64,000 nt of DNA from NCBI GenBank assembly GCA_017443465.1, contig JAFRXO010000062.1, forward strand, positions 1-64,000, in the 5' to 3' direction. This document shows positions 1-64,000 of this stretch, one piece after another. The notes below the pieces were generated by a model. The model made no database searches. It saw only the letters and a list, made by a program, of their open reading frames with translations, and was not told where the DNA came from. Numbering within the stretch: position 1 is the stretch's first letter; each line of letters begins with the position of its first letter. The position numbers and the translations under genes are program-made. This DNA comes from Bacteroidales bacterium (lineage in GTDB: Bacteria; Bacteroidota; Bacteroidia; Bacteroidales; UBA932).

Positions 1-304
1 ATCCTCTCAGATCCCCTACCGATCGTAGCTTTGGTGGGCCGTTGCCCCGCCAACTGGCTAATCGGACGCGAGCCTATCCGTGGACACCTTTCGGCTATCA
101 AATCAGAAACATGTGATTCCAATTGTTACGGGGTATTAGGCGGCGTTTCCACCGGTTATCCCCCAACCACGGGCAAGTTGCTCACGCGTTACGCACCCTT
201 CCGCCGGTCGCCGACGGGTATTGCTACCCTCGCTGCCCCGCGACTTGCATGTGTTAAGCCTGCCGCTAGCGTTCATCCTGAGCCAGGATCAAACTCTTCT
301 TGGT
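1..304 (-). rRNA. rrs: 16S ribosomal RNA, 5' part (cut by window edge)
   Basis: Read on the minus strand, the sequence begins with the universal 16S 5' motif AGAGTTTGATCCTGGCTCAG (complement at 278-297) and continues with GATGAACGCTAGCGGCAGGC, the Bacteroidales form. By alignment to the E. coli numbering, the mature 5' end should lie near 304. About the first 300 nt of the gene are present; the rest lies beyond the left edge. The gene is read away from the chromate transporter genes. Confidence 0.97.
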
Positions 305-463
305 ATATTTTTTTATTATGCTTCGAGTCTGTCCCGTCTGAATCAAAATCAAGAAATTAACGCTCTCGAATCTCCTTGTTCTCACAAGGATTGCTGTTAC
401 TTGTCTTGTACTTGTCTCCCAGATTTTTCAATGAACTAAACCCGTTTTTCAAAAGCGGGACTG

Positions 464-495
464 CAAAGATAAGCATCTTTTGCCGTCCCGCCAAA
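464..495 (-). promoter_or_regulatory. rRNA operon promoter
   Basis: On the minus strand TATCTTTG (471-464) matches the Bacteroidetes -7 consensus TAnnTTTG, and TTTG (495-492) lies 20 nt upstream as the -33 element. It is the best promoter match in the window, as expected for rRNA. A 7-bp inverted repeat, GCGGGAC at 455-461 and GTCCCGC at 485-491, brackets the -7 element and could be an operator or a leader hairpin. Confidence 0.75.
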
Positions 496-527
496 ATTTT
501 TTGCGAGTTTTTTGCACTTTTTTGTAT

Positions 528-535
528 TACCTTTG
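528..535 (+). promoter_or_regulatory. -7 element for the chromate transporter pair
   Basis: TACCTTTG matches TAnnTTTG and lies 17 nt before the ATG at 553. No TTTG sits at the ideal spacing: the nearest are at 500-503 and 511-514. The -33 half is therefore weak. It is divergent from the rRNA promoter. Confidence 0.5.
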
Positions 536-552
536 CATCCGTACAAGAAAAA

Positions 553-1107
553 ATGGTATCCTTATTCAGCATATTCAAGGTATTCGCCAAAATCGGCGGT
601 TTTACCATCGGCGGCGGCTATGCCATGATTCCGATTATCCAGGACGAACTCGACAAGAGGGGCTGGATCAGCGAGACGGAATTCCAGGACATTGTCGCCC
701 TCTGCCAGTCCGCCCCGGGGATACTCGCGGTGAACATGTCCATCTTCGCCGGATACCGCCTTCGCGGAGTAAAAGGAAGCATAGTAGCATGCATCGGGAC
801 CATCCTGCCTCCGTTCATATCCATCCTGCTTATCGCGATGCTTTTCACCACATATGCCGATAATCCCGTGGTTATCCGGATCTTCAGTGGCATCCGTCCC
901 GTCGTGATATCGCTGATTGCCGTGCCTATGATAAAGATGGCCAGGCGCAATAACAAGACTTGGTGGGCGTGGGCGATTTCAGCCATTTCACTGGTCCTGG
1001 TCGCATTCGTGAACGTTTCGCCCATATATATCCTGATGGTGATAATCGTGCTGGCCGTGGCATTCACAATGTGGAAAGAGCGCAGGAGGGCTCCGGGAAA
1101 TGAGTGA
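553..1107 (+). CDS. Chromate transporter family protein, first subunit (short-chain CHR)
   Basis: A 184-residue inner-membrane protein of the short-chain CHR (ChrA-like) family, which works as a pair of half-size subunits. Visible hallmarks are the N-terminal FxKIGGFTIGGGYAM segment (about residues 8-23), the conserved SAPGILAVNMS stretch (about 50-60) and several hydrophobic helices to the C terminus. The ATG at 553 is chosen because it puts the FGGGYAM-type motif at the usual distance from the N terminus and follows a -7 element; the open frame further upstream overlaps the promoter. Its end overlaps the next subunit by 8 nt, so the two are translationally coupled. Substrate is unproven: many gut Bacteroidales carry such pairs without known chromate resistance. 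Confidence 0.85.
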   Translation: MVSLFSIFKVFAKIGGFTIGGGYAMIPIIQDELDKRGWISETEFQDIVALCQSAPGILAVNMSIFAGYRLRGVKGSIVACIGTILPPFISILLIAMLFTTYADNPVVIRIFSGIRPVVISLIAVPMIKMARRNNKTWWAWAISAISLVLVAFVNVSPIYILMVIIVLAVAFTMWKERRRAPGNE

Positions 1108-1717
1108 CATAATCCTCCTCTACCTTCAGCTGTTCTCCACCTTCTTCGTGATCGGCATCTTCACCTTCGGCGGCGGATATGCAATGCTCTCGCTTATCCA
1201 GACTCAGGTTGTCACGACCCATGCATGGCTGACCGAAAGCCAGTTCACCAACATCGTCGCCATATCCCAGATGACCCCCGGGCCCATTGGCATCAACTGC
1301 GCCACATATGTCGGATATGACGTGCTGAATACGGCCGGAGCCGGGCATATGCTCAGCGTCCTGGGCTCGTTCTGGTCCACGTTCGCCCTGATGCTGCCGT
1401 CTTTCCTGATAGTACTTACGATGGTGCGTTTTTACCAGAAAGTGAAGGACAGCAAGATCTTCGGCGGAGTCATGCGCTGGGTGCGCCCTGCGGTTGCCGG
1501 ACTGATAGGCGCAGCTGCGGTCATGCTGATAATCAAGACCACCTGGAGCGGCACTCCCCTGCTGTCCTCCCCATCGTTCAGCGTACTCACCGACAACTTC
1601 ATCGACTGGAAGAGCTGGCTCCTCTTCGCCGCCGCCATGGTCGCAGCCCTCTTCTTCAAGGCCAACCCCATCCTTATTATCATATGCGGGGGTATCGCCG
1701 GCCTGCTGCTTTACTGA
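1100..1717 (+). CDS. Chromate transporter family protein, second subunit
   Basis: The 205-residue partner of the preceding gene, again a single CHR domain. The motif FTFGGGYAMLSLIQ lies near residues 22-35 and SQMTPGPIGINCATYVG near 57-73, followed by hydrophobic helices. Two unequal half-transporters in tandem are the usual arrangement of short-chain CHR proteins, inserted in opposite membrane orientations. Transcription should end before 1816, although no strong terminator is seen. The anion carried is not shown by the sequence. Confidence 0.85.
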   Translation: MSDIILLYLQLFSTFFVIGIFTFGGGYAMLSLIQTQVVTTHAWLTESQFTNIVAISQMTPGPIGINCATYVGYDVLNTAGAGHMLSVLGSFWSTFALMLPSFLIVLTMVRFYQKVKDSKIFGGVMRWVRPAVAGLIGAAAVMLIIKTTWSGTPLLSSPSFSVLTDNFIDWKSWLLFAAAMVAALFFKANPILIIICGGIAGLLLY

Positions 1718-1815
1718 GGCTTCATGCTTTACTGACAGCGGACGAATTTGTCTGAATGTTGTCTGAAAAAAGATAGAGCCTTCAGGGGCAATCAGCACAA
1801 CAGATTAAAAATTAA

Positions 1816-1845
1816 GATGGGAGGTGCCTCACGACAACTCCCATC
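1816..1845. other. Hairpin in the 1718-1986 intergenic stretch
   Basis: GATGGGAG (1816-1823) pairs with CTCCCATC (1838-1845) around a 14-nt loop. There is no T tract behind it, so it is not a clear terminator. It lies 26 nt before the small ORF at 1872 and may be part of a leader or of a lost gene. Confidence 0.5.
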
Positions 1846-1871
1846 AGCAATTCTAACCTAAAACTTAACCT

Positions 1872-1931
1872 ATGAAAAAACTATTCGATTGCAAAATTAA
1901 AACTATTTATATTAATAACCAAACCTTTTAA
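1872..1931 (+). CDS. Possible 19-residue small ORF or remnant of a gene start
   Basis: ATG followed by AAA AAA CTA TTC and 19 sense codons in all, ending TAA at 1929-1931. The upstream context (AACCTAAAACTTAACCT) resembles untranslated leaders of Bacteroidales secreted-protein genes. The MKKLF start looks like a signal-peptide beginning, but no hydrophobic core follows. The stretch is far richer in A+T than its neighbours. It may be a decayed 5' end of a lost gene. Coding is not demonstrated. Confidence 0.2.
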   Translation: MKKLFDCKIKTIYINNQTF

Positions 1932-1986
1932 TAAAAAGTATTATCAAATGGTCGGATTACTTGTCGAATCGTTAAAAAAAGGTCAA

Positions 1987-2697
1987 CTACTGGTCTAATT
2001 CTATCCTGATAATACGGACATCTTTCAAAGGTTTGTCCCTCTGGTCAGTCTCGACCTGGGCGATCTTGTCGATGACATCGAGGCCCTCGATGGTCTCTCC
2101 GAAGACTGTGTACTCACCGTCGAGAGAAGCGCAGGATATGGGATCCTGCACGAGATAGAACTGTGAACCGGAGGACTCCTTCATGGGATTGGCGGCATCA
2201 CCGCGACGGGCCGCGGCAAGGGCTCCCTTCTTGTGCTTGTACTCGGGAACGAACTCAGCCGGGACTGTGTAGCCCGGACCGCCGGTACCATACCTCGGAG
2301 CCTGTGCCGGATCCTTGGTCAGGGGGTCGCCTCCCTGGATCATGAAGCTGTAGATGACCCTGTGGAACAGGAGGGAATCATAGTAGCCCGTAAGGGCCAG
2401 CTTGGCGAAGTTCTGCCTGTGGAGCGGGGTCTTCTTGTAGAGTTTCACCTTGATGGTTCCCATAGTGGTCACTATGTTGAACACCGGTTCCTCGCCCATG
2501 GTGGCGAGAAGAGCCATTGCCTTGGCTTCCTTGGCTGCATCGTCGGCAGCCTTGATCGAATCTAATCTTGCCATTTCGATAGAGTCAGCTTTTGCCTGCG
2601 CCTTCGCAGCTTCGGCAGCCTTCTTCGAGCGGCCGCATCCGCTGAACAGCAGCAGGGCTGCCAGGGCACAGAGAGAAATAATCAGGATGTTTTTCAT
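1987..2697 (-). CDS. Cyclophilin-type peptidyl-prolyl cis-trans isomerase, lipoprotein
   Basis: A 236-residue envelope foldase catalysing proline cis-trans isomerisation. A lipoprotein signal is visible (hydrophobic run, then LLFSGC, Cys near residue 20), followed by a charged Ala/Lys-rich linker to about residue 60. The cyclophilin domain follows: FNIVTTMGTIKVKLY, GYYDSLLFHRVIYSFMIQGGDP, the GTGGPGY turn and SSGSQFYLV. Active-site Arg (in FHRV) and the QGGDP loop are present. The start at 2697 is chosen because it directly gives the lipoprotein signal; an ORF extension upstream would run into the preceding gene. It begins 2 nt after the stop of the GH20-like gene, so the two are probably one transcript. 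Confidence 0.9.
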   Translation of the reverse strand: MKNILIISLCALAALLLFSGCGRSKKAAEAAKAQAKADSIEMARLDSIKAADDAAKEAKAMALLATMGEEPVFNIVTTMGTIKVKLYKKTPLHRQNFAKLALTGYYDSLLFHRVIYSFMIQGGDPLTKDPAQAPRYGTGGPGYTVPAEFVPEYKHKKGALAAARRGDAANPMKESSGSQFYLVQDPISCASLDGEYTVFGETIEGLDVIDKIAQVETDQRDKPLKDVRIIRIELDQ

Positions 2698-2699
2698 TT

Positions 2700-3488
2700 T
2701 TAATATATTAATTGATACACTTCTATCCCATATGATTTCGCAGCGCGGAGGATTTCCCCGATCTGCTCGTCGGTGTAGAAGTCCCCGCGGCGCGATGCGT
2801 TCCCGGAAAAGGCGGCATATGCCCATTTCTCTGCGAGCTCAGGGTCGGACGCAAGCGCCTCAGCCCATTTTTCCTCATCGCGCAGACGCCAGATCAGCAC
2901 GTTCTTCCTGGCTGTGACCATATGTGCCAGTGAGTCGCGAAGCGCCGAGGGTTCGATCCATTGCGATACGCAGTCTATTTCATGCGGGCGTTCCGCCTCG
3001 TCCTGCCAGTCCTTGACCAGGGCGCAGGGCACCAAGATCCTCGGCAGCGCCTTGGCTGTCTTCTCCGATACTTCGGGAGGCATCATCTGCTTCACTGCCT
3101 GGAGGGCATATATGAATCCACGGGCATCACTGGCCTTTACAAGCATCCTGGAAGGGGTGACGTCCACTTCGAATGCCTCGGATGGCTGAGACTGGTCGAG
3201 GAGGAAGACCAGGCCTTTGTCCGGGGGCGTGGCAGAAGCGGAAATGCCTGTCACGACAGTGCTTATCTTCCCGCTTACCAGGGACAGCCGCCCGGCGAGG
3301 GAAGCAATCGAGGTCTGGCTCAGGGAGTCCAGCCGCGGATCCAGGTAGAAACCCTTCCCTGCGGCGTTGAAGGATCCCTTGCGGGCTTCGACGCTCTTGG
3401 GCTCCTGGCCTGCCGGCACCGTCCCGGCGGCCAAGGCATATGAAGCCAGGGCGAGGAAAAGATATGCCATTATAGCCAGTGAGCGCAT
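2700..3488 (-). CDS. Degenerate, truncated GH20 hexosaminidase-like secreted protein
   Basis: A 262-residue exported protein (signal peptide MRSLAIMAYLFLALASYALA). Residues about 30-140 match the N-terminal GH20b-like domain of the neighbouring hexosaminidase: GFIYALQAVKQMMPP here against GVRYATQTIGQMLPP there. The later part follows the start of the catalytic barrel in degraded form (NVLIWRLRDEEKW against NTFHWHLSEDQGW; FYTDEQIGEILRAAKSYGI against FYTQDQIREVVAYAEKLGI) and then stops, before the Asp-Glu catalytic pair. It cannot be an active hexosaminidase. It may be a sugar-binding protein or a decaying duplicate kept because it leads the PPIase operon. The start at 3488 is used because a -7 element lies at 3512-3519. 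Confidence 0.75.
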   Translation of the reverse strand: MRSLAIMAYLFLALASYALAAGTVPAGQEPKSVEARKGSFNAAGKGFYLDPRLDSLSQTSIASLAGRLSLVSGKISTVVTGISASATPPDKGLVFLLDQSQPSEAFEVDVTPSRMLVKASDARGFIYALQAVKQMMPPEVSEKTAKALPRILVPCALVKDWQDEAERPHEIDCVSQWIEPSALRDSLAHMVTARKNVLIWRLRDEEKWAEALASDPELAEKWAYAAFSGNASRRGDFYTDEQIGEILRAAKSYGIEVYQLIY

Positions 3489-3511
3489 CTGAATGATTGT
3501 ATAACAATTTT

Positions 3512-3519
3512 CAAAGATA
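3512..3519 (-). promoter_or_regulatory. -7 element for the GH20-like/PPIase operon
   Basis: On the minus strand TATCTTTG matches TAnnTTTG, 23 nt upstream of the ATG at 3488. It rules out the longer ORF start at 3524. Confidence 0.6.
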
Positions 3520-3576
3520 CTCAATTATTTTTTATTAAATTCGCGAATTAACTTAAGGATACAGGAAAACCCTATC

Positions 3577-5277
3577 ATGAAAAAAATTATCAGTCTGCTC
3601 TCTGCCGGCATCCTGCTTTTCATCGCGGGATCGTGTGCGCAGAAACCCGGAGAGATCTCCATCGTCCCTATGCCCAATGACATTACGGTCAGCGAAGGCT
3701 CATTCAAGGTAGCCGGCGCCAAAGTCTATGCCGCTCCCGAACTTGACAAGGATGCCCGTGCATGGATAATGGACTTCGCCACCAGGCTCACCACTGTGAC
3801 AGGAAAGGCCAGCAAGTACTCCGAGACTCCCGTCAAGAAAGGCATATGCTTCCTTTCCGACTCAGAACTTGGTCCTGAAGCCTACACCATCGACGTTTCA
3901 AAGAAACTGGTGGTAGTCAAGGCCTCAACCGCTGCAGGAGTACGCTACGCCACCCAGACCATAGGCCAGATGCTTCCCCCCGCCTACTTCGGCAAGGACA
4001 GGGATCCCAAGGCTGCATGGGTGCTGCCCTGCGTAAGCATCAATGACGCCCCGAGGTTCGGCTACAGGGGACTTATGCTGGATGTCTGCCGTCACTTCTT
4101 CGATGTCGAAGAGGTCAAGAGGTACCTTGACCTCATGGCCATCTACAAGATGAACACTTTCCACTGGCACCTTTCCGAAGACCAGGGCTGGAGGATAGAG
4201 ATAAAGAAATATCCCAGGCTGACAGAGGTCGGCGCATGGAGGGATTCCACCAAGATCGGAGCCCACAGGGATGCCAAGGCCGGTTACGACCACACCCGCT
4301 ACGGCGGATTCTACACCCAGGACCAGATCCGCGAAGTCGTGGCATATGCCGAAAAACTCGGAATCACCGTCATGCCTGAAATAGACCTTCCCGGCCATAT
4401 GGTTGCCGCCCTTGCTTCCTATCCGGAGCTGGGCTGTACCGGAGGGCCCTACAGTGTGCGCCCCACCTGGGGAATCGCTACCGAGGTCCTCTGCCCCGGC
4501 AAGGAGAAAACCTTCCAGTTCATCGAGGACGTCCTGACCGAGGTCATGGACCTCTTCCCGGGCAAGTATATAGACATAGGTGGTGATGAATGTCCGAAGG
4601 TGGAATGGGAGAAATGCCCCGACTGCCAGAGGCGCATACGCCAGCTCGGCCTCAGGGACAAGGAGGGTTTGACCGCAGAGCAGCAGCTCCAGAACTACGT
4701 CACCGCACGTGTCCAGAAGTTCGTCAACGACCACGGCCGCAAGATCGTCGGCTGGGACGAGATCCTCGAGGGTGACCTGGCCGAAGGCGCCACGGTAATG
4801 TCCTGGCGTGGAGTCAAGGGAGGCATCCAGGCTGCCAAGAGGGGCTTCGATGTAATCATGTCCCCCAACACCTACATGTACATCGACTACTATCAGACAA
4901 AGGACAAGGAAAGGGAGCCGTTGTGCATCGGAGGCTACCTGCCAGTTGACACCACATATGTCTGCGAACCCTACAAAGGCATTCCCGAAGAGGCACAGAA
5001 GCACATCCTCGGAGTACAGGCCAATCTCTGGACCGAGTACATCTCCACCAACGACCATCTGGAGTACCAGCTCCTTCCCCGTGCCGCCGCCCTCAGCGAG
5101 GTCCAGTGGTGCGACCGCTCCAACAAGGACTTCGAGCGCTTCAAGGCTGCAATGCGCCACCAGGCTGCCATCTACGATGTCCTGGGCGTGAAGTACTGCA
5201 AGGTGATCCTTGGAGAACCGGCCGGCATTGAAGGCTACGAAGGCCTCCTCGCCAACTACCGCGACACCCAGAAATAG
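3577..5277 (+). CDS. Beta-N-acetylhexosaminidase, GH20, lipoprotein
   Basis: A 566-residue enzyme that removes terminal N-acetylhexosamine from glycans by substrate-assisted catalysis. It has a lipoprotein signal (LLFIAGSC, Cys about residue 21), an N-terminal GH20b domain (about 30-140) and the (beta/alpha)8 catalytic domain with FHWHLSEDQGWR, the PEIDLPGH strand and the catalytic pair in YIDIGGDECPK (about residue 336). Length is typical. It is divergent from its degenerate twin with 88 nt between the starts, and a strong bidirectional hairpin follows it. No susCD genes adjoin it, so it likely acts as a stand-alone surface or periplasmic glycosidase, for host mucin glycans or chitin-derived sugars. 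Confidence 0.93.
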   Translation: MKKIISLLSAGILLFIAGSCAQKPGEISIVPMPNDITVSEGSFKVAGAKVYAAPELDKDARAWIMDFATRLTTVTGKASKYSETPVKKGICFLSDSELGPEAYTIDVSKKLVVVKASTAAGVRYATQTIGQMLPPAYFGKDRDPKAAWVLPCVSINDAPRFGYRGLMLDVCRHFFDVEEVKRYLDLMAIYKMNTFHWHLSEDQGWRIEIKKYPRLTEVGAWRDSTKIGAHRDAKAGYDHTRYGGFYTQDQIREVVAYAEKLGITVMPEIDLPGHMVAALASYPELGCTGGPYSVRPTWGIATEVLCPGKEKTFQFIEDVLTEVMDLFPGKYIDIGGDECPKVEWEKCPDCQRRIRQLGLRDKEGLTAEQQLQNYVTARVQKFVNDHGRKIVGWDEILEGDLAEGATVMSWRGVKGGIQAAKRGFDVIMSPNTYMYIDYYQTKDKEREPLCIGGYLPVDTTYVCEPYKGIPEEAQKHILGVQANLWTEYISTNDHLEYQLLPRAAALSEVQWCDRSNKDFERFKAAMRHQAAIYDVLGVKYCKVILGEPAGIEGYEGLLANYRDTQK

Positions 5278-5297
5278 CCCGGAAAACAAGGAATACG

Positions 5298-5333
5298 AAA
5301 AAAGAGGATGGCCAATTGACCATCCTCTTTTTT
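5298..5333. terminator. Bidirectional intrinsic terminator
   Basis: A 14-bp perfect stem, AAAAAAGAGGATGG (5298-5311) with CCATCCTCTTTTTT (5320-5333), and an 8-nt loop. A and T tracts flank it, so it works for both the hexosaminidase (plus) and tsf (minus). Confidence 0.92.
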
Positions 5334-5353
5334 GTGTCCTTTTCTGACAGATC

Positions 5354-6190
5354 TTAGTCGGTCAGGGAATAACGCCTGAAGGCGAGGACTTTGGCCTCCT
5401 TGTCAACGGACTTGATGTAGTCCTTAACAGTGACCTTCTCGTCGCTCTGGACGAAGTCCTGAGCCTCGAGGGTGCTCTCCTTGTAGAACTTGGCGAGCTT
5501 GCCCTTGGCGATGTTCTCGAGGATTGCCTCCGGCTTTCCGGCCATCTTGGGATCCTCTGCCATCTGCTGCTTGTAGATAGCGAGCTCCTTCTCGACAACC
5601 TCTTTCGGGCAGTCGGCCTCGGAAACGGAAACAGGATTCATGGAAGTGACCTGCATGGCAATTGCCCTGCCCAGTTCAGCGGGAACTTCCTTGTTGAAAG
5701 CAACGATAGCTCCGAGCTTGTTGTTGAAGTGGACATATGAGCAGATGCAAGGAGCCTCGAGCGCGCCATAATATGCGAGTACGTGCTTCTCGCCGGTCTT
5801 TCCGGTCTGGTTGGAGATTTCCTCTTCAACAGAATGGCCATTAGAGCAAGAAGCTGCCTTGAGTCCCTCTGCATCAGCAGGATAGGTGGCGATAGCCGCA
5901 TCGGCGATCTCGGAGAGGAGAGCCTTGAAATCTGCGGTAGCGGAAACGAAGTCGGTCTCGCAACCAAGGCAGACCAGGACGCCCTTGCCGCCCTGAACGC
6001 GGACTGCGACTCCACCCTCGGTGGTCTCCCTGTCAGCCCTCTTGGCGGCTACCAGTTTACCTTTCTCGCGGATGATGTCCATGGCTTTGTTGAAGTCACC
6101 TTCAGCCTCGATGAGAGCATTCTTGCAATCCATCATACCGGCTGAAGTCATCTTGCGTAACTTCATTACGTCAGCTGCTGTGATAGTCAT
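5354..6190 (-). CDS. tsf: Translation elongation factor Ts
   Basis: A 278-residue guanine-nucleotide exchange factor for EF-Tu. The N-terminal UBA-like region (VMKLRKMTSAGMMDCKNAL, about residues 9-27) and the core TDFVSATADFK segment (about 80-90) are clear. The length matches the Bacteroidetes type. It is the last gene of rplM-rpsI-rpsB-tsf, 23 nt after rpsB, and ends at the bidirectional terminator. Confidence 0.97.
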   Translation of the reverse strand: MTITAADVMKLRKMTSAGMMDCKNALIEAEGDFNKAMDIIREKGKLVAAKRADRETTEGGVAVRVQGGKGVLVCLGCETDFVSATADFKALLSEIADAAIATYPADAEGLKAASCSNGHSVEEEISNQTGKTGEKHVLAYYGALEAPCICSYVHFNNKLGAIVAFNKEVPAELGRAIAMQVTSMNPVSVSEADCPKEVVEKELAIYKQQMAEDPKMAGKPEAILENIAKGKLAKFYKESTLEAQDFVQSDEKVTVKDYIKSVDKEAKVLAFRRYSLTD

Positions 6191-6213
6191 TTTCTCTTAC
6201 TTTAATGAGTGAA

Positions 6214-7071
6214 TTATTCAGCGGGAGCTTCTTCTGCTTTTTCAGCGGGAGCTTCAGCAGCGGGTGCTTCAGCGGCTTCGGGAGCAGCCTCGACATCAAC
6301 CTTGCGGGCATCCCTGCGGCTGCGGAGCTTCCTGGGGGCAGCCTTTACGACCTCCTCGGTCTCGTCCTCTTTGTCCTTCTCGAACTTGCGCTCCTCGAGG
6401 CCTTCCTGAATGGCCTGGCAGAGAGCTCCGAGAATGACGTCGATTGCCTTTCCGTCATCGTCATTAGCCGGTATTACATAATCAATCGGAGTGGGATCGC
6501 AACATGTGTCAACCATTGCGAATACCGGGATGTTGAGGCGGTTGGCCTCTTTGACGGCGTTGGCTTCCTTCTGGATGTCAACGATGAAAAGGGCTGACGG
6601 GAGCCTGTTCATATCCTTGATGGAGCCAAGGTTCTTCTCGAGTTTTTCCCTCTGGCGGGAAACCTGGAGCCTTTCCCTCTTGGCGAGCTTGTCGAACGTA
6701 CCATCTTCCTTCATCTTGTCGATGGTGTTCATCTTCTTGACTGCCTTACGGATCGTGGGGAAGTTGGTGAGCATACCACCAGCCCAGCGCTCTGTAATGT
6801 AAGGCATATTTACGGACAGTGCTTTTTCGGCAACTATTTCCTTGGCCTGCTTCTTAGTGGCCACGAAAAGTATCTTGCGTCCCGAGCGGGCAAGTTCTTT
6901 CATTGCATCAGCGGCCTCTTCAACCTTGATCACGGTCTTGTGGAGGTCGATGATATGGATCCCGTTCTTCTGGTCGAAGATGTAGGGAGCCATTTTGGGG
7001 TTCCACTTACGGGCAAGGTGTCCGAAGTGTGCGCCCGCATCGAGCAATTCCTGGAAATTTGTTCTTGACAT
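6214..7071 (-). CDS. rpsB: 30S ribosomal protein S2
   Basis: A 285-residue uS2. The N-terminal LLDAGAHFGHLARKWNPKM motif, the VATKKQAKEIV stretch and PSALFIVDIQKEANAVKEA are all family signatures. After about residue 230 there is a lineage-specific acidic, Ala/Glu/Pro-rich tail ending in repeats of APAEKAEE type, common in Bacteroidetes S2 and probably disordered. Upstream lies a 170-nt leader with two hairpins. Confidence 0.97.
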   Translation of the reverse strand: MSRTNFQELLDAGAHFGHLARKWNPKMAPYIFDQKNGIHIIDLHKTVIKVEEAADAMKELARSGRKILFVATKKQAKEIVAEKALSVNMPYITERWAGGMLTNFPTIRKAVKKMNTIDKMKEDGTFDKLAKRERLQVSRQREKLEKNLGSIKDMNRLPSALFIVDIQKEANAVKEANRLNIPVFAMVDTCCDPTPIDYVIPANDDDGKAIDVILGALCQAIQEGLEERKFEKDKEDETEEVVKAAPRKLRSRRDARKVDVEAAPEAAEAPAAEAPAEKAEEAPAE

Positions 7072-7241
7072 TTGTTTTACTTGTTTTTTGTGTTTCGTCC
7101 CTTCTTGCGGGACCTCTTTTCATCAATCAGGAGTAGCTTCTGCAACTAAGCGGAAGATCTGCCTGATTTTCCGCAGTCGCGGCATTCCGCATATGTAGAA
7201 TTAAAAACCGGACTGTACTGGGTGAAATCAGTTCTGAGTGA
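7072..7241 (-). promoter_or_regulatory. Structured leader between rpsI and rpsB
   Basis: This 170-nt gap inside the ribosomal operon can form hairpins: GCGGAA at 7150-7155 with TTCCGC at 7169-7174, and GTCCC/GGGAC around a 7-nt loop close to the rpsB start (about 7107-7123). A long structured gap before rpsB suits an S2 autoregulatory site or an internal promoter. Neither is proven. Confidence 0.4.
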
Positions 7242-7631
7242 CTAACGTTTACTGAACTGGAAGCGCTTGCGTGCTCCGGGACGTCCAGGTTTCTTCCTTT
7301 CGACCTCGCGCGCATCGCGTGTGAGGAAGCCGGCTGCCTTGAGCGTCGGGCGGTAAGCTTCTTTGTCAACCTCGCAAAGAGCGCGGGAGATTCCGAGCCT
7401 GACTGCCTCTGCCTGGCCTTTGGTGCCGCCGCCGTCAAGATTGACCTTGACGTCGAACTGACCTTCAGTACCGGTAACCGAGAAAGGCTGGTTCACGATG
7501 TAACGGAGAGAATCCTCTTTGAAGTACTCCTCGAGGGTACGGCCGTTGATCGTAAGGTTGCCTTTTCCGGCAGAAAGATAAACACGGGCCACAGCTGATT
7601 TACGTCTTCCAAGGGCGTTGATTTGTTCCAT
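7242..7631 (-). CDS. rpsI: 30S ribosomal protein S9
   Basis: A 129-residue uS9, typical length. It shows [14 protein letters not shown] at the N terminus, [19 protein letters not shown] in the middle and the conserved basic tail [16 protein letters not shown] that reaches the P-site tRNA. It starts 9 nt after rplM. Confidence 0.97.
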
Positions 7632-7640
7632 AAGCTCTGT

Positions 7641-8093
7641 TTAAATTTCTTTTAATGTGATTTCTCTGGGCTGCTGCGCCTGATGCGGGTGCTCCGGCCC
7701 TGCGTAGATGTAAAGGTTGTCAAGGATCTTGCTTCCGAGACGGTTCTTCGGTAGCATGCCTCTGACAGACCTCCTGATGAGTTCTTCGGGCCTCTTTGCG
7801 AGAATCTCCCTGGGCGTCGTGAAGCGCTGTCCTCCCGGATATCCGGTGTAGCGCGAGTAAACGCGGTTCGTCATCTTCTTTCCCTTGAGGGCCACCTTCT
7901 CGCAGTTGACTACGATGACATTGTCACCGCAATCCACGTTCGGGGTGAAGCCCGGCTTGTTCTTTCCGCGGAGGATAAGAGCAACCCTGGAAGCCAGACG
8001 GCCAAGTGGAAGATCCATGGCATCGATGACCACCCACTCCTTCTTCACAGTCGCTGCATTGAGAGAGACTGTTTTGTAGCTAAGTGTGTCCAC
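7641..8093 (-). CDS. rplM: 50S ribosomal protein L13
   Basis: A 150-residue uL13. VDTLSYKTVS at the N terminus matches the Bacteroidetes L13 start, so the GTG at 8093 is the probable start codon. The only in-frame ATG upstream (8141) would add 16 residues foreign to the family, directly behind the promoter. Further signatures are PLGRLASRVA, the VDCGDNVIVVN segment, YTGYPGGQR and RGMLPKNRLG. It is the first gene of the ribosomal operon; a leader of about 55 nt with a hairpin precedes it. Confidence 0.93.
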   Translation of the reverse strand: MDTLSYKTVSLNAATVKKEWVVIDAMDLPLGRLASRVALILRGKNKPGFTPNVDCGDNVIVVNCEKVALKGKKMTNRVYSRYTGYPGGQRFTTPREILAKRPEELIRRSVRGMLPKNRLGSKILDNLYIYAGPEHPHQAQQPREITLKEI

Positions 8094-8162
8094 TGCCTTG
8101 ATCTTTAATGGTTTAACTAATAAAAATTGCGATCCCCACACTTTATGGGGACCGCAAAGATA
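8094..8162 (-). promoter_or_regulatory. Promoter and hairpin leader of the rplM operon
   Basis: TATCTTTG on the minus strand (8162-8155) is a clear -7 element. The transcript would begin near 8150 and at once form a stem from CCCCATAAAG and its partner around 8135-8150 (CCCCA...TGGGG). Ribosomal leaders upstream of L13 are known in Bacteroidia, and this may be one. Confidence 0.5.
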
Positions 8163-8223
8163 TGCATTTTCTGGCTTTTAACCAAATCTGCCGTGCGAGA
8201 AGCTGATTTTTTGCTTCCGGGCG

Positions 8224-9219
8224 TCAGATCGACAGCACGCTCAGTACGCTGATGAGTTCCTTGTCGATGGGCTTGTCCTGCTTGACGGCCCTGGTGAGCG
8301 GGACATAGACGATCTTATCATCATCTATTCCCACCATGATGTTGCGCTGGCCTTCGTCCAGGGCCTCGATGGCGGCATATCCAAGGCGGGAAGCCAGGAT
8401 ACGGTCGGAAGCGCTCGGGGTTCCTCCCCTCTGGAGGTGTCCCAGGATAGTGACGCGCACATCGTACTGGGGATACTCCTTGCGGACGCGGTCTGCATAA
8501 TACATTGCCCCGCCATTGCCTCCGCTCTTGGCCTCGGAAACAATTACTATCGAGGAGTTCTTGCTCTTACGCATACCGCGGCTGATGAACTGGGCGAGCT
8601 GGTCGACGTCTGTCTGGTCCTCGGGAATGATGGCCGCCTCGGCGCCTGAAGCGATAGCCGAGTTCTGGGCCAGGAAACCGGCATCACGTCCCATAACCTC
8701 TATGAAGAATATGCGGTCATGGGAAGTCGCGGTGTCGCGGATCTTGTCCACGCAGTCGACTATGGTGTTGAGTGCAGTGTCGTATCCTATGGTCAGGTCG
8801 GTGCCGTAGAGGTCGTTGTCAATGGTCCCGGGGATGCCTATGACGGCGATGTCGGGAAAGTCCTTGGCGAAATCGCGGGCTCCGGTGAGGGATCCGTTTC
8901 CTCCGATGACGATCAGGGTGTCCGCACCATGGGCGAGCATCTGCTCATGGGCCTTCTGGTGTCCCTCGGGAGTCATGAATTCTTCGCTGCGGGCGGTCTT
9001 GAGGAAAGTACCTCCACGCTGTATCATATTGCTGACGCTCGACGAGATCAGTTCCTCGAAAAGGCCGTTCATGAGGCCTTCATAGCCCCTGTAAACGCCG
9101 AATACTTTCCATCCTTTGAAAATAGCGCTGCGGGTCACTGCCCTCACGCAGGCATTCATCCCGGGAGCGTCTCCGCCTGAGGTGATGATGGCCAATGTCC
9201 TTTTCCTGTCTTCTGACAT
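8224..9219 (-). CDS. pfkA: 6-phosphofructokinase, PfkA family
   Basis: A 331-residue glycolytic enzyme phosphorylating fructose 6-phosphate. [11 protein letters not shown] (residues 13-23) is the phosphate-binding loop and [14 protein letters not shown] carries the catalytic Asp. [10 protein letters not shown] and [13 protein letters not shown] bind the sugar phosphate. The usual nucleotide/Mg loop GGDGS reads GGNGS here (Asn at residue 108), checked in the DNA (GGA GGA AAC GGA TCC). This may mark a paralogue group with altered nucleotide use. The gene is monocistronic, with a -7 element at 9246-9253 and the start ATG inside a CATATG site. Confidence 0.93.
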
Positions 9220-9245
9220 ATGCTTTCTGTTCTTGAAACGGACTT

Positions 9246-9253
9246 CAAAGATA
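9246..9253 (-). promoter_or_regulatory. -7 element for pfkA
   Basis: TATCTTTG on the minus strand, 26 nt before the ATG; no well-spaced -33 TTTG was found. Confidence 0.5.
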
Positions 9254-9273
9254 CTACTTTTTTTATTTATTCG

Positions 9274-9281
9274 TATTTTTG
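9274..9281 (+). promoter_or_regulatory. -7 element for the dihydrouridine synthase gene
   Basis: TATTTTTG matches TAnnTTTG, 28 nt before the ATG at 9310. It is divergent from the pfkA element, the two lying only 20 nt apart. Confidence 0.55.
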
Positions 9282-9309
9282 CGACGCTTAAAGCCCATAT
9301 GCCTCAAAT

Positions 9310-10344
9310 ATGAAAATCGGGAACATAGACCTAGGCGACAAACCGCTCCTTCTGGCTCCTATGGAGGATGTCACCGACCCCTCGTTCAGGCTCATATGCA
9401 AAGAACAGGGAGCGGACATGGTCTATACCGAGTTCGTGTCGAGCGACGGCCTGGTACGCGACGTGCGCAAGACCATTGAGAAGATGTCGACTTCTCCGCA
9501 GGAGTCCCCCGTGGGAATCCAGATATATGGGAGCGACCCCGATTCGATGGTAGAGGCCGCGAAGATGGCCGACGACGCGGCGAGGCTGACCGGAGGCTAC
9601 GGCGCCGACATCATAGACATAAATTTCGGGTGTCCGGTAAGCCGGATCGCAGGACGCGGAGCCGGAAGCGGAATGATGCGCGAACCGGACAAGATGGTGG
9701 AGATAACCCGCCGCGTGGTCGAAGCCGTCAGCAAGCCCGTGACGGTGAAGACCCGCCTGGGCTGGGACGATGACAGCAAAATCATAGTGGAACTGGCCGA
9801 AAGGCTACAGGACGCCGGCATCCAGGCCCTGACCATCCACGGACGCACCCGTTGCCAGATGTACAAGGGAGAGGCCGACTGGAGCCTGATAGGGCAGGTG
9901 AAGGACAACCCGAGGATGCATATACCCATCATCGGGAACGGAGACATCAACACCCCCGAGAAGGCAGCCCGGGCATATGCAGACTATGGAGTGGACGGCA
10001 TAATGGTCGGGAGGGCAAGCTTCGGCCATCCGTGGATCTTCCGCGAGATGAAATACTTCCTCGAGCACGGAGTTGCCCCGGAACCTCTTAGCGTCCCGGA
10101 GCGGGTAGCCATCGCGAAGAGGCACTATGCCCTTTCCAGGCAGTACAAAGGCGATGTACGCGGGACATATGAAATGCGCCGCCACCTGAGCTGTTATTTC
10201 AAGGGCCTGCCGGATTTCAAGGGCACGAGGATGCAGCTAGTCACCGAAATGGACCCCGACAAAGTAATCGGGATACTCGATTATATAGAAGAAAAGTGGG
10301 GCGGGACCACAATAGAAAGCCAAACAAACGTTTATGGTGTCTGA
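9310..10344 (+). CDS. dusB: tRNA-dihydrouridine synthase
   Basis: A 344-residue flavoenzyme reducing uridine to dihydrouridine in tRNA. The N-terminal LLLAPMEDVTDPSFR motif binds FMN, INFGCPVSRIAGRGAG (about residues 101-116) carries the catalytic Cys, and LTIHGRTRCQMYKGEADW (about 177-194) and IIGNGDINTPEKA are further Dus signatures. DusB is the likely subtype from overall pattern, though subtype assignment is uncertain. The next gene's promoter lies directly after its stop. Confidence 0.9.
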   Translation: MKIGNIDLGDKPLLLAPMEDVTDPSFRLICKEQGADMVYTEFVSSDGLVRDVRKTIEKMSTSPQESPVGIQIYGSDPDSMVEAAKMADDAARLTGGYGADIIDINFGCPVSRIAGRGAGSGMMREPDKMVEITRRVVEAVSKPVTVKTRLGWDDDSKIIVELAERLQDAGIQALTIHGRTRCQMYKGEADWSLIGQVKDNPRMHIPIIGNGDINTPEKAARAYADYGVDGIMVGRASFGHPWIFREMKYFLEHGVAPEPLSVPERVAIAKRHYALSRQYKGDVRGTYEMRRHLSCYFKGLPDFKGTRMQLVTEMDPDKVIGILDYIEEKWGGTTIESQTNVYGV

Positions 10345-10352
10345 TTTTTTCG

Positions 10353-10360
10353 TATATTTG
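10353..10360 (+). promoter_or_regulatory. -7 element for lpxK, giving a near-leaderless transcript
   Basis: TATATTTG matches the consensus perfectly. Only 7 nt separate it from the ATG at 10368, so transcription should start almost at the start codon. Confidence 0.6.
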
Positions 10361-10367
10361 CGACAAT

Positions 10368-11516
10368 ATGCTTGAAAAAGTCATCCTTTTCCCCTACTAT
10401 CTGACCCTGACGATCAGACATGCCCTTTACGACAAGGGCATATGGAAGGTGGCCCCCACCGAGAAACCGAGCATATGCGTGGGCAACATCGCCGTAGGCG
10501 GCACCGGAAAGACTCCGCACACCGAAATGGTGCTCAGCACATTGCTGAAGAGCGACGAGTGGGCCTACAAGAACGTAGCCGTACTGTCAAGGGGGCACAA
10601 AAGGCGCTCCCGTTCGTTCCAGCAGGTCCCGCGCGGAGGAAGCGCGGCTTTCTACGGGGACGAACCCCTCCAGATAAAGAACAATTTCCCGGCAGTCACC
10701 GTAGCGGTGGACCGCAACAGGGTCGAGGGCTGCGGATTCCTCTTCCACCCGGAGACCCTTAAAACGGCCAAGGCGGGACACAAGTGCATTGACAAGGATT
10801 TCCCGCCCGCTGACATAGTGGTCCTGGATGACGCCTACCAGTACCGCGACCTGCACTATAATTATAATATAGTATTGACTGACTACGGCCGCCCGGTAAA
10901 CAAGGACTCCCTTCTGCCCTTCGGACACCTTAGGGACCTGCCATCAAGGCTCAACTATGCCGAGACCATCATAGTCACCAAATGCCCGGCATGGATGGAG
11001 GACTGGGAGAAGACCAAGTTCACAAAGACCCTGGGCATACGCGACTACGACATCAAAACATGCAAGGGCGTCAACCAGCGCGGGAAGACACAGCTGGTCC
11101 TGTTCACAGCCATAAGCCACGGCGAGATCAAGCCGGTCTATGAGGAGGCTGACAGGCATTACCTCTATTCCAAGAAGCTCATCCTGTTTTCCGGCATAGC
11201 CCAGGACACCCCCCTGCGCAACTTCCTGAGTGACAAATATGAAATCGTGAGGAGGTTCAAGTTCCCCGACCATCACAAATTCACCAGGATGGACATACGC
11301 TCAATCATGAGGGCTGTAAATGAGAACCCCACAGCGGTAGTCGTAACTACTGAAAAAGACTCCCAGAGGCTCCTGGATTATAAGCATATGCCTGATGAGC
11401 TGAAAAACAGATTATTCCAAATCCCCATACGGGTCAACTTCCTGTCCGAGGGCGAACAGGAAGCCTTTGAAGACGATCTCTTCAAGACACTGGGAAGCCC
11501 TGATAATGAAACTTGA
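10368..11516 (+). CDS. lpxK: Tetraacyldisaccharide 4'-kinase (lipid A biosynthesis)
   Basis: A 382-residue membrane-associated kinase that phosphorylates the 4' position of the lipid A precursor. Near the N terminus there is a hydrophobic membrane-facing helix (about residues 5-15), then ICVGNIAVGGTGKTPHTE with the Walker A motif (about 37-54), RGHKRRS, GDEPLQI and the VVLDDAYQYR segment carrying the conserved DD. The start at 10368 agrees with homologues and lies directly behind a promoter; the longer frame would start inside the preceding gene. Confidence 0.93.
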   Translation: MLEKVILFPYYLTLTIRHALYDKGIWKVAPTEKPSICVGNIAVGGTGKTPHTEMVLSTLLKSDEWAYKNVAVLSRGHKRRSRSFQQVPRGGSAAFYGDEPLQIKNNFPAVTVAVDRNRVEGCGFLFHPETLKTAKAGHKCIDKDFPPADIVVLDDAYQYRDLHYNYNIVLTDYGRPVNKDSLLPFGHLRDLPSRLNYAETIIVTKCPAWMEDWEKTKFTKTLGIRDYDIKTCKGVNQRGKTQLVLFTAISHGEIKPVYEEADRHYLYSKKLILFSGIAQDTPLRNFLSDKYEIVRRFKFPDHHKFTRMDIRSIMRAVNENPTAVVVTTEKDSQRLLDYKHMPDELKNRLFQIPIRVNFLSEGEQEAFEDDLFKTLGSPDNET

Positions 11517-11684
11517 ACTGACTTTACCCGACCGACTGACCAAAATAACCCACTTGCAATTTGAAAGTAATTAACCCGATTTGATTAACATTTCCCATCC
11601 CGCTCCGCAGGATGAGTAGCAATTGTTTCGCTGCAAACCCTAAAAACTAACACAATACGTTTTAAATAGGCGTTATTCAGCTAC

Positions 11685-11715
11685 TTTGAATTTTTAAAAA
11701 AGTTTTTTTTCTTTG
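11685..11715 (+). promoter_or_regulatory. Probable promoter of the susCD operon
   Basis: TTTG at 11685-11688, 19 nt, then TTTCTTTG at 11708-11715 (TAnnTTTG with one change). It lies 57 nt before the susC start. The rest of the 11517-11772 gap holds nothing recognised except a weak CATCC/GGATG hairpin near 11598. Confidence 0.5.
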
Positions 11716-11772
11716 CAGTCCGACAAGAAGATTATTACTTATTCAACACATGTTCAACTAAATTCCAGGCTT

Positions 11773-14700
11773 ATGAAGAAAGTCAAGATTTTCCTGACGG
11801 CAGCAGTCCTGCTCGTGTGCGGACTTGCGGGCTATGCCCAGAACATCACCGTCTCGGGAGTCATTTCAGACGCCAATGGTGAACCCATTCCAATGGCAGC
11901 CGTCCTCATCGACGGCACATTGAGAGGGACTACTGCCGACGAGCTCGGACAGTACTCTATCTCAGCACCGACAGGAGCTACGCTCGTGTTCTCTTCTGTA
12001 GGTTACGTTGACCAGAAAGTACCCATCCAGGGTCGCCGGGACATCAACGTCACCCTCCAGACCGACTCGCAGCTCCTCGATGAGACCATCGTGGTCGCAT
12101 TCGGTACCTCTACCAAGGAAGCCTTCACCGGTTCGGCTGCAGTCGTCAAGTCCTCCGACATCGCGAGGACACAGACATCAGATGTAACCAGGTCCATCGA
12201 GGGTCTCGTCCCCGGTGTCCAGATGACAACCTCATCCGGAACCCTCGGAAGCTCTCCTTCGATCAGGATCAGGGGTATCAGTTCCATCAGCGCAGGAAGC
12301 GCCCCCCTCTATGTCATCGACGGTATCCCCTACTCGGGCGACATGAACAACATCAACCCCGCTGACATCGAGTCCATCACCATCCAGAAGGATGCGGCTT
12401 CCAACGCCCTCTACGGAGCACGCGGAGCCAACGGTGTCATCATGATCACCACCAAGAAGGCCAAGGCAGGAGACGCAGTGGTCAACATCGACGCCAAGGT
12501 CGGTGTCAACACAAAGGCCCTGCAGAACTATGAGAGGATCACGGATCCTGCACAGTACTATGAGGCCTACTATTCCTCACTGTACTGGTACCACAGGAAC
12601 CTGGGCGAAAGCCACGAGCAGGCTCATCTGGCAGCCGCAGTCACCACCCCGGGCACTATCAAGGACGGCGGTCTGGGCGTCAATGTCTATACCCTCCCCG
12701 AAGGAGAGCTGCTCATCGGTTCCAACGGCAAGCTCAACCCGAGCGCCAAACTCGGAAGGATTGTAACCAACAACGGCCAGCAGTACCTCCTAACCCCGGA
12801 CGACTGGATGGACGAGGCTTACAGGGCATCTATCCGCCAGGAGTACAACGTCAGCGTCTCCGGAACATCCGGAAAGGCCTCCTTCCTGGGCTCCTTCGGC
12901 TACCTGAACGACAAGGGTATCATCGCCGGTGCTGACATGAAGCGCTACACTGCACGCCTCAAGGCCGACTACCAGGCCAAGAGCTGGCTCAAGGTCGGCG
13001 CGAACTTCGGTTACACCAACTTCAACTACAACAACGGTAACTCTGACGAGGGTGACTACGGTTCGACCGGAAACATCTTCTCGGAGGCATTCGGCATCGC
13101 TCCCATCTATCCCCTCTACATCAGGGATGCACAGGGAAACAAGCTTAAGGACGAACACGGACTTACCATGTACGACTGGGGTGAAGGCTCCGTCACGGGT
13201 GTTACCCGTCCGGTCAGCTACCAGTCCAATGCCCTCCAGCAAGCGACCCTCAACATACACAACAGCGAGGGCAACGCCATCAACACGACCGGCTTTGCCG
13301 AGCTCCGCTTCCTGAAGGATTTCAAGTTCACCTTCAACGTGGGTGCGGGTATTGACGAGACCAGGGGCACACAAATGTCTAACTTCTACTATGGACAGTT
13401 CGCCCCGACCGGCGGTTACACCTACAAGAGCCATACCCGCTTCTTCTACCTGAACATGCAGCAGATCCTCGACTGGAGCAAGACCTTCAATGACGTCCAC
13501 CACGTGACCGCCATGGTCGGACACGAGAATTACAAGTCGACAAGCTATTCGCTCAGCGCCATGAAGAGCAAACTCTTCTCCATGGACAACTGGGAGCTCA
13601 ACGGCGCAGTCATTGATGAACAGTCATCCGCTTCATCCAAATCGACCTTCAACACCGAGGGTTATTTCACCCGTCTCCTTTACGATTACGACAACAGGTA
13701 TTTCGCAAACGTCTCTTACAGGCGCGATGCTTCCTCAAGGTTCCACCCGGACAACCGCTGGGGCAACTTCTGGGCGGCCGGCGCCAGCTGGCTGATCAAC
13801 CACGAGTCATGGTTCCCCTACAGCTGGGTGGACATGCTCAAGCTCAAGGCTTCCATCGGCTCCCAGGGTAATGACTCCATCGGTTCCTACCGCTACACCG
13901 ACCTTTACGGCATATCCAACAATGAAGGCGAAATCGCCATCGCTTTCGACTCCAAGGGAAACAAAGACATCAGCTGGGAGACCAACACCAACTTCAACAC
14001 CGGCGTTGATTTCGAACTGTTCGGCCGCAAGCTCATCGGTTCAGTGGAATACTTCTACCGCAAGACCTCCGACATGCTGTTCTACTTCACCGTCCCGGAA
14101 TCCCTGGGCTACAGCGGATACTACAGCAACATCGGTGACATGCGCAACTCCGGAATCGAGTTTAGCCTGAATTACACTATCTTCAACACCAACGACCTTC
14201 TCTGGTCGGTCAACGCCAACGCCACCCACTACAAGAACAAGATCATCTACCTCCCCGATGAGTACAAAACTTCTTACATGGAAGGCTATTACGGCTACGC
14301 TTCCGGCAACAAGTTCATCGGCGAAGGACTTCCCTTGAACACCTTCCGTCTGAAGAAGTACGCGGGCATAGACCATGAAGACGGTCGCCCGATGTGGTAC
14401 AAGGATCTGTACGAACTGGACGACAAAGGCAACAGGGTGCTCGATGAGAACGGGAACCCGATCATCACGGGCACAGAAGAAACCAAGGACTTCGACTCGG
14501 CCACATACTATCTTGCAAATGACCCGACCCCGCTCTTCTACGGCGGATTCGGAACCAGCCTCGAGTGGAAAGGCTTCGATTTCGCGGTCCAGTTCACCTA
14601 CTCCGTGGGCGGAAAGACCTATGACAGCGGCTATGCCCTCCTTATGGGCAATCCGGAAGGAACTCCCGGATACTCTTACCACAAGGACATCCTCAACGCC

Positions 14701-15018
14701 TGGACTCCTGAGAACAAGGACTCCGACATTCCACGTTTCGTCTATCAGGACAAGAACACAAACGGCGCATCCGACCGGTTCCTCGTTGACGCCAGCTACC
14801 TGAACATCCAGAATGCTCAGATCGGCTACACACTTCCGGAGAAGATCACCCGCAAGATTCTTGTCAACAGGCTCCGCATCTATGTAACCTGCGACAACAT
14901 CTACTACTGGTCTCACAGGAAAGGACTCGATCCGCGCTACAGTTTCAGCGGCACAACCAACTTCACCAACAACTCCCCGGTTCGTACCATTTCCGGAGGT
15001 ATCAACGTAACATTCTAA
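11773..15018 (+). CDS. SusC/RagA-family TonB-dependent outer-membrane transporter
   Basis: A 1081-residue outer-membrane importer that works with the following SusD-like lipoprotein. After the signal peptide (MKKVKIFLTAAVLLVCGLAGYAQ) come a carboxypeptidase-regulatory-like domain (about 25-105, TVSGVISDANGEPIPMAAV), the plug with ETIVVAFGTSTKEAFTGS and SIRIRGISSISAGSAPLYVIDGIP, and a long beta-barrel ending in an aromatic residue (GGINVTF). The ATG at 11773 fits the signal peptide. Tyr and Phe codons are mostly the C-ending type and there is no CATATG site in the gene, unlike most neighbours. The substrate is unknown: no glycosidase, sensor or sigma/anti-sigma gene adjoins it. Confidence 0.96.
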   Translation: MKKVKIFLTAAVLLVCGLAGYAQNITVSGVISDANGEPIPMAAVLIDGTLRGTTADELGQYSISAPTGATLVFSSVGYVDQKVPIQGRRDINVTLQTDSQLLDETIVVAFGTSTKEAFTGSAAVVKSSDIARTQTSDVTRSIEGLVPGVQMTTSSGTLGSSPSIRIRGISSISAGSAPLYVIDGIPYSGDMNNINPADIESITIQKDAASNALYGARGANGVIMITTKKAKAGDAVVNIDAKVGVNTKALQNYERITDPAQYYEAYYSSLYWYHRNLGESHEQAHLAAAVTTPGTIKDGGLGVNVYTLPEGELLIGSNGKLNPSAKLGRIVTNNGQQYLLTPDDWMDEAYRASIRQEYNVSVSGTSGKASFLGSFGYLNDKGIIAGADMKRYTARLKADYQAKSWLKVGANFGYTNFNYNNGNSDEGDYGSTGNIFSEAFGIAPIYPLYIRDAQGNKLKDEHGLTMYDWGEGSVTGVTRPVSYQSNALQQATLNIHNSEGNAINTTGFAELRFLKDFKFTFNVGAGIDETRGTQMSNFYYGQFAPTGGYTYKSHTRFFYLNMQQILDWSKTFNDVHHVTAMVGHENYKSTSYSLSAMKSKLFSMDNWELNGAVIDEQSSASSKSTFNTEGYFTRLLYDYDNRYFANVSYRRDASSRFHPDNRWGNFWAAGASWLINHESWFPYSWVDMLKLKASIGSQGNDSIGSYRYTDLYGISNNEGEIAIAFDSKGNKDISWETNTNFNTGVDFELFGRKLIGSVEYFYRKTSDMLFYFTVPESLGYSGYYSNIGDMRNSGIEFSLNYTIFNTNDLLWSVNANATHYKNKIIYLPDEYKTSYMEGYYGYASGNKFIGEGLPLNTFRLKKYAGIDHEDGRPMWYKDLYELDDKGNRVLDENGNPIITGTEETKDFDSATYYLANDPTPLFYGGFGTSLEWKGFDFAVQFTYSVGGKTYDSGYALLMGNPEGTPGYSYHKDILNAWTPENKDSDIPRFVYQDKNTNGASDRFLVDASYLNIQNAQIGYTLPEKITRKILVNRLRIYVTCDNIYYWSHRKGLDPRYSFSGTTNFTNNSPVRTISGGINVTF

Positions 15019-15030
15019 ACGGACATGACT

Positions 15031-16722
15031 ATGAACAAGATCATATTGAAATCCATCGGCCTTCTGGCCGTCCTCGCTCTGGGGACCGGCTGCATCCAGG
15101 AGACATTCCCGGAGGGTGGAACCGTAACCGAGAGCCAGGTTTCATCTAATCCGAACGCTTTGCTGGCAATGGCCAACGCCATCCCTGTCAGCATGGTTAC
15201 CTCCGAGACCGGAGGCTGGGATTATGACCACTGGTGCTTCGGCATCGGGTCATTGCACATCGCGACCGACGAGATGCTGGGCGACCAGGCCACCATGGGT
15301 GACAACCCCTACTACAACAGGTACCAGTCCTGGATCATGGATAGAGCCATGGGGTCAAGCTATGTCGCTTGTGCGTACATGTGGGAACTATACTACATGT
15401 GGATCAAGAACTGCAACGGCATCATCGGGGCGGTTGACCCTGAGACTGCCACATCTGACGCTCTCAAGGCGCTGGGCACGGCATATGCTTACAGGGCCTC
15501 CTTCTATCTCGACCTCGCCAGGCTCTACGAGCCCAAGGCTCCGAGGGATACCTACGAAGGCTACGATGTCTCCAAGGTACTCGGCTTGACTGTACCTATC
15601 GTCACGGAAGAGACGACTGAGGCCGATGCAACCAACAATCCCAGGGTCCCGCATGACGAGATGTATGAATTCATCCTCTCCGACCTGAAAAAAGCCGAAG
15701 ATCTCCTCGCAGATGTCAAGAGCGGCTACACCGCCCCGACCATTTACGCAGTCTATGGACTTTACGCCAGGACCTACCTCGAGATGGGTGCTTACTGCCT
15801 GGACAACGGCGAAAGCAGGGCCAAGGAGTACTTTGACAATGCTGCCTCGTACGCGAAGAAGGTCATCGACGAGAGCGGCAAGTCACCTCTCACTCAGGCA
15901 CAGTGGGAAGACCCGGTCAACGGTTTCAATTCCGGCAGTTCCAACAACTCCTGGATCTGGGGCCTGACGGTTTCCACGCAGGTGATCGACAACCTTCAGA
16001 CCTTCACCTCCATGATGAGCAACGAGGCGACCTTCGGATATGCTCCCTATGTCCGGAGGGGAATAGACAAGAGACTGTACGAGAGCATCCCGGACTCCGA
16101 CTTCAGGAAACATTCATGGCTGGACCCGGACCTCGACGCTTATTACAAGTACCAGATTGCAGGTAATTCGGAACAAGCCAAGGCTTTCTGGAAGGACGTG
16201 GCCATGCCCTACCTTTCCCTTAAGTTCCGCCCGAACAAAGGCCTTGTCAACAACTCTACTGACGGTAACAACGCCGACGTCCTCCTCATGAGGATCGAGG
16301 AAATGTACTTCATCCAGGCCGAGGCCATAGCCCAGAACGGAGACATCGCCGGTGCCCAGGAAGTCCTCAACAGCCTCATTAACACGAGGGATCCGCAGTA
16401 CTCTTTCAACCCCAGCAGCAAGAGGGCATTCCTGAAAGAGATGCTGCGCCAGAAGAGGGTCGAGTTCTGGGGTGAAGGCATCGTGTTCTACGACTACAAG
16501 AGGCTCGATTTCGGTTTCGCCAGGGGCTATGACGGTTCCAACCACGCACCTATATACATGTACAACAGCCATGGACGCTCGCCCCATTGGAACATTGTCA
16601 TCACCAGGGCTGAATACCAGTCCAACAACGCCATCAACGAAGACAACAACAATCCCGATCCGTCCAATCTGCTCAAGCTCTGGCCGAGCGGATGGAAGGA
16701 CACTGAGTGGGTTGATGATTAA
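15031..16722 (+). CDS. SusD/RagB-family outer-membrane lipoprotein
   Basis: A 563-residue surface lipoprotein that caps the SusC barrel and captures substrate. Its signal ends LALGTGCIQETFPEGG (Cys about residue 21). The helical TPR-like fold is suggested by repeated segments such as ALKALGTAYAYRASFYLDLARLYEP, and the family C-terminal pattern appears in FLKEMLRQKRVEFWGEGIVFYDYKRL. ATG 15031 is preferred over 15025 because it directly gives the lipoprotein signal. It lies 12 nt after susC. Confidence 0.95.
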   Translation: MNKIILKSIGLLAVLALGTGCIQETFPEGGTVTESQVSSNPNALLAMANAIPVSMVTSETGGWDYDHWCFGIGSLHIATDEMLGDQATMGDNPYYNRYQSWIMDRAMGSSYVACAYMWELYYMWIKNCNGIIGAVDPETATSDALKALGTAYAYRASFYLDLARLYEPKAPRDTYEGYDVSKVLGLTVPIVTEETTEADATNNPRVPHDEMYEFILSDLKKAEDLLADVKSGYTAPTIYAVYGLYARTYLEMGAYCLDNGESRAKEYFDNAASYAKKVIDESGKSPLTQAQWEDPVNGFNSGSSNNSWIWGLTVSTQVIDNLQTFTSMMSNEATFGYAPYVRRGIDKRLYESIPDSDFRKHSWLDPDLDAYYKYQIAGNSEQAKAFWKDVAMPYLSLKFRPNKGLVNNSTDGNNADVLLMRIEEMYFIQAEAIAQNGDIAGAQEVLNSLINTRDPQYSFNPSSKRAFLKEMLRQKRVEFWGEGIVFYDYKRLDFGFARGYDGSNHAPIYMYNSHGRSPHWNIVITRAEYQSNNAINEDNNNPDPSNLLKLWPSGWKDTEWVDD

Positions 16723-16744
16723 ACAACTTAATTCCGTTTGATCA

Positions 16745-18928
16745 ATGAAAAGTTTTAGATATTTCGTATATGTCCTGATGGCCGCCGCGACCATCAGCCT
16801 GGTCTCCTGCAAGAAAGAGGATGAATATGTCCCGGCAGAGAAGGAAACCGGTCTCCAGGTGTACTTCTCCTACGAGACTCCCACAACCTACACTCTCACC
16901 GAAGACGGGACCTTCACTGTCCCCATCTATAGGAATGAGTACTCCAGCGCAGCAACAGTCCAGCTTACAACAACGGCAGATTCTCCCCTGACCGCTCCAG
17001 CGGAAGTCTCTTTCGCAAGCGGGCAGAACCGTGCGGACATCGTTGTCTCATATGATTTTGACGCTATCGAGGAAGGCAAGAGCTACGCTATCTCCTTTGC
17101 AGTTGCAAATGCAGCCGAGACCACTCTTTACGGCTTGTCGTCCCTGAAAGTCTCCGCAAGCCTTCCTTCTGCCTGGATTGACTTCCTGGGACCTGACGGA
17201 ACTCCTGCCAAGGTTACCTTCACCCAGGGTCACTGGGGGGAAATCCATACCGGTTACATCCATTACACCGAGCAGGCAGATGGTTCTCGCTTGTGCGAGA
17301 CCTATGACGAAGAAGGCGACATCTCCGGAAAATACGAACCGGGGCCAGGATTCTGGGGTCAAGATGCAGACCAGCACTTCCAATTCATCTGGTATCCCAA
17401 CAAGAAGACTCCCGAGGGCTACGAGATGATCCAACTTCCGGTACAGTTTTTCTACACTGACAGTGATGGTTATGAGCTGTACATATTTGACATGTACAAT
17501 GCCCAGATTACCTTCTTTGATTATCCGGCGACTAATGACTTCTTTAAGTTCTACGAACTAAATCCGACTGTGCCTGTCTCTTACTATGATGGGAACGGCG
17601 GCTTCTACTTCTTCTTCGAGCTTATCGCATCTTTGGACGGCTACGGATACCAGCCTGACGGGTATGACACTGTCGGAATCGCCGACGGCTATGAAAGGAC
17701 TATAGATTACAACACCCTCGATTGGACGAAGTACCTCAAGGGTGATGTCACTTCCGAATTCTACGGAAATGGAGGTGAACCTGAAACTTGGTCAGACCAG
17801 GTCCTTTCGTACAGCGACTCCGACTCGACCCTCTTCTTCATGCCTGGCTACTTCGACGAAGAACATGGTCTCGCATTCAGGGATGAGGTGTCCAACGCCC
17901 TCGTCTTTACTACTGACGACAAGATCTCCGATGTCGATAACGATCAGGACACCGGAATCGCACTTTTCGGACAGGAAGTGTTCGTCGAGGTCAAGAAGGG
18001 CAATGTCACCGCAGTCGATGAGGAGACCGGTTTCCCAACAATCTCGCTTGTCCTCGGTGTTTACACCAGGACCCAGGATGAGGAAGGAAAATGGTCGGAA
18101 GACCCCGTCAGCGACTTCGGAATGGTTACTGAAACCATTACATTCAACAAGACCGCAGGATATTCATTCAACGATTTATCGGGTATGGCGAAAGCCAATT
18201 ATACAGCCTTGTATTATAAGAACTCTGCGGTGAGTACTCAAGATGGAGAACGTTACGAAATCGCGGAAACTTATTTCGTAGATGACGGAACTGATTCCGA
18301 CGGCTATGAGTGGATAATGGCCAACGGATTCTCAGGATGGCCCTCGAAATACTGGACAAAGGGAGATTCCCTGAGCATAGAGTGGTATAACGGTTTCCTG
18401 TACATGGCACCCCAGGATATCAATGGAAAATTCGTGTACGGCGGTTCTCCGTATACTATCACTGAATGCTTATACGACGGACAATATTTCTATAATGGAG
18501 GCTATCTGCTTGGAGGTCTCGTCGAGGCAGACAATGTACTTACTTTCGTCAACTTCCCGTACAATGAAGATGAAGATGGCCCGTTTGAAGCTGAAGGACT
18601 AATATTCTTAGACCTCACCGGAGAACAGCCGCTCAGCATCGGTGGATATATGGAATACATCCTCGCACCTGCCGGATACGCTGCACCTGAGAATAAGGGA
18701 ATCAAGATGAAGCCCATTGCAGGCAAGATGAGGACCACTCCGGCTCGCGCTACCAAGATTGACGGGACAGTCACCACTCTTGATGGCAAACAGCTGAAGA
18801 GCGCCAAGCGTGCAGAGTCCCAGAAGGTCTTCAAGCTTCAGTCGCTTCCGAAGCAGGCTCCGCAGGCGAAAGACCTCTCTTCACTTCCCAAAGCCAAGAA
18901 GATTTCCCTAAAATCGCACAATTGGTAA
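16745..18928 (+). CDS. Large surface lipoprotein of the SusCD operon, unknown function
   Basis: A 727-residue lipoprotein (SLVSCKKEDEYVPAEK, Cys about residue 22) 22 nt after susD, so it is very likely the operon's third surface component. The first 130 or so residues look like a Calx-beta-like beta sandwich (TLTEDGTFTVPIYRNEYSSAATV, then SFASGQNRADIVVSYDF). The remainder is rich in Asp, Tyr and aromatic residues without a motif I recognise. The last 70 residues are basic and low-complexity. Such third proteins often bind glycans or peptides in SusE/F fashion. A strong terminator follows. Confidence 0.75.
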   Translation: MKSFRYFVYVLMAAATISLVSCKKEDEYVPAEKETGLQVYFSYETPTTYTLTEDGTFTVPIYRNEYSSAATVQLTTTADSPLTAPAEVSFASGQNRADIVVSYDFDAIEEGKSYAISFAVANAAETTLYGLSSLKVSASLPSAWIDFLGPDGTPAKVTFTQGHWGEIHTGYIHYTEQADGSRLCETYDEEGDISGKYEPGPGFWGQDADQHFQFIWYPNKKTPEGYEMIQLPVQFFYTDSDGYELYIFDMYNAQITFFDYPATNDFFKFYELNPTVPVSYYDGNGGFYFFFELIASLDGYGYQPDGYDTVGIADGYERTIDYNTLDWTKYLKGDVTSEFYGNGGEPETWSDQVLSYSDSDSTLFFMPGYFDEEHGLAFRDEVSNALVFTTDDKISDVDNDQDTGIALFGQEVFVEVKKGNVTAVDEETGFPTISLVLGVYTRTQDEEGKWSEDPVSDFGMVTETITFNKTAGYSFNDLSGMAKANYTALYYKNSAVSTQDGERYEIAETYFVDDGTDSDGYEWIMANGFSGWPSKYWTKGDSLSIEWYNGFLYMAPQDINGKFVYGGSPYTITECLYDGQYFYNGGYLLGGLVEADNVLTFVNFPYNEDEDGPFEAEGLIFLDLTGEQPLSIGGYMEYILAPAGYAAPENKGIKMKPIAGKMRTTPARATKIDGTVTTLDGKQLKSAKRAESQKVFKLQSLPKQAPQAKDLSSLPKAKKISLKSHNW

Positions 18929-18949
18929 TAAGATAACCCTCTGTTAAGA

Positions 18950-18986
18950 ATCAGGGTGGCCTCGAATGAGGTCACCCTGATCTTTT
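18950..18986 (+). terminator. Intrinsic terminator of the susCD operon
   Basis: ATCAGGGTG (18950-18958) pairs with CACCCTGAT (18973-18981), with an inner CCTC/GAGG extension, followed by a short T run (TCTTTT). Confidence 0.88.
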
Positions 18987-19054
18987 ATCATGTAAATTCT
19001 GGATCAAGTCCAAAACTGACCAGATACAAAAACCTGTGTTAAGATTGTAATTGA

Positions 19055-19140
19055 GTTGACCGTGGCTAGAGGTCCATCTGATTGGACGTTGGACACGAAA
19101 AACAGGGTTAATCGCGGCTAAAGGTCCAAGGAATGGGACG
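19055..19140 (+). repeat. Two imperfect direct repeats of about 34 bp
   Basis: Copies at 19055-19088 and 19107-19140 agree at 25 of 34 positions by eye (shared blocks GGCTA, AGGTCCA, GGACG), with a 52-bp period. No ORF crosses them convincingly. Confidence 0.6.
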
Positions 19141-19202
19141 ATAGCCATAATAAGGCGGACGAAGGCAGCAGGAGGGACAAGCATTGAGCAGCCCCTGGGG
19201 CC

Positions 19203-19254
19203 GGTACGGTTGCAGCGATTTGAGCGGATGCGACTTATGAGCTGCAACCGTACC
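19203..19254. repeat. Long inverted repeat in the intergenic repeat nest
   Basis: GGTACGGTTGCAGC (19203-19216) is perfectly repeated in inverse at 19241-19254 around a 24-nt loop. An imperfect GC-rich extension on both sides (CCCCTGGGGCC against GACCCGGGG) lengthens the stem. Confidence 0.85.
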
Positions 19255-19300
19255 GACCCGGGGAGCGGAATGAGTAGGATAGCGCTGTCCTGAGCGTCCA

Positions 19301-19407
19301 CAGAATGAGAATTCAGGGTGCCAGAGTCATTCTGTCGTACGGAAACACCACTATACCCCGGGAATATTGCGATAGAATGAGAATTTAGCCCCAGATAGCC
19401 ATTCTAT
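19301..19407. repeat. Two related hairpins (AGAATGAGAATTYAG family)
   Basis: Copy one: CAGAATGA (19301-19308) pairs with TCATTCTG (19327-19334). Copy two: ATAGAATG (19372-19379) pairs with CATTCTAT (19400-19407). Both contain AGAATGAGAATT[C/T]AG and a central CCAGA, so they are copies of one repeat with compensating stem changes. Confidence 0.7.
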
Positions 19408-19492
19408 TGCAAAGGGCATTCGTAAGCTGAGGCGCTTTAGTTCGGAAAACGCACAAAAGTATGTGTAATTCCGGATCAAGTCTTAGATTCTT

Positions 19493-19535
19493 CACTCCGT
19501 TCAGAATGACATGATTCACTCCGCTCAGAATGACA
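19493..19535 (+). repeat. Tandem CACTCCGYTCAGAATGACA repeat
   Basis: Two copies at 19493-19511 and 19517-19535 differ at one base. The second covers the stop codon and last codons of the thioredoxin-like gene on the minus strand. AATTCYGGATCAAGTC also occurs twice, at both ends of this intergenic region (near 18996 and 19467). Confidence 0.75.
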
Positions 19536-20634
19536 GCTGTTTCTCCAGGAAGGCGCGGATCTCTTCTTCGCCCGAGAGCCTGCGGGCAATCACCTTTCCT
19601 TCCCCATCCACGAACAGGTTCTGCGGGATGTACCTGATGTTGAATTTCACTGCCGCCGCATTCTGCCAAAAACGCAAATCCGAGACCTGGGGCCACGGAA
19701 GGCCGTCCTGGGCAATGGCTTCCGTCCACTCTTTCTTCGTCTTGTCCAGGGAAATCCCAAGAACCTCAAAGCCCTTGTCATGGTAATCCGCATAGATCTC
19801 TTTCAGGACGGGATTGAATTTGCGGCAAGGAGAGCACCAGCCAGCCCAGAAATCCAGGAGAGTAACCTTGTTCTTACTGAAAACATCGGAAAACGAGATG
19901 GATTTCCCGTCCGGGGATGGCATGGACATATCCTCCAGCTTCGAACCAATGGTGAGATTCTTCTCGTTCAGGACATACTCCCTGACGGTCTCAGCCGGGA
20001 GATATCCGTTATAACGGCTGTCCTCCATAAACGGGGCAGCCATTTTCTCAAGCTTTTCGATAGGCAGGTCCGATATGCTGCTGAACAGGTAGTTCACGGC
20101 AAAGAATGAGGACGGGTGCTCCGCGATCAGGCTCTCTGAATAAGCATTCAAAGTGTCCTCGGCAGCTTTAATCGTGGCTTTTGCCTTCTCTTTCGCCGCA
20201 TCGTCGCCATTACGGCTGAGTTTCATCAACAGCCGGTAAGCATCATCCGTGAGCACGGAGTTTTTCTTCTGAAGCACCAATTTATCCAGTTCATTGGTCT
20301 CCCCGCCTTCAACTACGGCGCTGCTCAAAGTTGAATCCACAGCTGTAATCCTGAATTTGCCGTCCTCCAGGAAGAAACGGATATGCCCCCTGATCCCGCT
20401 GAAGGTAATGGTGTGGTAACCCGGGATGGTCCTGTCAGCCTTAAACTTGAACACTCCGTTTTCCACCTTTGCAGTATCCCTGTGCATGAAACCTATTCCG
20501 GTAAGATAAGCCTCTCCGCTGCTGACTACCGGGGCTTTTCCGCTAATTTCTCCTTCGATTAAGTAACCTCCTTTATGTCCTCCGCATGACACGGCGAGCA
20601 AAGCCGTAAACAAAATAATAACAACGTTTTTCAT
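19525..20634 (-). CDS. TlpA-like thiol-disulfide oxidoreductase with DUF4369-type N terminus
   Basis: A 369-residue lipoprotein (LLAVSCGGHKGG, Cys about residue 17). Residues about 25-115 form a beta-rich DUF4369-type domain. A helical linker follows, and the C-terminal thioredoxin fold (about 235-369) carries the redox motif in WAGWCSPCRKF and a cis-Pro segment near YIPQNLF. The family reduces disulfides in the periplasm, for example in cytochrome maturation or repair. Start 20634 is chosen for the signal peptide. Its last codons lie inside a short intergenic repeat. Confidence 0.88.
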   Translation of the reverse strand: MKNVVIILFTALLAVSCGGHKGGYLIEGEISGKAPVVSSGEAYLTGIGFMHRDTAKVENGVFKFKADRTIPGYHTITFSGIRGHIRFFLEDGKFRITAVDSTLSSAVVEGGETNELDKLVLQKKNSVLTDDAYRLLMKLSRNGDDAAKEKAKATIKAAEDTLNAYSESLIAEHPSSFFAVNYLFSSISDLPIEKLEKMAAPFMEDSRYNGYLPAETVREYVLNEKNLTIGSKLEDMSMPSPDGKSISFSDVFSKNKVTLLDFWAGWCSPCRKFNPVLKEIYADYHDKGFEVLGISLDKTKKEWTEAIAQDGLPWPQVSDLRFWQNAAAVKFNIRYIPQNLFVDGEGKVIARRLSGEEEIRAFLEKQLSF

Positions 20635-20673
20635 CGTATTGATTTTAATGTTCAAAATTAACAATTTTCCGAT

Positions 20674-20681
20674 TATATTTG
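20674..20681 (+). promoter_or_regulatory. -7 element giving a probable leaderless transcript
   Basis: TATATTTG ends 4 nt before the ATG at 20686, so the transcript should start at or next to the start codon. Confidence 0.55.
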
Positions 20682-20685
20682 TGAT

Positions 20686-21648
20686 ATGAAAAGATGTAAA
20701 CTGATACCCGGCCTGCTGCTCTTAGCAGCACTGGTTACCGGAGGTTGCCAGAAAGAAAATCCGGAGCCCTCCGTTTTCACCGTGAGCCCGGCTGCCTCGA
20801 TGGCAGAAGATGGATATGCACATGACATGGAAATAAAGGTGACTTGCGACAAGCCATTCAAGACCGAGCTGTCCCTCGGGGCAGAGAGCTGGGTCAAAAT
20901 CGCAAGTTCCACAAAAGGCGAAAAGAATGTCACCATCCTCAAGCTCTCCATGGGGACCAACGATGAAGGTTCATCACGAAAGGAGACCCTGACCCTCACC
21001 GCAGGCAGCAAGACCTTGCTCGTAAGACTCGCCCAGAGGAATTTCAATCCGAATATTTCCGAGAGGGAAATTACCCTGACCTACCTCCGGCCATATGAAG
21101 TCAAGATGACTCTCCAGACTGACTGGACCATTTCAGCCCCGAGCAATTCGTGGTTTACGGTAAGCCCCCTTTCCGGGAAGGCGAACACAGAGACTACCCT
21201 GACATTCAAGGCCAAGAAGCTGAACGATTCCGACACCCAGCGAAGTGCAGCCTGCACAGTACGCATGCCCCAGGCCAACGCGGACATAAATGTCCTCCAG
21301 GATCCCGTAGTCACCGGGGATTTCGCTTCGACAGTCTTCGGAGTCTATAACTATGACGGCAAAGGGACGAACCTCACGTACGATGAACTCCTTCACCAGA
21401 CCAGCCTGATCAAGAAAAGCGACAGCGAATCCTTCAACCTGGTCTGGCCTGCCCGCAGCAGGTATTTCTCAATCTCAGGAGTCAAGACCCCGGTCACTCC
21501 GGCGGACTCGATAAAGCTCCAAGTCAGCCAGTACTGGCTCGACCAGCTCGAGGAAGAATACGAACTTGACGCCCTCGTCCTCAAGACCGACGGGAACTTC
21601 GCCTGGATAATCGACAGCGAAGGAAGGGGTTATGTAATCAAAAAATAG
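20686..21648 (+). CDS. BACON-domain lipoprotein
   Basis: A 320-residue lipoprotein (LVTGGCQKENPEPS, Cys about residue 21). Two successive BACON-like beta-sandwich repeats are visible: WVKIASST...KETLTLTAGSKTLLVRLAQ (about 60-115) and WFTVSPLSGKANTETTLTFKAK...VRMPQANADINVLQ (about 150-205). The C-terminal 110 residues are unassigned. BACON domains bind carbohydrate, mucin or partner proteins. It leads a trio with a secreted M6 protease (10 nt downstream) and a small exported protein. Confidence 0.8.
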   Translation: MKRCKLIPGLLLLAALVTGGCQKENPEPSVFTVSPAASMAEDGYAHDMEIKVTCDKPFKTELSLGAESWVKIASSTKGEKNVTILKLSMGTNDEGSSRKETLTLTAGSKTLLVRLAQRNFNPNISEREITLTYLRPYEVKMTLQTDWTISAPSNSWFTVSPLSGKANTETTLTFKAKKLNDSDTQRSAACTVRMPQANADINVLQDPVVTGDFASTVFGVYNYDGKGTNLTYDELLHQTSLIKKSDSESFNLVWPARSRYFSISGVKTPVTPADSIKLQVSQYWLDQLEEEYELDALVLKTDGNFAWIIDSEGRGYVIKK

Positions 21649-21658
21649 GGAAGCGGCT

Positions 21659-23422
21659 ATGAAAAAGATAATTCTGAGCATATGCATACTCACAGCTGCG
21701 GCCCTTACGGCCGCGGCCATTCCCGCGAATCCGCGTATTACCAAAGTCAGGCAGCCGGACGGCACAATGATATCCCTCAGGCTCCACGGAGACGAATTCT
21801 GCAGCTGGGGAACCACCCCTGACGGAAAGACTATGATGGCAGGAGAAGACGGTTTCTACAGGACTGTCTCCCCTTCCAGGATCAAGGAGGAAAGGACCCG
21901 CGCCAAATCACAGCGCTCAGCAAGGACATCCATCCGCAAGAATGCCCATGAAATCTCCACCGGGAACAAGAAATTCCTGGTAATCCTGGTGAATTTCAGT
22001 GACTTGAAGTTCAAGAAGGCCAATGAGGACTTCAACAAACTGATGAATCAGGCCGGTTACAGCGCTTACGGCGGAACCGGATCAGTCGCTGACTACTATA
22101 AGGACCAGTCTTCCGGCAAATTCAATCCTACCTTTGACGTCATCGGCCCTATAGATGTCAGCCGGGACATGCAATTTTACGGCAAGTCGCAGGGAAACTC
22201 CCATGACGCAAATCCTGGACAGATGGTTAAGGAAGCCGTCGATTCCATCTACAAAAAGGGACTCGTAAACTTCTCCGACTACGACAATGATTCGGACGGC
22301 TACGTGGACAATATCTACGTGTTCTACGCCGGCTACAGCGAAGCCAGCGGCGGCGGCGCGAATACCATATGGCCCCATTCTTCCTGGGTGAATTCCGACA
22401 CGGAATATGACGGTGTCAACATCGGTTCATATGCTTGCGGATCCGAACTCAAGGGCAACTCCGGTTCGGCAATGGACGGCATCGGCACTTTCTGCCATGA
22501 ATTCGGCCACGTACTGGGACTGCCTGATTTCTACGACACAGACTATGAGGATAATGGCGAAGGGGATGGCCTGCTGGCATTCTCCCTCATGGACAGCGGC
22601 TGCTACAACAATAACAGCAACACCCCGCCGAACATGAACGCCATCGAGCGCAACATGCTGGGCTGGATGGATGAGATCGAATACCTTACCGTTTCCGGCC
22701 ACAAGACCCTCAGGTCCATCGCAAACAATGTGTCCTACATCGCCCCCTCAGAAAACGAGGGTGAATTCTTCCTCCTCGAGGTAAGGGACGGAAAAGGCTG
22801 GGATGCCCACATTTACATGAGCTACTCCAATGGTGCTCCCGTGGGACCGACCGCTGCAGGACTGATTGTCTATCATGTGGACATGTCCGATAACATCGTG
22901 TATAGAAACTACTCTGCCAGATACCTCTGGGAGCACACTAACAGCATCAACTGCTTCGCCGACCACCAGTGCTTCTATGTATTGCCCTCCTACAGCGACT
23001 ACGACTATTACTATGATGCGATTCCTTTCCCGGGAAAATACGGAGTCACTTCCTTCACTGACACTTCCAATCCTTCCAACAAATTCTGGGACGGGAGTTT
23101 CAGCACCTGCAACCTGACAAACATTGAATATGCCAACGGCGAGGTTAACCTCGACCTCAAGGTTAAAGGTGACCTGACCGGAGTGCCTTTCAAGACCATA
23201 GCCATGCCAAAGGAAACATGGAAAGCAGGTGACACCTTCACCTTCCAGTTCGTCTCCGAGACAGCCGGAGGGGTCCCTGTCTCCACCGCATGGTACCTGG
23301 ATGACAGCCGCCAGAGCGCAGCATCTGTCAAGTTGACCTCCGGCAAGCACACCATCAAGGCAATAGCGACTTATTCCGACGGATCCACCGAAGAGGTGAT
23401 CCAGGTTATTAACGTTGAATAA
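21659..23422 (+). CDS. Secreted M6 family zinc metalloprotease
   Basis: A 587-residue exported endopeptidase. Its signal peptide is MKKIILSICILTAAALTAAA, and the pro-region PDGTMISLRLHGDEFCSWGTTPDGKTM is typical of M6 enzymes. The catalytic domain follows, with FLVILVNFSD, YYKDQSSGKFNPTFDVIGPI and the zinc site HEFGHVLGLPDFYD (about residue 280). SLMDSG is the Met-turn. The last 85 or so residues form a beta domain (FQFVSETAGGVPVSTAWYLDD), perhaps an immunoglobulin-like cargo domain. M6 enzymes of this group (InhA-like) cleave host or microbial proteins. Confidence 0.92.
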   Translation: MKKIILSICILTAAALTAAAIPANPRITKVRQPDGTMISLRLHGDEFCSWGTTPDGKTMMAGEDGFYRTVSPSRIKEERTRAKSQRSARTSIRKNAHEISTGNKKFLVILVNFSDLKFKKANEDFNKLMNQAGYSAYGGTGSVADYYKDQSSGKFNPTFDVIGPIDVSRDMQFYGKSQGNSHDANPGQMVKEAVDSIYKKGLVNFSDYDNDSDGYVDNIYVFYAGYSEASGGGANTIWPHSSWVNSDTEYDGVNIGSYACGSELKGNSGSAMDGIGTFCHEFGHVLGLPDFYDTDYEDNGEGDGLLAFSLMDSGCYNNNSNTPPNMNAIERNMLGWMDEIEYLTVSGHKTLRSIANNVSYIAPSENEGEFFLLEVRDGKGWDAHIYMSYSNGAPVGPTAAGLIVYHVDMSDNIVYRNYSARYLWEHTNSINCFADHQCFYVLPSYSDYDYYYDAIPFPGKYGVTSFTDTSNPSNKFWDGSFSTCNLTNIEYANGEVNLDLKVKGDLTGVPFKTIAMPKETWKAGDTFTFQFVSETAGGVPVSTAWYLDDSRQSAASVKLTSGKHTIKAIATYSDGSTEEVIQVINVE

Positions 23423-23423
23423 A

Positions 23424-24128
23424 ATGAAACACCTCCCCACATTAATTGCCGGAATAATGCTTCTGGCCGGTCTGGGCAGCGTCTCTGCCCAAGACAAGGA
23501 ATTCATACCCCTCGAGACATGGCCATATGTCTATGAATTCTTCTCCCCCGGGGAATTCACCAACTTCAAAGGTGATGTCACCCATCTGGAACTTCTGAAC
23601 GTCTGTGTCCATGACGGCAGGATCCACTTCGTGAAGAACGGGGTCATAATGGCCGCCGACCCGATAAACGTGGACGCCCTGACCATAGGAAATGACACCT
23701 ACTACAACATCCGCGGCAAGATGATGCGCCTGCTGAAAGCAGGGGAACATTCGAAAGTCCTCTGTTCCATAGGGATCAACCAGGCCGAAAGGGACAAGGT
23801 CCAGGTTGGATACGGAGAATCTTCCCTAGCCTCGACACAGAGCGTCGGCGCAGTCTCTATCAGTGGAGGAGACCTGCCGCCCTACACTCTCAACAAGAAC
23901 ATCCAGTCAAAGGATAAATACGACGGGCGTGAACTTCCCATCGCGGAAGAACTCTACCTGCAAGTTAACGGGTTCCTTTTCCGCGCCACAAGGAATGAAC
24001 TTCTGAACTCTCCCAGTCTGGACAAAAACGCAGTCAAGGATTTGTTCAAGAAGATCAAGCCTCGCTTCTCCGACGTGGAGTCCCTCTCTGAACTCGCTGA
24101 AGCTCTCAAAGACGCTATCGTAGAATAG
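23424..24128 (+). CDS. Exported protein of unknown function, partner of the M6 protease
   Basis: A 234-residue protein with a cleavable signal peptide (MKHLPTLIAGIMLLAGLGSVSAQ). No family is recognised. The middle (DGRIHFVKNGVIMAADPINVDALTIGNDTYYNIRGKMMRLL) suggests a beta-rich ligand-binding or inhibitor-like fold, and the C terminus is helical and charged. It starts 1 nt after the protease stop, so coupled expression is likely. A protease inhibitor, chaperone or substrate adaptor are open possibilities. Confidence 0.7.
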   Translation: MKHLPTLIAGIMLLAGLGSVSAQDKEFIPLETWPYVYEFFSPGEFTNFKGDVTHLELLNVCVHDGRIHFVKNGVIMAADPINVDALTIGNDTYYNIRGKMMRLLKAGEHSKVLCSIGINQAERDKVQVGYGESSLASTQSVGAVSISGGDLPPYTLNKNIQSKDKYDGRELPIAEELYLQVNGFLFRATRNELLNSPSLDKNAVKDLFKKIKPRFSDVESLSELAEALKDAIVE

Positions 24129-24141
24129 ATCGGCGCCATTC

Positions 24142-24265
24142 GCTTTCAGGCAGCTCTCCTCCTGAAACCTTCGCTTCGCTCATCCCACCACGCCATAACG
24201 GCGCGGTCCCCCGTTCACGAGGTCACGGGCGACCACGGGTTTCAGGAGGAGAGCTGCCTGAAAGC
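24142..24265. repeat. 124-bp palindromic element, intergenic copy
   Basis: 28-bp perfectly inverted arms (24142-24169 and 24238-24265) flank a 68-nt centre with further small stems (GGTC/GACC, CGCC/GGCG). The right arm includes the first base of the aroF stop codon. It lies between convergent genes and may act as their terminator. It has the same total length as the element at 51498-51621, and the two share ACCnTCGCTnCGC at the same offset (26-38). Confidence 0.9.
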
Positions 24266-25338
24266 TACTTCTGGGCGGCTACAGAGGCGTCGTGGATGGC
24301 GTTGAAAACCGCCTTGACGAAGTCTTCACTTAGGCCATACTCCCCGCCACGGCTGATTACTGACTCCAGGACCTTGTCCCAGCGGGAGGCCTGGACTATG
24401 GCCACATTGTTCTCCCTCTTGCACTGGCCTATGGCCCGGCTCACATCCATCCTCTGCTTAAGGGTGTAGAGAATGTTCTCGTCCAGGACATCGATCTGCG
24501 CGCGGAGCTGGGCGAGCCTCTCCTTGAAATCACTGCTCTCGGAATAGGTCTCGCGCACGACTATCTTGCCCAGCATATCCTTCACGGCAGCTGGAGTCAG
24601 CTGCTGGGCGGCGTCGGAGAGGGCGCAGGACGGATTGCAGTGCGATTCGATCATGAGACCATCCAGTCCAAGGTCAAGGGCCCTCTGGGAGAGCTCAAGG
24701 ATATAATCCCGCGATCCGCCCATATGGCTCGGATCCGCGAAGAACGGAAGCTCAGGATAGCGGGTGCGGAATTCCACGGCTATGTTCCAGCCGGGGGCGT
24801 TACGGTATTTCAGTTTCTCATTAGAGGAAAATCCCCTATGGATGACTCCAAGCTTGTGCACGCCGGCACGGTTGAGCCTCTCCAAGGCACCGATCCACAG
24901 ATCGATGTCCGGGTTGACCGGGTTCTTTACAAGAACCGGGATGTCCGTATCCTGCAGGGCATCAGCTATTTCCTGCATGAGGAAAGGATTGGCGCTCGTA
25001 CGGGCCCCTATCCAGACCATGTCTACATTATGCTTGATGCATTCGAAGACATGCCTCTCGCAGGCCACCTCGGTACATATCTTCATCCCGAGTTCGCGCT
25101 TTACCTTCTGCATCCACTTCAGGCCCGGCACTCCCACTCCCTCGAAGCTTCCGGGATGGGTACGCGGCTTCCATATGCCCGCGCGGAAAACATGTATTCC
25201 CAGGTCACTGAGGCCCTTTGCGGTCTCCATAACCTGCTCTTCGGTCTCGGCGCTGCACGGACCGGCTATTATCATCGGTTTCGGGAGGGTGAAGAACCCC
25301 CATTCATTCACAGGCGTAAGTTCAAGTCTTCGTTCCAT
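24265..25338 (-). CDS. aroF: DAHP synthase fused to chorismate mutase
   Basis: A 357-residue bifunctional enzyme. Residues about 1-265 form a type I-beta DAHP synthase: IIAGPCSAETEEQV, GIWKPRTHPGSFEG, KNPVNPD, GVIHRGFSS and the metal-binding FADPSHMGGSRDY. The C-terminal 85 residues form an AroQ chorismate mutase (LRAQIDVLDENILYTLKQRMDVSRAIGQCK). It catalyses the first shikimate step and the branch to prephenate, and the mutase domain often serves as feedback sensor. It is the last gene of the aromatic operon, 1 nt after tyrA. Confidence 0.95.
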   Translation of the reverse strand: MERRLELTPVNEWGFFTLPKPMIIAGPCSAETEEQVMETAKGLSDLGIHVFRAGIWKPRTHPGSFEGVGVPGLKWMQKVKRELGMKICTEVACERHVFECIKHNVDMVWIGARTSANPFLMQEIADALQDTDIPVLVKNPVNPDIDLWIGALERLNRAGVHKLGVIHRGFSSNEKLKYRNAPGWNIAVEFRTRYPELPFFADPSHMGGSRDYILELSQRALDLGLDGLMIESHCNPSCALSDAAQQLTPAAVKDMLGKIVVRETYSESSDFKERLAQLRAQIDVLDENILYTLKQRMDVSRAIGQCKRENNVAIVQASRWDKVLESVISRGGEYGLSEDFVKAVFNAIHDASVAAQK

Positions 25339-25339
25339 C

Positions 25340-26182
25340 TCATCTGAGTATTTTCTTGATTCTGTTGGCTTCCCCGATCAGTTCACGCACTTTGTCCGCA
25401 TCGAAATCATCTATTGCCTTGCGGAACGCAGTCATCTTTTCGAGGTAGGTGTCTATGACCCTCAGCACATTGTCCCTGTTCTGGGTAAGGATCGGCACCC
25501 ACATGTCCGCATTGGATTTCGCAAGACGGACAGTAGACGAGAAACCTCCGGAAGCCAGGTCGAATATATGTTTTTCGTCGCGCTCCTTGTCGAGCACAGT
25601 AAGCGCAAGCGCAAATGACGTCACATGCGAGATGTGCGAGACATATGCCACGTGCACGTCATGGCTGTCCGCGTCCATGTAGATGGGGCGCATATTAAGC
25701 ACGTCGTACATATGCTCAATCGTGGCGAGGGCCTTCGGATCGGACTCTTCCACGTTGGCGAATATGCAGGCGCGGCCCGCGAAGAGGTTCGGCTCGGCCG
25801 CCCACGGACCTGAGTACTCGGTACCTGCCATGGGGTGGGTCGCGACGTAATGGCGGCGCTTCGGATGGTATTTGACGGCACGTACTATCGCGCCCTTGGT
25901 GGAGCAGGTGTCGATCACTATCTTGTCCCCGCTAATCCTGTCAAGTACCTGTGAGAGCATCCTTGTCGCGGTGTCAACCGGCACTGCAAGTACAATAATG
26001 TCCCCGCGGTCAACGGCGTCCTCCAGGCTTGTCAGTTCATCCGCGAGCCCGATCTTGAGGGCCGCGGCCGCTCCCACGGGGTCGTTCTCCACCCCGATCA
26101 CCCTGTCGGCAAAGCCGCGGCGCTTGAGGTCAATCGCCATGGAGCCTCCGATGAGGCCGAGTCCCACTATGCTGATTATCAT
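25340..26182 (-). CDS. tyrA: Prephenate dehydrogenase
   Basis: A 280-residue NAD(P)-dependent enzyme making 4-hydroxyphenylpyruvate for tyrosine. The Rossmann motif is VGLGLIGGSMAIDLKRRG (residues 5-22). D-CSTKGAIV and the catalytic-site THPMAGTEYSGPWAA (about 115-129) follow, then the helical dimer domain containing SHISHVTSFAL. There is no fused mutase or ACT domain. It sits between the aminotransferase and aroF-CM. Confidence 0.94.
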   Translation of the reverse strand: MIISIVGLGLIGGSMAIDLKRRGFADRVIGVENDPVGAAAALKIGLADELTSLEDAVDRGDIIVLAVPVDTATRMLSQVLDRISGDKIVIDTCSTKGAIVRAVKYHPKRRHYVATHPMAGTEYSGPWAAEPNLFAGRACIFANVEESDPKALATIEHMYDVLNMRPIYMDADSHDVHVAYVSHISHVTSFALALTVLDKERDEKHIFDLASGGFSSTVRLAKSNADMWVPILTQNRDNVLRVIDTYLEKMTAFRKAIDDFDADKVRELIGEANRIKKILR

Positions 26183-26192
26183 ATCTTTCCGT

Positions 26193-27416
26193 TTATAATA
26201 TATTCTTTATCAGGCCGCATGCGCGCTTAAGGGTAGGCACATCCGCGCATAGGGAGGCGCGTATGTAATTCTCTCCGTTGCGTCCGAACACGAAGCCAGG
26301 AGTAATGAAGACGAACGCATTGTAGAGGAGATAGTCGGAAACGACTTCGCCGCGGGTCTTGCCTTCCACAGCATATCCCTTAGAAGCGGCTTTTACATAT
26401 GCGGGGTTGTCCTCTTCGACCCTTCCCCAGAGGAAGAGTCCCTGCGAACCGGAATCATATGAAACTCCGAGGGCGTCGAAAATCTCCGAGGCTGCAGCCT
26501 TGCGCCGGGCATATTCCGAATTCAGCTCCGAGAACCAATCCGGTCCCTCCCCGAGGGCAGTAGCAGCAGCCAGCTGGAGCGGGCGGAACATTCCGGAATC
26601 CATCTGGCTCTTGACCTTCAGGATCTCCCGGATGTAGTCGGCATTTCCACCTACCATACCTACCCTCCAGCCGGACATGTTGTGCGCCTTGCTAAGGGAG
26701 TTCATTTCCAGGCAGCACTCGCGGGCGCCTTTGGCCGCGAGAAGCGACAACGGCTTGTCATTCTGGATGAAGCTGTAGGGGTTGTCGTTGATCACCAGTA
26801 TCCTGTGCCTGGCTGCGAAATCAGCGACCTTCTGGTAAAGTTCTTCGGTAGCAGGGGCTCCGGTAGGCATGTTCGGATAGTTGGTCCACATGATCTTGAC
26901 CCCGTCGAGGTCCATGCGCTCCATGGCCTCGAAATCCGGATACCAGCCATTGTCATGCCTGAGGTCGTACTTGACTATCTTTGCCCCGGCGAGGGATGCG
27001 GCTGTGGTGTAGGTCGGATAACCCGGATCGGGGATCAGCACCTTGTCCCCCTCATTGACAAAGGCCAGGGTGATGATCAGGATGCCCTCCTTCGAGCCCA
27101 TCAGCGGCTGTATCTCGCATGCGGGATCCAGTTTGACACCGTACCACCTTTCGTACCATCTGGCGAAAGCCCCGCGGAGCTCCGGAGTGCCGGTGTAGCT
27201 CTGGTAGCGGTGGGCTCCCTTCTGGAGGGAAACTTCCCGGAGGGTTTCAATTGCGGCTTGCGGCGGCATCCCGTCCGGGGAGCCGATGCCAAGGTTGATT
27301 ACAGGTTCCTTCCCGGAAGCCTTCCTCCCGGCATTCAGTTCCGCAATCTCTTTGTTCTTTATGGAGAAATAGTATTCCTTGACGCTTTGCGTCCTGTCTG
27401 CAGGTTTGATAATCAT
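26193..27416 (-). CDS. Pyridoxal-phosphate aminotransferase class I (aromatic pathway)
   Basis: A 407-residue fold-type I aminotransferase. VINLGIGSPDG lies near the N terminus, YQSYTGTPELRGAFARWY binds substrate, and SLSKAHNMSGWRVGMVGG holds the PLP lysine (about residue 237). Its place between prephenate dehydratase and prephenate dehydrogenase suggests it makes Phe and Tyr from their keto acids, or converts prephenate to arogenate. The sequence also resembles LL-diaminopimelate-type aminotransferases, so specificity is open. Confidence 0.88.
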   Translation of the reverse strand: MIIKPADRTQSVKEYYFSIKNKEIAELNAGRKASGKEPVINLGIGSPDGMPPQAAIETLREVSLQKGAHRYQSYTGTPELRGAFARWYERWYGVKLDPACEIQPLMGSKEGILIITLAFVNEGDKVLIPDPGYPTYTTAASLAGAKIVKYDLRHDNGWYPDFEAMERMDLDGVKIMWTNYPNMPTGAPATEELYQKVADFAARHRILVINDNPYSFIQNDKPLSLLAAKGARECCLEMNSLSKAHNMSGWRVGMVGGNADYIREILKVKSQMDSGMFRPLQLAAATALGEGPDWFSELNSEYARRKAAASEIFDALGVSYDSGSQGLFLWGRVEEDNPAYVKAASKGYAVEGKTRGEVVSDYLLYNAFVFITPGFVFGRNGENYIRASLCADVPTLKRACGLIKNIL

Positions 27417-27419
27417 AGG

Positions 27420-28256
27420 TTAAAGTGCTGACTGATACTCTCCAAGCACATCCAGGTCCACCAGTAGGGGCCTGATGGCCGAAATGGCTTGGCAGTAACG
27501 TTCATATGTTTCAAATCTCAGGTCGGCATAGAAAAAATACTGCCAGCGCTGTCCCGGAATCGGCAGCGACTGGATCCTGGTCAGGTTCATCTCATAGAAA
27601 GACAGGATCGCGAGTATGTGCGAAAGGGACCCCGGCGTGTGCGGGAGGGTGAAGCAGAGGGACGACTTGTTTATGTCCTTCTCGGGAATCTCCATGGAAT
27701 CATCCAGTACCAGGAACCTGGTGAAGTTGTCCTTGTAGGTCTCTATACCCTCGGCCAGGATTTCCAGGCCGTTCTGCTCCGCAGCCAGTTTGGAGGCCAC
27801 AGCCCCGACTCCCATCAGGCGGTCCCTGGCGATGTCAATCGCGCTTTTGGCCGTGTCTTCCGATTCCACCAGGTTGATCCACGGGCACTGTTTCCTGAAG
27901 AAACGGCGGGTCTGGTGGATGGCCATGTAGTGGGTCCGGACCTCCCTGATGTCTTCCAGCTTCTGTCCCGGAAGTGCCATCAGGTTCTGGTGGATAGGAA
28001 GATAGACCTCTCCCTTGATTTTCTGGCTGTGCTTGCGCAGCAAGTCGAAATTAAGGAGGAGTCCGCCGGAGATAGTATTCTCGATGGCCATTACCGCCGA
28101 CCTCGCACGCCCCTCAGAGATGGCAGTGTACAAAGACTCGAACGTCGGGCACTCGACTATTTCGGGAATCCCGCCCCCATGGGTACAATAGAATCTTCGG
28201 GCCGCTTCCTCATGGAAACAGCCCGAATATCCCTGAATCGCGACAATAGGCGTCAT
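27420..28256 (-). CDS. pheA: Prephenate dehydratase with ACT domain
   Basis: A 278-residue enzyme converting prephenate to phenylpyruvate. IAIQGYSGCFHEEAARRF-type start, ENTISGGLLLNFDLL, GAVASKLAA and the catalytic DNFTRFLVL are seen. The ACT domain (about 195-270; LPHTPGSLSHILAILSFYEMNLTRIQSLP) contains the ESRP-like region that senses phenylalanine, in altered form (IQSLPI). Its ATG overlaps the frr stop as ATGA, so it is translationally coupled to frr. Confidence 0.94.
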   Translation of the reverse strand: MTPIVAIQGYSGCFHEEAARRFYCTHGGGIPEIVECPTFESLYTAISEGRARSAVMAIENTISGGLLLNFDLLRKHSQKIKGEVYLPIHQNLMALPGQKLEDIREVRTHYMAIHQTRRFFRKQCPWINLVESEDTAKSAIDIARDRLMGVGAVASKLAAEQNGLEILAEGIETYKDNFTRFLVLDDSMEIPEKDINKSSLCFTLPHTPGSLSHILAILSFYEMNLTRIQSLPIPGQRWQYFFYADLRFETYERYCQAISAIRPLLVDLDVLGEYQSAL

Positions 28257-28819
28257 ACAGTCATGATATCCTTTTCCTTCTCGGAGATCAGTTCATCGAT
28301 CTTCTTGATGTTCTTGTCCGTAACCTTCTGGGCTTCATCCTCGCCCTCCTTCTCTCCGTCTTCGGAAAGACCTTCGTTCTTCTGGGCTTTCTTAAGGAGG
28401 TCCACGGCTTCACGGCGGGCGTTGCGGATGGCGACCTTGGCATTCTCACCTGCCGCCTTGGCTTTCTTGATCAGTTCCTTGCGCCTTTCCTCGGTAAGGG
28501 GGGGGACAGTACAGCGGATGACTTCGCCGTTATCGGTCGGGGTCAGGCCGATATTCGCATCGATGATGGCCTTCTGCAGTTTCTTCAGGAGGGAACGGTC
28601 CCACGGCTGGATGAGCAGGGTGCGGGCATCAGGGGTACTGACGGTAGCGCACTGGCTCAGCGGGGTGGGCGAACCGTAATAGTCCACCGTAACACCGTCG
28701 AAGATGTTCGGGTTCGCACGGCCGAGACGATAGGTCTTGAGGTCCTCGACAAGGAAATCAACCGTTTCCTGCATCTTGAGGTCGGCCGCATCTACAATTT
28801 CTTTAGCTCTCGGTAACAT
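28253..28819 (-). CDS. frr: Ribosome recycling factor
   Basis: A 188-residue tRNA-mimicking factor that splits post-termination ribosomes with EF-G. The three-helix bundle pattern is clear: LKTYRLGRANPNIFDGVTVDYYGSPTPL, then LIQPWDRSLLKKLQKAI and the long basic helix ERRKELIKKAKAAGENAKVAIRNARREA. Length is normal. It is 28 nt after pyrH and overlaps pheA by 4 nt. Confidence 0.97.
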   Translation of the reverse strand: MLPRAKEIVDAADLKMQETVDFLVEDLKTYRLGRANPNIFDGVTVDYYGSPTPLSQCATVSTPDARTLLIQPWDRSLLKKLQKAIIDANIGLTPTDNGEVIRCTVPPLTEERRKELIKKAKAAGENAKVAIRNARREAVDLLKKAQKNEGLSEDGEKEGEDEAQKVTDKNIKKIDELISEKEKDIMTV

Positions 28820-28847
28820 GTGTGTATCTTATTTATATGATTATACT

Positions 28848-29555
28848 TTAAGGTGTAACCAGCGTTCCGGTCTTGCCGCCGTGGAGCAAAAGGCGTTCCA
28901 GATTGCCGGGCTCGCTCATGTCGAACACCACGACCGGCATCTTGCCGTCCAGGCACAATGCATATGCCGTCTGGTCCATTACGCGCAGGTGCTTCTCCAG
29001 GGCCTCGTCGAAAGTGAGGGTCTCGTACTTCACCGCATCCGGGTTCTTGGCTGGGTCGCTGTCGTAAACCCCGTCCACATGGGTCCCCTTGAGGAGGGCA
29101 TCCGCCCCGATCTCCAGTGCGCGGAGGGCTGCGCCGGAATCGGTGGTGAAGAAAGGATTCCCCGTTCCCCCGGCTATCAGGGCTACTCCGCCCCTTTCCA
29201 GGACCTCGACGGCGTCATCACGCATGTAATACTTAGCCAGAGGTTCCATAGGAGTCGCCGTAAACACTTTGGCCTCAACCCCTTCTGCCTTGATGAACAT
29301 TGACAGGGCCAGGGAATTGATCACTGTCGCCAGCATGCCCATCTTGTCTCCGTCCACCCTGTCGAAGCCGGCGCCGGTGCCCTGCAGCCCGCGGAAGATG
29401 TTGCCTCCCCCGTTGACAATGGCCACCTGCACTCCAGCACGTGAAACCGCGGCGACCTGGGCCGCAAATGATTTCAGGGTAGGAGTATCAAGCCCCTTCC
29501 CGCTCTCTCCCCCGAGAGCTTCTCCGCTCAGTTTAAGTAATACCCTCTTGTACAT
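28848..29555 (-). CDS. pyrH: UMP kinase
   Basis: A 235-residue hexameric amino-acid-kinase-fold enzyme phosphorylating UMP. LLKLSGEALGGESGKGLD at the N terminus, IVNGGGNIFRGLQG (GTP/UMP loop), AGGTGNPFFTTDSGAALRALEIGADALLKGT and VYDSDP are all standard. It is the first gene of the pyrH-frr-pheA-aminotransferase-tyrA-aroF run. The upstream region carries only a poor -7 match (GAATTTTG). Confidence 0.97.
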   Translation of the reverse strand: MYKRVLLKLSGEALGGESGKGLDTPTLKSFAAQVAAVSRAGVQVAIVNGGGNIFRGLQGTGAGFDRVDGDKMGMLATVINSLALSMFIKAEGVEAKVFTATPMEPLAKYYMRDDAVEVLERGGVALIAGGTGNPFFTTDSGAALRALEIGADALLKGTHVDGVYDSDPAKNPDAVKYETLTFDEALEKHLRVMDQTAYALCLDGKMPVVVFDMSEPGNLERLLLHGGKTGTLVTP

Positions 29556-29637
29556 GTTTCAATTGTGGGCCGGCACATTTTTTTGCCTGGCGTAAAACAA
29601 AATTCGCATAAAATTATGAAACTTCCAAGAAAGAACA

Positions 29638-29645
29638 TATATTTG
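29638..29645 (+). promoter_or_regulatory. -7 element for sdhC
   Basis: TATATTTG, a perfect TAnnTTTG, 31 nt before the ATG at 29677. Confidence 0.6.
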
Positions 29646-29676
29646 CATCAGCATAACAATCGAACGACGGAACTTT

Positions 29677-30396
29677 ATGTCTATTTTCAGTTACTCTATC
29701 GGAAAGAAGCTGGTTCAGGCGGTCAGTGGAGCATTCCTGATCATCTTCCTCTGCCTGCACATGGTCATCAATTTCTTCTCGGTCATCGACACGTTCACCG
29801 GGAAGTGGGGGGTCGTTGCAGCAGATGACAAGCTTTTCTCCGCGGGAGACGGACTGTTCCAGCTGGGCTGCGACTTCATGTCCACCCCGTTCATCGACAT
29901 CATGGTTCCCGTCCTGGCCCTCGGATTCGTGGTGCACATCGTTTACGGCATCTACCTCACCGTCCTTAACTTCAAGGCACGCGGCGGTGTCAAGCGCTAC
30001 GAGGTGGCCAGCCGCGCAAAGGCCGATTCCTGGAGCGCACAGAACATGTTCGTACTGGGGATCATCATCCTCGGATTCCTCTTTATCCACCTGACTCATT
30101 TCTGGCAGCACATGCAGCTTCAGGAATTCGTGGGGAAAGAGGCTGAAAATCCATATGTGCTTCTCGAGAACACCTTCGGTCGATGGTGGCTCCTGGTGAT
30201 ATACATCATCTGGTTCGTCGCCATTTGGTTCCATCTCAATCACGGCTTCTGGAGCATGTTCCAGTCAGTTGGTTGGAACAATCAGAAATGGATCAAGAGA
30301 CTACAGGTGATCGCCGTCGTGGTCAGCACAGTTATTTTGCTTGGATTCCTCACAGTTGCCGTAAATGCATTCATGCACGCTAACGGCGTAATCTGA
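29677..30396 (+). CDS. sdhC: Succinate dehydrogenase/fumarate reductase cytochrome b558 subunit
   Basis: A 239-residue integral membrane haem b subunit of the single-polypeptide (B-type) class, anchoring the flavoprotein and iron-sulfur subunits and exchanging electrons with quinone. Five hydrophobic helices are visible, with His residues in the helix segments FLCLHMVINFF, GFVVHIVYG, FIHLTHFWQHM and WFHLNHGFW as haem ligands. In Bacteroidetes it normally heads sdhC-sdhA-sdhB. Here a terminator follows 21 nt after the stop, and an unrelated TrpB-like gene comes next. Confidence 0.93.
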   Translation: MSIFSYSIGKKLVQAVSGAFLIIFLCLHMVINFFSVIDTFTGKWGVVAADDKLFSAGDGLFQLGCDFMSTPFIDIMVPVLALGFVVHIVYGIYLTVLNFKARGGVKRYEVASRAKADSWSAQNMFVLGIIILGFLFIHLTHFWQHMQLQEFVGKEAENPYVLLENTFGRWWLLVIYIIWFVAIWFHLNHGFWSMFQSVGWNNQKWIKRLQVIAVVVSTVILLGFLTVAVNAFMHANGVI

Positions 30397-30417
30397 TCCG
30401 AAGGAACCAGAGACTCT

Positions 30418-30450
30418 AAAAGGCTGACCTGGAAAAAGGCCAGCCTTTAT
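30418..30450 (+). terminator. Intrinsic terminator after sdhC
   Basis: AAAGGCTG (30419-30426) pairs with CAGCCTTT (30441-30448) with an inner CCT/AGG stem; a T-rich stretch (TTTATTATTTT) follows. Confidence 0.85.
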
Positions 30451-30517
30451 TATTTTGCAACAACAAACTCACTATAAACATTCTTTACTTAAAACTTTAA
30501 CTTAAAAACACAAAAAA

Positions 30518-31882
30518 ATGAAAACCAAAAAATTCTTGCTCCCCGAGTCTGAAATCCCTACCGATTTCTTCAACATCCAGGCTATCATGCCCAACAAGCC
30601 TGTGCCCATCCTCAACCCAGGCACCAGAGAGCCCATGAAGGCTGAAGATCTCTATCCGATCTTCTGTGAGGAATGTGCCCGCCAGGAAATGGACACCGTC
30701 CACGAGTACATCCCCATCCCGGAAGAAGTGCGCGAGAAATATGCTTTCTACCGCTGCACTCCGCTCGTGAGGGCATATGGTCTCGAGAAGGCTCTTGACA
30801 CCCCCGCCCACATCTATTTCAAGAACGAGAGCGTCAGCCCGGCGGGAAGCCACAAACTCAACTCGGCCATAGCTCAGGCTTACTATTGCAAACAGCAGGG
30901 AATCACGAATATAACCACAGAAACCGGCGCCGGCCAATGGGGTGGTGCCCTCTCATATGCCGCCAGCATGTTCGGCCTCGACTGCGCCGTTTACATGGTT
31001 AAGGTCAGCTACGAGCAGAAGCCCTACAGGCGTACCATAATGGGAGTCTTCGGATCCACCCCGATCGCATCCCCGTCCATGTCCACCAGGGCCGGAAAGG
31101 ACATCATCACCGCCAACCCGACTGACTCCGGTTCCCTCGGAACCGCCATCTCAGAGGCGATCGAGCTGGCCATCAACACTCCGAACTGCAAGTACACACT
31201 CGGCTCGGTGCTGAACCATGTCTGCCTCCACCAGACCGTCATCGGCCAGGAAGCCAAGAAGCAGATGGAGATGGCAGGCGAAGAGCCTGATATCGTAATC
31301 GCCTGCTTCGGAGGTGGTTCCAACTTCAGCGGAATTGCATTCCCCTTCATGAGGGACAAGATCCTGAACGGCAGCAAGACCCGGTTCATCGCAGCTGAAC
31401 CCCAATCATGCCCGAAGCTCACCAGGGGCAAGTTCGAATATGACTTCGGCGACGTGGCCGGCTACACTCCCCTCCTGGGAATGTACACCCTCGGACACAA
31501 GTTCCATCCCGCGAACATCCACGCAGGCGGCCTCCGCTACCACGGCTCCGGCACCCTCGTGGCCCAGCTGATGAAAGACGGCTACATGGAAGCCATGGAC
31601 GTAGCCCAGACCGAATCCTTCAAGGCCGGCGTCCTCTTCGCCCGCACCGAAGGCATCATCCCGGCGCCCGAGTCATGCCATGCTATCGCAGCCACCATCC
31701 GCGAGGCTGAGAAGTGCAAGGTCTCCGGCGAGCAGAAGACCATCCTCTTCAACCTCTCCGGCCACGGCTTCATCGACATGGGAGCATATGCCCAGTACCT
31801 CGACGGCGACATCACCGACTACGTACCGTCCGATGCCGAGATCCAGAAGTTCATCGCCGATGCCGACGCGCTGAACAAGTAA
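30518..31882 (+). CDS. TrpB2-type tryptophan synthase beta-like PLP enzyme
   Basis: A 454-residue protein of the TrpB-related (TrpB2) class, longer than classical TrpB and usually without a TrpA partner. Visible are YRCTPLVRAYGLEKAL, the PLP lysine in SPAGSHKLNSA (about residue 112), TETGAGQWGGALSYAASMFG and the phosphate-binding GGGSNFSGIAFPF. It condenses indole and serine to tryptophan, or may act as a serine deaminase or salvage enzyme. No other trp genes adjoin it. The upstream 70 nt are A-rich with no clear promoter. Confidence 0.92.
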   Translation: MKTKKFLLPESEIPTDFFNIQAIMPNKPVPILNPGTREPMKAEDLYPIFCEECARQEMDTVHEYIPIPEEVREKYAFYRCTPLVRAYGLEKALDTPAHIYFKNESVSPAGSHKLNSAIAQAYYCKQQGITNITTETGAGQWGGALSYAASMFGLDCAVYMVKVSYEQKPYRRTIMGVFGSTPIASPSMSTRAGKDIITANPTDSGSLGTAISEAIELAINTPNCKYTLGSVLNHVCLHQTVIGQEAKKQMEMAGEEPDIVIACFGGGSNFSGIAFPFMRDKILNGSKTRFIAAEPQSCPKLTRGKFEYDFGDVAGYTPLLGMYTLGHKFHPANIHAGGLRYHGSGTLVAQLMKDGYMEAMDVAQTESFKAGVLFARTEGIIPAPESCHAIAATIREAEKCKVSGEQKTILFNLSGHGFIDMGAYAQYLDGDITDYVPSDAEIQKFIADADALNK

Positions 31883-31902
31883 TCACATATCAGCTTTTTT
31901 AC

Positions 31903-31910
31903 TATCTTTG
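31903..31910 (+). promoter_or_regulatory. -7 element for the Xaa-Pro aminopeptidase gene
   Basis: TATCTTTG, 22 nt before the ATG at 31933. Confidence 0.55.
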
Positions 31911-31932
31911 GAAAAATCAATTTTCCAAGCAT

Positions 31933-33831
31933 ATGACTGACGGAAGGCTCTCAGCTCTCAGGGATTTAATGGCTCGAAAGGGCTGGGACGCCGTCCTGGT
32001 CTCCGGCTCCGACCCGCATGCGAGCGAATATGTCGCTCCAAGGTGGAAACAGGTCGAATGGCTGTCCGGATTCACCGGAGAAGGCTGTGCGGTAGTGACC
32101 GCCGACCATGCGGGCATATGGACCGACACCAGGTATTTCATACTCGCAGGACAACAGCTGCCCGGCACCGGGTTCGAATTGCACAAAACCCGTGTGCCGG
32201 AGCAGGTGCTTGTTCCACAGTGGCTGGCCGCGAAATTCAAGGATGACTCCCCTGTCATAGCCGTGGACGGGCTCTGCACCGACGTCACTACTGTAAGCGA
32301 CATCCTCAAGGCATGCAAGGATGCCAGGATTGCAAATGTGCCCGACCTCCTTGACGAGATCAGGGATGACAGGCCTCCCATCCCCTCATCCCCCATCATG
32401 ACCCTCGGAGAAGAACAGACCGGCTGGTCCAGGACCATGAAAATCGGCTGGCTCAGGAGATGGCTCGCGGAAAGGGGTCTTGGTGCGATGCTGGTCTCCG
32501 CCCTGGATGAAATAGCCTGGATGCTGAATGTCAGGGGCTCGGACATAAGCTACAATCCGGTAGTAATGTCCTACCTGCTGGTCACGGCAGAAGAGGTAAG
32601 CTGGTACGTGACCAAGGGCGACGGACGCCTCGACGACGAAACACAGGACAGCTTTTACGAGCTCCGCGCCGACGGAGTGAAAATATGCCCATATGCCGAC
32701 ATCGAAATCGCCCTGTCGGACATCGCCGATGATGAGAACACGGGCAAGCTGTTCATTGACCCCTCCTCCCTCAACTACAGCCTCTACTACATCCTCAAGA
32801 ACAGCCGACTCGGGGCCGGGATGCAGGAAGACGGCAACGGGGCTCGCGGGATCATTCCCGGGAAATCGCCTATAGCACTCCGGAAAGCGGTAAAGAACGA
32901 ACTGGAAATCAGGGGGATGCGCGAGGCGCATCTGGAAGACGGGCTTGCCATGGAAGAGTTCCTCTACTGGCTGGAGAAATCCCTTGGAGAATGGGATGAA
33001 GAATCCAGGGCAAGGCGCAACATCTACGACTCGATGATGTACGAGGACACAGAGGCCGTCCCACTCACCGAGGCAAGAGCCGCCGCGAAACTCCATGAGC
33101 TCCGCTCAAGGATACCCGGATTCCGCGGTGAGAGTTTCGAGACAATCTCAGCCTACGGGCCCGGAGCAGCCCTGCCCCACTACGTCACCCCCGAGGAAGA
33201 TTCGCCAGAACTCAAGCCCCGGGGACTCTACCTGGTGGACTCCGGCGGACAGTACCTCTTCGGCACCACCGACATCACCAGGACAGTGCCTCTCGGGCCA
33301 TGCGAACCACTTGAATGTGAGGATTACACCCTCGTCCTGAGGGGGCATATACAGCTGGCGATGGCCATCTTCCCTCAGGGGACCGCCGGCTGCCAGATCG
33401 ACGCCCTTGCCAGGGAACCGCTCTGGAAATCCAAGCGCAGTTTCGGACACGGTACAGGCCATGGGGTGGGATGCTACCTCAACGTCCACGAAGGGCCGCA
33501 GGACATCCGCCAGAACTTCAACCGCCAGCCTCTCCTGCCGGGGATGATAACCTCGGATGAACCTGGCATATACCGTGAAGGGAAATGGGGGGTCCGGCAT
33601 GAGAATCTCCTTCTGTGCAAGAATGCCGGGAAGAATGATTTCGGGCAGTGGCTCGAATTCGAGCCCCTTACGCTCTGCCATTTCGACACCTCTATCCTGG
33701 TGACCTCTTTGATGGAGAAGGACGAGATCGAATGGCTGAATGCCTACAACGCCAGGGTTTACGACGAGCTGTCTCCAAGGCTGCCCAAAGAAATAGCCGA
33801 ATGGCTTAAAGAAAAGACCAGGCCTGTCTAA
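31933..33831 (+). CDS. pepP: Xaa-Pro aminopeptidase, M24B
   Basis: A 632-residue cytosolic metallopeptidase removing N-terminal residues before proline. Two creatinase-type N-terminal domains (about 10-150 and 165-340) precede the pita-bread M24 domain. The metal ligands are all present: both Asp in YLVDSGGQYLFGTTDITRTVP, His in GHGTGHGVGCYLNVHEGP, and Glu in TSDEPGIYREGKWG and RHENLLLC. The start at 31933 is used because it follows a -7 element and opens with typical sequence (GRLSALRDLMARKGWD); the earlier frame lies inside the TrpB2 gene. Confidence 0.94.
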   Translation: MTDGRLSALRDLMARKGWDAVLVSGSDPHASEYVAPRWKQVEWLSGFTGEGCAVVTADHAGIWTDTRYFILAGQQLPGTGFELHKTRVPEQVLVPQWLAAKFKDDSPVIAVDGLCTDVTTVSDILKACKDARIANVPDLLDEIRDDRPPIPSSPIMTLGEEQTGWSRTMKIGWLRRWLAERGLGAMLVSALDEIAWMLNVRGSDISYNPVVMSYLLVTAEEVSWYVTKGDGRLDDETQDSFYELRADGVKICPYADIEIALSDIADDENTGKLFIDPSSLNYSLYYILKNSRLGAGMQEDGNGARGIIPGKSPIALRKAVKNELEIRGMREAHLEDGLAMEEFLYWLEKSLGEWDEESRARRNIYDSMMYEDTEAVPLTEARAAAKLHELRSRIPGFRGESFETISAYGPGAALPHYVTPEEDSPELKPRGLYLVDSGGQYLFGTTDITRTVPLGPCEPLECEDYTLVLRGHIQLAMAIFPQGTAGCQIDALAREPLWKSKRSFGHGTGHGVGCYLNVHEGPQDIRQNFNRQPLLPGMITSDEPGIYREGKWGVRHENLLLCKNAGKNDFGQWLEFEPLTLCHFDTSILVTSLMEKDEIEWLNAYNARVYDELSPRLPKEIAEWLKEKTRPV

Positions 33832-33841
33832 GCCTGGTCTT
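33814..33841. terminator. Bidirectional terminator formed by the ends of two convergent genes
   Basis: AAGACCAGGC (33814-33823) pairs with GCCTGGTCTT (33832-33841); T runs follow on both strands. The stop codons of pepP (33829-33831) and of the minus-strand gene (33828-33830) lie in the loop, so the stem is coding in both directions. Confidence 0.9.
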
Positions 33842-34094
33842 CATTTTTACTGAGTTTAGATTTCATCTGTTTAACTCCGCTCAGGAGCATCTGTGCCACC
33901 GGAGTCCTTCGGGACACCAGATTCAGCCCCTCCGCGAACAAGTTTACCGGCTTGAAGAAGGACTTGATCCCTTCTACATCCTCAGACACCGCTTCTGTGC
34001 GTCTGCCAAGTTCCAAACGGACACGTGCAGCGGCAGTATCAAGATCATCTATGGTCTTGATGCGTCTGAAAGTCTTTGCGCTAATCTTTCCCAT
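33828..34094 (-). CDS. Small conserved protein of the YtxH-holin cluster, unknown function
   Basis: An 88-residue, basic, mostly helical protein (start MGKISAKTF at 34094; an ATG at 34121 would add 9 residues and a longer overlap). No recognised domain. A mid-protein segment, SFFKPVNLFAEGLNLVSRRTPVAQMLLSGVKQM, may associate with membrane. It overlaps the upstream membrane gene by 14 nt and is thus the third member of that operon. Confidence 0.65.
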   Translation of the reverse strand: MGKISAKTFRRIKTIDDLDTAAARVRLELGRRTEAVSEDVEGIKSFFKPVNLFAEGLNLVSRRTPVAQMLLSGVKQMKSKLSKNEDQA

Positions 34095-34443
34095 TGTCGT
34101 CTCCAAAGAAAATCTTGACAAAAAGCGGCACGAAAGAATTCTTGAATAGGGAATCCCGTACCAGATAGATTACGACCAGTACCGCGATGAAGATGAGGGC
34201 TACAAACAATGCACCCAAGGCATACTTCCCTCCCATCAGTTCTCCGAATGTGAAGACAAGGGCTACTCCCAAAGACATCAGGACGATCGAAAGGATAAGT
34301 CCGAACAGGATCATCCAGAGCAGCTTACTGAGAGTCAAAGACAAGCCCTTGACTGTCTTGAGCTTGACTTCGGCGATCTTCAGGTCCACATATTCGGTGG
34401 AGTTTTTCGAGAAATCCTCCACCGCACGGCTCAGCCTGTTCAT
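34081..34443 (-). CDS. Phage-holin-III/DUF1469-like inner-membrane protein
   Basis: A 120-residue protein with an N-terminal amphipathic helix and two strong membrane helices (about residues 35-65 and 70-98). The pattern fits the Actinobacteriophage holin III superfamily/DUF1469. In Bacteroidetes these are chromosomal envelope proteins paired with YtxH proteins and not prophage remnants; no phage genes are near. Its ATG overlaps the stop of the ytxH gene by 1 nt. Confidence 0.75.
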   Translation of the reverse strand: MNRLSRAVEDFSKNSTEYVDLKIAEVKLKTVKGLSLTLSKLLWMILFGLILSIVLMSLGVALVFTFGELMGGKYALGALFVALIFIAVLVVIYLVRDSLFKNSFVPLFVKIFFGDDNGKD

Positions 34444-34826
34444 TACACTTCTGCGGCTTCTTCCTGGTCTTCCGCCTCATCCATATCCATGTCAACCTGC
34501 TCCAGGGCGGCTTCCAGTTTTTCCAACTTGGCCAGGATCTTCTGGCGGGCTTCATCCTTGAGGTTCTCACCCTGCTCTGCAAGGGTATCCATCAGGCCAC
34601 GGAGTTCGCGTCCTGCAATCCTGGCGCGGGCACGCAGCCTCGATGTGCTCTTAAGGGCACTGTCCTTGAGTTCGTCAAAAGAATCCGTTGCATCAGCATA
34701 CAGGCCAGTGGCGGTCTCACGTACTTTACGACGGGTCTCAGATCCTTTGTCAGGAGCGAAGAGCAGTCCGAGGGCAACGCCGAAAGCGGTCCCTGCTACC
34801 ATTGCGAAAAAAGATTCAGTTTTCAT
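34443..34826 (-). CDS. YtxH-domain protein
   Basis: A 127-residue protein. One N-terminal membrane helix with the YtxH signature (FFAMVAGTAFGVALGLLFAPDKGSETRRK) is followed by a long coiled-coil helix and an acidic tail (QVDMDMDEAEDQEEAAEV). The YtxH family is linked to stress or envelope functions but its role is not known. It is the first of a three-gene operon; the start ATG lies in a CATATG site. Confidence 0.88.
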   Translation of the reverse strand: MKTESFFAMVAGTAFGVALGLLFAPDKGSETRRKVRETATGLYADATDSFDELKDSALKSTSRLRARARIAGRELRGLMDTLAEQGENLKDEARQKILAKLEKLEAALEQVDMDMDEAEDQEEAAEV

Positions 34827-34874
34827 ATGTTCAAATGTTTACGATAATTCATGCAAAAAACGTGCAGAGCCCTG

Positions 34875-35963
34875 TCAGACCAGTTCCCGGATAATCTCGT
34901 CAGAAACGAAAAAACGGTCCTCGGGAATGCACAGGCGCCCATCAGCACGCACAAGCGCCCCTTCGCCGAGAAGACGGTCCACTGACTGATTGTCAGTCCC
35001 CTCGCGGAGGAAGTCCTCTGAAATGCCGGTGTCAGTACGGAGCGACAGCATTATTGTCTCGAGGCGGACCTGCTCCGGAGAAAGGGTCTCGGATTCATAT
35101 GAATAAGAAGGCATATGCTGTGAGTTCCACCTCCGGACATTTCCGCTGAGGGAGTGGGCGCCCGGGCCCAGGCCTACATATGGCACACGCCTCCAATATG
35201 CGGAGTTGTGGACGGCCTCGAAGCCGGGGCGTGCGAAATTTGAAACCTCATAGTGATGGTAACCCGCTTCGGAGAGGGCCTCGCAAAGCATTCCGTACTG
35301 CTGCATACACTGGGTCTCGGAGGCTGCAGTCCAGGTCCCGAGGGATTCCATCCGGGCGAGGGCGCTTCCTGGCTCCACTGAGAGCTGATAGGCGGAAATA
35401 TGCTCCGGAGAAAGATCCAGGGCCGTTTCCAGTGTCCGCATCCATATTTCATCAGTAAGCTGAGGCATGCCGAAGATAAGGTCGATGCTGATGTTTCCCA
35501 CCCCGGCGCGGCGAAGCGTCCTGAAAGCTTCGAGGGCGCGGGCGGAATCGTGACGGCGGTTCATCCATCGCAGCAACGGATCGTCGAAGCTCTGAATCCC
35601 CATGCTTATGCGGTCCGCACCCATATGCCTCAGGGACGAAACATATGCTTCCCCTTTTTCGAAGATATCCTCGGGATTCACTTCTACGGTGAATTCCCAG
35701 AAGTCCCTCACGCCTCCACGGGCGCGGATTATCTCCCCGACTATCCGGGAAAGTACGTCAAGAGGCAGCACCGATGGGGTGCCGCCTCCGACATAAAGCG
35801 TATCGACTTCACGTGATGTCCTTATTTCCTCTTCCCTCCCGGCTATTTCCTCGCAGACTGCGTCGGCATATGTCCTGAAGGAAGCGTCCCCTCCGCAAAG
35901 CTCGGAATAAAAGTCACAGTAGGTGCAGAAACTCCTGCAGAAAGGGACGTGGAGATAGACCAT
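34875..35963 (-). CDS. hemW: HemW-like radical SAM protein
   Basis: A 362-residue radical SAM protein of the HemN/HemW family. The cluster motif CRSFCTYCDFY (CX3CX2C, residues about 9-16) near the N terminus, YVGGGTPSVLP, EVNPEDI and RISMGIQSFDD are conserved. Proteins of this short form act as haem chaperones in place of coproporphyrinogen oxidases. The C-terminal HemN_C-like region is present. Its ATG overlaps the stop of the upstream coiled-coil gene. Confidence 0.9.
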   Translation of the reverse strand: MVYLHVPFCRSFCTYCDFYSELCGGDASFRTYADAVCEEIAGREEEIRTSREVDTLYVGGGTPSVLPLDVLSRIVGEIIRARGGVRDFWEFTVEVNPEDIFEKGEAYVSSLRHMGADRISMGIQSFDDPLLRWMNRRHDSARALEAFRTLRRAGVGNISIDLIFGMPQLTDEIWMRTLETALDLSPEHISAYQLSVEPGSALARMESLGTWTAASETQCMQQYGMLCEALSEAGYHHYEVSNFARPGFEAVHNSAYWRRVPYVGLGPGAHSLSGNVRRWNSQHMPSYSYESETLSPEQVRLETIMLSLRTDTGISEDFLREGTDNQSVDRLLGEGALVRADGRLCIPEDRFFVSDEIIRELV

Positions 35964-36880
35964 TACCTCAGGTAGGTCTCGGCTGTTCCGAGGAAGGACT
36001 GCTCCGTGTAGGCCTCAACAGTGTAGGTCCCCTTGGTGTAGGTGCCTATGTCGTTGAGATAAATGCTGAGTTCCACCTCTTTACCCTCGTAATCCACCTC
36101 GCGGGACGCAGACGCCACCATGGCTTCTCCGCCATATGTGAAAGTGGTCTGGGTCGAATTCGTAAGGAGGATTCCCTGCGGATCCTTTACGCGTATGTAC
36201 ACGCGGACGGGGCCCTTGGGAGCGAGGTCGTTCTCAACAAGAGAGAGGGTTGTCAGCATCCTGATGACCCTGCTGCTGCGGTCGGTAACCTTGTCTCCGG
36301 CGCTGTAGGCAGCTATGGAGAGGCCGCGGGCCTTGATTACGGAACCGGCAGCCACCTGTCCGGTGAGGCTCTGTACCTGCTGGGTAAGCTCCTCATTGGC
36401 CCTGCGGCTGGTCTCAGCCTCGCGGCGGGCCGCTGCGGCGTCAGCGGTAAGCTTGTGGTTCAGGGTGTTCAGGGAGTCGATCTGGACTATGTAATTGCGC
36501 ATGATGGAGCGGAGTGTACCGAGCTCCTTCTCATACTTGCGGATCTGTGCGCGGTCGGTAGCCTGAGTCTTCTTCACCCTTTCGATGAGCTGGGCAACCT
36601 CCTCGCGGGATGAATCCAGCTGGGAATTGATTGCCTCATAGTCTGAAGACAGGCTGGCGTAGTCGTTCTGCAAGGCTCCCAGCTGCTCCGTAAGGTCCTG
36701 TTTCTCAGCATCGAGTTCGTTCACGAGCTTCGATTTGGAGGACCATATGTAAGCCAGGGCAAGAGCCAGGGCGACTGCTACGACTGCGAGCGCCCACATG
36801 ATTGTCTTAAGGGAATTGTCCTTCTCTTCCCGGTCAAGGCGGGCCTTGATGGGGTCTTCTTCTACCATATTATCAGCCAT
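35963..36880 (-). CDS. Membrane-anchored coiled-coil protein, unknown function
   Basis: A 305-residue protein with a cytosolic N terminus, one membrane helix (about 26-47, MWALAVVAVALALALAYIW) and a long coiled coil (about 50-165). A C-terminal beta-rich domain (about 185-305) contains VRVYIRVKDPQGILLTNSTQ. The layout suggests an envelope scaffold or sensor in the periplasm. The family occurs in Bacteroidales genomes but I know no assigned function. It has its own promoter and is coupled to hemW. Confidence 0.75.
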   Translation of the reverse strand: MADNMVEEDPIKARLDREEKDNSLKTIMWALAVVAVALALALAYIWSSKSKLVNELDAEKQDLTEQLGALQNDYASLSSDYEAINSQLDSSREEVAQLIERVKKTQATDRAQIRKYEKELGTLRSIMRNYIVQIDSLNTLNHKLTADAAAARREAETSRRANEELTQQVQSLTGQVAAGSVIKARGLSIAAYSAGDKVTDRSSRVIRMLTTLSLVENDLAPKGPVRVYIRVKDPQGILLTNSTQTTFTYGGEAMVASASREVDYEGKEVELSIYLNDIGTYTKGTYTVEAYTEQSFLGTAETYLR

Positions 36881-36908
36881 AATAATTCACGTTAATGGTT
36901 TGCACCGG

Positions 36909-36916
36909 CAAAAATA
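36909..36916 (-). promoter_or_regulatory. -7 element for the coiled-coil protein/hemW operon
   Basis: TATTTTTG on the minus strand, 28 nt before the ATG at 36880; divergent from the plus-strand element at 36939. Confidence 0.5.
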
Positions 36917-36938
36917 GCAAAAAATCGGCCATTATACT

Positions 36939-36946
36939 TATATTTG
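36939..36946 (+). promoter_or_regulatory. -7 element for the 36968 gene cluster
   Basis: TATATTTG, a perfect match, 21 nt before ATG 36968. Confidence 0.55.
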
Positions 36947-36967
36947 CATATAATCATGCCTACAATC

Positions 36968-37474
36968 ATGAAGTATATTATCCGCGCAGTCAAATATTTC
37001 CTCTACCTGTCAGCTATGGTTGTCCTTATCCTGGGGATCTTCGTCCTGTTGAAGCTGGTCCCTCCGGATATAAACCAGATTTTCCGGGGCGGATGGACCT
37101 CGGTGATGACCGTAGCCGCCATTTTCGGCCTTGCCTCTGCCTTCTACCCTCTGTGGGGTTACCGCAAGGAAGAGCTGACTCTCCAGGAAATCCCTGACGC
37201 TGACATCAAAGAAAGCATATGCTCACTTATGGAGAGCATGGGATATGTCCAGGAAAAAGATTCGGACGATGATATTTCATTCCGCCTGCGCAACAAGTTC
37301 TCCCGCCTCACACATTCGTTTGAGGACAGGATATCCTTCTTCCACCTCGGAGACACTCCGGCTGCAGAAGGAATACCTCCCACCCAGACATGGGTGATAG
37401 AAGGCCTGACAAGGGATGTAGTGCGCATCGGAGGCACTCTCAAGCACCGCTTTTACAAAAGAACAACTGACTGA
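36968..37474 (+). CDS. Small membrane protein, unknown function
   Basis: A 168-residue protein with two N-terminal membrane helices (about 5-30 and 42-62) and a soluble C-terminal part with IKESICSLMESMGYVQEKDSDDDISFRLRNKF. It resembles Bacteroidales proteins encoded next to DUF2007 and DUF3109 genes. ATG 36968 is preferred over 36956 because it gives a usual MKYIIRAVKYF start. No function is evident. Confidence 0.7.
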   Translation: MKYIIRAVKYFLYLSAMVVLILGIFVLLKLVPPDINQIFRGGWTSVMTVAAIFGLASAFYPLWGYRKEELTLQEIPDADIKESICSLMESMGYVQEKDSDDDISFRLRNKFSRLTHSFEDRISFFHLGDTPAAEGIPPTQTWVIEGLTRDVVRIGGTLKHRFYKRTTD

Positions 37475-37489
37475 TAAACAGATATTGCC

Positions 37490-37765
37490 ATGCGAGACGG
37501 AGAATTCAAAACCGTAGCCTGGTTCACCGAAGAGGTGAGCGCACAGATCCTTGCCGGGATGCTGAATGAAAACGGCATCGCGGCCGCAGTGTTCGGAAGC
37601 AATTCCTCCCTGAACGCCCTCAATTACGTCAATCCCATCGAAGTAAAGGTCAACGCGGCTGATTATGAAGCTGCGATGAAACTGGTCGAAGAGGACAGGA
37701 AGGCCGCCGAAGAGGCCCTGGAACGTGAAGCGGAGAACTGGCCTTCCGAAGACGACGATGTCTGA
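37490..37765 (+). CDS. DUF2007-type putative signal-transducing protein
   Basis: A 91-residue protein with the GlnB-like ferredoxin-fold pattern of DUF2007: KTVAWFTEEVSAQILAGMLNENGIAAAVFGSN, then PIEVKVNAADYEAAMKLVEED. The tail is acidic. It is 15 nt after the membrane protein gene and overlaps the next gene by 8 nt. The ligand is unknown. Confidence 0.8.
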   Translation: MRDGEFKTVAWFTEEVSAQILAGMLNENGIAAAVFGSNSSLNALNYVNPIEVKVNAADYEAAMKLVEEDRKAAEEALEREAENWPSEDDDV

Positions 37766-38363
37766 CAACAGGTTCGGAACCATTATCCAGATAGGTGACG
37801 ACCTCATATCCGAAGAGGTTGTCACTGAGTATTTTGCCTGCGACTACCCCAGATGCAAAGGCATATGCTGTGTCCTTGGAGACAGCGGAGCTCCCCTTGA
37901 AGAATCCGAGACAGAACAGCTGGAAAGACATTATGAAGAATTCTGCGACCTGATGTCCCCGGAAGGGCGAAAAGCGGTGGACGACAAGGGATTCTTCTGC
38001 GTTGACGTGGAAGGAGACCTGGTTACCACCACCTCCCCCGGTCCTCCGAGGAGGGAGCCATGTGCCTACTGCCTCTTCGAAGGAGAGAACGTGTTCTGCT
38101 CCATTGAAAGGAGGTGGTTCGAGAAGAAATGCTCTTTCCGCAAACCGGCCTCTTGCTGGCTCTACCCCATCAGGATCAAGAAAAGCCGCTCCGGAGGACG
38201 CCTTTTCAACCTGGACCGGCAGGCCATGTGCCGTGACGCCTTCGAAAAAGGGAGGAGAGAAGGAACGCGGGTCTATCAGTTCCTCAAGGAACCGCTGACA
38301 CAGCTGTTTGGAGAAGAGTTTTATTCCGCCCTCGATTCGGCGGCAAAGCACATCAACGGCTAG
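37758..38363 (+). CDS. DUF3109 family cysteine-cluster protein
   Basis: A 201-residue cytosolic protein with the YkgJ-like cysteine pattern: FACDYPRCKGICCVLGDSGAPL near residues 23-44, PCAYCLFEGENVFCSIE and CSFRKPASCWLYPIRI. These cysteines probably bind zinc or an iron-sulfur cluster. Function is unknown. The start at 37758 overlaps the DUF2007 gene by 8 nt and gives the family-typical N terminus; the earlier ATG at 37725 is unlikely. Confidence 0.88.
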   Translation: MSDNRFGTIIQIGDDLISEEVVTEYFACDYPRCKGICCVLGDSGAPLEESETEQLERHYEEFCDLMSPEGRKAVDDKGFFCVDVEGDLVTTTSPGPPRREPCAYCLFEGENVFCSIERRWFEKKCSFRKPASCWLYPIRIKKSRSGGRLFNLDRQAMCRDAFEKGRREGTRVYQFLKEPLTQLFGEEFYSALDSAAKHING

Positions 38364-38366
38364 AAG

Positions 38367-38382
38367 CTGTTTTGCAAAACAG
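38367..38382. terminator. Palindromic terminator-like hairpin between convergent genes
   Basis: CTGTTTTGCAAAACAG is a perfect 16-bp palindrome, extended by AA/TT on the flanks. It fills the 23-nt gap between the DUF3109 and M16 stops. Confidence 0.6.
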
Positions 38383-38386
38383 TTTC

Positions 38387-40990
38387 TCAGTCCCCGGCCA
38401 GGGCAACCCTGGCACCTTCACTGCACAGAGACTTAAGCACCGCCTGGACACTTGCGGGAGTGACCTTTTTCACTGCGTCCTTATAATTGGAGAAGAGGTT
38501 CTTCCCGTCGGCGTAACGCATCAGGATCTTGCCGCATATGGCTTCAGGGTCGGAATCGACTCCCTGAAGGACGTACTGGAGCCTGTCCTTGCAAGCGTTC
38601 ACTTCCGCAGCTGACGGGGCTTTAGCGGCTGCTCCGTCAAGTACCTTGCAGACTGCCTGCGCCGCCTGGGAGGTCTGTCCGCCGACACCGAAGTACGGCA
38701 TGGCATCCGGATCGGAAGGACGGGAGTGGATCCAGACGGACATATGCTCTTTCGGAAGAGTTGAGAATCCCCAGTCGGTCTCCAGGCTCATCCCGCAGTC
38801 GGCCAGGGGGGCGACAAGACGGTCCCGGAGAATCATCTGCGCAATAGCAGCCGACATGTAATTGTCCGCAGTCAGGGACAGAAGGGTGGTCAGCTGCATA
38901 TCCATTCCCTCCTTTCCTTTAACCGTCGTGACCTTTGTGCCTGCGAGAAGCGGGAAATCCACTACCGGACGGACAGAAGAACGCCTGCCGGTGCGGAAAG
39001 CCCCGACAATCCGGGCCATTATCTTCTTGACCTGCTCGATGTCGAGCCCGCCAGTCAGGACGATTATTCCGTCGTTTACGTTGCCGAACTGGGCCTGGTA
39101 GTATTTGTCTGCCCTGTAGGGAAGGTCATCGGTAAGTCCGGCTGCCGACTTGAATGACGGATTGGCACACTTGGGAGCAGCCATTTCCCACAGCCCGGCT
39201 TTCGAAAAGTCTTCTCCGTCAGCGCTGATGAGTTTAAGGCGGAGTGCTTCCCCGCGGCGGTATTTTTCATATGCCTGAAGGTCGAGCTTGCGCTCGTTCG
39301 CAACGCTGAGGAGGGCACGCATCACCAGGGAGAACTGGCTCACCGGAGCCACGCCTGATATCTTGAGATCGGAGAGGGAGACCTCTGCGTCCATCTTGAT
39401 GCCGTTCTTGGCAAGCATTTTTCTGAAATCACTTCCGGAGCTCCCGCCTATGCGGTAGAGCCACAGCATGTCTCCGAGGAAGCCGCTCTCCTGGGGAAGA
39501 AGTTCTTTCACGGACGCGCTGCCTCCGCGTATCTGCATGGCATATGCGAAATCATCTTTCCCGGAAACCTGCTTGTAGGCCACCCGGATGCCGTTTGTAA
39601 AGGTCCAGATTTCACCTCCGCTCACAGGCTCGGGCTCTGTCTTCTTTATCTTGTCCTTAGCGGCAGGATAAGGGATGTTCTCATCCCTGAGCGGGTAGGA
39701 AGGCTCCGCCAGGGATGAATGGCGCTTCCATGTCTGGACATATGTCCCTGCCGGATCGGAGAGCGACCCCGCGCCTTCCAATGAGAGGGTCAGGCAGCGC
39801 TGGGGATCCAGGAGAGCCGAGACGAACTTGTTGAAAAGGCGGAGTTCCTGTTCACTTGCGACTTCCCTCTTGGCCAGGAAATCCCGGAAGGCAGAAGGCG
39901 ACGCCAGGGAGGTGCCGTAGAGATAGGAGGAAATGCATTTGTCCACATACTCCCTGTTCAGTTCCTGGTCTCCCGGACCGCGGGAGCCCTGCTTGAGGAC
40001 ACCCTTTGCATATGCATATTCCTTGAGTGTGGCGCCATGAGTATCCATCTCGGCAAGCACGCGGGCAAGGGCCTGGATGGCGGCGCGGGCCGAAGTCGAA
40101 TCAGTCAGTACGCTGAATGAATAGGTCTCGTCGCCCTCGGACGCGCCACTGTCGCGATAGCGGAAACTGAAGTCTCCCAAAGGGGCGGAGGTCTCGGAAA
40201 GGACCTGCTTCACCCGGCTGGACACTATGCTCCCCAGCTCCTGCGCAAACATCTCTGACACAAGCGGCTGGATCGTCCCCAAAGCATCCTTTGGAGTCCT
40301 GGGGGAGGCATATGTCGCAGTGACCCTGGCAAGTGTGCCTCCGTCAGGAGAGGCTTTCCGCACGATGCGGACAGTATCCGAGGGGGTCCATTTATATGCC
40401 GGGAAAGACGGCGCCGGAGTGCGCTTGGCCACCATCATGGAGAAGAGCTTCATCTTGGTGAGGATCTTGTCCGCGGAGATATCTCCCGAAACTACGATGG
40501 CCTGGGCATATGGGTTTGTATTGACTATGTCGAATATCAGGAGGAGGGTGGTGTCCATCGCAACGTCGGTGACAGGGACGTTCTCGAACAGGAAGAGAGT
40601 CGGATTGCGTTTCTTACCATATGCATCGCTGTCCATGGTCGTCGCATAGAAGCGCTCGGGACCCGGATAGGAGACATATCCCCCTTCCCTGAAACTGATT
40701 CCCTTGCTGGCGAAGAAGCGGTACGGAGACCTGGAACCGGATGAGTGGGAAAGCGATGAGAGAGATAGACGGGCAACGTCTACAATGCCAGAATGTGGCT
40801 GGATGACGGCTACGTCGGCCCTTCCCTTGTAAGAAGGATTAGTGACCATATAATACTGTACACCGCAGTCCAGGGCACCTTTCTTGATTTCCGATGCCTG
40901 CCCGAGTCCAGGAAGATTCTGCGCTGGCATCATTATTGAAAACGATGCAATCGCGATTAAACTGAAAACAATATTTTTTACAGACATCAT
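38387..40990 (-). CDS. M16 (insulinase-like) family protein without zinc site
   Basis: An 867-residue exported protein (signal MMSVKNIVFSLIAIASFSIMMPA) with the repeated M16 fold: AIVVSGDISADKILTKMK and IIVLTGGLDIEQVKKIMARIVG are the typical interdomain beta-strand/helix segments. No HxxEH or inverted HxxEH motif is found in either half; the N-terminal region holds HSGIVDVARLSLSSLSH in its place. It therefore resembles the non-catalytic chain of heterodimeric M16 proteases or a binding protein. It is monocistronic with a -7 element at 41013-41020. Confidence 0.85.
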   Translation of the reverse strand: MMSVKNIVFSLIAIASFSIMMPAQNLPGLGQASEIKKGALDCGVQYYMVTNPSYKGRADVAVIQPHSGIVDVARLSLSSLSHSSGSRSPYRFFASKGISFREGGYVSYPGPERFYATTMDSDAYGKKRNPTLFLFENVPVTDVAMDTTLLLIFDIVNTNPYAQAIVVSGDISADKILTKMKLFSMMVAKRTPAPSFPAYKWTPSDTVRIVRKASPDGGTLARVTATYASPRTPKDALGTIQPLVSEMFAQELGSIVSSRVKQVLSETSAPLGDFSFRYRDSGASEGDETYSFSVLTDSTSARAAIQALARVLAEMDTHGATLKEYAYAKGVLKQGSRGPGDQELNREYVDKCISSYLYGTSLASPSAFRDFLAKREVASEQELRLFNKFVSALLDPQRCLTLSLEGAGSLSDPAGTYVQTWKRHSSLAEPSYPLRDENIPYPAAKDKIKKTEPEPVSGGEIWTFTNGIRVAYKQVSGKDDFAYAMQIRGGSASVKELLPQESGFLGDMLWLYRIGGSSGSDFRKMLAKNGIKMDAEVSLSDLKISGVAPVSQFSLVMRALLSVANERKLDLQAYEKYRRGEALRLKLISADGEDFSKAGLWEMAAPKCANPSFKSAAGLTDDLPYRADKYYQAQFGNVNDGIIVLTGGLDIEQVKKIMARIVGAFRTGRRSSVRPVVDFPLLAGTKVTTVKGKEGMDMQLTTLLSLTADNYMSAAIAQMILRDRLVAPLADCGMSLETDWGFSTLPKEHMSVWIHSRPSDPDAMPYFGVGGQTSQAAQAVCKVLDGAAAKAPSAAEVNACKDRLQYVLQGVDSDPEAICGKILMRYADGKNLFSNYKDAVKKVTPASVQAVLKSLCSEGARVALAGD

Positions 40991-41012
40991 TTGTTTTAAA
41001 TAGGCATCAAGA

Positions 41013-41020
41013 CAAAATTA
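41013..41020 (-). promoter_or_regulatory. -7 element for the M16-like gene
   Basis: TAATTTTG on the minus strand, 22 nt before the ATG at 40990. Confidence 0.5.
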
Positions 41021-41035
41021 TAAATATTTTTTTTC

Positions 41036-41043
41036 TATTTTTG
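41036..41043 (+). promoter_or_regulatory. -7 element for the TPR protein gene
   Basis: TATTTTTG, 47 nt before the ATG at 41091; back to back with the element at 41013-41020. Confidence 0.5.
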
Positions 41044-41090
41044 CAAACGCACAACTTAACAACAATTATTAATTAAACGGATCTTGAATT

Positions 41091-42038
41091 ATGAAAAGAA
41101 TTATTCTCGCGTTGACGGCACTCGTACTTTCCGTATCAATGCTTTCTGCACAGGATCTTCAGTCTGCAACAGACACCTACAATAATGGAGCCGCAGCACT
41201 CAGCAGCGGTGACAAGGCCGCAGCCCTGACAAACTTCCAGTCAGCCCTCAAGATGGCCGAGGCCCTTGGAGCAGACGGAGCAGACCTGCTTGCAAACTGC
41301 AAGGCCGCCATCCCAGCTGTCATCCTTTCCATAGGCAAGGAGCTCTACAACAACAAGAATTTCGATGACGCCCTGGCAAAGATCCAGGAGGCCGCAAAGG
41401 TTGCTCAGGAGTACGGCAATGAAGATGTGGCAAAGGAAGCCACTGACCTGATTCCCCAGATTGCCATCACCAAGGACATGGATGCTGCAAACGACGCATT
41501 CGCCGCCAAGGACATGGCAGCCGCAGCTGAGGGATACAAGAAAGTCATCGCAGCCGACTCCACCAATTCAGCCGCTTCCCTGCGCCTGATCCAGTGCCTG
41601 GCCAACCTCGATGACCTCGATGCCGCCAAGAAGATCCTTCCCCTTGCCAAGAACAACGGCCAGGGCGAGAACGCAGCCAAGGTCATCGGAACCACCTACC
41701 TCAAGAAAGCAGCTGCCGCCCTCAAGGACAACAAGCTTGCTGACGCCGTAGAGTTCGCAGAGCAGGTAAACGAGTACACCGAGAACGCCCAGGCCTTCCT
41801 CGTAGCCGGCCAGGCTTCCCAGAAGCTCAACAAGGGTGCACAGGCTATCAAGAACTTCGAGAAATACCTTGAGGCAGCTCCTACCGCAAGCAACGCCAAC
41901 GCCATCTCCTTCACCGTAGCCGCCCTCTATCAGCAGGCTGGCAACAAGGCCAAAGCCAAGGAGTACTACCAGAAGGTCGTCAGCGACCCGAAGTTCGGCG
42001 CTTCTGCAAAACAGCAGATCGACGCTCTCAGCAAATAG
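41091..42038 (+). CDS. Exported tetratricopeptide-repeat protein
   Basis: A 315-residue periplasmic protein (signal MKRIILALTALVLSVSMLSAQ) made of TPR-like helix pairs, e.g. YNNGAAALSSGDKAAALTNFQSALKMAEALG and AFLVAGQASQKLNKGAQAIKNFEKYLEAAP. It is strikingly Ala/Lys/Asp-rich. Such proteins scaffold envelope complexes; the partner is unknown. The U32 gene starts 19 nt downstream. Confidence 0.85.
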   Translation: MKRIILALTALVLSVSMLSAQDLQSATDTYNNGAAALSSGDKAAALTNFQSALKMAEALGADGADLLANCKAAIPAVILSIGKELYNNKNFDDALAKIQEAAKVAQEYGNEDVAKEATDLIPQIAITKDMDAANDAFAAKDMAAAAEGYKKVIAADSTNSAASLRLIQCLANLDDLDAAKKILPLAKNNGQGENAAKVIGTTYLKKAAAALKDNKLADAVEFAEQVNEYTENAQAFLVAGQASQKLNKGAQAIKNFEKYLEAAPTASNANAISFTVAALYQQAGNKAKAKEYYQKVVSDPKFGASAKQQIDALSK

Positions 42039-42057
42039 ATGAATCTCTCCTCCGACC

Positions 42058-43914
42058 ATGCAGGAACTTGAGCTTCTTGCTCCGGCGAGGAATCTGGATA
42101 TCGGCATCGCGGCCATTGACTGCGGTGCCGATGCCGTTTACTTGGCAGGCCCAGCTTTCGGGGCCAGGCAGGCGGCCGGGAATCCCATTGAAGACATCGA
42201 GAAGCTGTGCCGCTATGCCCACAGGTTCGGAGTCAGGATTTTCCTGACCCTCAATACCCTGATCTACGACGATGAGCTGGAAACAGCCAGGAAGATGGCC
42301 CATGAGGCTGAAGATGCAGGAGTCGATGCATTCATAGTCCAGGACCTGGCAGTGCTGAAGTTCGGCCTGAAAGTTCCCCTCCACGCCTCTACACAATGCG
42401 CTATTCGCACCCCGGAGAAGGCACGAATGATGGAGAGCCTGGGCTTCTCGCGCCTCGTACTGGAACGTCAGTTGTCACTGGACACCATACGCGCCATTCG
42501 CCAGGCCACTTCATGCGAACTGGAATCCTTCGTCCACGGAGCCCTGTGCGTATCTTACAGCGGGAACTGCTACCTGTCGGAATACCTTAGCGGAAGGAGC
42601 GCCAACCGCGGCCAGTGCATACAAGCCTGCCGCTCCCTCTACGACCTCGAAGAAGAGACTGCTCCGGGCAAGTTCCGCCGCATCGGCCGGAACAAAGCTT
42701 ATCTGTCCCTTAAAGACCTGAGCCTGAAAACCAGACTCGCGGAACTCTCCGACGCAGGCATATGCTCGTTCAAGATAGAAGGGAGGCTTAAGAGCCGTTC
42801 ATATGTTACAAACGCAGTGAGGGAATATTCCCTGGCACTGGACGATATCCAGGCCCCGAGGACTTCTTTCGGGTCCGTAAGCGGAGGATTCACCCCGGAC
42901 ACATCGAAGACCTTCAACCGGGACTTCACTTCCCTGTACATCGACGGCAAACGCTCAAAATGGTCATCCCTCGACTCCGCCGGACATCTCGGAGAAGAAG
43001 TCGGGAAGGTCATATCGGTCAGCCGCGCCGGAGGGGAAATGACTGTCAGGCTGGGCACTTCAGGGACTGACGGAATCCCAGCCCTTCACAATGGGGACGG
43101 TTTTGCCTTCATCAGTCCGGGCGGATCCCTGACGGGCTTCAGGGGAAGCGTCTGCCAGGGGAACATGATCCTGGCCAGAAGTGTGGACGGGATCTCCGCC
43201 GGCATGACTCTCTACCGGAACATCGATTCCTCTTTCGAGAAAAAGCTGGAGACAAGCCCCTGCAAGCGCCAGCTACACGCATCAGTAAAACTCTCTTTTA
43301 CAGATACTTCCCTCCTGGCAACAGCCGAAAGCGAGGACGGACGGACAGTGTCCTTAGAACTGCCCTTCCAACCCGGAACGGCAGAGAACCAAGAACGGAT
43401 GCTCTCTCTCCTTAAGACCCAGATAGGGAAATCCTCAGGCATATGGGCTTTCACCCTTGAGGGCATAGAAGCCGGCCAGCTCCCCCTTCTTCCAGTCTCT
43501 TTCATCAATTCGGTCCGCCGCGGACTCGCCGCCGAACTGGATTCCCTTCCGTGCAACTCCAGGCCGCTGGCCTCCGGGACTGTCTCGGCAGAAAAAATAA
43601 GCTCCCCCCTCACTTACAAGGACAACGTGGCCAACACGATTGCAGCAGAGATCCTTAAGGAGAGAGGAGCGGAAATTTCTGAAAAAGCCTACGAAATCAG
43701 CCACAGGGAAGGCGCGGAACTCATGCGGAGCAAATACTGCGTCCGCTCCCAGCTGGGACTTTGTCCTGGCAAGAAACCGAGGGAAGATGCCAAACCGCTG
43801 TTCCTGGTAAACAACGGCCGCAGGCTCAGGCTCTCATTCGACTGCACCCAGTGTGAGATGACGGTCTCAGCGGCGTCGGACATTGGCCTCAAGACGCCAG
43901 GAACTCCCTCCTGA
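42058..43914 (+). CDS. U32 family peptidase-like protein (RlhA/YegQ group)
   Basis: A 618-residue protein. The U32 domain is clear: LELLAPARNLDIGIAAIDCGADAVYLAG, LHASTQCAIRTPEKARMM, ESFVHGALCVSYSGNCYLSEYLSGRSANRGQCIQACR with its cysteines, and FKIEGRLKSRSYV. A long C-terminal extension ends in a Cys pair (DCTQCEM). Many U32 proteins are RNA-hydroxylation enzymes (RlhA, TrhP) with an iron-sulfur cluster and not proteases, so rRNA or tRNA modification is more likely. Its last 48 nt overlap the end of the convergent surface lipoprotein gene. Confidence 0.88.
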   Translation: MQELELLAPARNLDIGIAAIDCGADAVYLAGPAFGARQAAGNPIEDIEKLCRYAHRFGVRIFLTLNTLIYDDELETARKMAHEAEDAGVDAFIVQDLAVLKFGLKVPLHASTQCAIRTPEKARMMESLGFSRLVLERQLSLDTIRAIRQATSCELESFVHGALCVSYSGNCYLSEYLSGRSANRGQCIQACRSLYDLEEETAPGKFRRIGRNKAYLSLKDLSLKTRLAELSDAGICSFKIEGRLKSRSYVTNAVREYSLALDDIQAPRTSFGSVSGGFTPDTSKTFNRDFTSLYIDGKRSKWSSLDSAGHLGEEVGKVISVSRAGGEMTVRLGTSGTDGIPALHNGDGFAFISPGGSLTGFRGSVCQGNMILARSVDGISAGMTLYRNIDSSFEKKLETSPCKRQLHASVKLSFTDTSLLATAESEDGRTVSLELPFQPGTAENQERMLSLLKTQIGKSSGIWAFTLEGIEAGQLPLLPVSFINSVRRGLAAELDSLPCNSRPLASGTVSAEKISSPLTYKDNVANTIAAEILKERGAEISEKAYEISHREGAELMRSKYCVRSQLGLCPGKKPREDAKPLFLVNNGRRLRLSFDCTQCEMTVSAASDIGLKTPGTPS

Positions 43915-45864
43915 CAAAGCATTTTCTATTCCTGCCCTGGTGCCTGTGAATGACAGGGAGAAAACTCTCCCGCGGGGTACATTGAAATCACTTGTAAGAG
44001 AATAGCTTCCGCTTCCAAGGTAGTGTCTGCAGACTACATCGCGCCTTGGTCCCGTCCCGGAGACCGGGACATATTCACCCGCAGCCCCGTCGAATTCCAG
44101 CACCACTTCGCAATAGGTGAACAGCGAGGTGTCGGCCTGTGCCGCGATGGTTTCTGCGCTCCTGGAAGCCGGGGTACTGCAGGCAGGATAGCTCCCGCGC
44201 ATATTCTCAACCACGAAAAGAGGGATTGAAACGCTCCCGTCCATATGCGAGTTGAGCATGGCCAGGTCTTCCGGCGTCGCCCGGTCCCCGTCATATGCCG
44301 CCGTGGACGCAGACCCTTCAGCCCATGGAGTGAAATTCCCGGCGCCGTTCCGCATCCGGACAGACTTTATGCTGTAATGGAGTCGGTCAGGATTGGAAAA
44401 GCTGACATTCCACCTGGAAACCATCCTGGTCACGGAAATGGTTCCCAGGTCTCCTCCGAAATCTATCATCCTGGACTCGCTGCCGGCCATTGGCAGCCCA
44501 CCTGGAAACGGATCAGACGAGACCGGTCCCGGCAGTGGAATCCGCATTGCAAGGGCATCCTTCAAGTTATCCGGCATCTGAGGCTTACCGCAGTTCACCA
44601 GGGTAAGGAAACGGTACCTGTATCCGCTCAGGAGAGTCAGCTCCACCGAATTGCCCGCAGGATCATATGCCTCGCCTATCAGCATCCCGCCGTCTTCCAT
44701 ATAGGCCGCGAGATATGCCCCGGCGATGTCGGAGGCATCTCCGCTGTCGCTTCCTCCATATGAGGACCTGGTCGTAAGCCCGGATCCGGCGCCCTGTGCC
44801 TGGCCGGGCTCATCCTGCGCGCAGCAGAGGTTCCCGAGCATCCACGAAACCCTTACCGGAGTCCCTTTTGCCGGAGCGGTGAGACGGCTGTCATACCGGT
44901 CCTGGGGGTTCATCGAAAGCATGAGGGAGCAGTCCCGTCCCGCGGGTATGTCGAAACTGTCCGGGTCATTCCCCGACCCGTCCTGAGACGTACCGGGGCA
45001 GATCCTGTACATCAGGCTTACGCCGTCGCCGGACCTTGCCCGGACTTCTACATATGTAACCAGAGCGGCCTCCGATGGAGGAAGGTCCCCAAGGATCTTG
45101 TCTGACAGACCGCCCGCCCCTGAAAGGAGTTTCCCACGCATATTAACCGGGAGATAGAACACTGTAGTCCCTCCGGACTCCAGGGCAGCCACCTCCTGCG
45201 GTGAAAGGGTCCGGCCGGACGAAGCCATGGTGGATTTAGACGAAGTGGCACAGAACGGGGTACAGTCCCCTGCCGCCTGCTTTACCGAGACGCTCTCAAG
45301 GGAGTACAGGGCTTCAGGGTCACTGCAGGAAAACGACCATCTGGACACCAGCCAGGACGCTTCAAGGACAACTTCCGCATCCTCGGTCCGGCCCGGAGGA
45401 ACGGCATATGAATCGAGAGCGGCCACGGCGGGGAGACCGCCTTCGAACGAGGCGGTCTCATTAAACCTTACCCTCAGGCCCTGAAGTGTTTCCAGACTTG
45501 ACATGGCCTCATTTTCAGCCACCGCCCCGAAATTCAATAAGGCCCTGAAAGAGTAGATCCTTCCCGCGCTAAGCACGAAAGATACGCTTCCTCCGTTCTC
45601 CGTAGCGGCATATCCTACCTTCCTCCCCGACCGGTCATAGCACAGCACCGTAGCAGAATGCACCTGCATTTCAGGCTCAGTAGCTGCACCCCGGACCCAC
45701 GGACTCCCTTCCCCGGGAGAAAAAGTAACCTTCACAGTCACACTCTCTCCGCCGGGTCCGTCCATTCCGGCCTGGTCATCCAGTGCACGGCACGAACCGA
45801 AAAGTCCCAGCATACCACCCGCAAGGATTGCGAGAAACGCATATCTTGAATTATTCATTTTCAT
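43867..45864 (-). CDS. Surface lipoprotein with two fimbrillin-like (DUF4906-type) modules
   Basis: A 665-residue lipoprotein (LGLFGSCRALDD). It holds two copies of one module. The first has YSLESVSVKQAAGDCTPF...FYLPVNMRGKL; the second has YSIKSVRMRNGAGNFTPW...LFVVENMRGSY. The same module also occurs in the next gene upstream. The V-N/ENMRG strand is typical of Bacteroidales minor fimbrial/DUF4906 proteins. It is the last gene of the five-gene operon, and its 3' end overlaps the U32 gene antisense by 48 nt. A structural surface or fimbrial-tip role is inferred. Confidence 0.75.
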   Translation of the reverse strand: MKMNNSRYAFLAILAGGMLGLFGSCRALDDQAGMDGPGGESVTVKVTFSPGEGSPWVRGAATEPEMQVHSATVLCYDRSGRKVGYAATENGGSVSFVLSAGRIYSFRALLNFGAVAENEAMSSLETLQGLRVRFNETASFEGGLPAVAALDSYAVPPGRTEDAEVVLEASWLVSRWSFSCSDPEALYSLESVSVKQAAGDCTPFCATSSKSTMASSGRTLSPQEVAALESGGTTVFYLPVNMRGKLLSGAGGLSDKILGDLPPSEAALVTYVEVRARSGDGVSLMYRICPGTSQDGSGNDPDSFDIPAGRDCSLMLSMNPQDRYDSRLTAPAKGTPVRVSWMLGNLCCAQDEPGQAQGAGSGLTTRSSYGGSDSGDASDIAGAYLAAYMEDGGMLIGEAYDPAGNSVELTLLSGYRYRFLTLVNCGKPQMPDNLKDALAMRIPLPGPVSSDPFPGGLPMAGSESRMIDFGGDLGTISVTRMVSRWNVSFSNPDRLHYSIKSVRMRNGAGNFTPWAEGSASTAAYDGDRATPEDLAMLNSHMDGSVSIPLFVVENMRGSYPACSTPASRSAETIAAQADTSLFTYCEVVLEFDGAAGEYVPVSGTGPRRDVVCRHYLGSGSYSLTSDFNVPRGRVFSLSFTGTRAGIENALSGGSSWRLEANVRRR

Positions 45865-45879
45865 CCGAACCATATTCTG

Positions 45880-48549
45880 TCAAATACTGATCACCTGATA
45901 ACCTTTGGCCTCCGCAGCGGATATCTGCGCGGACGTCAAGGAGGCATATGCTACGGAGACAAGCCTCAGCTCGATAGTGGCATAACCCGCTGCACTCCTG
46001 TCGAAAAGCGAATCCATGAAAGCTCCGAGAATAGCCTTGGAACGCGCCGCATCCGCATATGGGGAGGCAACCCCCCAGGCGCAATTGGAGAATGGACCGC
46101 TTATATTACCGGCATGCCCGGGAACCGTTCCGGTTATTGTAGGCTGTTTCCCGAAACCGATGATCTGGACATCGTTTACCAGGTTGTCCCCGAGCGAAAT
46201 CCTTGTCCCGAAAGCGAAAGCCTCGGTTGCAGCCGTAGCCCCGGACATATCCATGACGCCCTTGACACTGTGGACCTTCCTGCAGTGATACAGGAAATAA
46301 GCCCAGTCCCCTGCCGCGGATGTGTCCCATCCGGAAAAATCCAAGACTCCTTCCATGTTCTCGCAATTCAGGAACATCCTGGTAAGGGAACTCACCCCCG
46401 ATATGCTCCATGACGAGAAGTCAGGAACTTCCGGCATCGCCCAGCAGTTAACGAACATCTGTGCAAGGTTACGCACAGCGGAGGTAGAAGAAGGCGACCT
46501 TCCCCAGGCTGAGACATCCGGAGTCGTCGCCATGGAACGGCATTCCCCGAACATTTTCATGAAGCTGGTGCAGGAGGAGGTATTCCACCCGGACACATCC
46601 GGGGCGGACGGCATAAGCCAGCATCCGTCAAACATCCCTTCCATGTTGACCGCAGCGGAAGTATCCCACCGGGAGACGTCGGGAACGTCGGTCATGGCGC
46701 GGCATTGTGAGAAGCAACGGGCCATGACACTGACACGGGAAGTGTTCCAGCCGGACACGTCAGGAGCCGAAGGCATCTGCCAGCAGTCCCCGAATAGGCT
46801 GTCCATGTTGGTTACCGATCCTGTGTTCCACCCGGACACGTCCGGGACCGTGGCCATTGAGCGGCAGTCGTCGAACATGAACCTCATGTCGGTAACGGCG
46901 GAAGTATTCCAGTTCGAAACGACAGGAGCCGTTTTCATTGCCCGGCATGAATGGAAAGCGTGGTAAAGATTCGTGAGTGCCGGAGTATCCCATCCCGTGA
47001 AATCCGGAGGGGTCTCCATCGAAAGGCAAAGCATGAAGGTGGTGTACATGTCTCTCAGGAGAGAGTCATCCCAGGCAGACAGGTCCGGTCCCTCAACCAT
47101 CGACCTGCAGTCGTAGAACATCCCGTTCATGCTGGTCAGGGATGAAGTATCCCACTTCGAGACATCAGGAGTCTGAAGCGAATTGCAGCCATAGAACATG
47201 TTCATGAAAGCCTTCACGCTTTCAGTGTGCCAGTTCGCGCAGCTGACAGTCTTCAAAGCGGCACAGTTGCGGAAAAGACCGTAACTGTAATCCATCCCCT
47301 TGAGCCAGTCCCTGTAGGGAGTTGTTGGGATATAGGCGACAGCCAGCAGGTCGGTCTTGTTGGATTCACACCCCGCCCGATTCGCGGCAAAAGCACCTCT
47401 GAGGCAGCTTACCGGCTGGGGCGACAGGATCCTGAACCAACGGTCGGAGTCAGTAGTATTCGTCTTGCTGACTATCTGGGAATTGTCGTCATTGAACCGC
47501 ACTGAGACAGTACCGCCTGCGGCGATCTTCACTATCACTCCGTCGAATGCCCCTCCCTGGGTCCAGCGCATCCCGCTGTCAATGATGTCATTCCTCCTGG
47601 CGACAACATTCATATGGCAATTCTCATTGGCTCTTATGTCGCAATTGCAGAAGGTCCCTCCCGAATCGTTCCCGAGGAGGTTCCGGTAGGTCACGTCCCC
47701 GCCGGGAGAAGTAGCTATCACTTCCAGATAGGTACACAGGAGCCTCTCCTCAGGGGAAACATCCTCCAGGCTCTTCAAACGACTGTCATACACATTCTGA
47801 AGTACATTCCCCCTCATATTCACCGGAACGTAAAGATCCACGCTGCCTCCGGTTCCCGCATTCAGCACGGCCAGGTCGCTTTCCGAAGCCGAATCCCCAT
47901 CGCCTGCGGCGACTGCCTTCGACGTCGCAGGAGAAAAGGGGGTACAGTCCGATGCGGCCTGGACTATCCTGACGGAAGCCACTTCGTACTCATTGTCAGG
48001 ATCTTCAAATGCTACAGTCCACTTGGAGACAAGTCTCACCACCTGGATAGAAAGGGATCCGCTTCCTTCAACACTGACACTCTGGAGCTTCCCGGCCGCA
48101 GGCAGGCCATAGGCATAGGACACCGGATCCGGGAATTGGATCCGGAGCCCTGTGACTGAAGTTTCAGTGATTCCGGAAGGGAAGCCGGAGGAAATGTCTC
48201 CGCAATTGGCCACGGCATAGAAGTCATAGCTGGTGCCCTTCAACAACTTGAGTACCACTTGCCCGGACTCCGAGTAGCCGCTGTCCATAAGCACGCCGTC
48301 CGAGGTGCGGAAGGCCGCCACGAAACAATTCCCTATACCTGTCTCGCTCCCGGAGAACCTCCCTTTCACAGAAGCATCCCTGCCTCCACCTATCGCCACT
48401 TCCATGGGAACTTCCACCAACTCTCCCTCCTCTTCCGAAGCCCGGTCGTCAACGGCCGTCATCGAACAAGAGGAAGCAAGGGACAAAAGCAGGGCAGCCA
48501 CGGAGGCGGCCAGCAATCCGGCAGCCCTTCCTGAAATCATCTGGAACAT
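45880..48549 (-). CDS. BspA-type repeat surface lipoprotein with fimbrillin-like N terminus
   Basis: An 889-residue lipoprotein (LLSLASSCSMTAVDD). Residues about 30-330 carry the module shared with the downstream gene (YEVASVRIVQAASDCTPF...LYVPVNMRGNV). Residues about 430-765 are some 12 consecutive repeats of about 27 residues of the DUF285/BspA type, consensus FxxCxxMxxxPDVSxWNTSxVTNM. From the fifth repeat on, Arg and Trp alternate after the Cys (CRSM, CWQM, CRAM, CWLM), pointing to duplication of a two-repeat unit. Such repeats mediate adhesion to host proteins or other bacteria. Confidence 0.88.
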   Translation of the reverse strand: MFQMISGRAAGLLAASVAALLLSLASSCSMTAVDDRASEEEGELVEVPMEVAIGGGRDASVKGRFSGSETGIGNCFVAAFRTSDGVLMDSGYSESGQVVLKLLKGTSYDFYAVANCGDISSGFPSGITETSVTGLRIQFPDPVSYAYGLPAAGKLQSVSVEGSGSLSIQVVRLVSKWTVAFEDPDNEYEVASVRIVQAASDCTPFSPATSKAVAAGDGDSASESDLAVLNAGTGGSVDLYVPVNMRGNVLQNVYDSRLKSLEDVSPEERLLCTYLEVIATSPGGDVTYRNLLGNDSGGTFCNCDIRANENCHMNVVARRNDIIDSGMRWTQGGAFDGVIVKIAAGGTVSVRFNDDNSQIVSKTNTTDSDRWFRILSPQPVSCLRGAFAANRAGCESNKTDLLAVAYIPTTPYRDWLKGMDYSYGLFRNCAALKTVSCANWHTESVKAFMNMFYGCNSLQTPDVSKWDTSSLTSMNGMFYDCRSMVEGPDLSAWDDSLLRDMYTTFMLCLSMETPPDFTGWDTPALTNLYHAFHSCRAMKTAPVVSNWNTSAVTDMRFMFDDCRSMATVPDVSGWNTGSVTNMDSLFGDCWQMPSAPDVSGWNTSRVSVMARCFSQCRAMTDVPDVSRWDTSAAVNMEGMFDGCWLMPSAPDVSGWNTSSCTSFMKMFGECRSMATTPDVSAWGRSPSSTSAVRNLAQMFVNCWAMPEVPDFSSWSISGVSSLTRMFLNCENMEGVLDFSGWDTSAAGDWAYFLYHCRKVHSVKGVMDMSGATAATEAFAFGTRISLGDNLVNDVQIIGFGKQPTITGTVPGHAGNISGPFSNCAWGVASPYADAARSKAILGAFMDSLFDRSAAGYATIELRLVSVAYASLTSAQISAAEAKGYQVISI

Positions 48550-48561
48550 CTTTACTTTAAA

Positions 48562-49704
48562 TTACTTCCTGTCAACACCCAGAACGGTTACCTCTCCTAT
48601 GCCGTCAAGAGCATTTCCGTCCTGCCACTCCTGTACAGTGAGAGTAACCGAGAGGTCTTCTGAGGAATACGGAGTTATGCTGTCCGTTCCGGAGTGGACA
48701 AGGCTGATGGATTTGAACTGGTAGAGATAGTTAGCCTTGGGATTGGATATCGGAATGCAATAGTACCTGGTTTCTGCGGTCCCGTCCCCATCGGCGTCCT
48801 GCAGAGTTTCTATCACAAGGCTCGTGGTCTTAGAGGCGGTACCCGAAGGCCAGGTCCCGGTTCCGTCGTCCACGAAAGCCTGAGGATTCGGAAGACAGTA
48901 GAACATATGCTTCGTGGAGTAGGGCCTGCTGCCTGAAACCTCAACTCCGAGACTGGCACTGGTGACCACTTCACTGGCGGTATAACGGGATGAGGAAGGC
49001 ACCAGGTTCCCGCTGGAAATGCTGTTGTACCAGGATGAAGGTGTTCCGGAAAGCCATTTGTTGTAAACCGCATTTCCGGAATCCGCGGCTCCTGCACTCG
49101 CAGTGTAATCCATCACCGCAGGCGCATTGGCAAGGAAGATCGAGGTGATAGTGGTTTTCTCCGGCAGATAGTTTGAAGCATCGTACTTGATCCCGTCCAC
49201 CTGTATCTTAGCCATCGCCCTGACCAGTTCGACGGAAATAGATGCATCCTTCGCCACTGTCACTGTACCGTAACCGGTCATGGGTATTCCGTTTGCCGCA
49301 CTGGCCTCAGACAGCTTGAACGAACCCCTCAACCCTGAGAGCACCGATGCAGAAGGGACACTCCCCTCGGGCAGGTTGGCAACTACATATACGAATCTTT
49401 CACCGGCGGTACAGGTGATAGTAGTAGATGTCCCGGAAATCCTCTTGTGGGCATCGATGGAGCCGTCGGAGCGGTAAACCCATATGTCTGCGGATTTTAT
49501 CCCGCCTGTGTTTTCATCCCAGGCGACAGTAGTTTTGGTCCCGGCCTTCGATGCTCCTCCGGGAGAAGTCAGGGAAACCGACAGTTCCACTTTCTGTCCC
49601 TCGACAGGGACAAACCGTGAGTCTTCCTGCTTGGCACAGGAGGAGAGGACAGCAGCGCCAACCATCAGTGCGCCAGCTGCGAAATCAATGATTGAATGTC
49701 TCAT
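48562..49704 (-). CDS. Fimbrillin family (FimA/Mfa1-like) lipoprotein
   Basis: A 380-residue lipoprotein (AAVLSSCAKQED, Cys about residue 23). KVELSVSL at the start of the mature part, IKSADIWVYRSDGSIDAHKRISG, FVYVVANLP and LVRAMAKIQVDGI form the N-terminal transthyretin-like domain of FimA-type pilins. The C-terminal domain ends LSVTLTVQEWQDGNAL. The family assembles by strand exchange after cleavage of the lipidated end. It is paralogous to the 49758 gene. Confidence 0.85.
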   Translation of the reverse strand: MRHSIIDFAAGALMVGAAVLSSCAKQEDSRFVPVEGQKVELSVSLTSPGGASKAGTKTTVAWDENTGGIKSADIWVYRSDGSIDAHKRISGTSTTITCTAGERFVYVVANLPEGSVPSASVLSGLRGSFKLSEASAANGIPMTGYGTVTVAKDASISVELVRAMAKIQVDGIKYDASNYLPEKTTITSIFLANAPAVMDYTASAGAADSGNAVYNKWLSGTPSSWYNSISSGNLVPSSSRYTASEVVTSASLGVEVSGSRPYSTKHMFYCLPNPQAFVDDGTGTWPSGTASKTTSLVIETLQDADGDGTAETRYYCIPISNPKANYLYQFKSISLVHSGTDSITPYSSEDLSVTLTVQEWQDGNALDGIGEVTVLGVDRK

Positions 49705-49757
49705 TTTAACAGAAATTAAAGGTTATGATAAAGCGTTCATATGCATATATTTACATC

Positions 49758-50981
49758 TCAGAACACCGGGGCTGAAGAGCCTCCGTCAACGGCGGCGGAG
49801 GGGATGACCGCGCCGCCCTGGTGCCCTGAATTGGATAGTTCCTGCGAAGCCCCCGGGATCCATTCCGGCTTTATGGTCACATTCACTGTCATCCCTTCCC
49901 CGTTATCGAAGACCATGCTCCCTCCGGACTCCCATTGAGGCCAGGTGTAGGACACGCTGCCACTTATCGCTCCCGTCCATTCGTCCGCCCCTCCCTTCGT
50001 CCTTATCAGGATGGAAGAGAATTCATACAGGTAATTGGGTTTGAGCGCAGGCAGGACTACATGCTGGTAGGAGTGACTTCCGTCAGAAGCATCCAGGAAC
50101 CTGAACACCAGGCAGGATACTCCGGCCTTTTCCCTGGCCGTGGGAAGATGTATGGTCTCGGAACCGGTGTTCCAGGGAGAATCGTTGGGGAAAGGATAGA
50201 AGTGCCACGGTCCCAGGCCGGAGGTTCTGGACAGGGTCCCCGGATCCACATATGAGGTCACCGCCCCGTTGCCGGACAGGGATGGCACTCCCCCGGATGT
50301 CTCGGACCAGCTGTTGAGGGTGGAAGTCCCGTACTCTACGGGAACCTGCAGGGCTCCGGTCCAGGAAGGGACCGCTGAATTCCTGGCATTCATGATGTAC
50401 ACAGCATCCAGGCGGACCGCCGAAGGGTCCAGGGTGCTGTCCTCCGAAAGAAGGACCTGGTCCACAAGGACCTTTGATGACCATCTTACCAGAGTGACGT
50501 TAAGGGATATGTCTCCCCTAACTACCGTCCTGGCCGCACCGGACATGGGAACCGCCTTGTAAGCTTCCACTTCATCCAGGGTCACCTCTTTCCCTAGAGC
50601 GGACTCCTCTTGATTAGCGGCATCCTCCGGGAAGGCATCGCAGTTCGCGAAGACATAGACCCTCCTTTCCCCTGCTGTGCAGGCGATTTCAAAACTCCTC
50701 GACGGAGAGATCCAGCCATCAAGCCCGTCAGAGGGGTCTGTGTCTCCTATCCTTTTACGGGCATCCAGACTCCCGTCAGGACGGAATATGCATATGTCCA
50801 GATAGCGGATTCCTCCCGAATTCTCGTCATATGCGACATCAGAACGCGTTGCGCAGGAAAGGGCCACCCTGATACGGGCACGCGCTGCTTCCGGCGAAGG
50901 CACGGCATCCTCCCTGGAGCAGGAGAAGGATATGATTGCAAGCAGCAACGCCGCTGCACCGAATTGTTTCCCGAAAATCAT
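49758..50981 (-). CDS. Fimbrillin family lipoprotein, second paralogue
   Basis: A 407-residue lipoprotein (LLLAIISFSCSREDAVPS). It is collinear with the 48562 gene: IRYLDICIFRPDGSLDARKRIGD, VYVFANCDAFPED, LNVTLVRWSSKVLVDQVLL and a C-terminal SYTWPQWESGGSMVF strand. It differs by a Pro/Gly-rich C terminus (VIPSAAVDGGSSAPVF). The start ATG overlaps the stop of the upstream gene by 4 nt. Confidence 0.82.
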   Translation of the reverse strand: MIFGKQFGAAALLLAIISFSCSREDAVPSPEAARARIRVALSCATRSDVAYDENSGGIRYLDICIFRPDGSLDARKRIGDTDPSDGLDGWISPSRSFEIACTAGERRVYVFANCDAFPEDAANQEESALGKEVTLDEVEAYKAVPMSGAARTVVRGDISLNVTLVRWSSKVLVDQVLLSEDSTLDPSAVRLDAVYIMNARNSAVPSWTGALQVPVEYGTSTLNSWSETSGGVPSLSGNGAVTSYVDPGTLSRTSGLGPWHFYPFPNDSPWNTGSETIHLPTAREKAGVSCLVFRFLDASDGSHSYQHVVLPALKPNYLYEFSSILIRTKGGADEWTGAISGSVSYTWPQWESGGSMVFDNGEGMTVNVTIKPEWIPGASQELSNSGHQGGAVIPSAAVDGGSSAPVF

Positions 50982-52339
50982 TTCCCCAGAATTTCAAAAG
51001 TCAGTTCCATATCTCCGAACCGGCCCGTGTCATCACTGTATTTCTCGAGCCAGGTCCTGGCCAGCGAACCTCTCCATACGATGTCGTCCCTGCTGTTCAG
51101 TGGGATCTCTATGTTGAATCCATATGTCTTGCTCTTGACTTTCACGTCGGCCGTGCACTTCCATGTGGTCATGGAGCCTCCGTCATCCTCTGTTATGAGG
51201 AAGGCGACGTTGTCCAGCTGCTCGCCCCAGTCGGAGACCAGCACCGCATTGAAAGGCAGTTTCTTCCCTATCTCGCTCCTCCTCACCACTACCATGAATT
51301 CGGTAACCGACGGAGAGTAGCGTCTCATTTCTTCCTCCGATTTGGCGTGGAAGCTCTCCACGGAGCCGCACCTGAAGAAGAACTCCGAGGCTCCGGCGAA
51401 CCACGTGTCGTAATTCCGGTTGGCCTTCAAGGTCTTGACTACCAGAGTCCTGAGCACGCTCTCATTGTTTTCGGCCTTAGTGCTTTCCGGTTCCAACGGC
51501 CTGGCAGCCTGTCCTCTCCAGGACCGTCGCTCCGCGACCCCTCCCGGTCCACGGACCGGGCCCCTCCCTCTTACACTACCGAGGGTGGCTATGGGTCCTG
51601 GAGAGGACAGGCTGCCAGGCCTCAACGGGGCATTCGAGCCCCCGCCCACCAGGATGGTACCTCCCTCACCGAAAGAAGGATCCTGACGGCGAAGCATTTC
51701 CAGCGATACATAACCGCCGTCAGTGTTTCTGTTAACTACCCAGACAGGACGCTTGAGGGCCATCTCCTCATCCACTACGACCTCTTCGACGCTCTTGTTA
51801 CCCTGCGCATCCTCCCTCACCACATAACCCGTGTTGGTGACCGCATCACCTTCCGGAGCATATGTTATCACCGGAGCGGTCCGGCCATCCCAATCATTTG
51901 AATACGGCCAGTAAATCTGTACGTCAGAAGAAGTCAGGGCCTTGACATAATCAGCAGCGCTCAGGACCTCCCCGGCCGCCTTCGTCCCTCCGGTCCTTTC
52001 GGCCTCCAGCAGATACTCTTGGATCAGCTCGCGCAGGGGACGGGCATATGTCTTCCCGGCCTTGGTCCCTTCAGTGTCACCGACTCCGGCACCGGGAGAA
52101 GCGAAAAGGTCGCTCATGGTGTACTCCTCGTCATATCCGTTCCCGGAAGAAGAGGTCACTGCATCATGCACCTCCCAGAGCTGCTCCTTCCCCAGGTCTA
52201 TCTCGGAAAGAATCATCGCTAACTGCTCCGGCCTTACCGGAGACTCCGTCTCCTCAGGCACCCCGTGATTGTCATCCAGCCTCTCGCATGCGGCCATGAC
52301 TGCAGCCGCGGCGATGAGGAAGAAAAAAGTTCTTTTCAT
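50978..52339 (-). CDS. Lipoprotein heading the fimbrillin operon, with an in-frame palindromic insert
   Basis: A 453-residue lipoprotein (FFFLIAAAAVMAACERLDD, Cys about residue 18). SSGNGYDEEYTMSDLFASPGAGVG and RPVWVVNRNTDGGYVSLEMLRR recall a Bacteroidales family of unknown function found beside surface proteins. Residues about 240-281 are encoded by a 124-bp palindromic element (51498-51621) and are Gly/Arg/Pro/Ser-rich, unlike the flanks; the reading frame stays open. The start at 52339 is backed by AAAGGAGAG 3 nt upstream. It is the first gene of the operon. Confidence 0.75.
   Translation of the reverse strand: MKRTFFFLIAAAAVMAACERLDDNHGVPEETESPVRPEQLAMILSEIDLGKEQLWEVHDAVTSSSGNGYDEEYTMSDLFASPGAGVGDTEGTKAGKTYARPLRELIQEYLLEAERTGGTKAAGEVLSAADYVKALTSSDVQIYWPYSNDWDGRTAPVITYAPEGDAVTNTGYVVREDAQGNKSVEEVVVDEEMALKRPVWVVNRNTDGGYVSLEMLRRQDPSFGEGGTILVGGGSNAPLRPGSLSSPGPIATLGSVRGRGPVRGPGGVAERRSWRGQAARPLEPESTKAENNESVLRTLVVKTLKANRNYDTWFAGASEFFFRCGSVESFHAKSEEEMRRYSPSVTEFMVVVRRSEIGKKLPFNAVLVSDWGEQLDNVAFLITEDDGGSMTTWKCTADVKVKSKTYGFNIEIPLNSRDDIVWRGSLARTWLEKYSDDTGRFGDMELTFEILGK
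51498..51621. repeat. 124-bp palindromic element inserted in a coding sequence
   Basis: 27-bp perfectly inverted arms (51498-51524, 51595-51621) enclose a 70-nt centre holding CCCGGTCC/GGACCGGG and GTCGC/GCGAC stems. CCAAC before and TCAAC after could be a 5-bp target duplication with one change; 124 + 5 = 129 nt would keep the frame. Length and the ACCnTCGCTnCGC block at offset 26-38 equal those of the 24142-24265 element. Confidence 0.92.
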
Positions 52340-52342
52340 ATT

Positions 52343-52351
52343 CTCTCCTTT
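52343..52351 (-). promoter_or_regulatory. Strong Shine-Dalgarno of the fimbrillin operon
   Basis: AAAGGAGAG on the minus strand, 3 nt upstream of the ATG at 52339. Such a strong site is rare in this window and decides against the upstream ATG at 52363. Confidence 0.7.
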
Positions 52352-52556
52352 CTTTTTTTGCAAAGAGAGAGATTATTATCCGTGTAGTGAAATTAACACG
52401 GATAAATTTACAAATCGGCCCCACAGCCCTTTCAGAGGCCGTTTTTCATATGTCCAGAAAATGAAAAATGACGCAACGCGGAAGCGCTGCGCCTTCTATG
52501 TCACTCAGAGTCAGCAGGCTCGGAAAAAAGCCGTTTTCCGGGGCCCGGACCAAAAA

Positions 52557-53453
52557 TTATTTTGAAAAAATGACGAAACGGTTGCGGTCGTTGAAGTCCT
52601 TGACCAGTTCCACCCGGGAGTATCCCGCATCCTTGAACAGGGCCGCAGTCTCCTCTCCCATCATCTCGTTGATTTCACATATGCCGCATCCCCCCTTCTT
52701 GAGGAAACGCCCGGACCACGCCGCGATCCCCCTGTAGAAGAAGAGCGGATCCCCATCGGGGACGAAGAGCGCCCCGTGTGGCTCATAACCGACTACGTTC
52801 ACCCGCATATCCTTCTTCTCCTTTTCCATAATATATGGCGGGTTGCTCAGGATGATGTCGAACTCTCCTTCCAGGTTACACTTCCCCGGATCCATTATGT
52901 CTCCCCATATGAATTCGGGCGGAATGACCTTGCGGTCAGACGGAGAGATGTCTTGCGACGTGGCGACCATGAGGGCCTCTTCGGATATGTCCACTCCGAC
53001 CACCCTGACTCCGGGGACGCCGAGGGCGACGGTCCACGCTATGCATCCGGAGCCTGTGCCGAGATCCAGGACCTTCACCTCAGATGCTGCCTTCCCATAA
53101 GGAAGTCTCACCCTCTGCATCCTGGACGCCACGGTAATGGCTTCTTTGACAAGCATTTCCGTCTCCGGACGGGGTATGAGTACCGCGGGGGTCACCTTGA
53201 AACTGTAACCGCAGAACCAGGCCTTGCCGATGATATACTGTACAGGCTCACCCTTGCAGAGCCTCTGGAGATCCGAACGCAAGCCCGGCAGTTTCCTGTC
53301 GGGTATGGCATACGAAGGATTTACTATATGGGTATAATTCTTTGTCCCGAGACGGTCCTCACACAGGATAGTGAGGATCGAGCGGGCTTCAGCGGCAGGG
53401 TACAGGCTTTCCAAGGAGGATATGCCTTCCTTCAGGAATTCGGTCAGCAGCAT
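52557..53453 (-). CDS. prmC: Peptide chain release factor N5-glutamine methyltransferase
   Basis: A 298-residue SAM-dependent enzyme that methylates the GGQ glutamine of RF1/RF2. A helical N-terminal domain is followed by IPRPETEMLV, the SAM loop VLDLGTGSGCIAW (about 124-136), VGVDISEEAL and the catalytic ILSNPPYIMEKE (NPPY). Length is typical. Its start overlaps the ddl stop by 1 nt. Confidence 0.95.
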   Translation of the reverse strand: MLLTEFLKEGISSLESLYPAAEARSILTILCEDRLGTKNYTHIVNPSYAIPDRKLPGLRSDLQRLCKGEPVQYIIGKAWFCGYSFKVTPAVLIPRPETEMLVKEAITVASRMQRVRLPYGKAASEVKVLDLGTGSGCIAWTVALGVPGVRVVGVDISEEALMVATSQDISPSDRKVIPPEFIWGDIMDPGKCNLEGEFDIILSNPPYIMEKEKKDMRVNVVGYEPHGALFVPDGDPLFFYRGIAAWSGRFLKKGGCGICEINEMMGEETAALFKDAGYSRVELVKDFNDRNRFVIFSK

Positions 53454-54466
53454 CAGGTGTTCTCGATGACCTTCGTAAGGAACATAGTCATGTCCATCCC
53501 GGAGGCACGCACCATCTTAGGCACCAGGGAGGCGCTTGTCATTCCAGGGATAGTGTTGATCTCCAGGAAATAGAGACCGTCATCCGTGTTGATGTAGTCC
53601 ATGCGGACTACACCCTTGCAACCCATATATGAATATATCGCCGCCGTGGTGTCCTGGATCTTGCGGGCGAGCTCGTCCGGAATCTGGGCAGGACAGATTT
53701 CTTCGCTGTTACCGTTGTACTTGGCGTCGTAATCGAAATACTCGTTCGAGGTCACTATCTCTATCACGGGAAGGGCCGACACTTTCTGGCCGTCAAACCA
53801 GGCGGCACAGGTGAACTCGCGGCCGACCAGGCCTTTTTCAACAAGGACGGTAGGACCTTCAGAGAAGGCGAAGTTGATGGCATCAGCCAGCCTGGAAGCG
53901 TCTTTGACCTTGGTGACACCGAAGGATGAGCCGCCTATCGTGGGCTTCACGAAAAGAGGAAGGCCTAGAGAGGAAACGGCCTCGGAGGCGAATGAAGCGA
54001 CATCATCCCCCCTGTGGATGAGGGCGTCTGGAGCCGTCTTCACCTTGTTGGCGCCGCGGACATAACTCTTGCAGGCATATTTGTCGAAGCATATGGCCGA
54101 CACGAAAGAGGAGCAGGTGCTGTACGGGATGCGGAGCATCTCCAGGTAACCCTGGAGCTGGCCGGTCTCTCCCGGGGCACCGTGCTGCATTACGAACACG
54201 TAGTCGAAACGGATCTTCTCTCCGAGGACGCTTACCGAGAAATCGGTCTTGTCTATCTCCGGACGGGATCCTTCGGGCAGGGGGACACGCATGGCATTGC
54301 GCCTGCGGTATGCCACGAGCTCCCATTTTCCGAAACGCGCAAATATCTCATATACATCGAATTCCTGATCGATCCTCGATGCGGTGAACTCGCCGCTCCT
54401 GCAAGACACCTCCCATTCGGAACTGTCGCTGCCGTAAATGACCGCTATTGTGTTGTACTTAGACAT
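53453..54466 (-). CDS. ddl: D-alanine--D-alanine ligase
   Basis: A 337-residue ATP-grasp ligase for peptidoglycan precursors. QHGAPGETGQLQGYLE, CFDKYACKSYV, VKPTIGGSSFGV, VEKGLVGREFTCA and the metal site in FLEINTIPGMTSASL are conserved. It lies between pbp1A and prmC in one leftward run; its start ATG is in a CATATG site. Confidence 0.95.
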   Translation of the reverse strand: MSKYNTIAVIYGSDSSEWEVSCRSGEFTASRIDQEFDVYEIFARFGKWELVAYRRRNAMRVPLPEGSRPEIDKTDFSVSVLGEKIRFDYVFVMQHGAPGETGQLQGYLEMLRIPYSTCSSFVSAICFDKYACKSYVRGANKVKTAPDALIHRGDDVASFASEAVSSLGLPLFVKPTIGGSSFGVTKVKDASRLADAINFAFSEGPTVLVEKGLVGREFTCAAWFDGQKVSALPVIEIVTSNEYFDYDAKYNGNSEEICPAQIPDELARKIQDTTAAIYSYMGCKGVVRMDYINTDDGLYFLEINTIPGMTSASLVPKMVRASGMDMTMFLTKVIENT

Positions 54467-54471
54467 ATGCT

Positions 54472-56826
54472 TTAGTCAAAATAATAACCTTCTGCATCTT
54501 CCTGCTTTGTGGCTTCGTCTTCGACTCCACCGCTGCAGTTCAGGTTCACCGTCACTCCGGCGGGAGTGATGAACCTGTCGCTCTCGGAGATTCCGAGCGA
54601 ACCGTCCGCGAGGACCTTGTTCATCCATATGCCCCATATGGGAAGTGCCATGTTCGAACCGGATCCGAGCGCAAGCGACTGGAAGTGGACCTGCCTGTCC
54701 TCGGCACCGACCCAGACACCGGCCGTTATGGTGGGAGTGTAACCTATGAACCATCCGTCGGCGTTCTCGTTGGTGGTTCCTGTCTTCCCGGCAATCTGCC
54801 CGCGGAGCTTGTATGTGCCCCTGAGCCTTCCGGCGGTACCGTTGTTGACTACTCCCTGCATGAGGTCGGCCATCAGGTAGGCATTGTTGGCGCTGATGGC
54901 TTCACGCCTGCGGGTGGTGAACTCCGAGAGGGTGTTCCCGTCGCGGTCTTCTATCCTGGTGACGAATATCGGATTGGTGTAAACTCCCATTGAGGGGAAG
55001 GTGTTGTAGGCGGCGACCATCTCGAAGAGGGACAGGTCGGCAGGCCCCGCGCAGAGGGCATCCACTTCGTCGACATGGCTCCTGATTCCCATCCTGTGCA
55101 TCATCTCCACCATGGCGTGAGGCCCGAACTGCTTCATCAGATAGGCCGAAATGTTGTTTGAGGAATGGGTCAGGCCCCATTTGAGGGTAACTGTCTTGCC
55201 TATGTCAGCCGCCTTGTCCGTGCTTCGGGGGGTCCATGTAGAGCCGTCCGGCTCGAGGAAGGTCTGGGGTACGTTGACTACCTTGTCGCAGGGGGTCATT
55301 CCCTCCTGCATGGCCAGGGTATAGAGGAATGGCTTGATGGTTGAACCCACCTGGCGCTTTCCCTGAAGAACGTTGTCGTATTTGAACCACCTGTAATTCG
55401 GACCTCCGACCCAGGCCTTGATGTGCCCCGTGGCCGGCTCTATGGCCATGAACGACGCCCTGAGGATGGACTTGTAGTACTTTATCGAGTCGTCCGGGGT
55501 CATCGTGGTGTCGATGTAACCGTTCTTGTTCCATGCAAAGACCCTCATTTCCACCGGGACCGAGAACTGCTTTAGGATTTCGCGCTCGGACACTCCGGCC
55601 TTCTTCTGCATGCGCCAGCGGTCGCTCCACTTGCGGGCCTGGGACATCACCGTAGCCCTTGTGGTGGAATCCACGTCATTGGAGAACGGACGGTTCTTCT
55701 TGTAGCGGAGATCGCGGTAGAAGGTGTTCTGAAGAGTATTCCCAAGATGCTCTGCCACAGCTTCTTCGGCATATTTCTGCATCTTGTAGTTCAATGTGGT
55801 GTAGATGCGGAGTCCGTCCTTGTCAAGGTCATAGCGGCTTCCGTCGGGCCTCTTGTTCTTGTTCAGCCAGCCGTACAGGTCGTCGCTGCTCCACAGGAGG
55901 GAGTCAACGGAGAAGTCCTCAGGATACTGATAGTTGGAACGGCGGGGCTTCTCGGCATTCATATACTTGCGGAGCATGTCCCTGAAATAGGGAGCGAGTC
56001 CGGCATTGTGGTCCTGCACCTGATAATTGAGGGTGACGGGGATCTGCTGGATGGAATCACGCTGGGCCTTGGTGATGTAGCCGGCCTTGCTCATCTGGCC
56101 GATGACGAAATTGCGGCGGGCAAGGGACTTGTCAGGATTCAGGACGGGATTGTAGCGGGTAGGTTTGTTGATCATTCCTATGAGCAGTGCGCTCTCCTCA
56201 ACGGTAAGGTCCCGCGGGTCCTTTGAGAAGAATGTCTCCGAGGCCGCACGGATACCATATGCACTGCTTCCGAAGAAGATGGAATTGAGGTACATGCTAA
56301 CAATCTCCTCCTTCGTGTAATCCCTTTCCAATTTGACCGCGGTGATCCACTCTTTCAATTTGATCCAGACCATCCTCACCTTAGACCATCCGGGGACCTT
56401 GCTGCTGATGTCCGCCCTGGGATAAAGGCTCTTTGCGAGCTGCTGGGTGATGGTGGATCCGCCTCCCTGGTCGGCCCTGCCCATGAGCAAGGTCTTGAAA
56501 AGGACACGGGCGAGGCCCTGGAAATCTATGCCTGAATGCTTGTAGAAGCGTATGTCCTCAGTCGCGACGGCGGCATTTATTATATTCGGTGAAAGCTGTG
56601 AATAATGGACATATGTGCGGTTCTCGATGTGGTAGGTGTTAAGTACTTCGCCTTCTTCCGAGATCAGCTCGGTGGCCAGCTTGCTGTCCGGATTCTCGAG
56701 TTCCTCGAATGACGGGATGTCTGCAAACACCCAGACCAGAAGCAACAAAAACAGCACTAATACTATAGGTACGAGGATCACTCCCCAGAACCATTTGTTC
56801 AATTTATGGCGTGTCGAATCTTTCAT
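54472..56826 (-). CDS. mrcA: Penicillin-binding protein 1A, bifunctional
   Basis: A 784-residue class A PBP with an N-terminal membrane helix (about 11-33). The GT51 glycosyltransferase domain contains EDIRFYKHSGIDFQGLARVL and GGSTITQQLAKSL. The transpeptidase domain has the SxxK motif in VGSTIKPFLY, SxN in HSSNNISAYL and KTGTT in GKTGTTNENADG. The C terminus is acidic (EDEATKQEDAEGYYFD). It polymerises and cross-links peptidoglycan. First gene of pbp1A-ddl-prmC. Confidence 0.96.
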   Translation of the reverse strand: MKDSTRHKLNKWFWGVILVPIVLVLFLLLLVWVFADIPSFEELENPDSKLATELISEEGEVLNTYHIENRTYVHYSQLSPNIINAAVATEDIRFYKHSGIDFQGLARVLFKTLLMGRADQGGGSTITQQLAKSLYPRADISSKVPGWSKVRMVWIKLKEWITAVKLERDYTKEEIVSMYLNSIFFGSSAYGIRAASETFFSKDPRDLTVEESALLIGMINKPTRYNPVLNPDKSLARRNFVIGQMSKAGYITKAQRDSIQQIPVTLNYQVQDHNAGLAPYFRDMLRKYMNAEKPRRSNYQYPEDFSVDSLLWSSDDLYGWLNKNKRPDGSRYDLDKDGLRIYTTLNYKMQKYAEEAVAEHLGNTLQNTFYRDLRYKKNRPFSNDVDSTTRATVMSQARKWSDRWRMQKKAGVSEREILKQFSVPVEMRVFAWNKNGYIDTTMTPDDSIKYYKSILRASFMAIEPATGHIKAWVGGPNYRWFKYDNVLQGKRQVGSTIKPFLYTLAMQEGMTPCDKVVNVPQTFLEPDGSTWTPRSTDKAADIGKTVTLKWGLTHSSNNISAYLMKQFGPHAMVEMMHRMGIRSHVDEVDALCAGPADLSLFEMVAAYNTFPSMGVYTNPIFVTRIEDRDGNTLSEFTTRRREAISANNAYLMADLMQGVVNNGTAGRLRGTYKLRGQIAGKTGTTNENADGWFIGYTPTITAGVWVGAEDRQVHFQSLALGSGSNMALPIWGIWMNKVLADGSLGISESDRFITPAGVTVNLNCSGGVEDEATKQEDAEGYYFD

Positions 56827-56854
56827 TCTTCAGATGTTCCTGTTATGCAAATAA

Positions 56855-56862
56855 CAAATATA
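56855..56862 (-). promoter_or_regulatory. -7 element for pbp1A-ddl-prmC
   Basis: TATATTTG on the minus strand, 28 nt before the ATG at 56826. Confidence 0.6.
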
Positions 56863-56926
56863 GGCATAAAAATTTGGAAATTCTCACGGATTCTCATTTA
56901 CTTTGCAGTTGAAAACTGAAAAGACT

Positions 56927-59245
56927 ATGGGTAACAACTTGGTAATCGTAGAGTCTCCGGCAAAGGCAAGGACGATACAGAGATTTTTGGGGGAAGGCTA
57001 TGTGGTCAAGCCGAGCTTCGGACACATCAGGGATCTCCAGGACAACAAGCTTAGTGTTGATGTAGGGAACGGTTTCCAACCTCAATATGTAATTCCGGAA
57101 GACAAGAAGAAGGTAGTGGCGGAGCTGAAGAAGCTCTCACAGAAGGCGGATTCGGTCTGGCTCGCATCCGATGAAGACCGTGAAGGAGAAGCGATATCAT
57201 GGCATTTATATGAGACCCTCGGACTTGAGGGAAAGGATGTCAAGAGGATCGTGTTCCATGAAATCACCAAGAACGCAATACAGAACGCCGTCCTCAATCC
57301 CAGGACCATCGACATGAACCTGGTGGACGCCCAGCAGGCCCGCAGGGTCCTGGACCGTCTGGTAGGATTCGAACTGTCTCCGGTACTCTGGAGGAAGATC
57401 CAGCCTAAGCTTTCGGCAGGAAGGGTACAGTCCGTGGCCCTGAGACTCGTCACCGACAGGGAGAAAGAGATAATGGCTTTCGTCAATGAGCCTTACTACA
57501 GGGTTGACGCCTCTTTCTCACAGGAAGGCGAGCGCAGCAAGCTTCCCGCCCTGCTTGACACCCGCTTCAAGAACATTGAGGAGGCCCGCAGCTTCCTCGA
57601 GGACTGCATAGGGGCCGAGTGGAAGGTGACTTCCGTGGACAAGAAAGAAGCAACCAGGTTCCCGGCACCTCCTTTCACCACCTCGACGCTCCAGCAGGAA
57701 GCGGCCCGCAAACTGCATTTCCCCGTCAGCCTCACCATGAGGATCGCACAGTCCCTATACGAACGCGGACTCATTACATATATGAGGACCGATTCGACCA
57801 ACCTGTCAGCGATGGCCCTAGGCACGGCAAAGGACTTCATACAGGAAAACTACGGCGCCGCCTACACTCACCAGCGCCAGTTCCACACCCACTCGAAGGG
57901 TGCCCAGGAGGCTCATGAGGCCATACGTCCCACCTTCATCCAGAATACCGGGATAGAAGGCACCGCGCAGGAAAAGAAGCTCTACGAACTCATATGGAAG
58001 CGTACCGTAGCTTCACAGATGTCCGAGGCCAGGGTTATAAACACAAGCGTGAAGATCGCTACCGATGCAAGAAGCGAGCGTTTCACGGTACAGGGTACCC
58101 AGATCCTTTTCGACGGATTCCTGAAGGTTTACATGGAGGGACATGATGACGAGGACGCCGTCTCCGACAGCGAGCAAGTCACCATACCCGATCTCCACGA
58201 GGGGGACAGGATGCTGGAAAAAGGCATCAAGGCTACTTGCAAGTTCACCCAGGCTCCTCCGCGTTATTCCGAGGCCACCCTGGTGAAAAAACTGGAAGAG
58301 CTCGGCATAGGACGTCCTTCGACATATGCCCCGACGATTTCAACCCTTACCACCGGCCGCGGCTACATAAGCAAGGGAGACAAGCCGGGCCGCAACGTGG
58401 AAGTGAGGAACCTCACCCTGAAGAACAAGGCCATTACGGAATCGACCCATACGGAAACAGTTGGCGCAGAGCGCGGAAAGCTTCTTCCGGAGGAAATCGG
58501 GATGATAGTCAGCGACTGGCTGCTGGCCAATTTCACCGAGATCATGGACTACGACTTCACAGCCAATGTAGAGAAGGATTTCGACCAGATAGCCGACGGG
58601 GACAAGAAGTGGAATTCGGTGATAGAGTCCTTCTACGCCCCCTTCCACAACCGTGTAGAGGATGTCCTCCAGGACAGGAACTACAACCGCGTAGAAAGGG
58701 ATCTCGGAGTTGCACCCGACGGAGAGAGGGTCATAGCCAAATTCGGACAATGGGGACCCTACATCCAGAAAGGAGAGGGAGAGAACAAGAAATACGCTAA
58801 CCTCGGAAAGGGACAGCTCATCGAGACCCTTACCCTGGAAGATGCCCTCAACCTGCTCCGCCTGCCGCGCACTGTAGGGCAGCTGGACGGGAAAGACATA
58901 GTTGTCGCCAAGGGGCGCTTCGGTCCATATATCAAATATGACGGAGCCAACGTTTCACTCCCCCGCGGAAAAGACCCGCTCACCGTTACTCTCGAGGAAT
59001 GCGTAAGTATTCTCCGGGAGACCCCTGAGAAAAAGGCGGCCGGGGAGGCGATCGCTACATTCGGGGACATCCAGGTAATCAACGGCAGATACGGGCCCTA
59101 TATCAAATTCGACGGATCCAACTACAAGATTCCGAAAGGCACCGAGGCCTCTTCCCTTACCGAAGAAGACTGCAAAAAGATTATTTCGGAAGGGAGCCCG
59201 ACAGGGCATTCTGTGAAAAAATTCACAAAAAAGGCTAAGAAATAG
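56927..59245 (+). CDS. topA: DNA topoisomerase I
   Basis: A 772-residue type IA topoisomerase relaxing negative supercoils. The Toprim domain (LVIVESPAKARTIQRFLG, ASDEDREGEAISWH) and the catalytic Tyr in ERGLITYMRTDSTNL (about residue 288) are clear. In place of Cys4 zinc fingers the C terminus carries three copies of a short repeat: FGQWGPYIQKG, GRFGPYIKYDGANV and GRYGPYIKFDGSNY, the TopoI C-terminal repeat type. ATG 56927 is chosen over 56903 because it gives the usual 5-residue lead into the Toprim strand. Confidence 0.96.
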   Translation: MGNNLVIVESPAKARTIQRFLGEGYVVKPSFGHIRDLQDNKLSVDVGNGFQPQYVIPEDKKKVVAELKKLSQKADSVWLASDEDREGEAISWHLYETLGLEGKDVKRIVFHEITKNAIQNAVLNPRTIDMNLVDAQQARRVLDRLVGFELSPVLWRKIQPKLSAGRVQSVALRLVTDREKEIMAFVNEPYYRVDASFSQEGERSKLPALLDTRFKNIEEARSFLEDCIGAEWKVTSVDKKEATRFPAPPFTTSTLQQEAARKLHFPVSLTMRIAQSLYERGLITYMRTDSTNLSAMALGTAKDFIQENYGAAYTHQRQFHTHSKGAQEAHEAIRPTFIQNTGIEGTAQEKKLYELIWKRTVASQMSEARVINTSVKIATDARSERFTVQGTQILFDGFLKVYMEGHDDEDAVSDSEQVTIPDLHEGDRMLEKGIKATCKFTQAPPRYSEATLVKKLEELGIGRPSTYAPTISTLTTGRGYISKGDKPGRNVEVRNLTLKNKAITESTHTETVGAERGKLLPEEIGMIVSDWLLANFTEIMDYDFTANVEKDFDQIADGDKKWNSVIESFYAPFHNRVEDVLQDRNYNRVERDLGVAPDGERVIAKFGQWGPYIQKGEGENKKYANLGKGQLIETLTLEDALNLLRLPRTVGQLDGKDIVVAKGRFGPYIKYDGANVSLPRGKDPLTVTLEECVSILRETPEKKAAGEAIATFGDIQVINGRYGPYIKFDGSNYKIPKGTEASSLTEEDCKKIISEGSPTGHSVKKFTKKAKK

Positions 59246-59257
59246 AAAAATATTTGA

Positions 59258-59265
59258 TAATTTTG
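59258..59265 (+). promoter_or_regulatory. -7 element for the Lrp-family regulator
   Basis: TAATTTTG, 26 nt before the ATG at 59292. Confidence 0.5.
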
Positions 59266-59291
59266 TGCCATAAAAGTAATATTTTGAAAGT

Positions 59292-59810
59292 ATGGCGCCT
59301 AGTTATCACATCGACCAGATAGACCAGAAAATCCTCTCTTTCCTCGTGAAGGATGCCAGGATGCCTTTCCTTGAGATTGCAAGGCAGTGCGGAGTTTCCG
59401 GTGCGGCGATCCACCAGAGGGTGAAGAGGCTTGAGGCCAACGGAGTCATCACAGGCTCCAGGCTTCTTGTCAAGCCCCAGGCCCTCGGTCTGAACGTCTG
59501 CGCATTCATCAGCATCTCCCTTTCAGAGGCCAACAAATATCCCGAAGTCGTAGAGGCTCTCAAGCATATCCCCGAAATCGTGGAATGTCACTTCATTACC
59601 GGACATGCGAACCTCCTCCTGAAGACCTATTGCCTGGATAACGACCACCTGATGGAGATCCTCCTGAACACGATCCAGAAGATTCCCTACATCCAGTCGA
59701 CCGATACGATGATATCCCTTGACCAGGCTATCGAACGCCAGGTCTGGGTAAAGAATTTCAAGAGCACAAGCTTCGCCGACTCGACTGCTAACGCAAAGGT
59801 GACGAGATAA
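59292..59810 (+). CDS. Lrp/AsnC family transcriptional regulator
   Basis: A 172-residue regulator. The N-terminal helix-turn-helix (LDQKILSFLVKDARMPFLEIARQCGVSGAAIHQRVKRLEANGVI-like, residues about 8-53) is followed by the ligand-binding RAM/ACT-like domain (about 65-140; GLNVCAFISISL, VVEALKHIPEIVECHFITGHANLLLK). These sense amino acids. Target genes are unknown; the divergent or convergent neighbours do not point to one pathway. Its end overlaps ispD on the other strand by 23 nt. Confidence 0.92.
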   Translation: MAPSYHIDQIDQKILSFLVKDARMPFLEIARQCGVSGAAIHQRVKRLEANGVITGSRLLVKPQALGLNVCAFISISLSEANKYPEVVEALKHIPEIVECHFITGHANLLLKTYCLDNDHLMEILLNTIQKIPYIQSTDTMISLDQAIERQVWVKNFKSTSFADSTANAKVTR

Positions 59811-60480
59811 CAAGACGCGCGAGGGCAACGTCCTCCGGCGCAGTTATCCGCAGATTATACCTCTCGCCTCTAGTCCAGGTGAGAGGTATTCCTTTCCTGG
59901 CCGCCACAGAGGCATCGTCAGTGAACGCGGTATCATATGCCTGGGCATATGCCTCCCTGATGTCTTCGGCGATGAAAAGCTGGGGAGTCTGTGCGGTCCA
60001 TATGCGGGACCTGTCCGGAAGTGGCTGTGAATCTTCCTCGAATCTTTCGCTTCCGTCCTCGAACTTCACGAGACGCAGGGACTTGAAGCTGTCGTCGGAC
60101 CCGACAACCGGAATCACCGCCCGCCGACCGTCATCCATAAGGGAGAACATCCTGGAAACCAGTTCCTTGCTTACAAGTGGACGGAGCCCGTCATGGATGG
60201 CCACTATCGCCCCGTCCGGCACCTTGGACAGAGCCGCGCGGATTGAGTGGAAGCGGGTTATCCCCCCCTCGGAGATTTCCTGAGGAACGTCGAAACCGGA
60301 GGAGAGACAATAGTCCTTCCACCCGCGGATGTAATCCCTGGGAAGGACCGTCACAACCCTGATTCCGGGCACTGCCCCGGTGAAGATTTCCATGGTCCTT
60401 CGGAGAATCGGCTTGCCGTCGATGTCGATGAAGGACTTCTGGCCGGAGGCTGTGATTATGACATATGTTTTTCTCTCCAT
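59788..60480 (-). CDS. ispD: IspD-like 2-C-methyl-D-erythritol 4-phosphate cytidylyltransferase, shortened nucleotide loop
   Basis: A 230-residue MEP-pathway enzyme joining CTP to methylerythritol phosphate. GITRFHSIRAAL, VAIHDGLRPLV, TAQTPQLF and FTDDASVAARKG are good IspD motifs. The N-terminal CTP loop, normally like AAGKGxRMGxxxPKQF, reads ITASGQKSF here: about ten residues, including the catalytic Arg, are absent, while the Lys remains. The DNA was checked at 60420-60480 and the deletion is in frame. The protein may be impaired or specialised. It has its own promoter at 60497-60504. Confidence 0.82.
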   Translation of the reverse strand: MERKTYVIITASGQKSFIDIDGKPILRRTMEIFTGAVPGIRVVTVLPRDYIRGWKDYCLSSGFDVPQEISEGGITRFHSIRAALSKVPDGAIVAIHDGLRPLVSKELVSRMFSLMDDGRRAVIPVVGSDDSFKSLRLVKFEDGSERFEEDSQPLPDRSRIWTAQTPQLFIAEDIREAYAQAYDTAFTDDASVAARKGIPLTWTRGERYNLRITAPEDVALARLVISSPLR

Positions 60481-60491
60481 ATCGCCAAAAC

Positions 60492-60699
60492 TTATACAAA
60501 TCTAAGTTTCGCAATTTTCTAACTTGCTGCCTGATAATGAGTTAATCTTTCTATTCGGCCTATATTAAGGCCCGCGCACTTATTTGATTACGTTACCCCA
60601 TCCCCAAACCCCTTCCCTCGGGGAAGGGACTTGCTCGCCCGAAAGGGCTCGGAAATAGGTTGTTTCGCACATGCGAAACATAAATTATACAAATCTAAG
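60492..60699. repeat. Direct repeats enclosing a run of hairpins upstream of mreB
   Basis: TTATACAAATCTAAG occurs at 60492-60506 and 60685-60699. Between them are four stems: GGCCT/AGGCC (60557-60572), CCCTTCCC/GGGAAGGG (60610-60628), GCCC-GAAA-GGGC (60637-60648) and TGTTTCGCA/TGCGAAACA (60661-60680). No ORF is seen. It looks like a small mobile or REP-like element that duplicated its target and with it a -7 sequence. Confidence 0.7.
60497..60504 (-). promoter_or_regulatory. -7 element for ispD
   Basis: TAGATTTG on the minus strand, 16 nt before the ATG at 60480. A second identical copy lies at 60690-60697, within the direct repeat described next. Confidence 0.5.
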
Positions 60700-60746
60700 A
60701 GAAAATTAGTAATTTTACACACTTATAAGTTTAATCGGAATTTAAC

Positions 60747-61769
60747 ATGGCTTTCAACTTCCTGACACAAGAGCTCGCAATGGACCTCGGGACGGCCAAC
60801 ACCGTCATTTTCCAGGATGACAAGATCGTCCTCGATGAACCGAGCATAGTCGCAATCGACAATAACACAAAGAAATGCATCGCTATCGGCCAGAAAGCCA
60901 AGCTGATGCAGGAAAAGACCAACCCCGGCATGAGGACCGTCCGCCCGCTTCGCGACGGTGTCATCGCCGACTTCAACGCCGCAGAGATGATGATCCGCGG
61001 ATTCATCCGCCAGGTCAACAACAAGCGCCATCCCCTCTTCACTCCCAACATCAAGATAGTGGTAGGTATCCCCTCCGGCTCGACCGAAGTCGAGATCAGG
61101 GCTGTGCGTGACTCTTCCGAGCACGCAGGTGGAAGGGATGTGTACCTGATCTACGAGCCTATGGCGGCCGCACTGGGAATCGGACTGGACGTGGAGGCTC
61201 CGAAAGGGAACATGGTGGTTGACATCGGAGGCGGTACCGCAGAGATCGCCGTCATCTCCCTCGGAGGCATAGTCGTACAGGAGAGTATCCGTACAGCAGG
61301 TGACGTCTTCACCAGCGACATCCAGTACTACCTCAGGCAGCAGCACAACATCAAGGTCGGTGAAATCACCGCCGAGAAGATAAAGATCGCCGTAGGATCC
61401 GTCATCACCGAACTGGAAGACGAACCCGAGCCCTTCATCGTAAGAGGCCCGAACGTAATGACCGCCCACCCGGTCGAGGCAGCCATCACCTATCAGGAGA
61501 TAGCCCACTGCCTGGACAAGTCGGTTGCCAAGATAGAGAGCTCGATCCAGCACGTCCTGGAGCAGACTCCTCCCGAGCTCTATTCCGACATAGTGGAGAA
61601 CGGCATTTTCCTCTCCGGAGGCGGCGCCCTCCTCAGGGGCCTCGACACCAGGTTCTCCGAAAAGATGAACATCCCGTTCCACGTTGCCGAAGATCCTCTC
61701 CGCGCCGTGGCCAGAGGCACCTGCATCGCCCTCAAGAACACTGAGAACTACTCCTTCCTGATGCGCTAG
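60747..61769 (+). CDS. mreB: Rod-shape-determining protein MreB
   Basis: A 340-residue bacterial actin guiding sidewall synthesis. Phosphate-1 motif MDLGTANTVIFQDD, IVVGIPSGSTEVE, phosphate-2 DIGGGTAEIAVISLGGIV and the adenosine motif GIFLSGGGALLRGLD are intact. An N-terminal amphipathic stretch (MAFNFLTQE) may bind membrane. It heads mreB-mreC-mreD-mrdA. The upstream region has only a poor -7 match near 60709. Confidence 0.97.
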   Translation: MAFNFLTQELAMDLGTANTVIFQDDKIVLDEPSIVAIDNNTKKCIAIGQKAKLMQEKTNPGMRTVRPLRDGVIADFNAAEMMIRGFIRQVNNKRHPLFTPNIKIVVGIPSGSTEVEIRAVRDSSEHAGGRDVYLIYEPMAAALGIGLDVEAPKGNMVVDIGGGTAEIAVISLGGIVVQESIRTAGDVFTSDIQYYLRQQHNIKVGEITAEKIKIAVGSVITELEDEPEPFIVRGPNVMTAHPVEAAITYQEIAHCLDKSVAKIESSIQHVLEQTPPELYSDIVENGIFLSGGGALLRGLDTRFSEKMNIPFHVAEDPLRAVARGTCIALKNTENYSFLMR

Positions 61770-61774
61770 GCCAT

Positions 61775-62614
61775 ATGCCCCGCGACAGGAAAGTCATCCC
61801 GGTACTGCTGAGTATCGCCATATTCATCCTCCTGGAAATCGTGTCCCTGCACATGATGTCCAACCGGAAGGATCTGCAGCGCCTGTGGATAACCAAGGCA
61901 AGCCACGGTTTCATGGCGCTCACATGGGGTACATCCCAGAGCATAGCCCATTATTTCCAGCTGGGGAAGGAAAACCGCCAGCTGGCTATGGAAAACCTTG
62001 ACCTCCAGAAGGCCCTTCAACATGTAAAGGCCGAGGAGAGGGCGTGGCTCCTGGACTCCATGAAGGCTGGGATGAAGACTGTGGCAGGCTACACCTACAT
62101 CCCTGCGGAAATTGTCAAGATAAGCAGCAACAGCCAGCATAACTACCTGATAATCAACAAAGGAAGCGAAGATGGAGTGAGGCCCAACTCAGGCATAATG
62201 ACCAGTTGCGGAGCAATCGGGATCATTGATGCCGTGGACAGGCATTACTCCTACGGCCTTTCATTCCGGAATGCCGATGTGACGGTAAGCGCCAGGCTGG
62301 GCATGGAAGGGGCCGTCGCTCCCCTGTCCTGGGACGGACGCTCCACCAACGGCGCCATCCTGAAGGAAGTTCCGCTCCAGTACAAGTTCTCCCCTGGCGA
62401 CACTGTCTGGACCAGCGGATGGTCTGCTTTCTTCCCTCCTGACGTTCCCCTCGGGACAGTCGGCGAATCCAAGATAATCAACGGTTCCACCAACAATATC
62501 AATGTTTCCCTCTTCCAGGATTTCACCGCCCTGCGCTATGTCACCATAGTCAGCAACGACGGCCTGGCGGAGATCAAGGAACTGGAGAGCGGCGGGGAGG
62601 GCCTGACGGAATGA
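61775..62614 (+). CDS. mreC: Rod-shape-determining protein MreC
   Basis: A 279-residue bitopic elongasome protein: one N-terminal membrane helix (about 7-25), a coiled coil (about 55-80, LGKENRQLAMENLDLQKALQHVKAEER) and the periplasmic beta-barrel domains with NYLIINKGSEDGVRPNSGIMTSCGAIGII and LPLQYKF-type strands (PLQYKFSPGDTVWTSG). It starts 5 nt after mreB and overlaps mreD by 4 nt. Confidence 0.95.
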   Translation: MPRDRKVIPVLLSIAIFILLEIVSLHMMSNRKDLQRLWITKASHGFMALTWGTSQSIAHYFQLGKENRQLAMENLDLQKALQHVKAEERAWLLDSMKAGMKTVAGYTYIPAEIVKISSNSQHNYLIINKGSEDGVRPNSGIMTSCGAIGIIDAVDRHYSYGLSFRNADVTVSARLGMEGAVAPLSWDGRSTNGAILKEVPLQYKFSPGDTVWTSGWSAFFPPDVPLGTVGESKIINGSTNNINVSLFQDFTALRYVTIVSNDGLAEIKELESGGEGLTE

Positions 62615-63120
62615 GACGCAATTTCACCCTTGCCTATCTGATCCTCGTAGCGGTCCAGATACTCATATGCAATTATTTCCACGTATCCCACTACGTGATG
62701 CTTTCCATACTCCCGGCAATGATCCTGTGCCTTCCCCCGAAATGCGGCCCGACAGTTTCCCTGTTGATCGCGTTCGCTACCGGACTGGCAGTGGATTTCC
62801 TCGCTGACGGGGTGCCGGGGCTGAATGCCATGGCTCTCCTGCCTGTCGCTATGCTGAGGCTCCCGGTAATACGCTTCGTTTTCGGAGAGGATGTTTTCGA
62901 GAGCGGAGGCTTTTCCCTCCGCAGGAACGGCATCCTGAAGGTGTCTTTTGCGATAATCCTGGTACTGGCTCTTTTCCTGATCCTGTACATCCTCGCTGAC
63001 GGTGCCGGAACCCGTCCTTTCTGGTTCAATATCTCACGTTTCGGGGCTTCGCTTCTTGCCGGATATTTATTATCTTTGTTGATTGTTGACATTTTGTCAC
63101 CTGACAACAGGGACCTTTAG
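62611..63120 (+). CDS. mreD: Rod-shape-determining protein MreD
   Basis: A 169-residue polytopic membrane protein of the elongasome with about five helices (e.g. LILVAVQILICNYF, LLIAFATGLAVDFLADGVPGLNAMALL). The PGLNAMA segment after helix three is family-typical. The ATGA overlap with mreC indicates coupling. Confidence 0.9.
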   Translation: MRRNFTLAYLILVAVQILICNYFHVSHYVMLSILPAMILCLPPKCGPTVSLLIAFATGLAVDFLADGVPGLNAMALLPVAMLRLPVIRFVFGEDVFESGGFSLRRNGILKVSFAIILVLALFLILYILADGAGTRPFWFNISRFGASLLAGYLLSLLIVDILSPDNRDL

Positions 63121-63141
63121 AAGCTGTAATACTTCCTTTAC

Positions 63142-64000
63142 TTGGAAAGCAAGTTCGACATCAGGGAAAAGAAACTCCTGCTGGGGCTCGCGGTGGTCGC
63201 CGCGGTGCTCCTGGGCAAGCTTTTCTACATCCAGATAATCAACGACAAGTACAAGATAAACGCCGCCAACAACTCGATGGTATATGACATCATATACCCC
63301 ACGAGAGGAGTCATATATGACCGTAACGGAAAGATCCTCGTCGGGAACAAGGTGGCATATGACATCCTCGTTACTCCTCGCGAGGTGCAGCCTTTCGACA
63401 CTCTGCTGCTGGCCGATGTGCTGGGGGTGGAGCCGGATTTCATCCGGGAGAAAATGGCGGAGTACAGGCGGAACAGGCACAAGATCGGATATCAGTCGAT
63501 GACCCTGCTGAAGCAGCTCCCCTCGGAGACCTATATCCGCTTCGCAGAAGTCCAGTACAAGTTCAAGGGCTTCCGCGGGCAGGTGCGCTCCATCCGGGAC
63601 TATCCTATCAACGCCGGAGGCAACCTGCTGGGCTACGTTTCCGAGGTCGACCAGAACTACCTGAAGAAGCATCCTGACGAATACAAGAGCGGAGACTACG
63701 CCGGCAAGACGGGAATAGAGGCCGCCAAAGAGGAAGACCTGAGGGGAGAAAAGGGTTACCATATCTACCTGCGCAACTCCCATAACCAGATCGAGACGGC
63801 CTACAAGGACGGGGAGATGGACAAGGAGGCCGTCCCCGGCCATGACATAGTAACCACGATCGACGCGGACCTCCAGCAGTACGGGCAGGAGCTGATGAAA
63901 AGCAAGGTAGGTTCTGTAATAGCCATAGAGCCGGCCACGGGAGAGATCCTGGCCATGGTTTCCAGCCCCGGTATAGACGTTGACCAGCTTGCCGACATCG
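63142..64000 (+). CDS. mrdA: Penicillin-binding protein 2 (elongation transpeptidase), cut by window end
   Basis: The first 286 residues are present. A membrane helix (KLLLGLAVVAAVLLGKLFYIQ, about residues 11-31) is followed by the PBP dimerisation region: YPTRGVIYDRNGKILVGNKVAYDI, YAGKTGIEAAKEEDLRGEKG and the beginning of the transpeptidase part (TTIDADLQQYGQEL, GSVIAIEPATGEILAMVSSP). An in-frame TAA at 63127 and the absence of ATG before 63274 leave TTG at 63142 as the start. It is 21 nt after mreD, in the mre operon. Confidence 0.92.
   Translation, partial: MESKFDIREKKLLLGLAVVAAVLLGKLFYIQIINDKYKINAANNSMVYDIIYPTRGVIYDRNGKILVGNKVAYDILVTPREVQPFDTLLLADVLGVEPDFIREKMAEYRRNRHKIGYQSMTLLKQLPSETYIRFAEVQYKFKGFRGQVRSIRDYPINAGGNLLGYVSEVDQNYLKKHPDEYKSGDYAGKTGIEAAKEEDLRGEKGYHIYLRNSHNQIETAYKDGEMDKEAVPGHDIVTTIDADLQQYGQELMKSKVGSVIAIEPATGEILAMVSSPGIDVDQLADI

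Follow-up and report, generated by a model that had tools for sequence, protein, structure and literature searches.

The closest described counterparts of the element reported here are the RPE of Rickettsia, palindromes of 105-146 bp which, in the accessible portions of two reports, occur in many copies and lie in-frame within conserved protein genes, and in-frame palindromes are described there as unusually frequent in this genus (PMC2229807, PMC10969869). In-frame fusions are also reported for the ERIC, YPAL and Correia MITEs in the available part of one of these sources (PMC2229807), and intragenic invertible regions are reported from gut Bacteroidales in the available part of another (PMC10939037). 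Judged by titles and the openings of abstracts, the literature gave no Bacteroidales counterpart of an in-frame palindrome and no counterpart among Cryptobacteroides palindromes. The element described below belongs to what genome comparison shows, at the level of sequence, to be a family with empty sites, an in-frame bias, mirrored arms and cores flipped between close species. Our best reading, to which we assign a probability of about 0.62, is a mobile, RPE-like in-frame palindrome that would also be invertible. The element would be one member of a dispersed family of mobile palindromes ~100-180 bp in size, having a conserved and pseudoknotted core and arms that are complementary and specific to each site. 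In-frame copies would be tolerated within protein-coding genes, like the Rickettsia RPEs, and recombination between the arms, or hairpin-templated copying, would keep each arm pair identical; the same process would also invert the core.

In the window, i.e. the whole 64,000-nt stretch of Bacteroidales DNA analysed, a perfect inverted pair occupies positions 51498-51621, with arms of 28 nt and 68 nt between them (Table 1). Base composition predicts about 2e-10 pairs of this kind (28 bp, loop 3-200 nt) in 64 kb, and the RNA fold of the minus strand over 51490-51630 has a z of -9.5 against 200 shuffles. The palindromic element at this position is confirmed as real; the preliminary description had given a 124-bp element with 27-bp perfect arms, and was right about the element but one nucleotide short on the arms. 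The second family copy in the window has the same geometry and unrelated arm sequence, and is intergenic, between the converging genes 23415-24128 (plus strand) and 24265-25338 (minus strand); its outer end abuts the stop codon of the latter.

Table 1. Positions of the element, its parts, its host gene and a second copy of the family in the window
Feature	Position	Strand	Description
Host lipoprotein gene	50978..52339	-	no stop across the element
Arm 1	51498..51525	+	28 nt, perfect complement of arm 2
Core	51526..51593	+	68 nt; match to model R1 at 92.8 bits, and covariation over 102 copies
Hairpin P2 of core	51526-51538	+	positions read from sequence
Hairpin P3 of core	51543-51560	+	positions read from sequence
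Stem P4 of core	51566-51570 with 51581-51585	+	positions read from sequence
Pseudoknot partner strand in core	51587-51592	+	positions read from sequence
Arm 2	51594..51621	+	28 nt, perfect complement of arm 1
Second family copy in window	24142..24265	+	28-nt perfect arms, 68-nt core

The host is a minus-strand ORF of 461 aa, which likely starts at the ATG at 52339 and reads through the element, the frame being open on both sides as first described. Its protein matches neither Pfam nor NCBIfam at E<=0.1. Homologues occur in 115 of 121 genus genomes; for most of the rows listed the match ends near residue 240 and a second match begins near residue 290, and a few rows match continuously across this gap. 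In an alignment of 29 related loci the linker is variable and the insert residues, as judged by eye, are absent; one of these loci (L096) has a long linker of a sequence different from the insert. A search of 400 genus genomes gave 11 that match at E<=1e-40, own genome counted, and only one of them (G423) matches both halves of the host gene, with 80-83% nt identity. This sister orthologue is shorter by 126 nt exactly at the insert position, so that the host gene gains 42 codons from the insert, which is probably translated. The dN/dS values of 0.113 upstream and 0.055 downstream of the insert indicate purifying selection on both halves, and this divergence may mostly be older than the insertion. 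By eye, the site in G423 carries a stretch resembling an arm at 14 of 18 nt, which fits the other arm about equally. The preliminary description had proposed aligning homologues without the insert, and had named as contrary cases homologues with the same residues in the absence of palindromy, and a broken host gene. Neither was found: the G423 orthologue lacks the insert, the 29 loci by eye have none of its residues, and the host gene is intact with selection on both sides.

A 5-bp target duplication (CCAAC/TCAAC), giving 129 nt or 43 codons in all, had also been suggested. These flanks differ at one base and the net length against the sister gene is 126 nt. Over 185 elements, exact 5-nt direct repeats abutting the arms number 0, against 0.135 in shuffles; on this and on the 126-nt difference from G423 a regular 5-bp target duplication was rejected. 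Exact 3-nt repeats at the arm edges are in excess in the 185 elements (10 against 3.6), as are repeats of 4 nt (26 against 14.9), 5 nt (10 against 4.4) and 7 nt (4 against 0.33) when the boundary may shift by up to 4 nt. This modest excess may reflect short target duplications at a minority of sites.

The element was searched genome-wide and in relatives, as the preliminary description had advised, with a covariance model (R1) built from five copies. In the own genome it has 26 matches at E<=1, of which 25 reach E<=1.5e-4, a family of about 25 copies. Matches were found in 32 of 61 genomes, namely 32 of the 37 in the genus and 0 of the 24 from other families of the order. The 37 genus genomes hold over 400 model matches, and within the family 18 of 79 genomes, from 8 of 25 genera with the own genus counted, have matches. 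A pattern scan of species genomes gave at least 118 matching stretches; those listed (80 titles) all come from Bacteroidales or broader Bacteroidia records, Candidatus Cryptobacteroides and Candidatus Coprenecus included. The many matches in the genus, together with close sister species, make insertion, loss and inversion comparable site by site.

Several variants and outlying occurrences were also seen. In a viral collection the exact core pattern was matched by one stretch only (L385 10391-10455), on a contig that might be a vehicle, or else host DNA that was binned wrongly. A larger repeat of ~150-240 nt, present in several copies (L187-L206, in G087 and G098), includes a core with 10-nt arms and appears to be a derived family. 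A second core type (CCCCTGCCC...GTCCGGGGGTGGAC) stands at similar sites, dapF among them (L216, L205, L200), and four copies (L008, L009, L140, L165) have an extra hairpin-like stretch of ~40-50 nt within the core.

The preliminary description had called for a check of in-frame copies in other genes. Flanks were called coding by a codon model trained on 616 ORFs. Among 202 elements from a search that required arms, 41 are in-frame and open, 1 is in-frame with a stop and 11 have flanks on the same strand in differing frames; the rest lie between opposite genes (14) or have one coding flank (61), none (49) or flanks too short (25). With more genomes (252 elements), 67 have both flanks coding on one strand, and these comprise 49 in-frame open and 2 in-frame with a stop, besides 14 closed copies in differing frames, as expected for elements between genes, and 2 open ones in differing frames. 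A Pfam search with ten host proteins gave matches for nine (RrnaAD, DAP_epimerase, ATP_bind_3, DHQ_synthase, FAD synthetase with flavokinase, UPF0004 with Radical_SAM, SpoU methylase, Radical_SAM_N and EamA) and none for the tenth; the TilS-type and YgiQ-type domain matches extend across the insert. Read from these matches and the sequences, the hosts would include ksgA, dapF, tilS, aroB, ribF, mtaB and ygiQ. Elements were also seen (L185 in G087, and L284) in the linker of a gene which by eye has the look of a pyruvate dehydrogenase E2 lipoyl-domain linker. The sister without insert, the selection on both flanks and the other in-frame copies bear out the in-frame palindromic insert of the RPE sort that had been proposed. 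The strong structured RNA fold could suggest that the insert is removed by self-splicing or skipped by the ribosome, but this is very improbable, because a removed insert would need neither an open frame nor tolerance of orientation, while the copies have a strong in-frame-open bias and are inserted in both orientations; it was rejected on the frame and stop statistics.

Sites with and without an element were found in close relatives. The dapF site is empty in close genomes, and the sister sites of L436, L441 and L442 are cleanly empty. At L481 one sister retains a truncated element, and stumps are left in sisters at L472 and L488 (18 nt, palindromic) and at L493 (27 nt). The elements are probably still mobile, and they presumably bring the host no benefit, being selfish or nearly neutral. 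At L224 (G247), the whole 27-nt left arm is found with neither core nor right arm in G313 (27/27) and G289 (26/27), a one-arm state that could be a remnant or a target. Such a lone arm, together with copies in G014 whose cores are near-identical (98% over the last 34 core bases) and whose outer arms are largely unrelated, would fit a scheme in which the host site already contains one arm, and insertion adds the other as its inverted copy. We consider this scheme improbable, since the empty sites at L436, L441 and L442 have neither arm, a single arm could be what a deletion left behind, as at L481, and the arms share weak motifs, e.g. GGCAG and GGAGG.

Two RAYT-like genes in the own genome score below the Pfam and NCBIfam cut-offs, and no match to model R1 lies in the 3.2 kb around each of them. 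One of them (L042 877-1785, G000 contig C5) has a 55-nt imperfect inverted repeat ~60 nt upstream (1845-1962). Its relatives occur in 90 of 151 genomes, but at E<=1e-10 none was found in G011, G016 and G027, which are rich in elements; a RAYT-like mobiliser thus appears unlikely.

In the 202 elements the arms have a median of 26 nt, 86 pairs are perfect and 3.8% of positions are mismatched, values which are conditional because detection required arms; in a stricter search 19 of 106 loci were without printed arms, loci without detectable arms being uncounted. Arm sequence common to all copies is confined to the inner end. When 64 same-site pairs from different species were compared, 391 arm positions had changed on both sides against 66 on one side, and 350 of the 391 are exact mirrors. 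The change is bursty, as some pairs with ~92% flank identity are unchanged and another (L400/L407) has ten mirrored changes in 24 arm positions. Such bursty mirrored change suggests that the arms are kept matched by copying one onto the other rather than by slow compensation.

The core was aligned from 102 matches (100 chosen sources, 99 distinct rows), and two-sided changes are found at 31 of its 36 pairs. Covariation scores 0.536 in this alignment, where shuffles give 0.151 and slid controls no more than 0.088. Five of the six helices were part of the model to which the alignment was fitted, the pseudoknot helix lying outside it; that helix has changes on both sides at 6 of 7 pairs and 87.6% of its cells paired, the pair at columns 148-223 being unpaired in most rows, and helix 2 has 75.3% of cells paired. 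Covariation thus supports a core that folds with a pseudoknot. The end of the core varies between copies, being GGCTACG or else GGCCACG or GGCCATG. In the printed orientation arm mismatches are 105 A.C against 32 G.T (p 3e-10), which implies retention of G-T/U wobbles on the opposite strand. With the printed strand as host message the counts still show this bias (19 against 2), and with host genes on the other strand it is 13 against 6, not significant. Its presence in genes whose message has the wrong strand shows that the carrier is not host mRNA, so the fold would act as DNA or in a separate transcript. The covariation, pseudoknot included, and the strand-biased mismatches are what a structured non-coding RNA or single-stranded DNA signal would give, with the fold selected and the coding insertions accidental. 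As a full account this is rather unlikely, as host mRNA is excluded and the element has no Rfam family at gathering score, its far lower matches being mostly to microRNA hairpins.

Both core orientations occur at 15 of the 33 sites that have two or more carriers among the species compared. At 90-99.5% flank identity, 20 same-site pairs have the same orientation and 14 the opposite (15 and 6 at core identity >=0.93); at 80-90% they are 21 and 6 (similar cores 9 and 1) and at 70-80% 25 and 14 (1 and 0), counts in which the pairs are partly non-independent and flank matches were grouped into sites by single linkage. Opposite pairs are a minority at core identity >=0.93 in the three flank bands (6/21, 1/10 and 0/1). 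In L416/L463, for example, an identical 63-nt core is reversed between flanks 92 and 99.6% identical, and the single mismatch between the arms has not moved with respect to the flanks, which puts the exchange inside the mismatch point.

A plain RPE- or MITE-like palindrome with no active inversion, whose mirrored arms and occasional flips are passive by-products of replication hairpins and too infrequent to be of consequence, or stem from repeated independent insertion at permissive loops, is somewhat unlikely, although it has several points in its favour. Small inversions are known in plastid DNA, with stem-loops as their cause, and offer a parallel. The dapF loop in related genomes has no element, one element or another in the opposite direction; this loop and the linker of a gene that by eye resembles an aminotransferase carry different elements in different species, and several opposite-orientation pairs have dissimilar cores. 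Some opposite pairs with different core subtypes may indeed be independent insertions at one permissive site, e.g. dapF. Against a plain palindrome, L410/L442 and L417/L427, like L416/L463, have identical or near-identical cores reversed between flanks 92-99.6% identical, and in-gene copies are open both ways more often than control frames. If flipping in cells is real, in-gene copies should be open in both directions; with the core flipped, 47 of 49 in-gene elements are open, compared with 338 of 489 control frames (p 2e-5), or per independent site 27 of 29 against 263 of 393 (67%; p=0.003); in the window host gene the flipped core is likewise open.

Core flipping may be ongoing within populations, and inversion of the core would put a host gene in two states with different ~40-residue peptides. 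It is tempting to speculate, as a tentative extension, that the elements are self-spreading intragenic invertons that flip their core in living cells, with enzymes in two states and the pseudoknotted single strand as the recognition signal. If so, in-frame landing in housekeeping genes would make many basic enzymes two-state, with arms continually rewritten to mirror images. That the host keeps the element and uses the flip to switch a protein property is a doubtful proposal: conserved enzymes do stay open in both orientations and Bacteroidales invert DNA widely, with intragenic invertible regions reported in the accessible part of one source (PMC10939037), but the copies lie in unrelated housekeeping genes, many of them are flanked by coding sequence on one side or on neither, the arm sequence past the inner end is not common to all copies, and sister species without the element retain the gene.

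The conserved pseudoknotted core, the site-specific mirrored arms and the core inverted between species go beyond the preliminary description, the inverted core being new here. In-frame palindromes of the RPE kind would now be placed across a gut and rumen lineage of Bacteroidales, and two usually separate subjects, selfish in-frame repeats and invertible DNA, are joined. The family also offers a natural experiment on how well conserved enzymes tolerate an insert of ~35-60 residues, which may come in two alternative forms.

The element can be compared to several known systems. With REP/REPIN-RAYT, in the portion of the source available (PMC3733652), it shares small dispersed palindromic repeats and the presence of RAYT-like genes, here below cut-offs, but no GTAG or CGTC tag is found on every copy, and the RAYT-like gene is missing from some element-rich genomes. 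Like the coding-capable MITEs ERIC, YPAL and Correia it is short with terminal inverted repeats, but it has no regular target duplication and its terminal repeats mostly differ between copies. Intragenic invertons, or programmed gene-altering inversions, have reportedly been described by Chanin in 2024 and Milman in 2023; as in these, a segment that occurs in both orientations, here between species, is bounded within a gene by inverted repeats, whereas ours is a dispersed repeat family with a shared core and copy-specific arms. From the RPE, as described in the accessible portions of the reports, it differs in its phylum, its covarying pseudoknotted core, its site-specific mirrored arms and the inversion of its core between species; with them it shares a length of ~100-150 bp, palindromic structure, many copies and in-frame positions in conserved protein genes, so by analogy the RPE comparison appears apt as one of kind.
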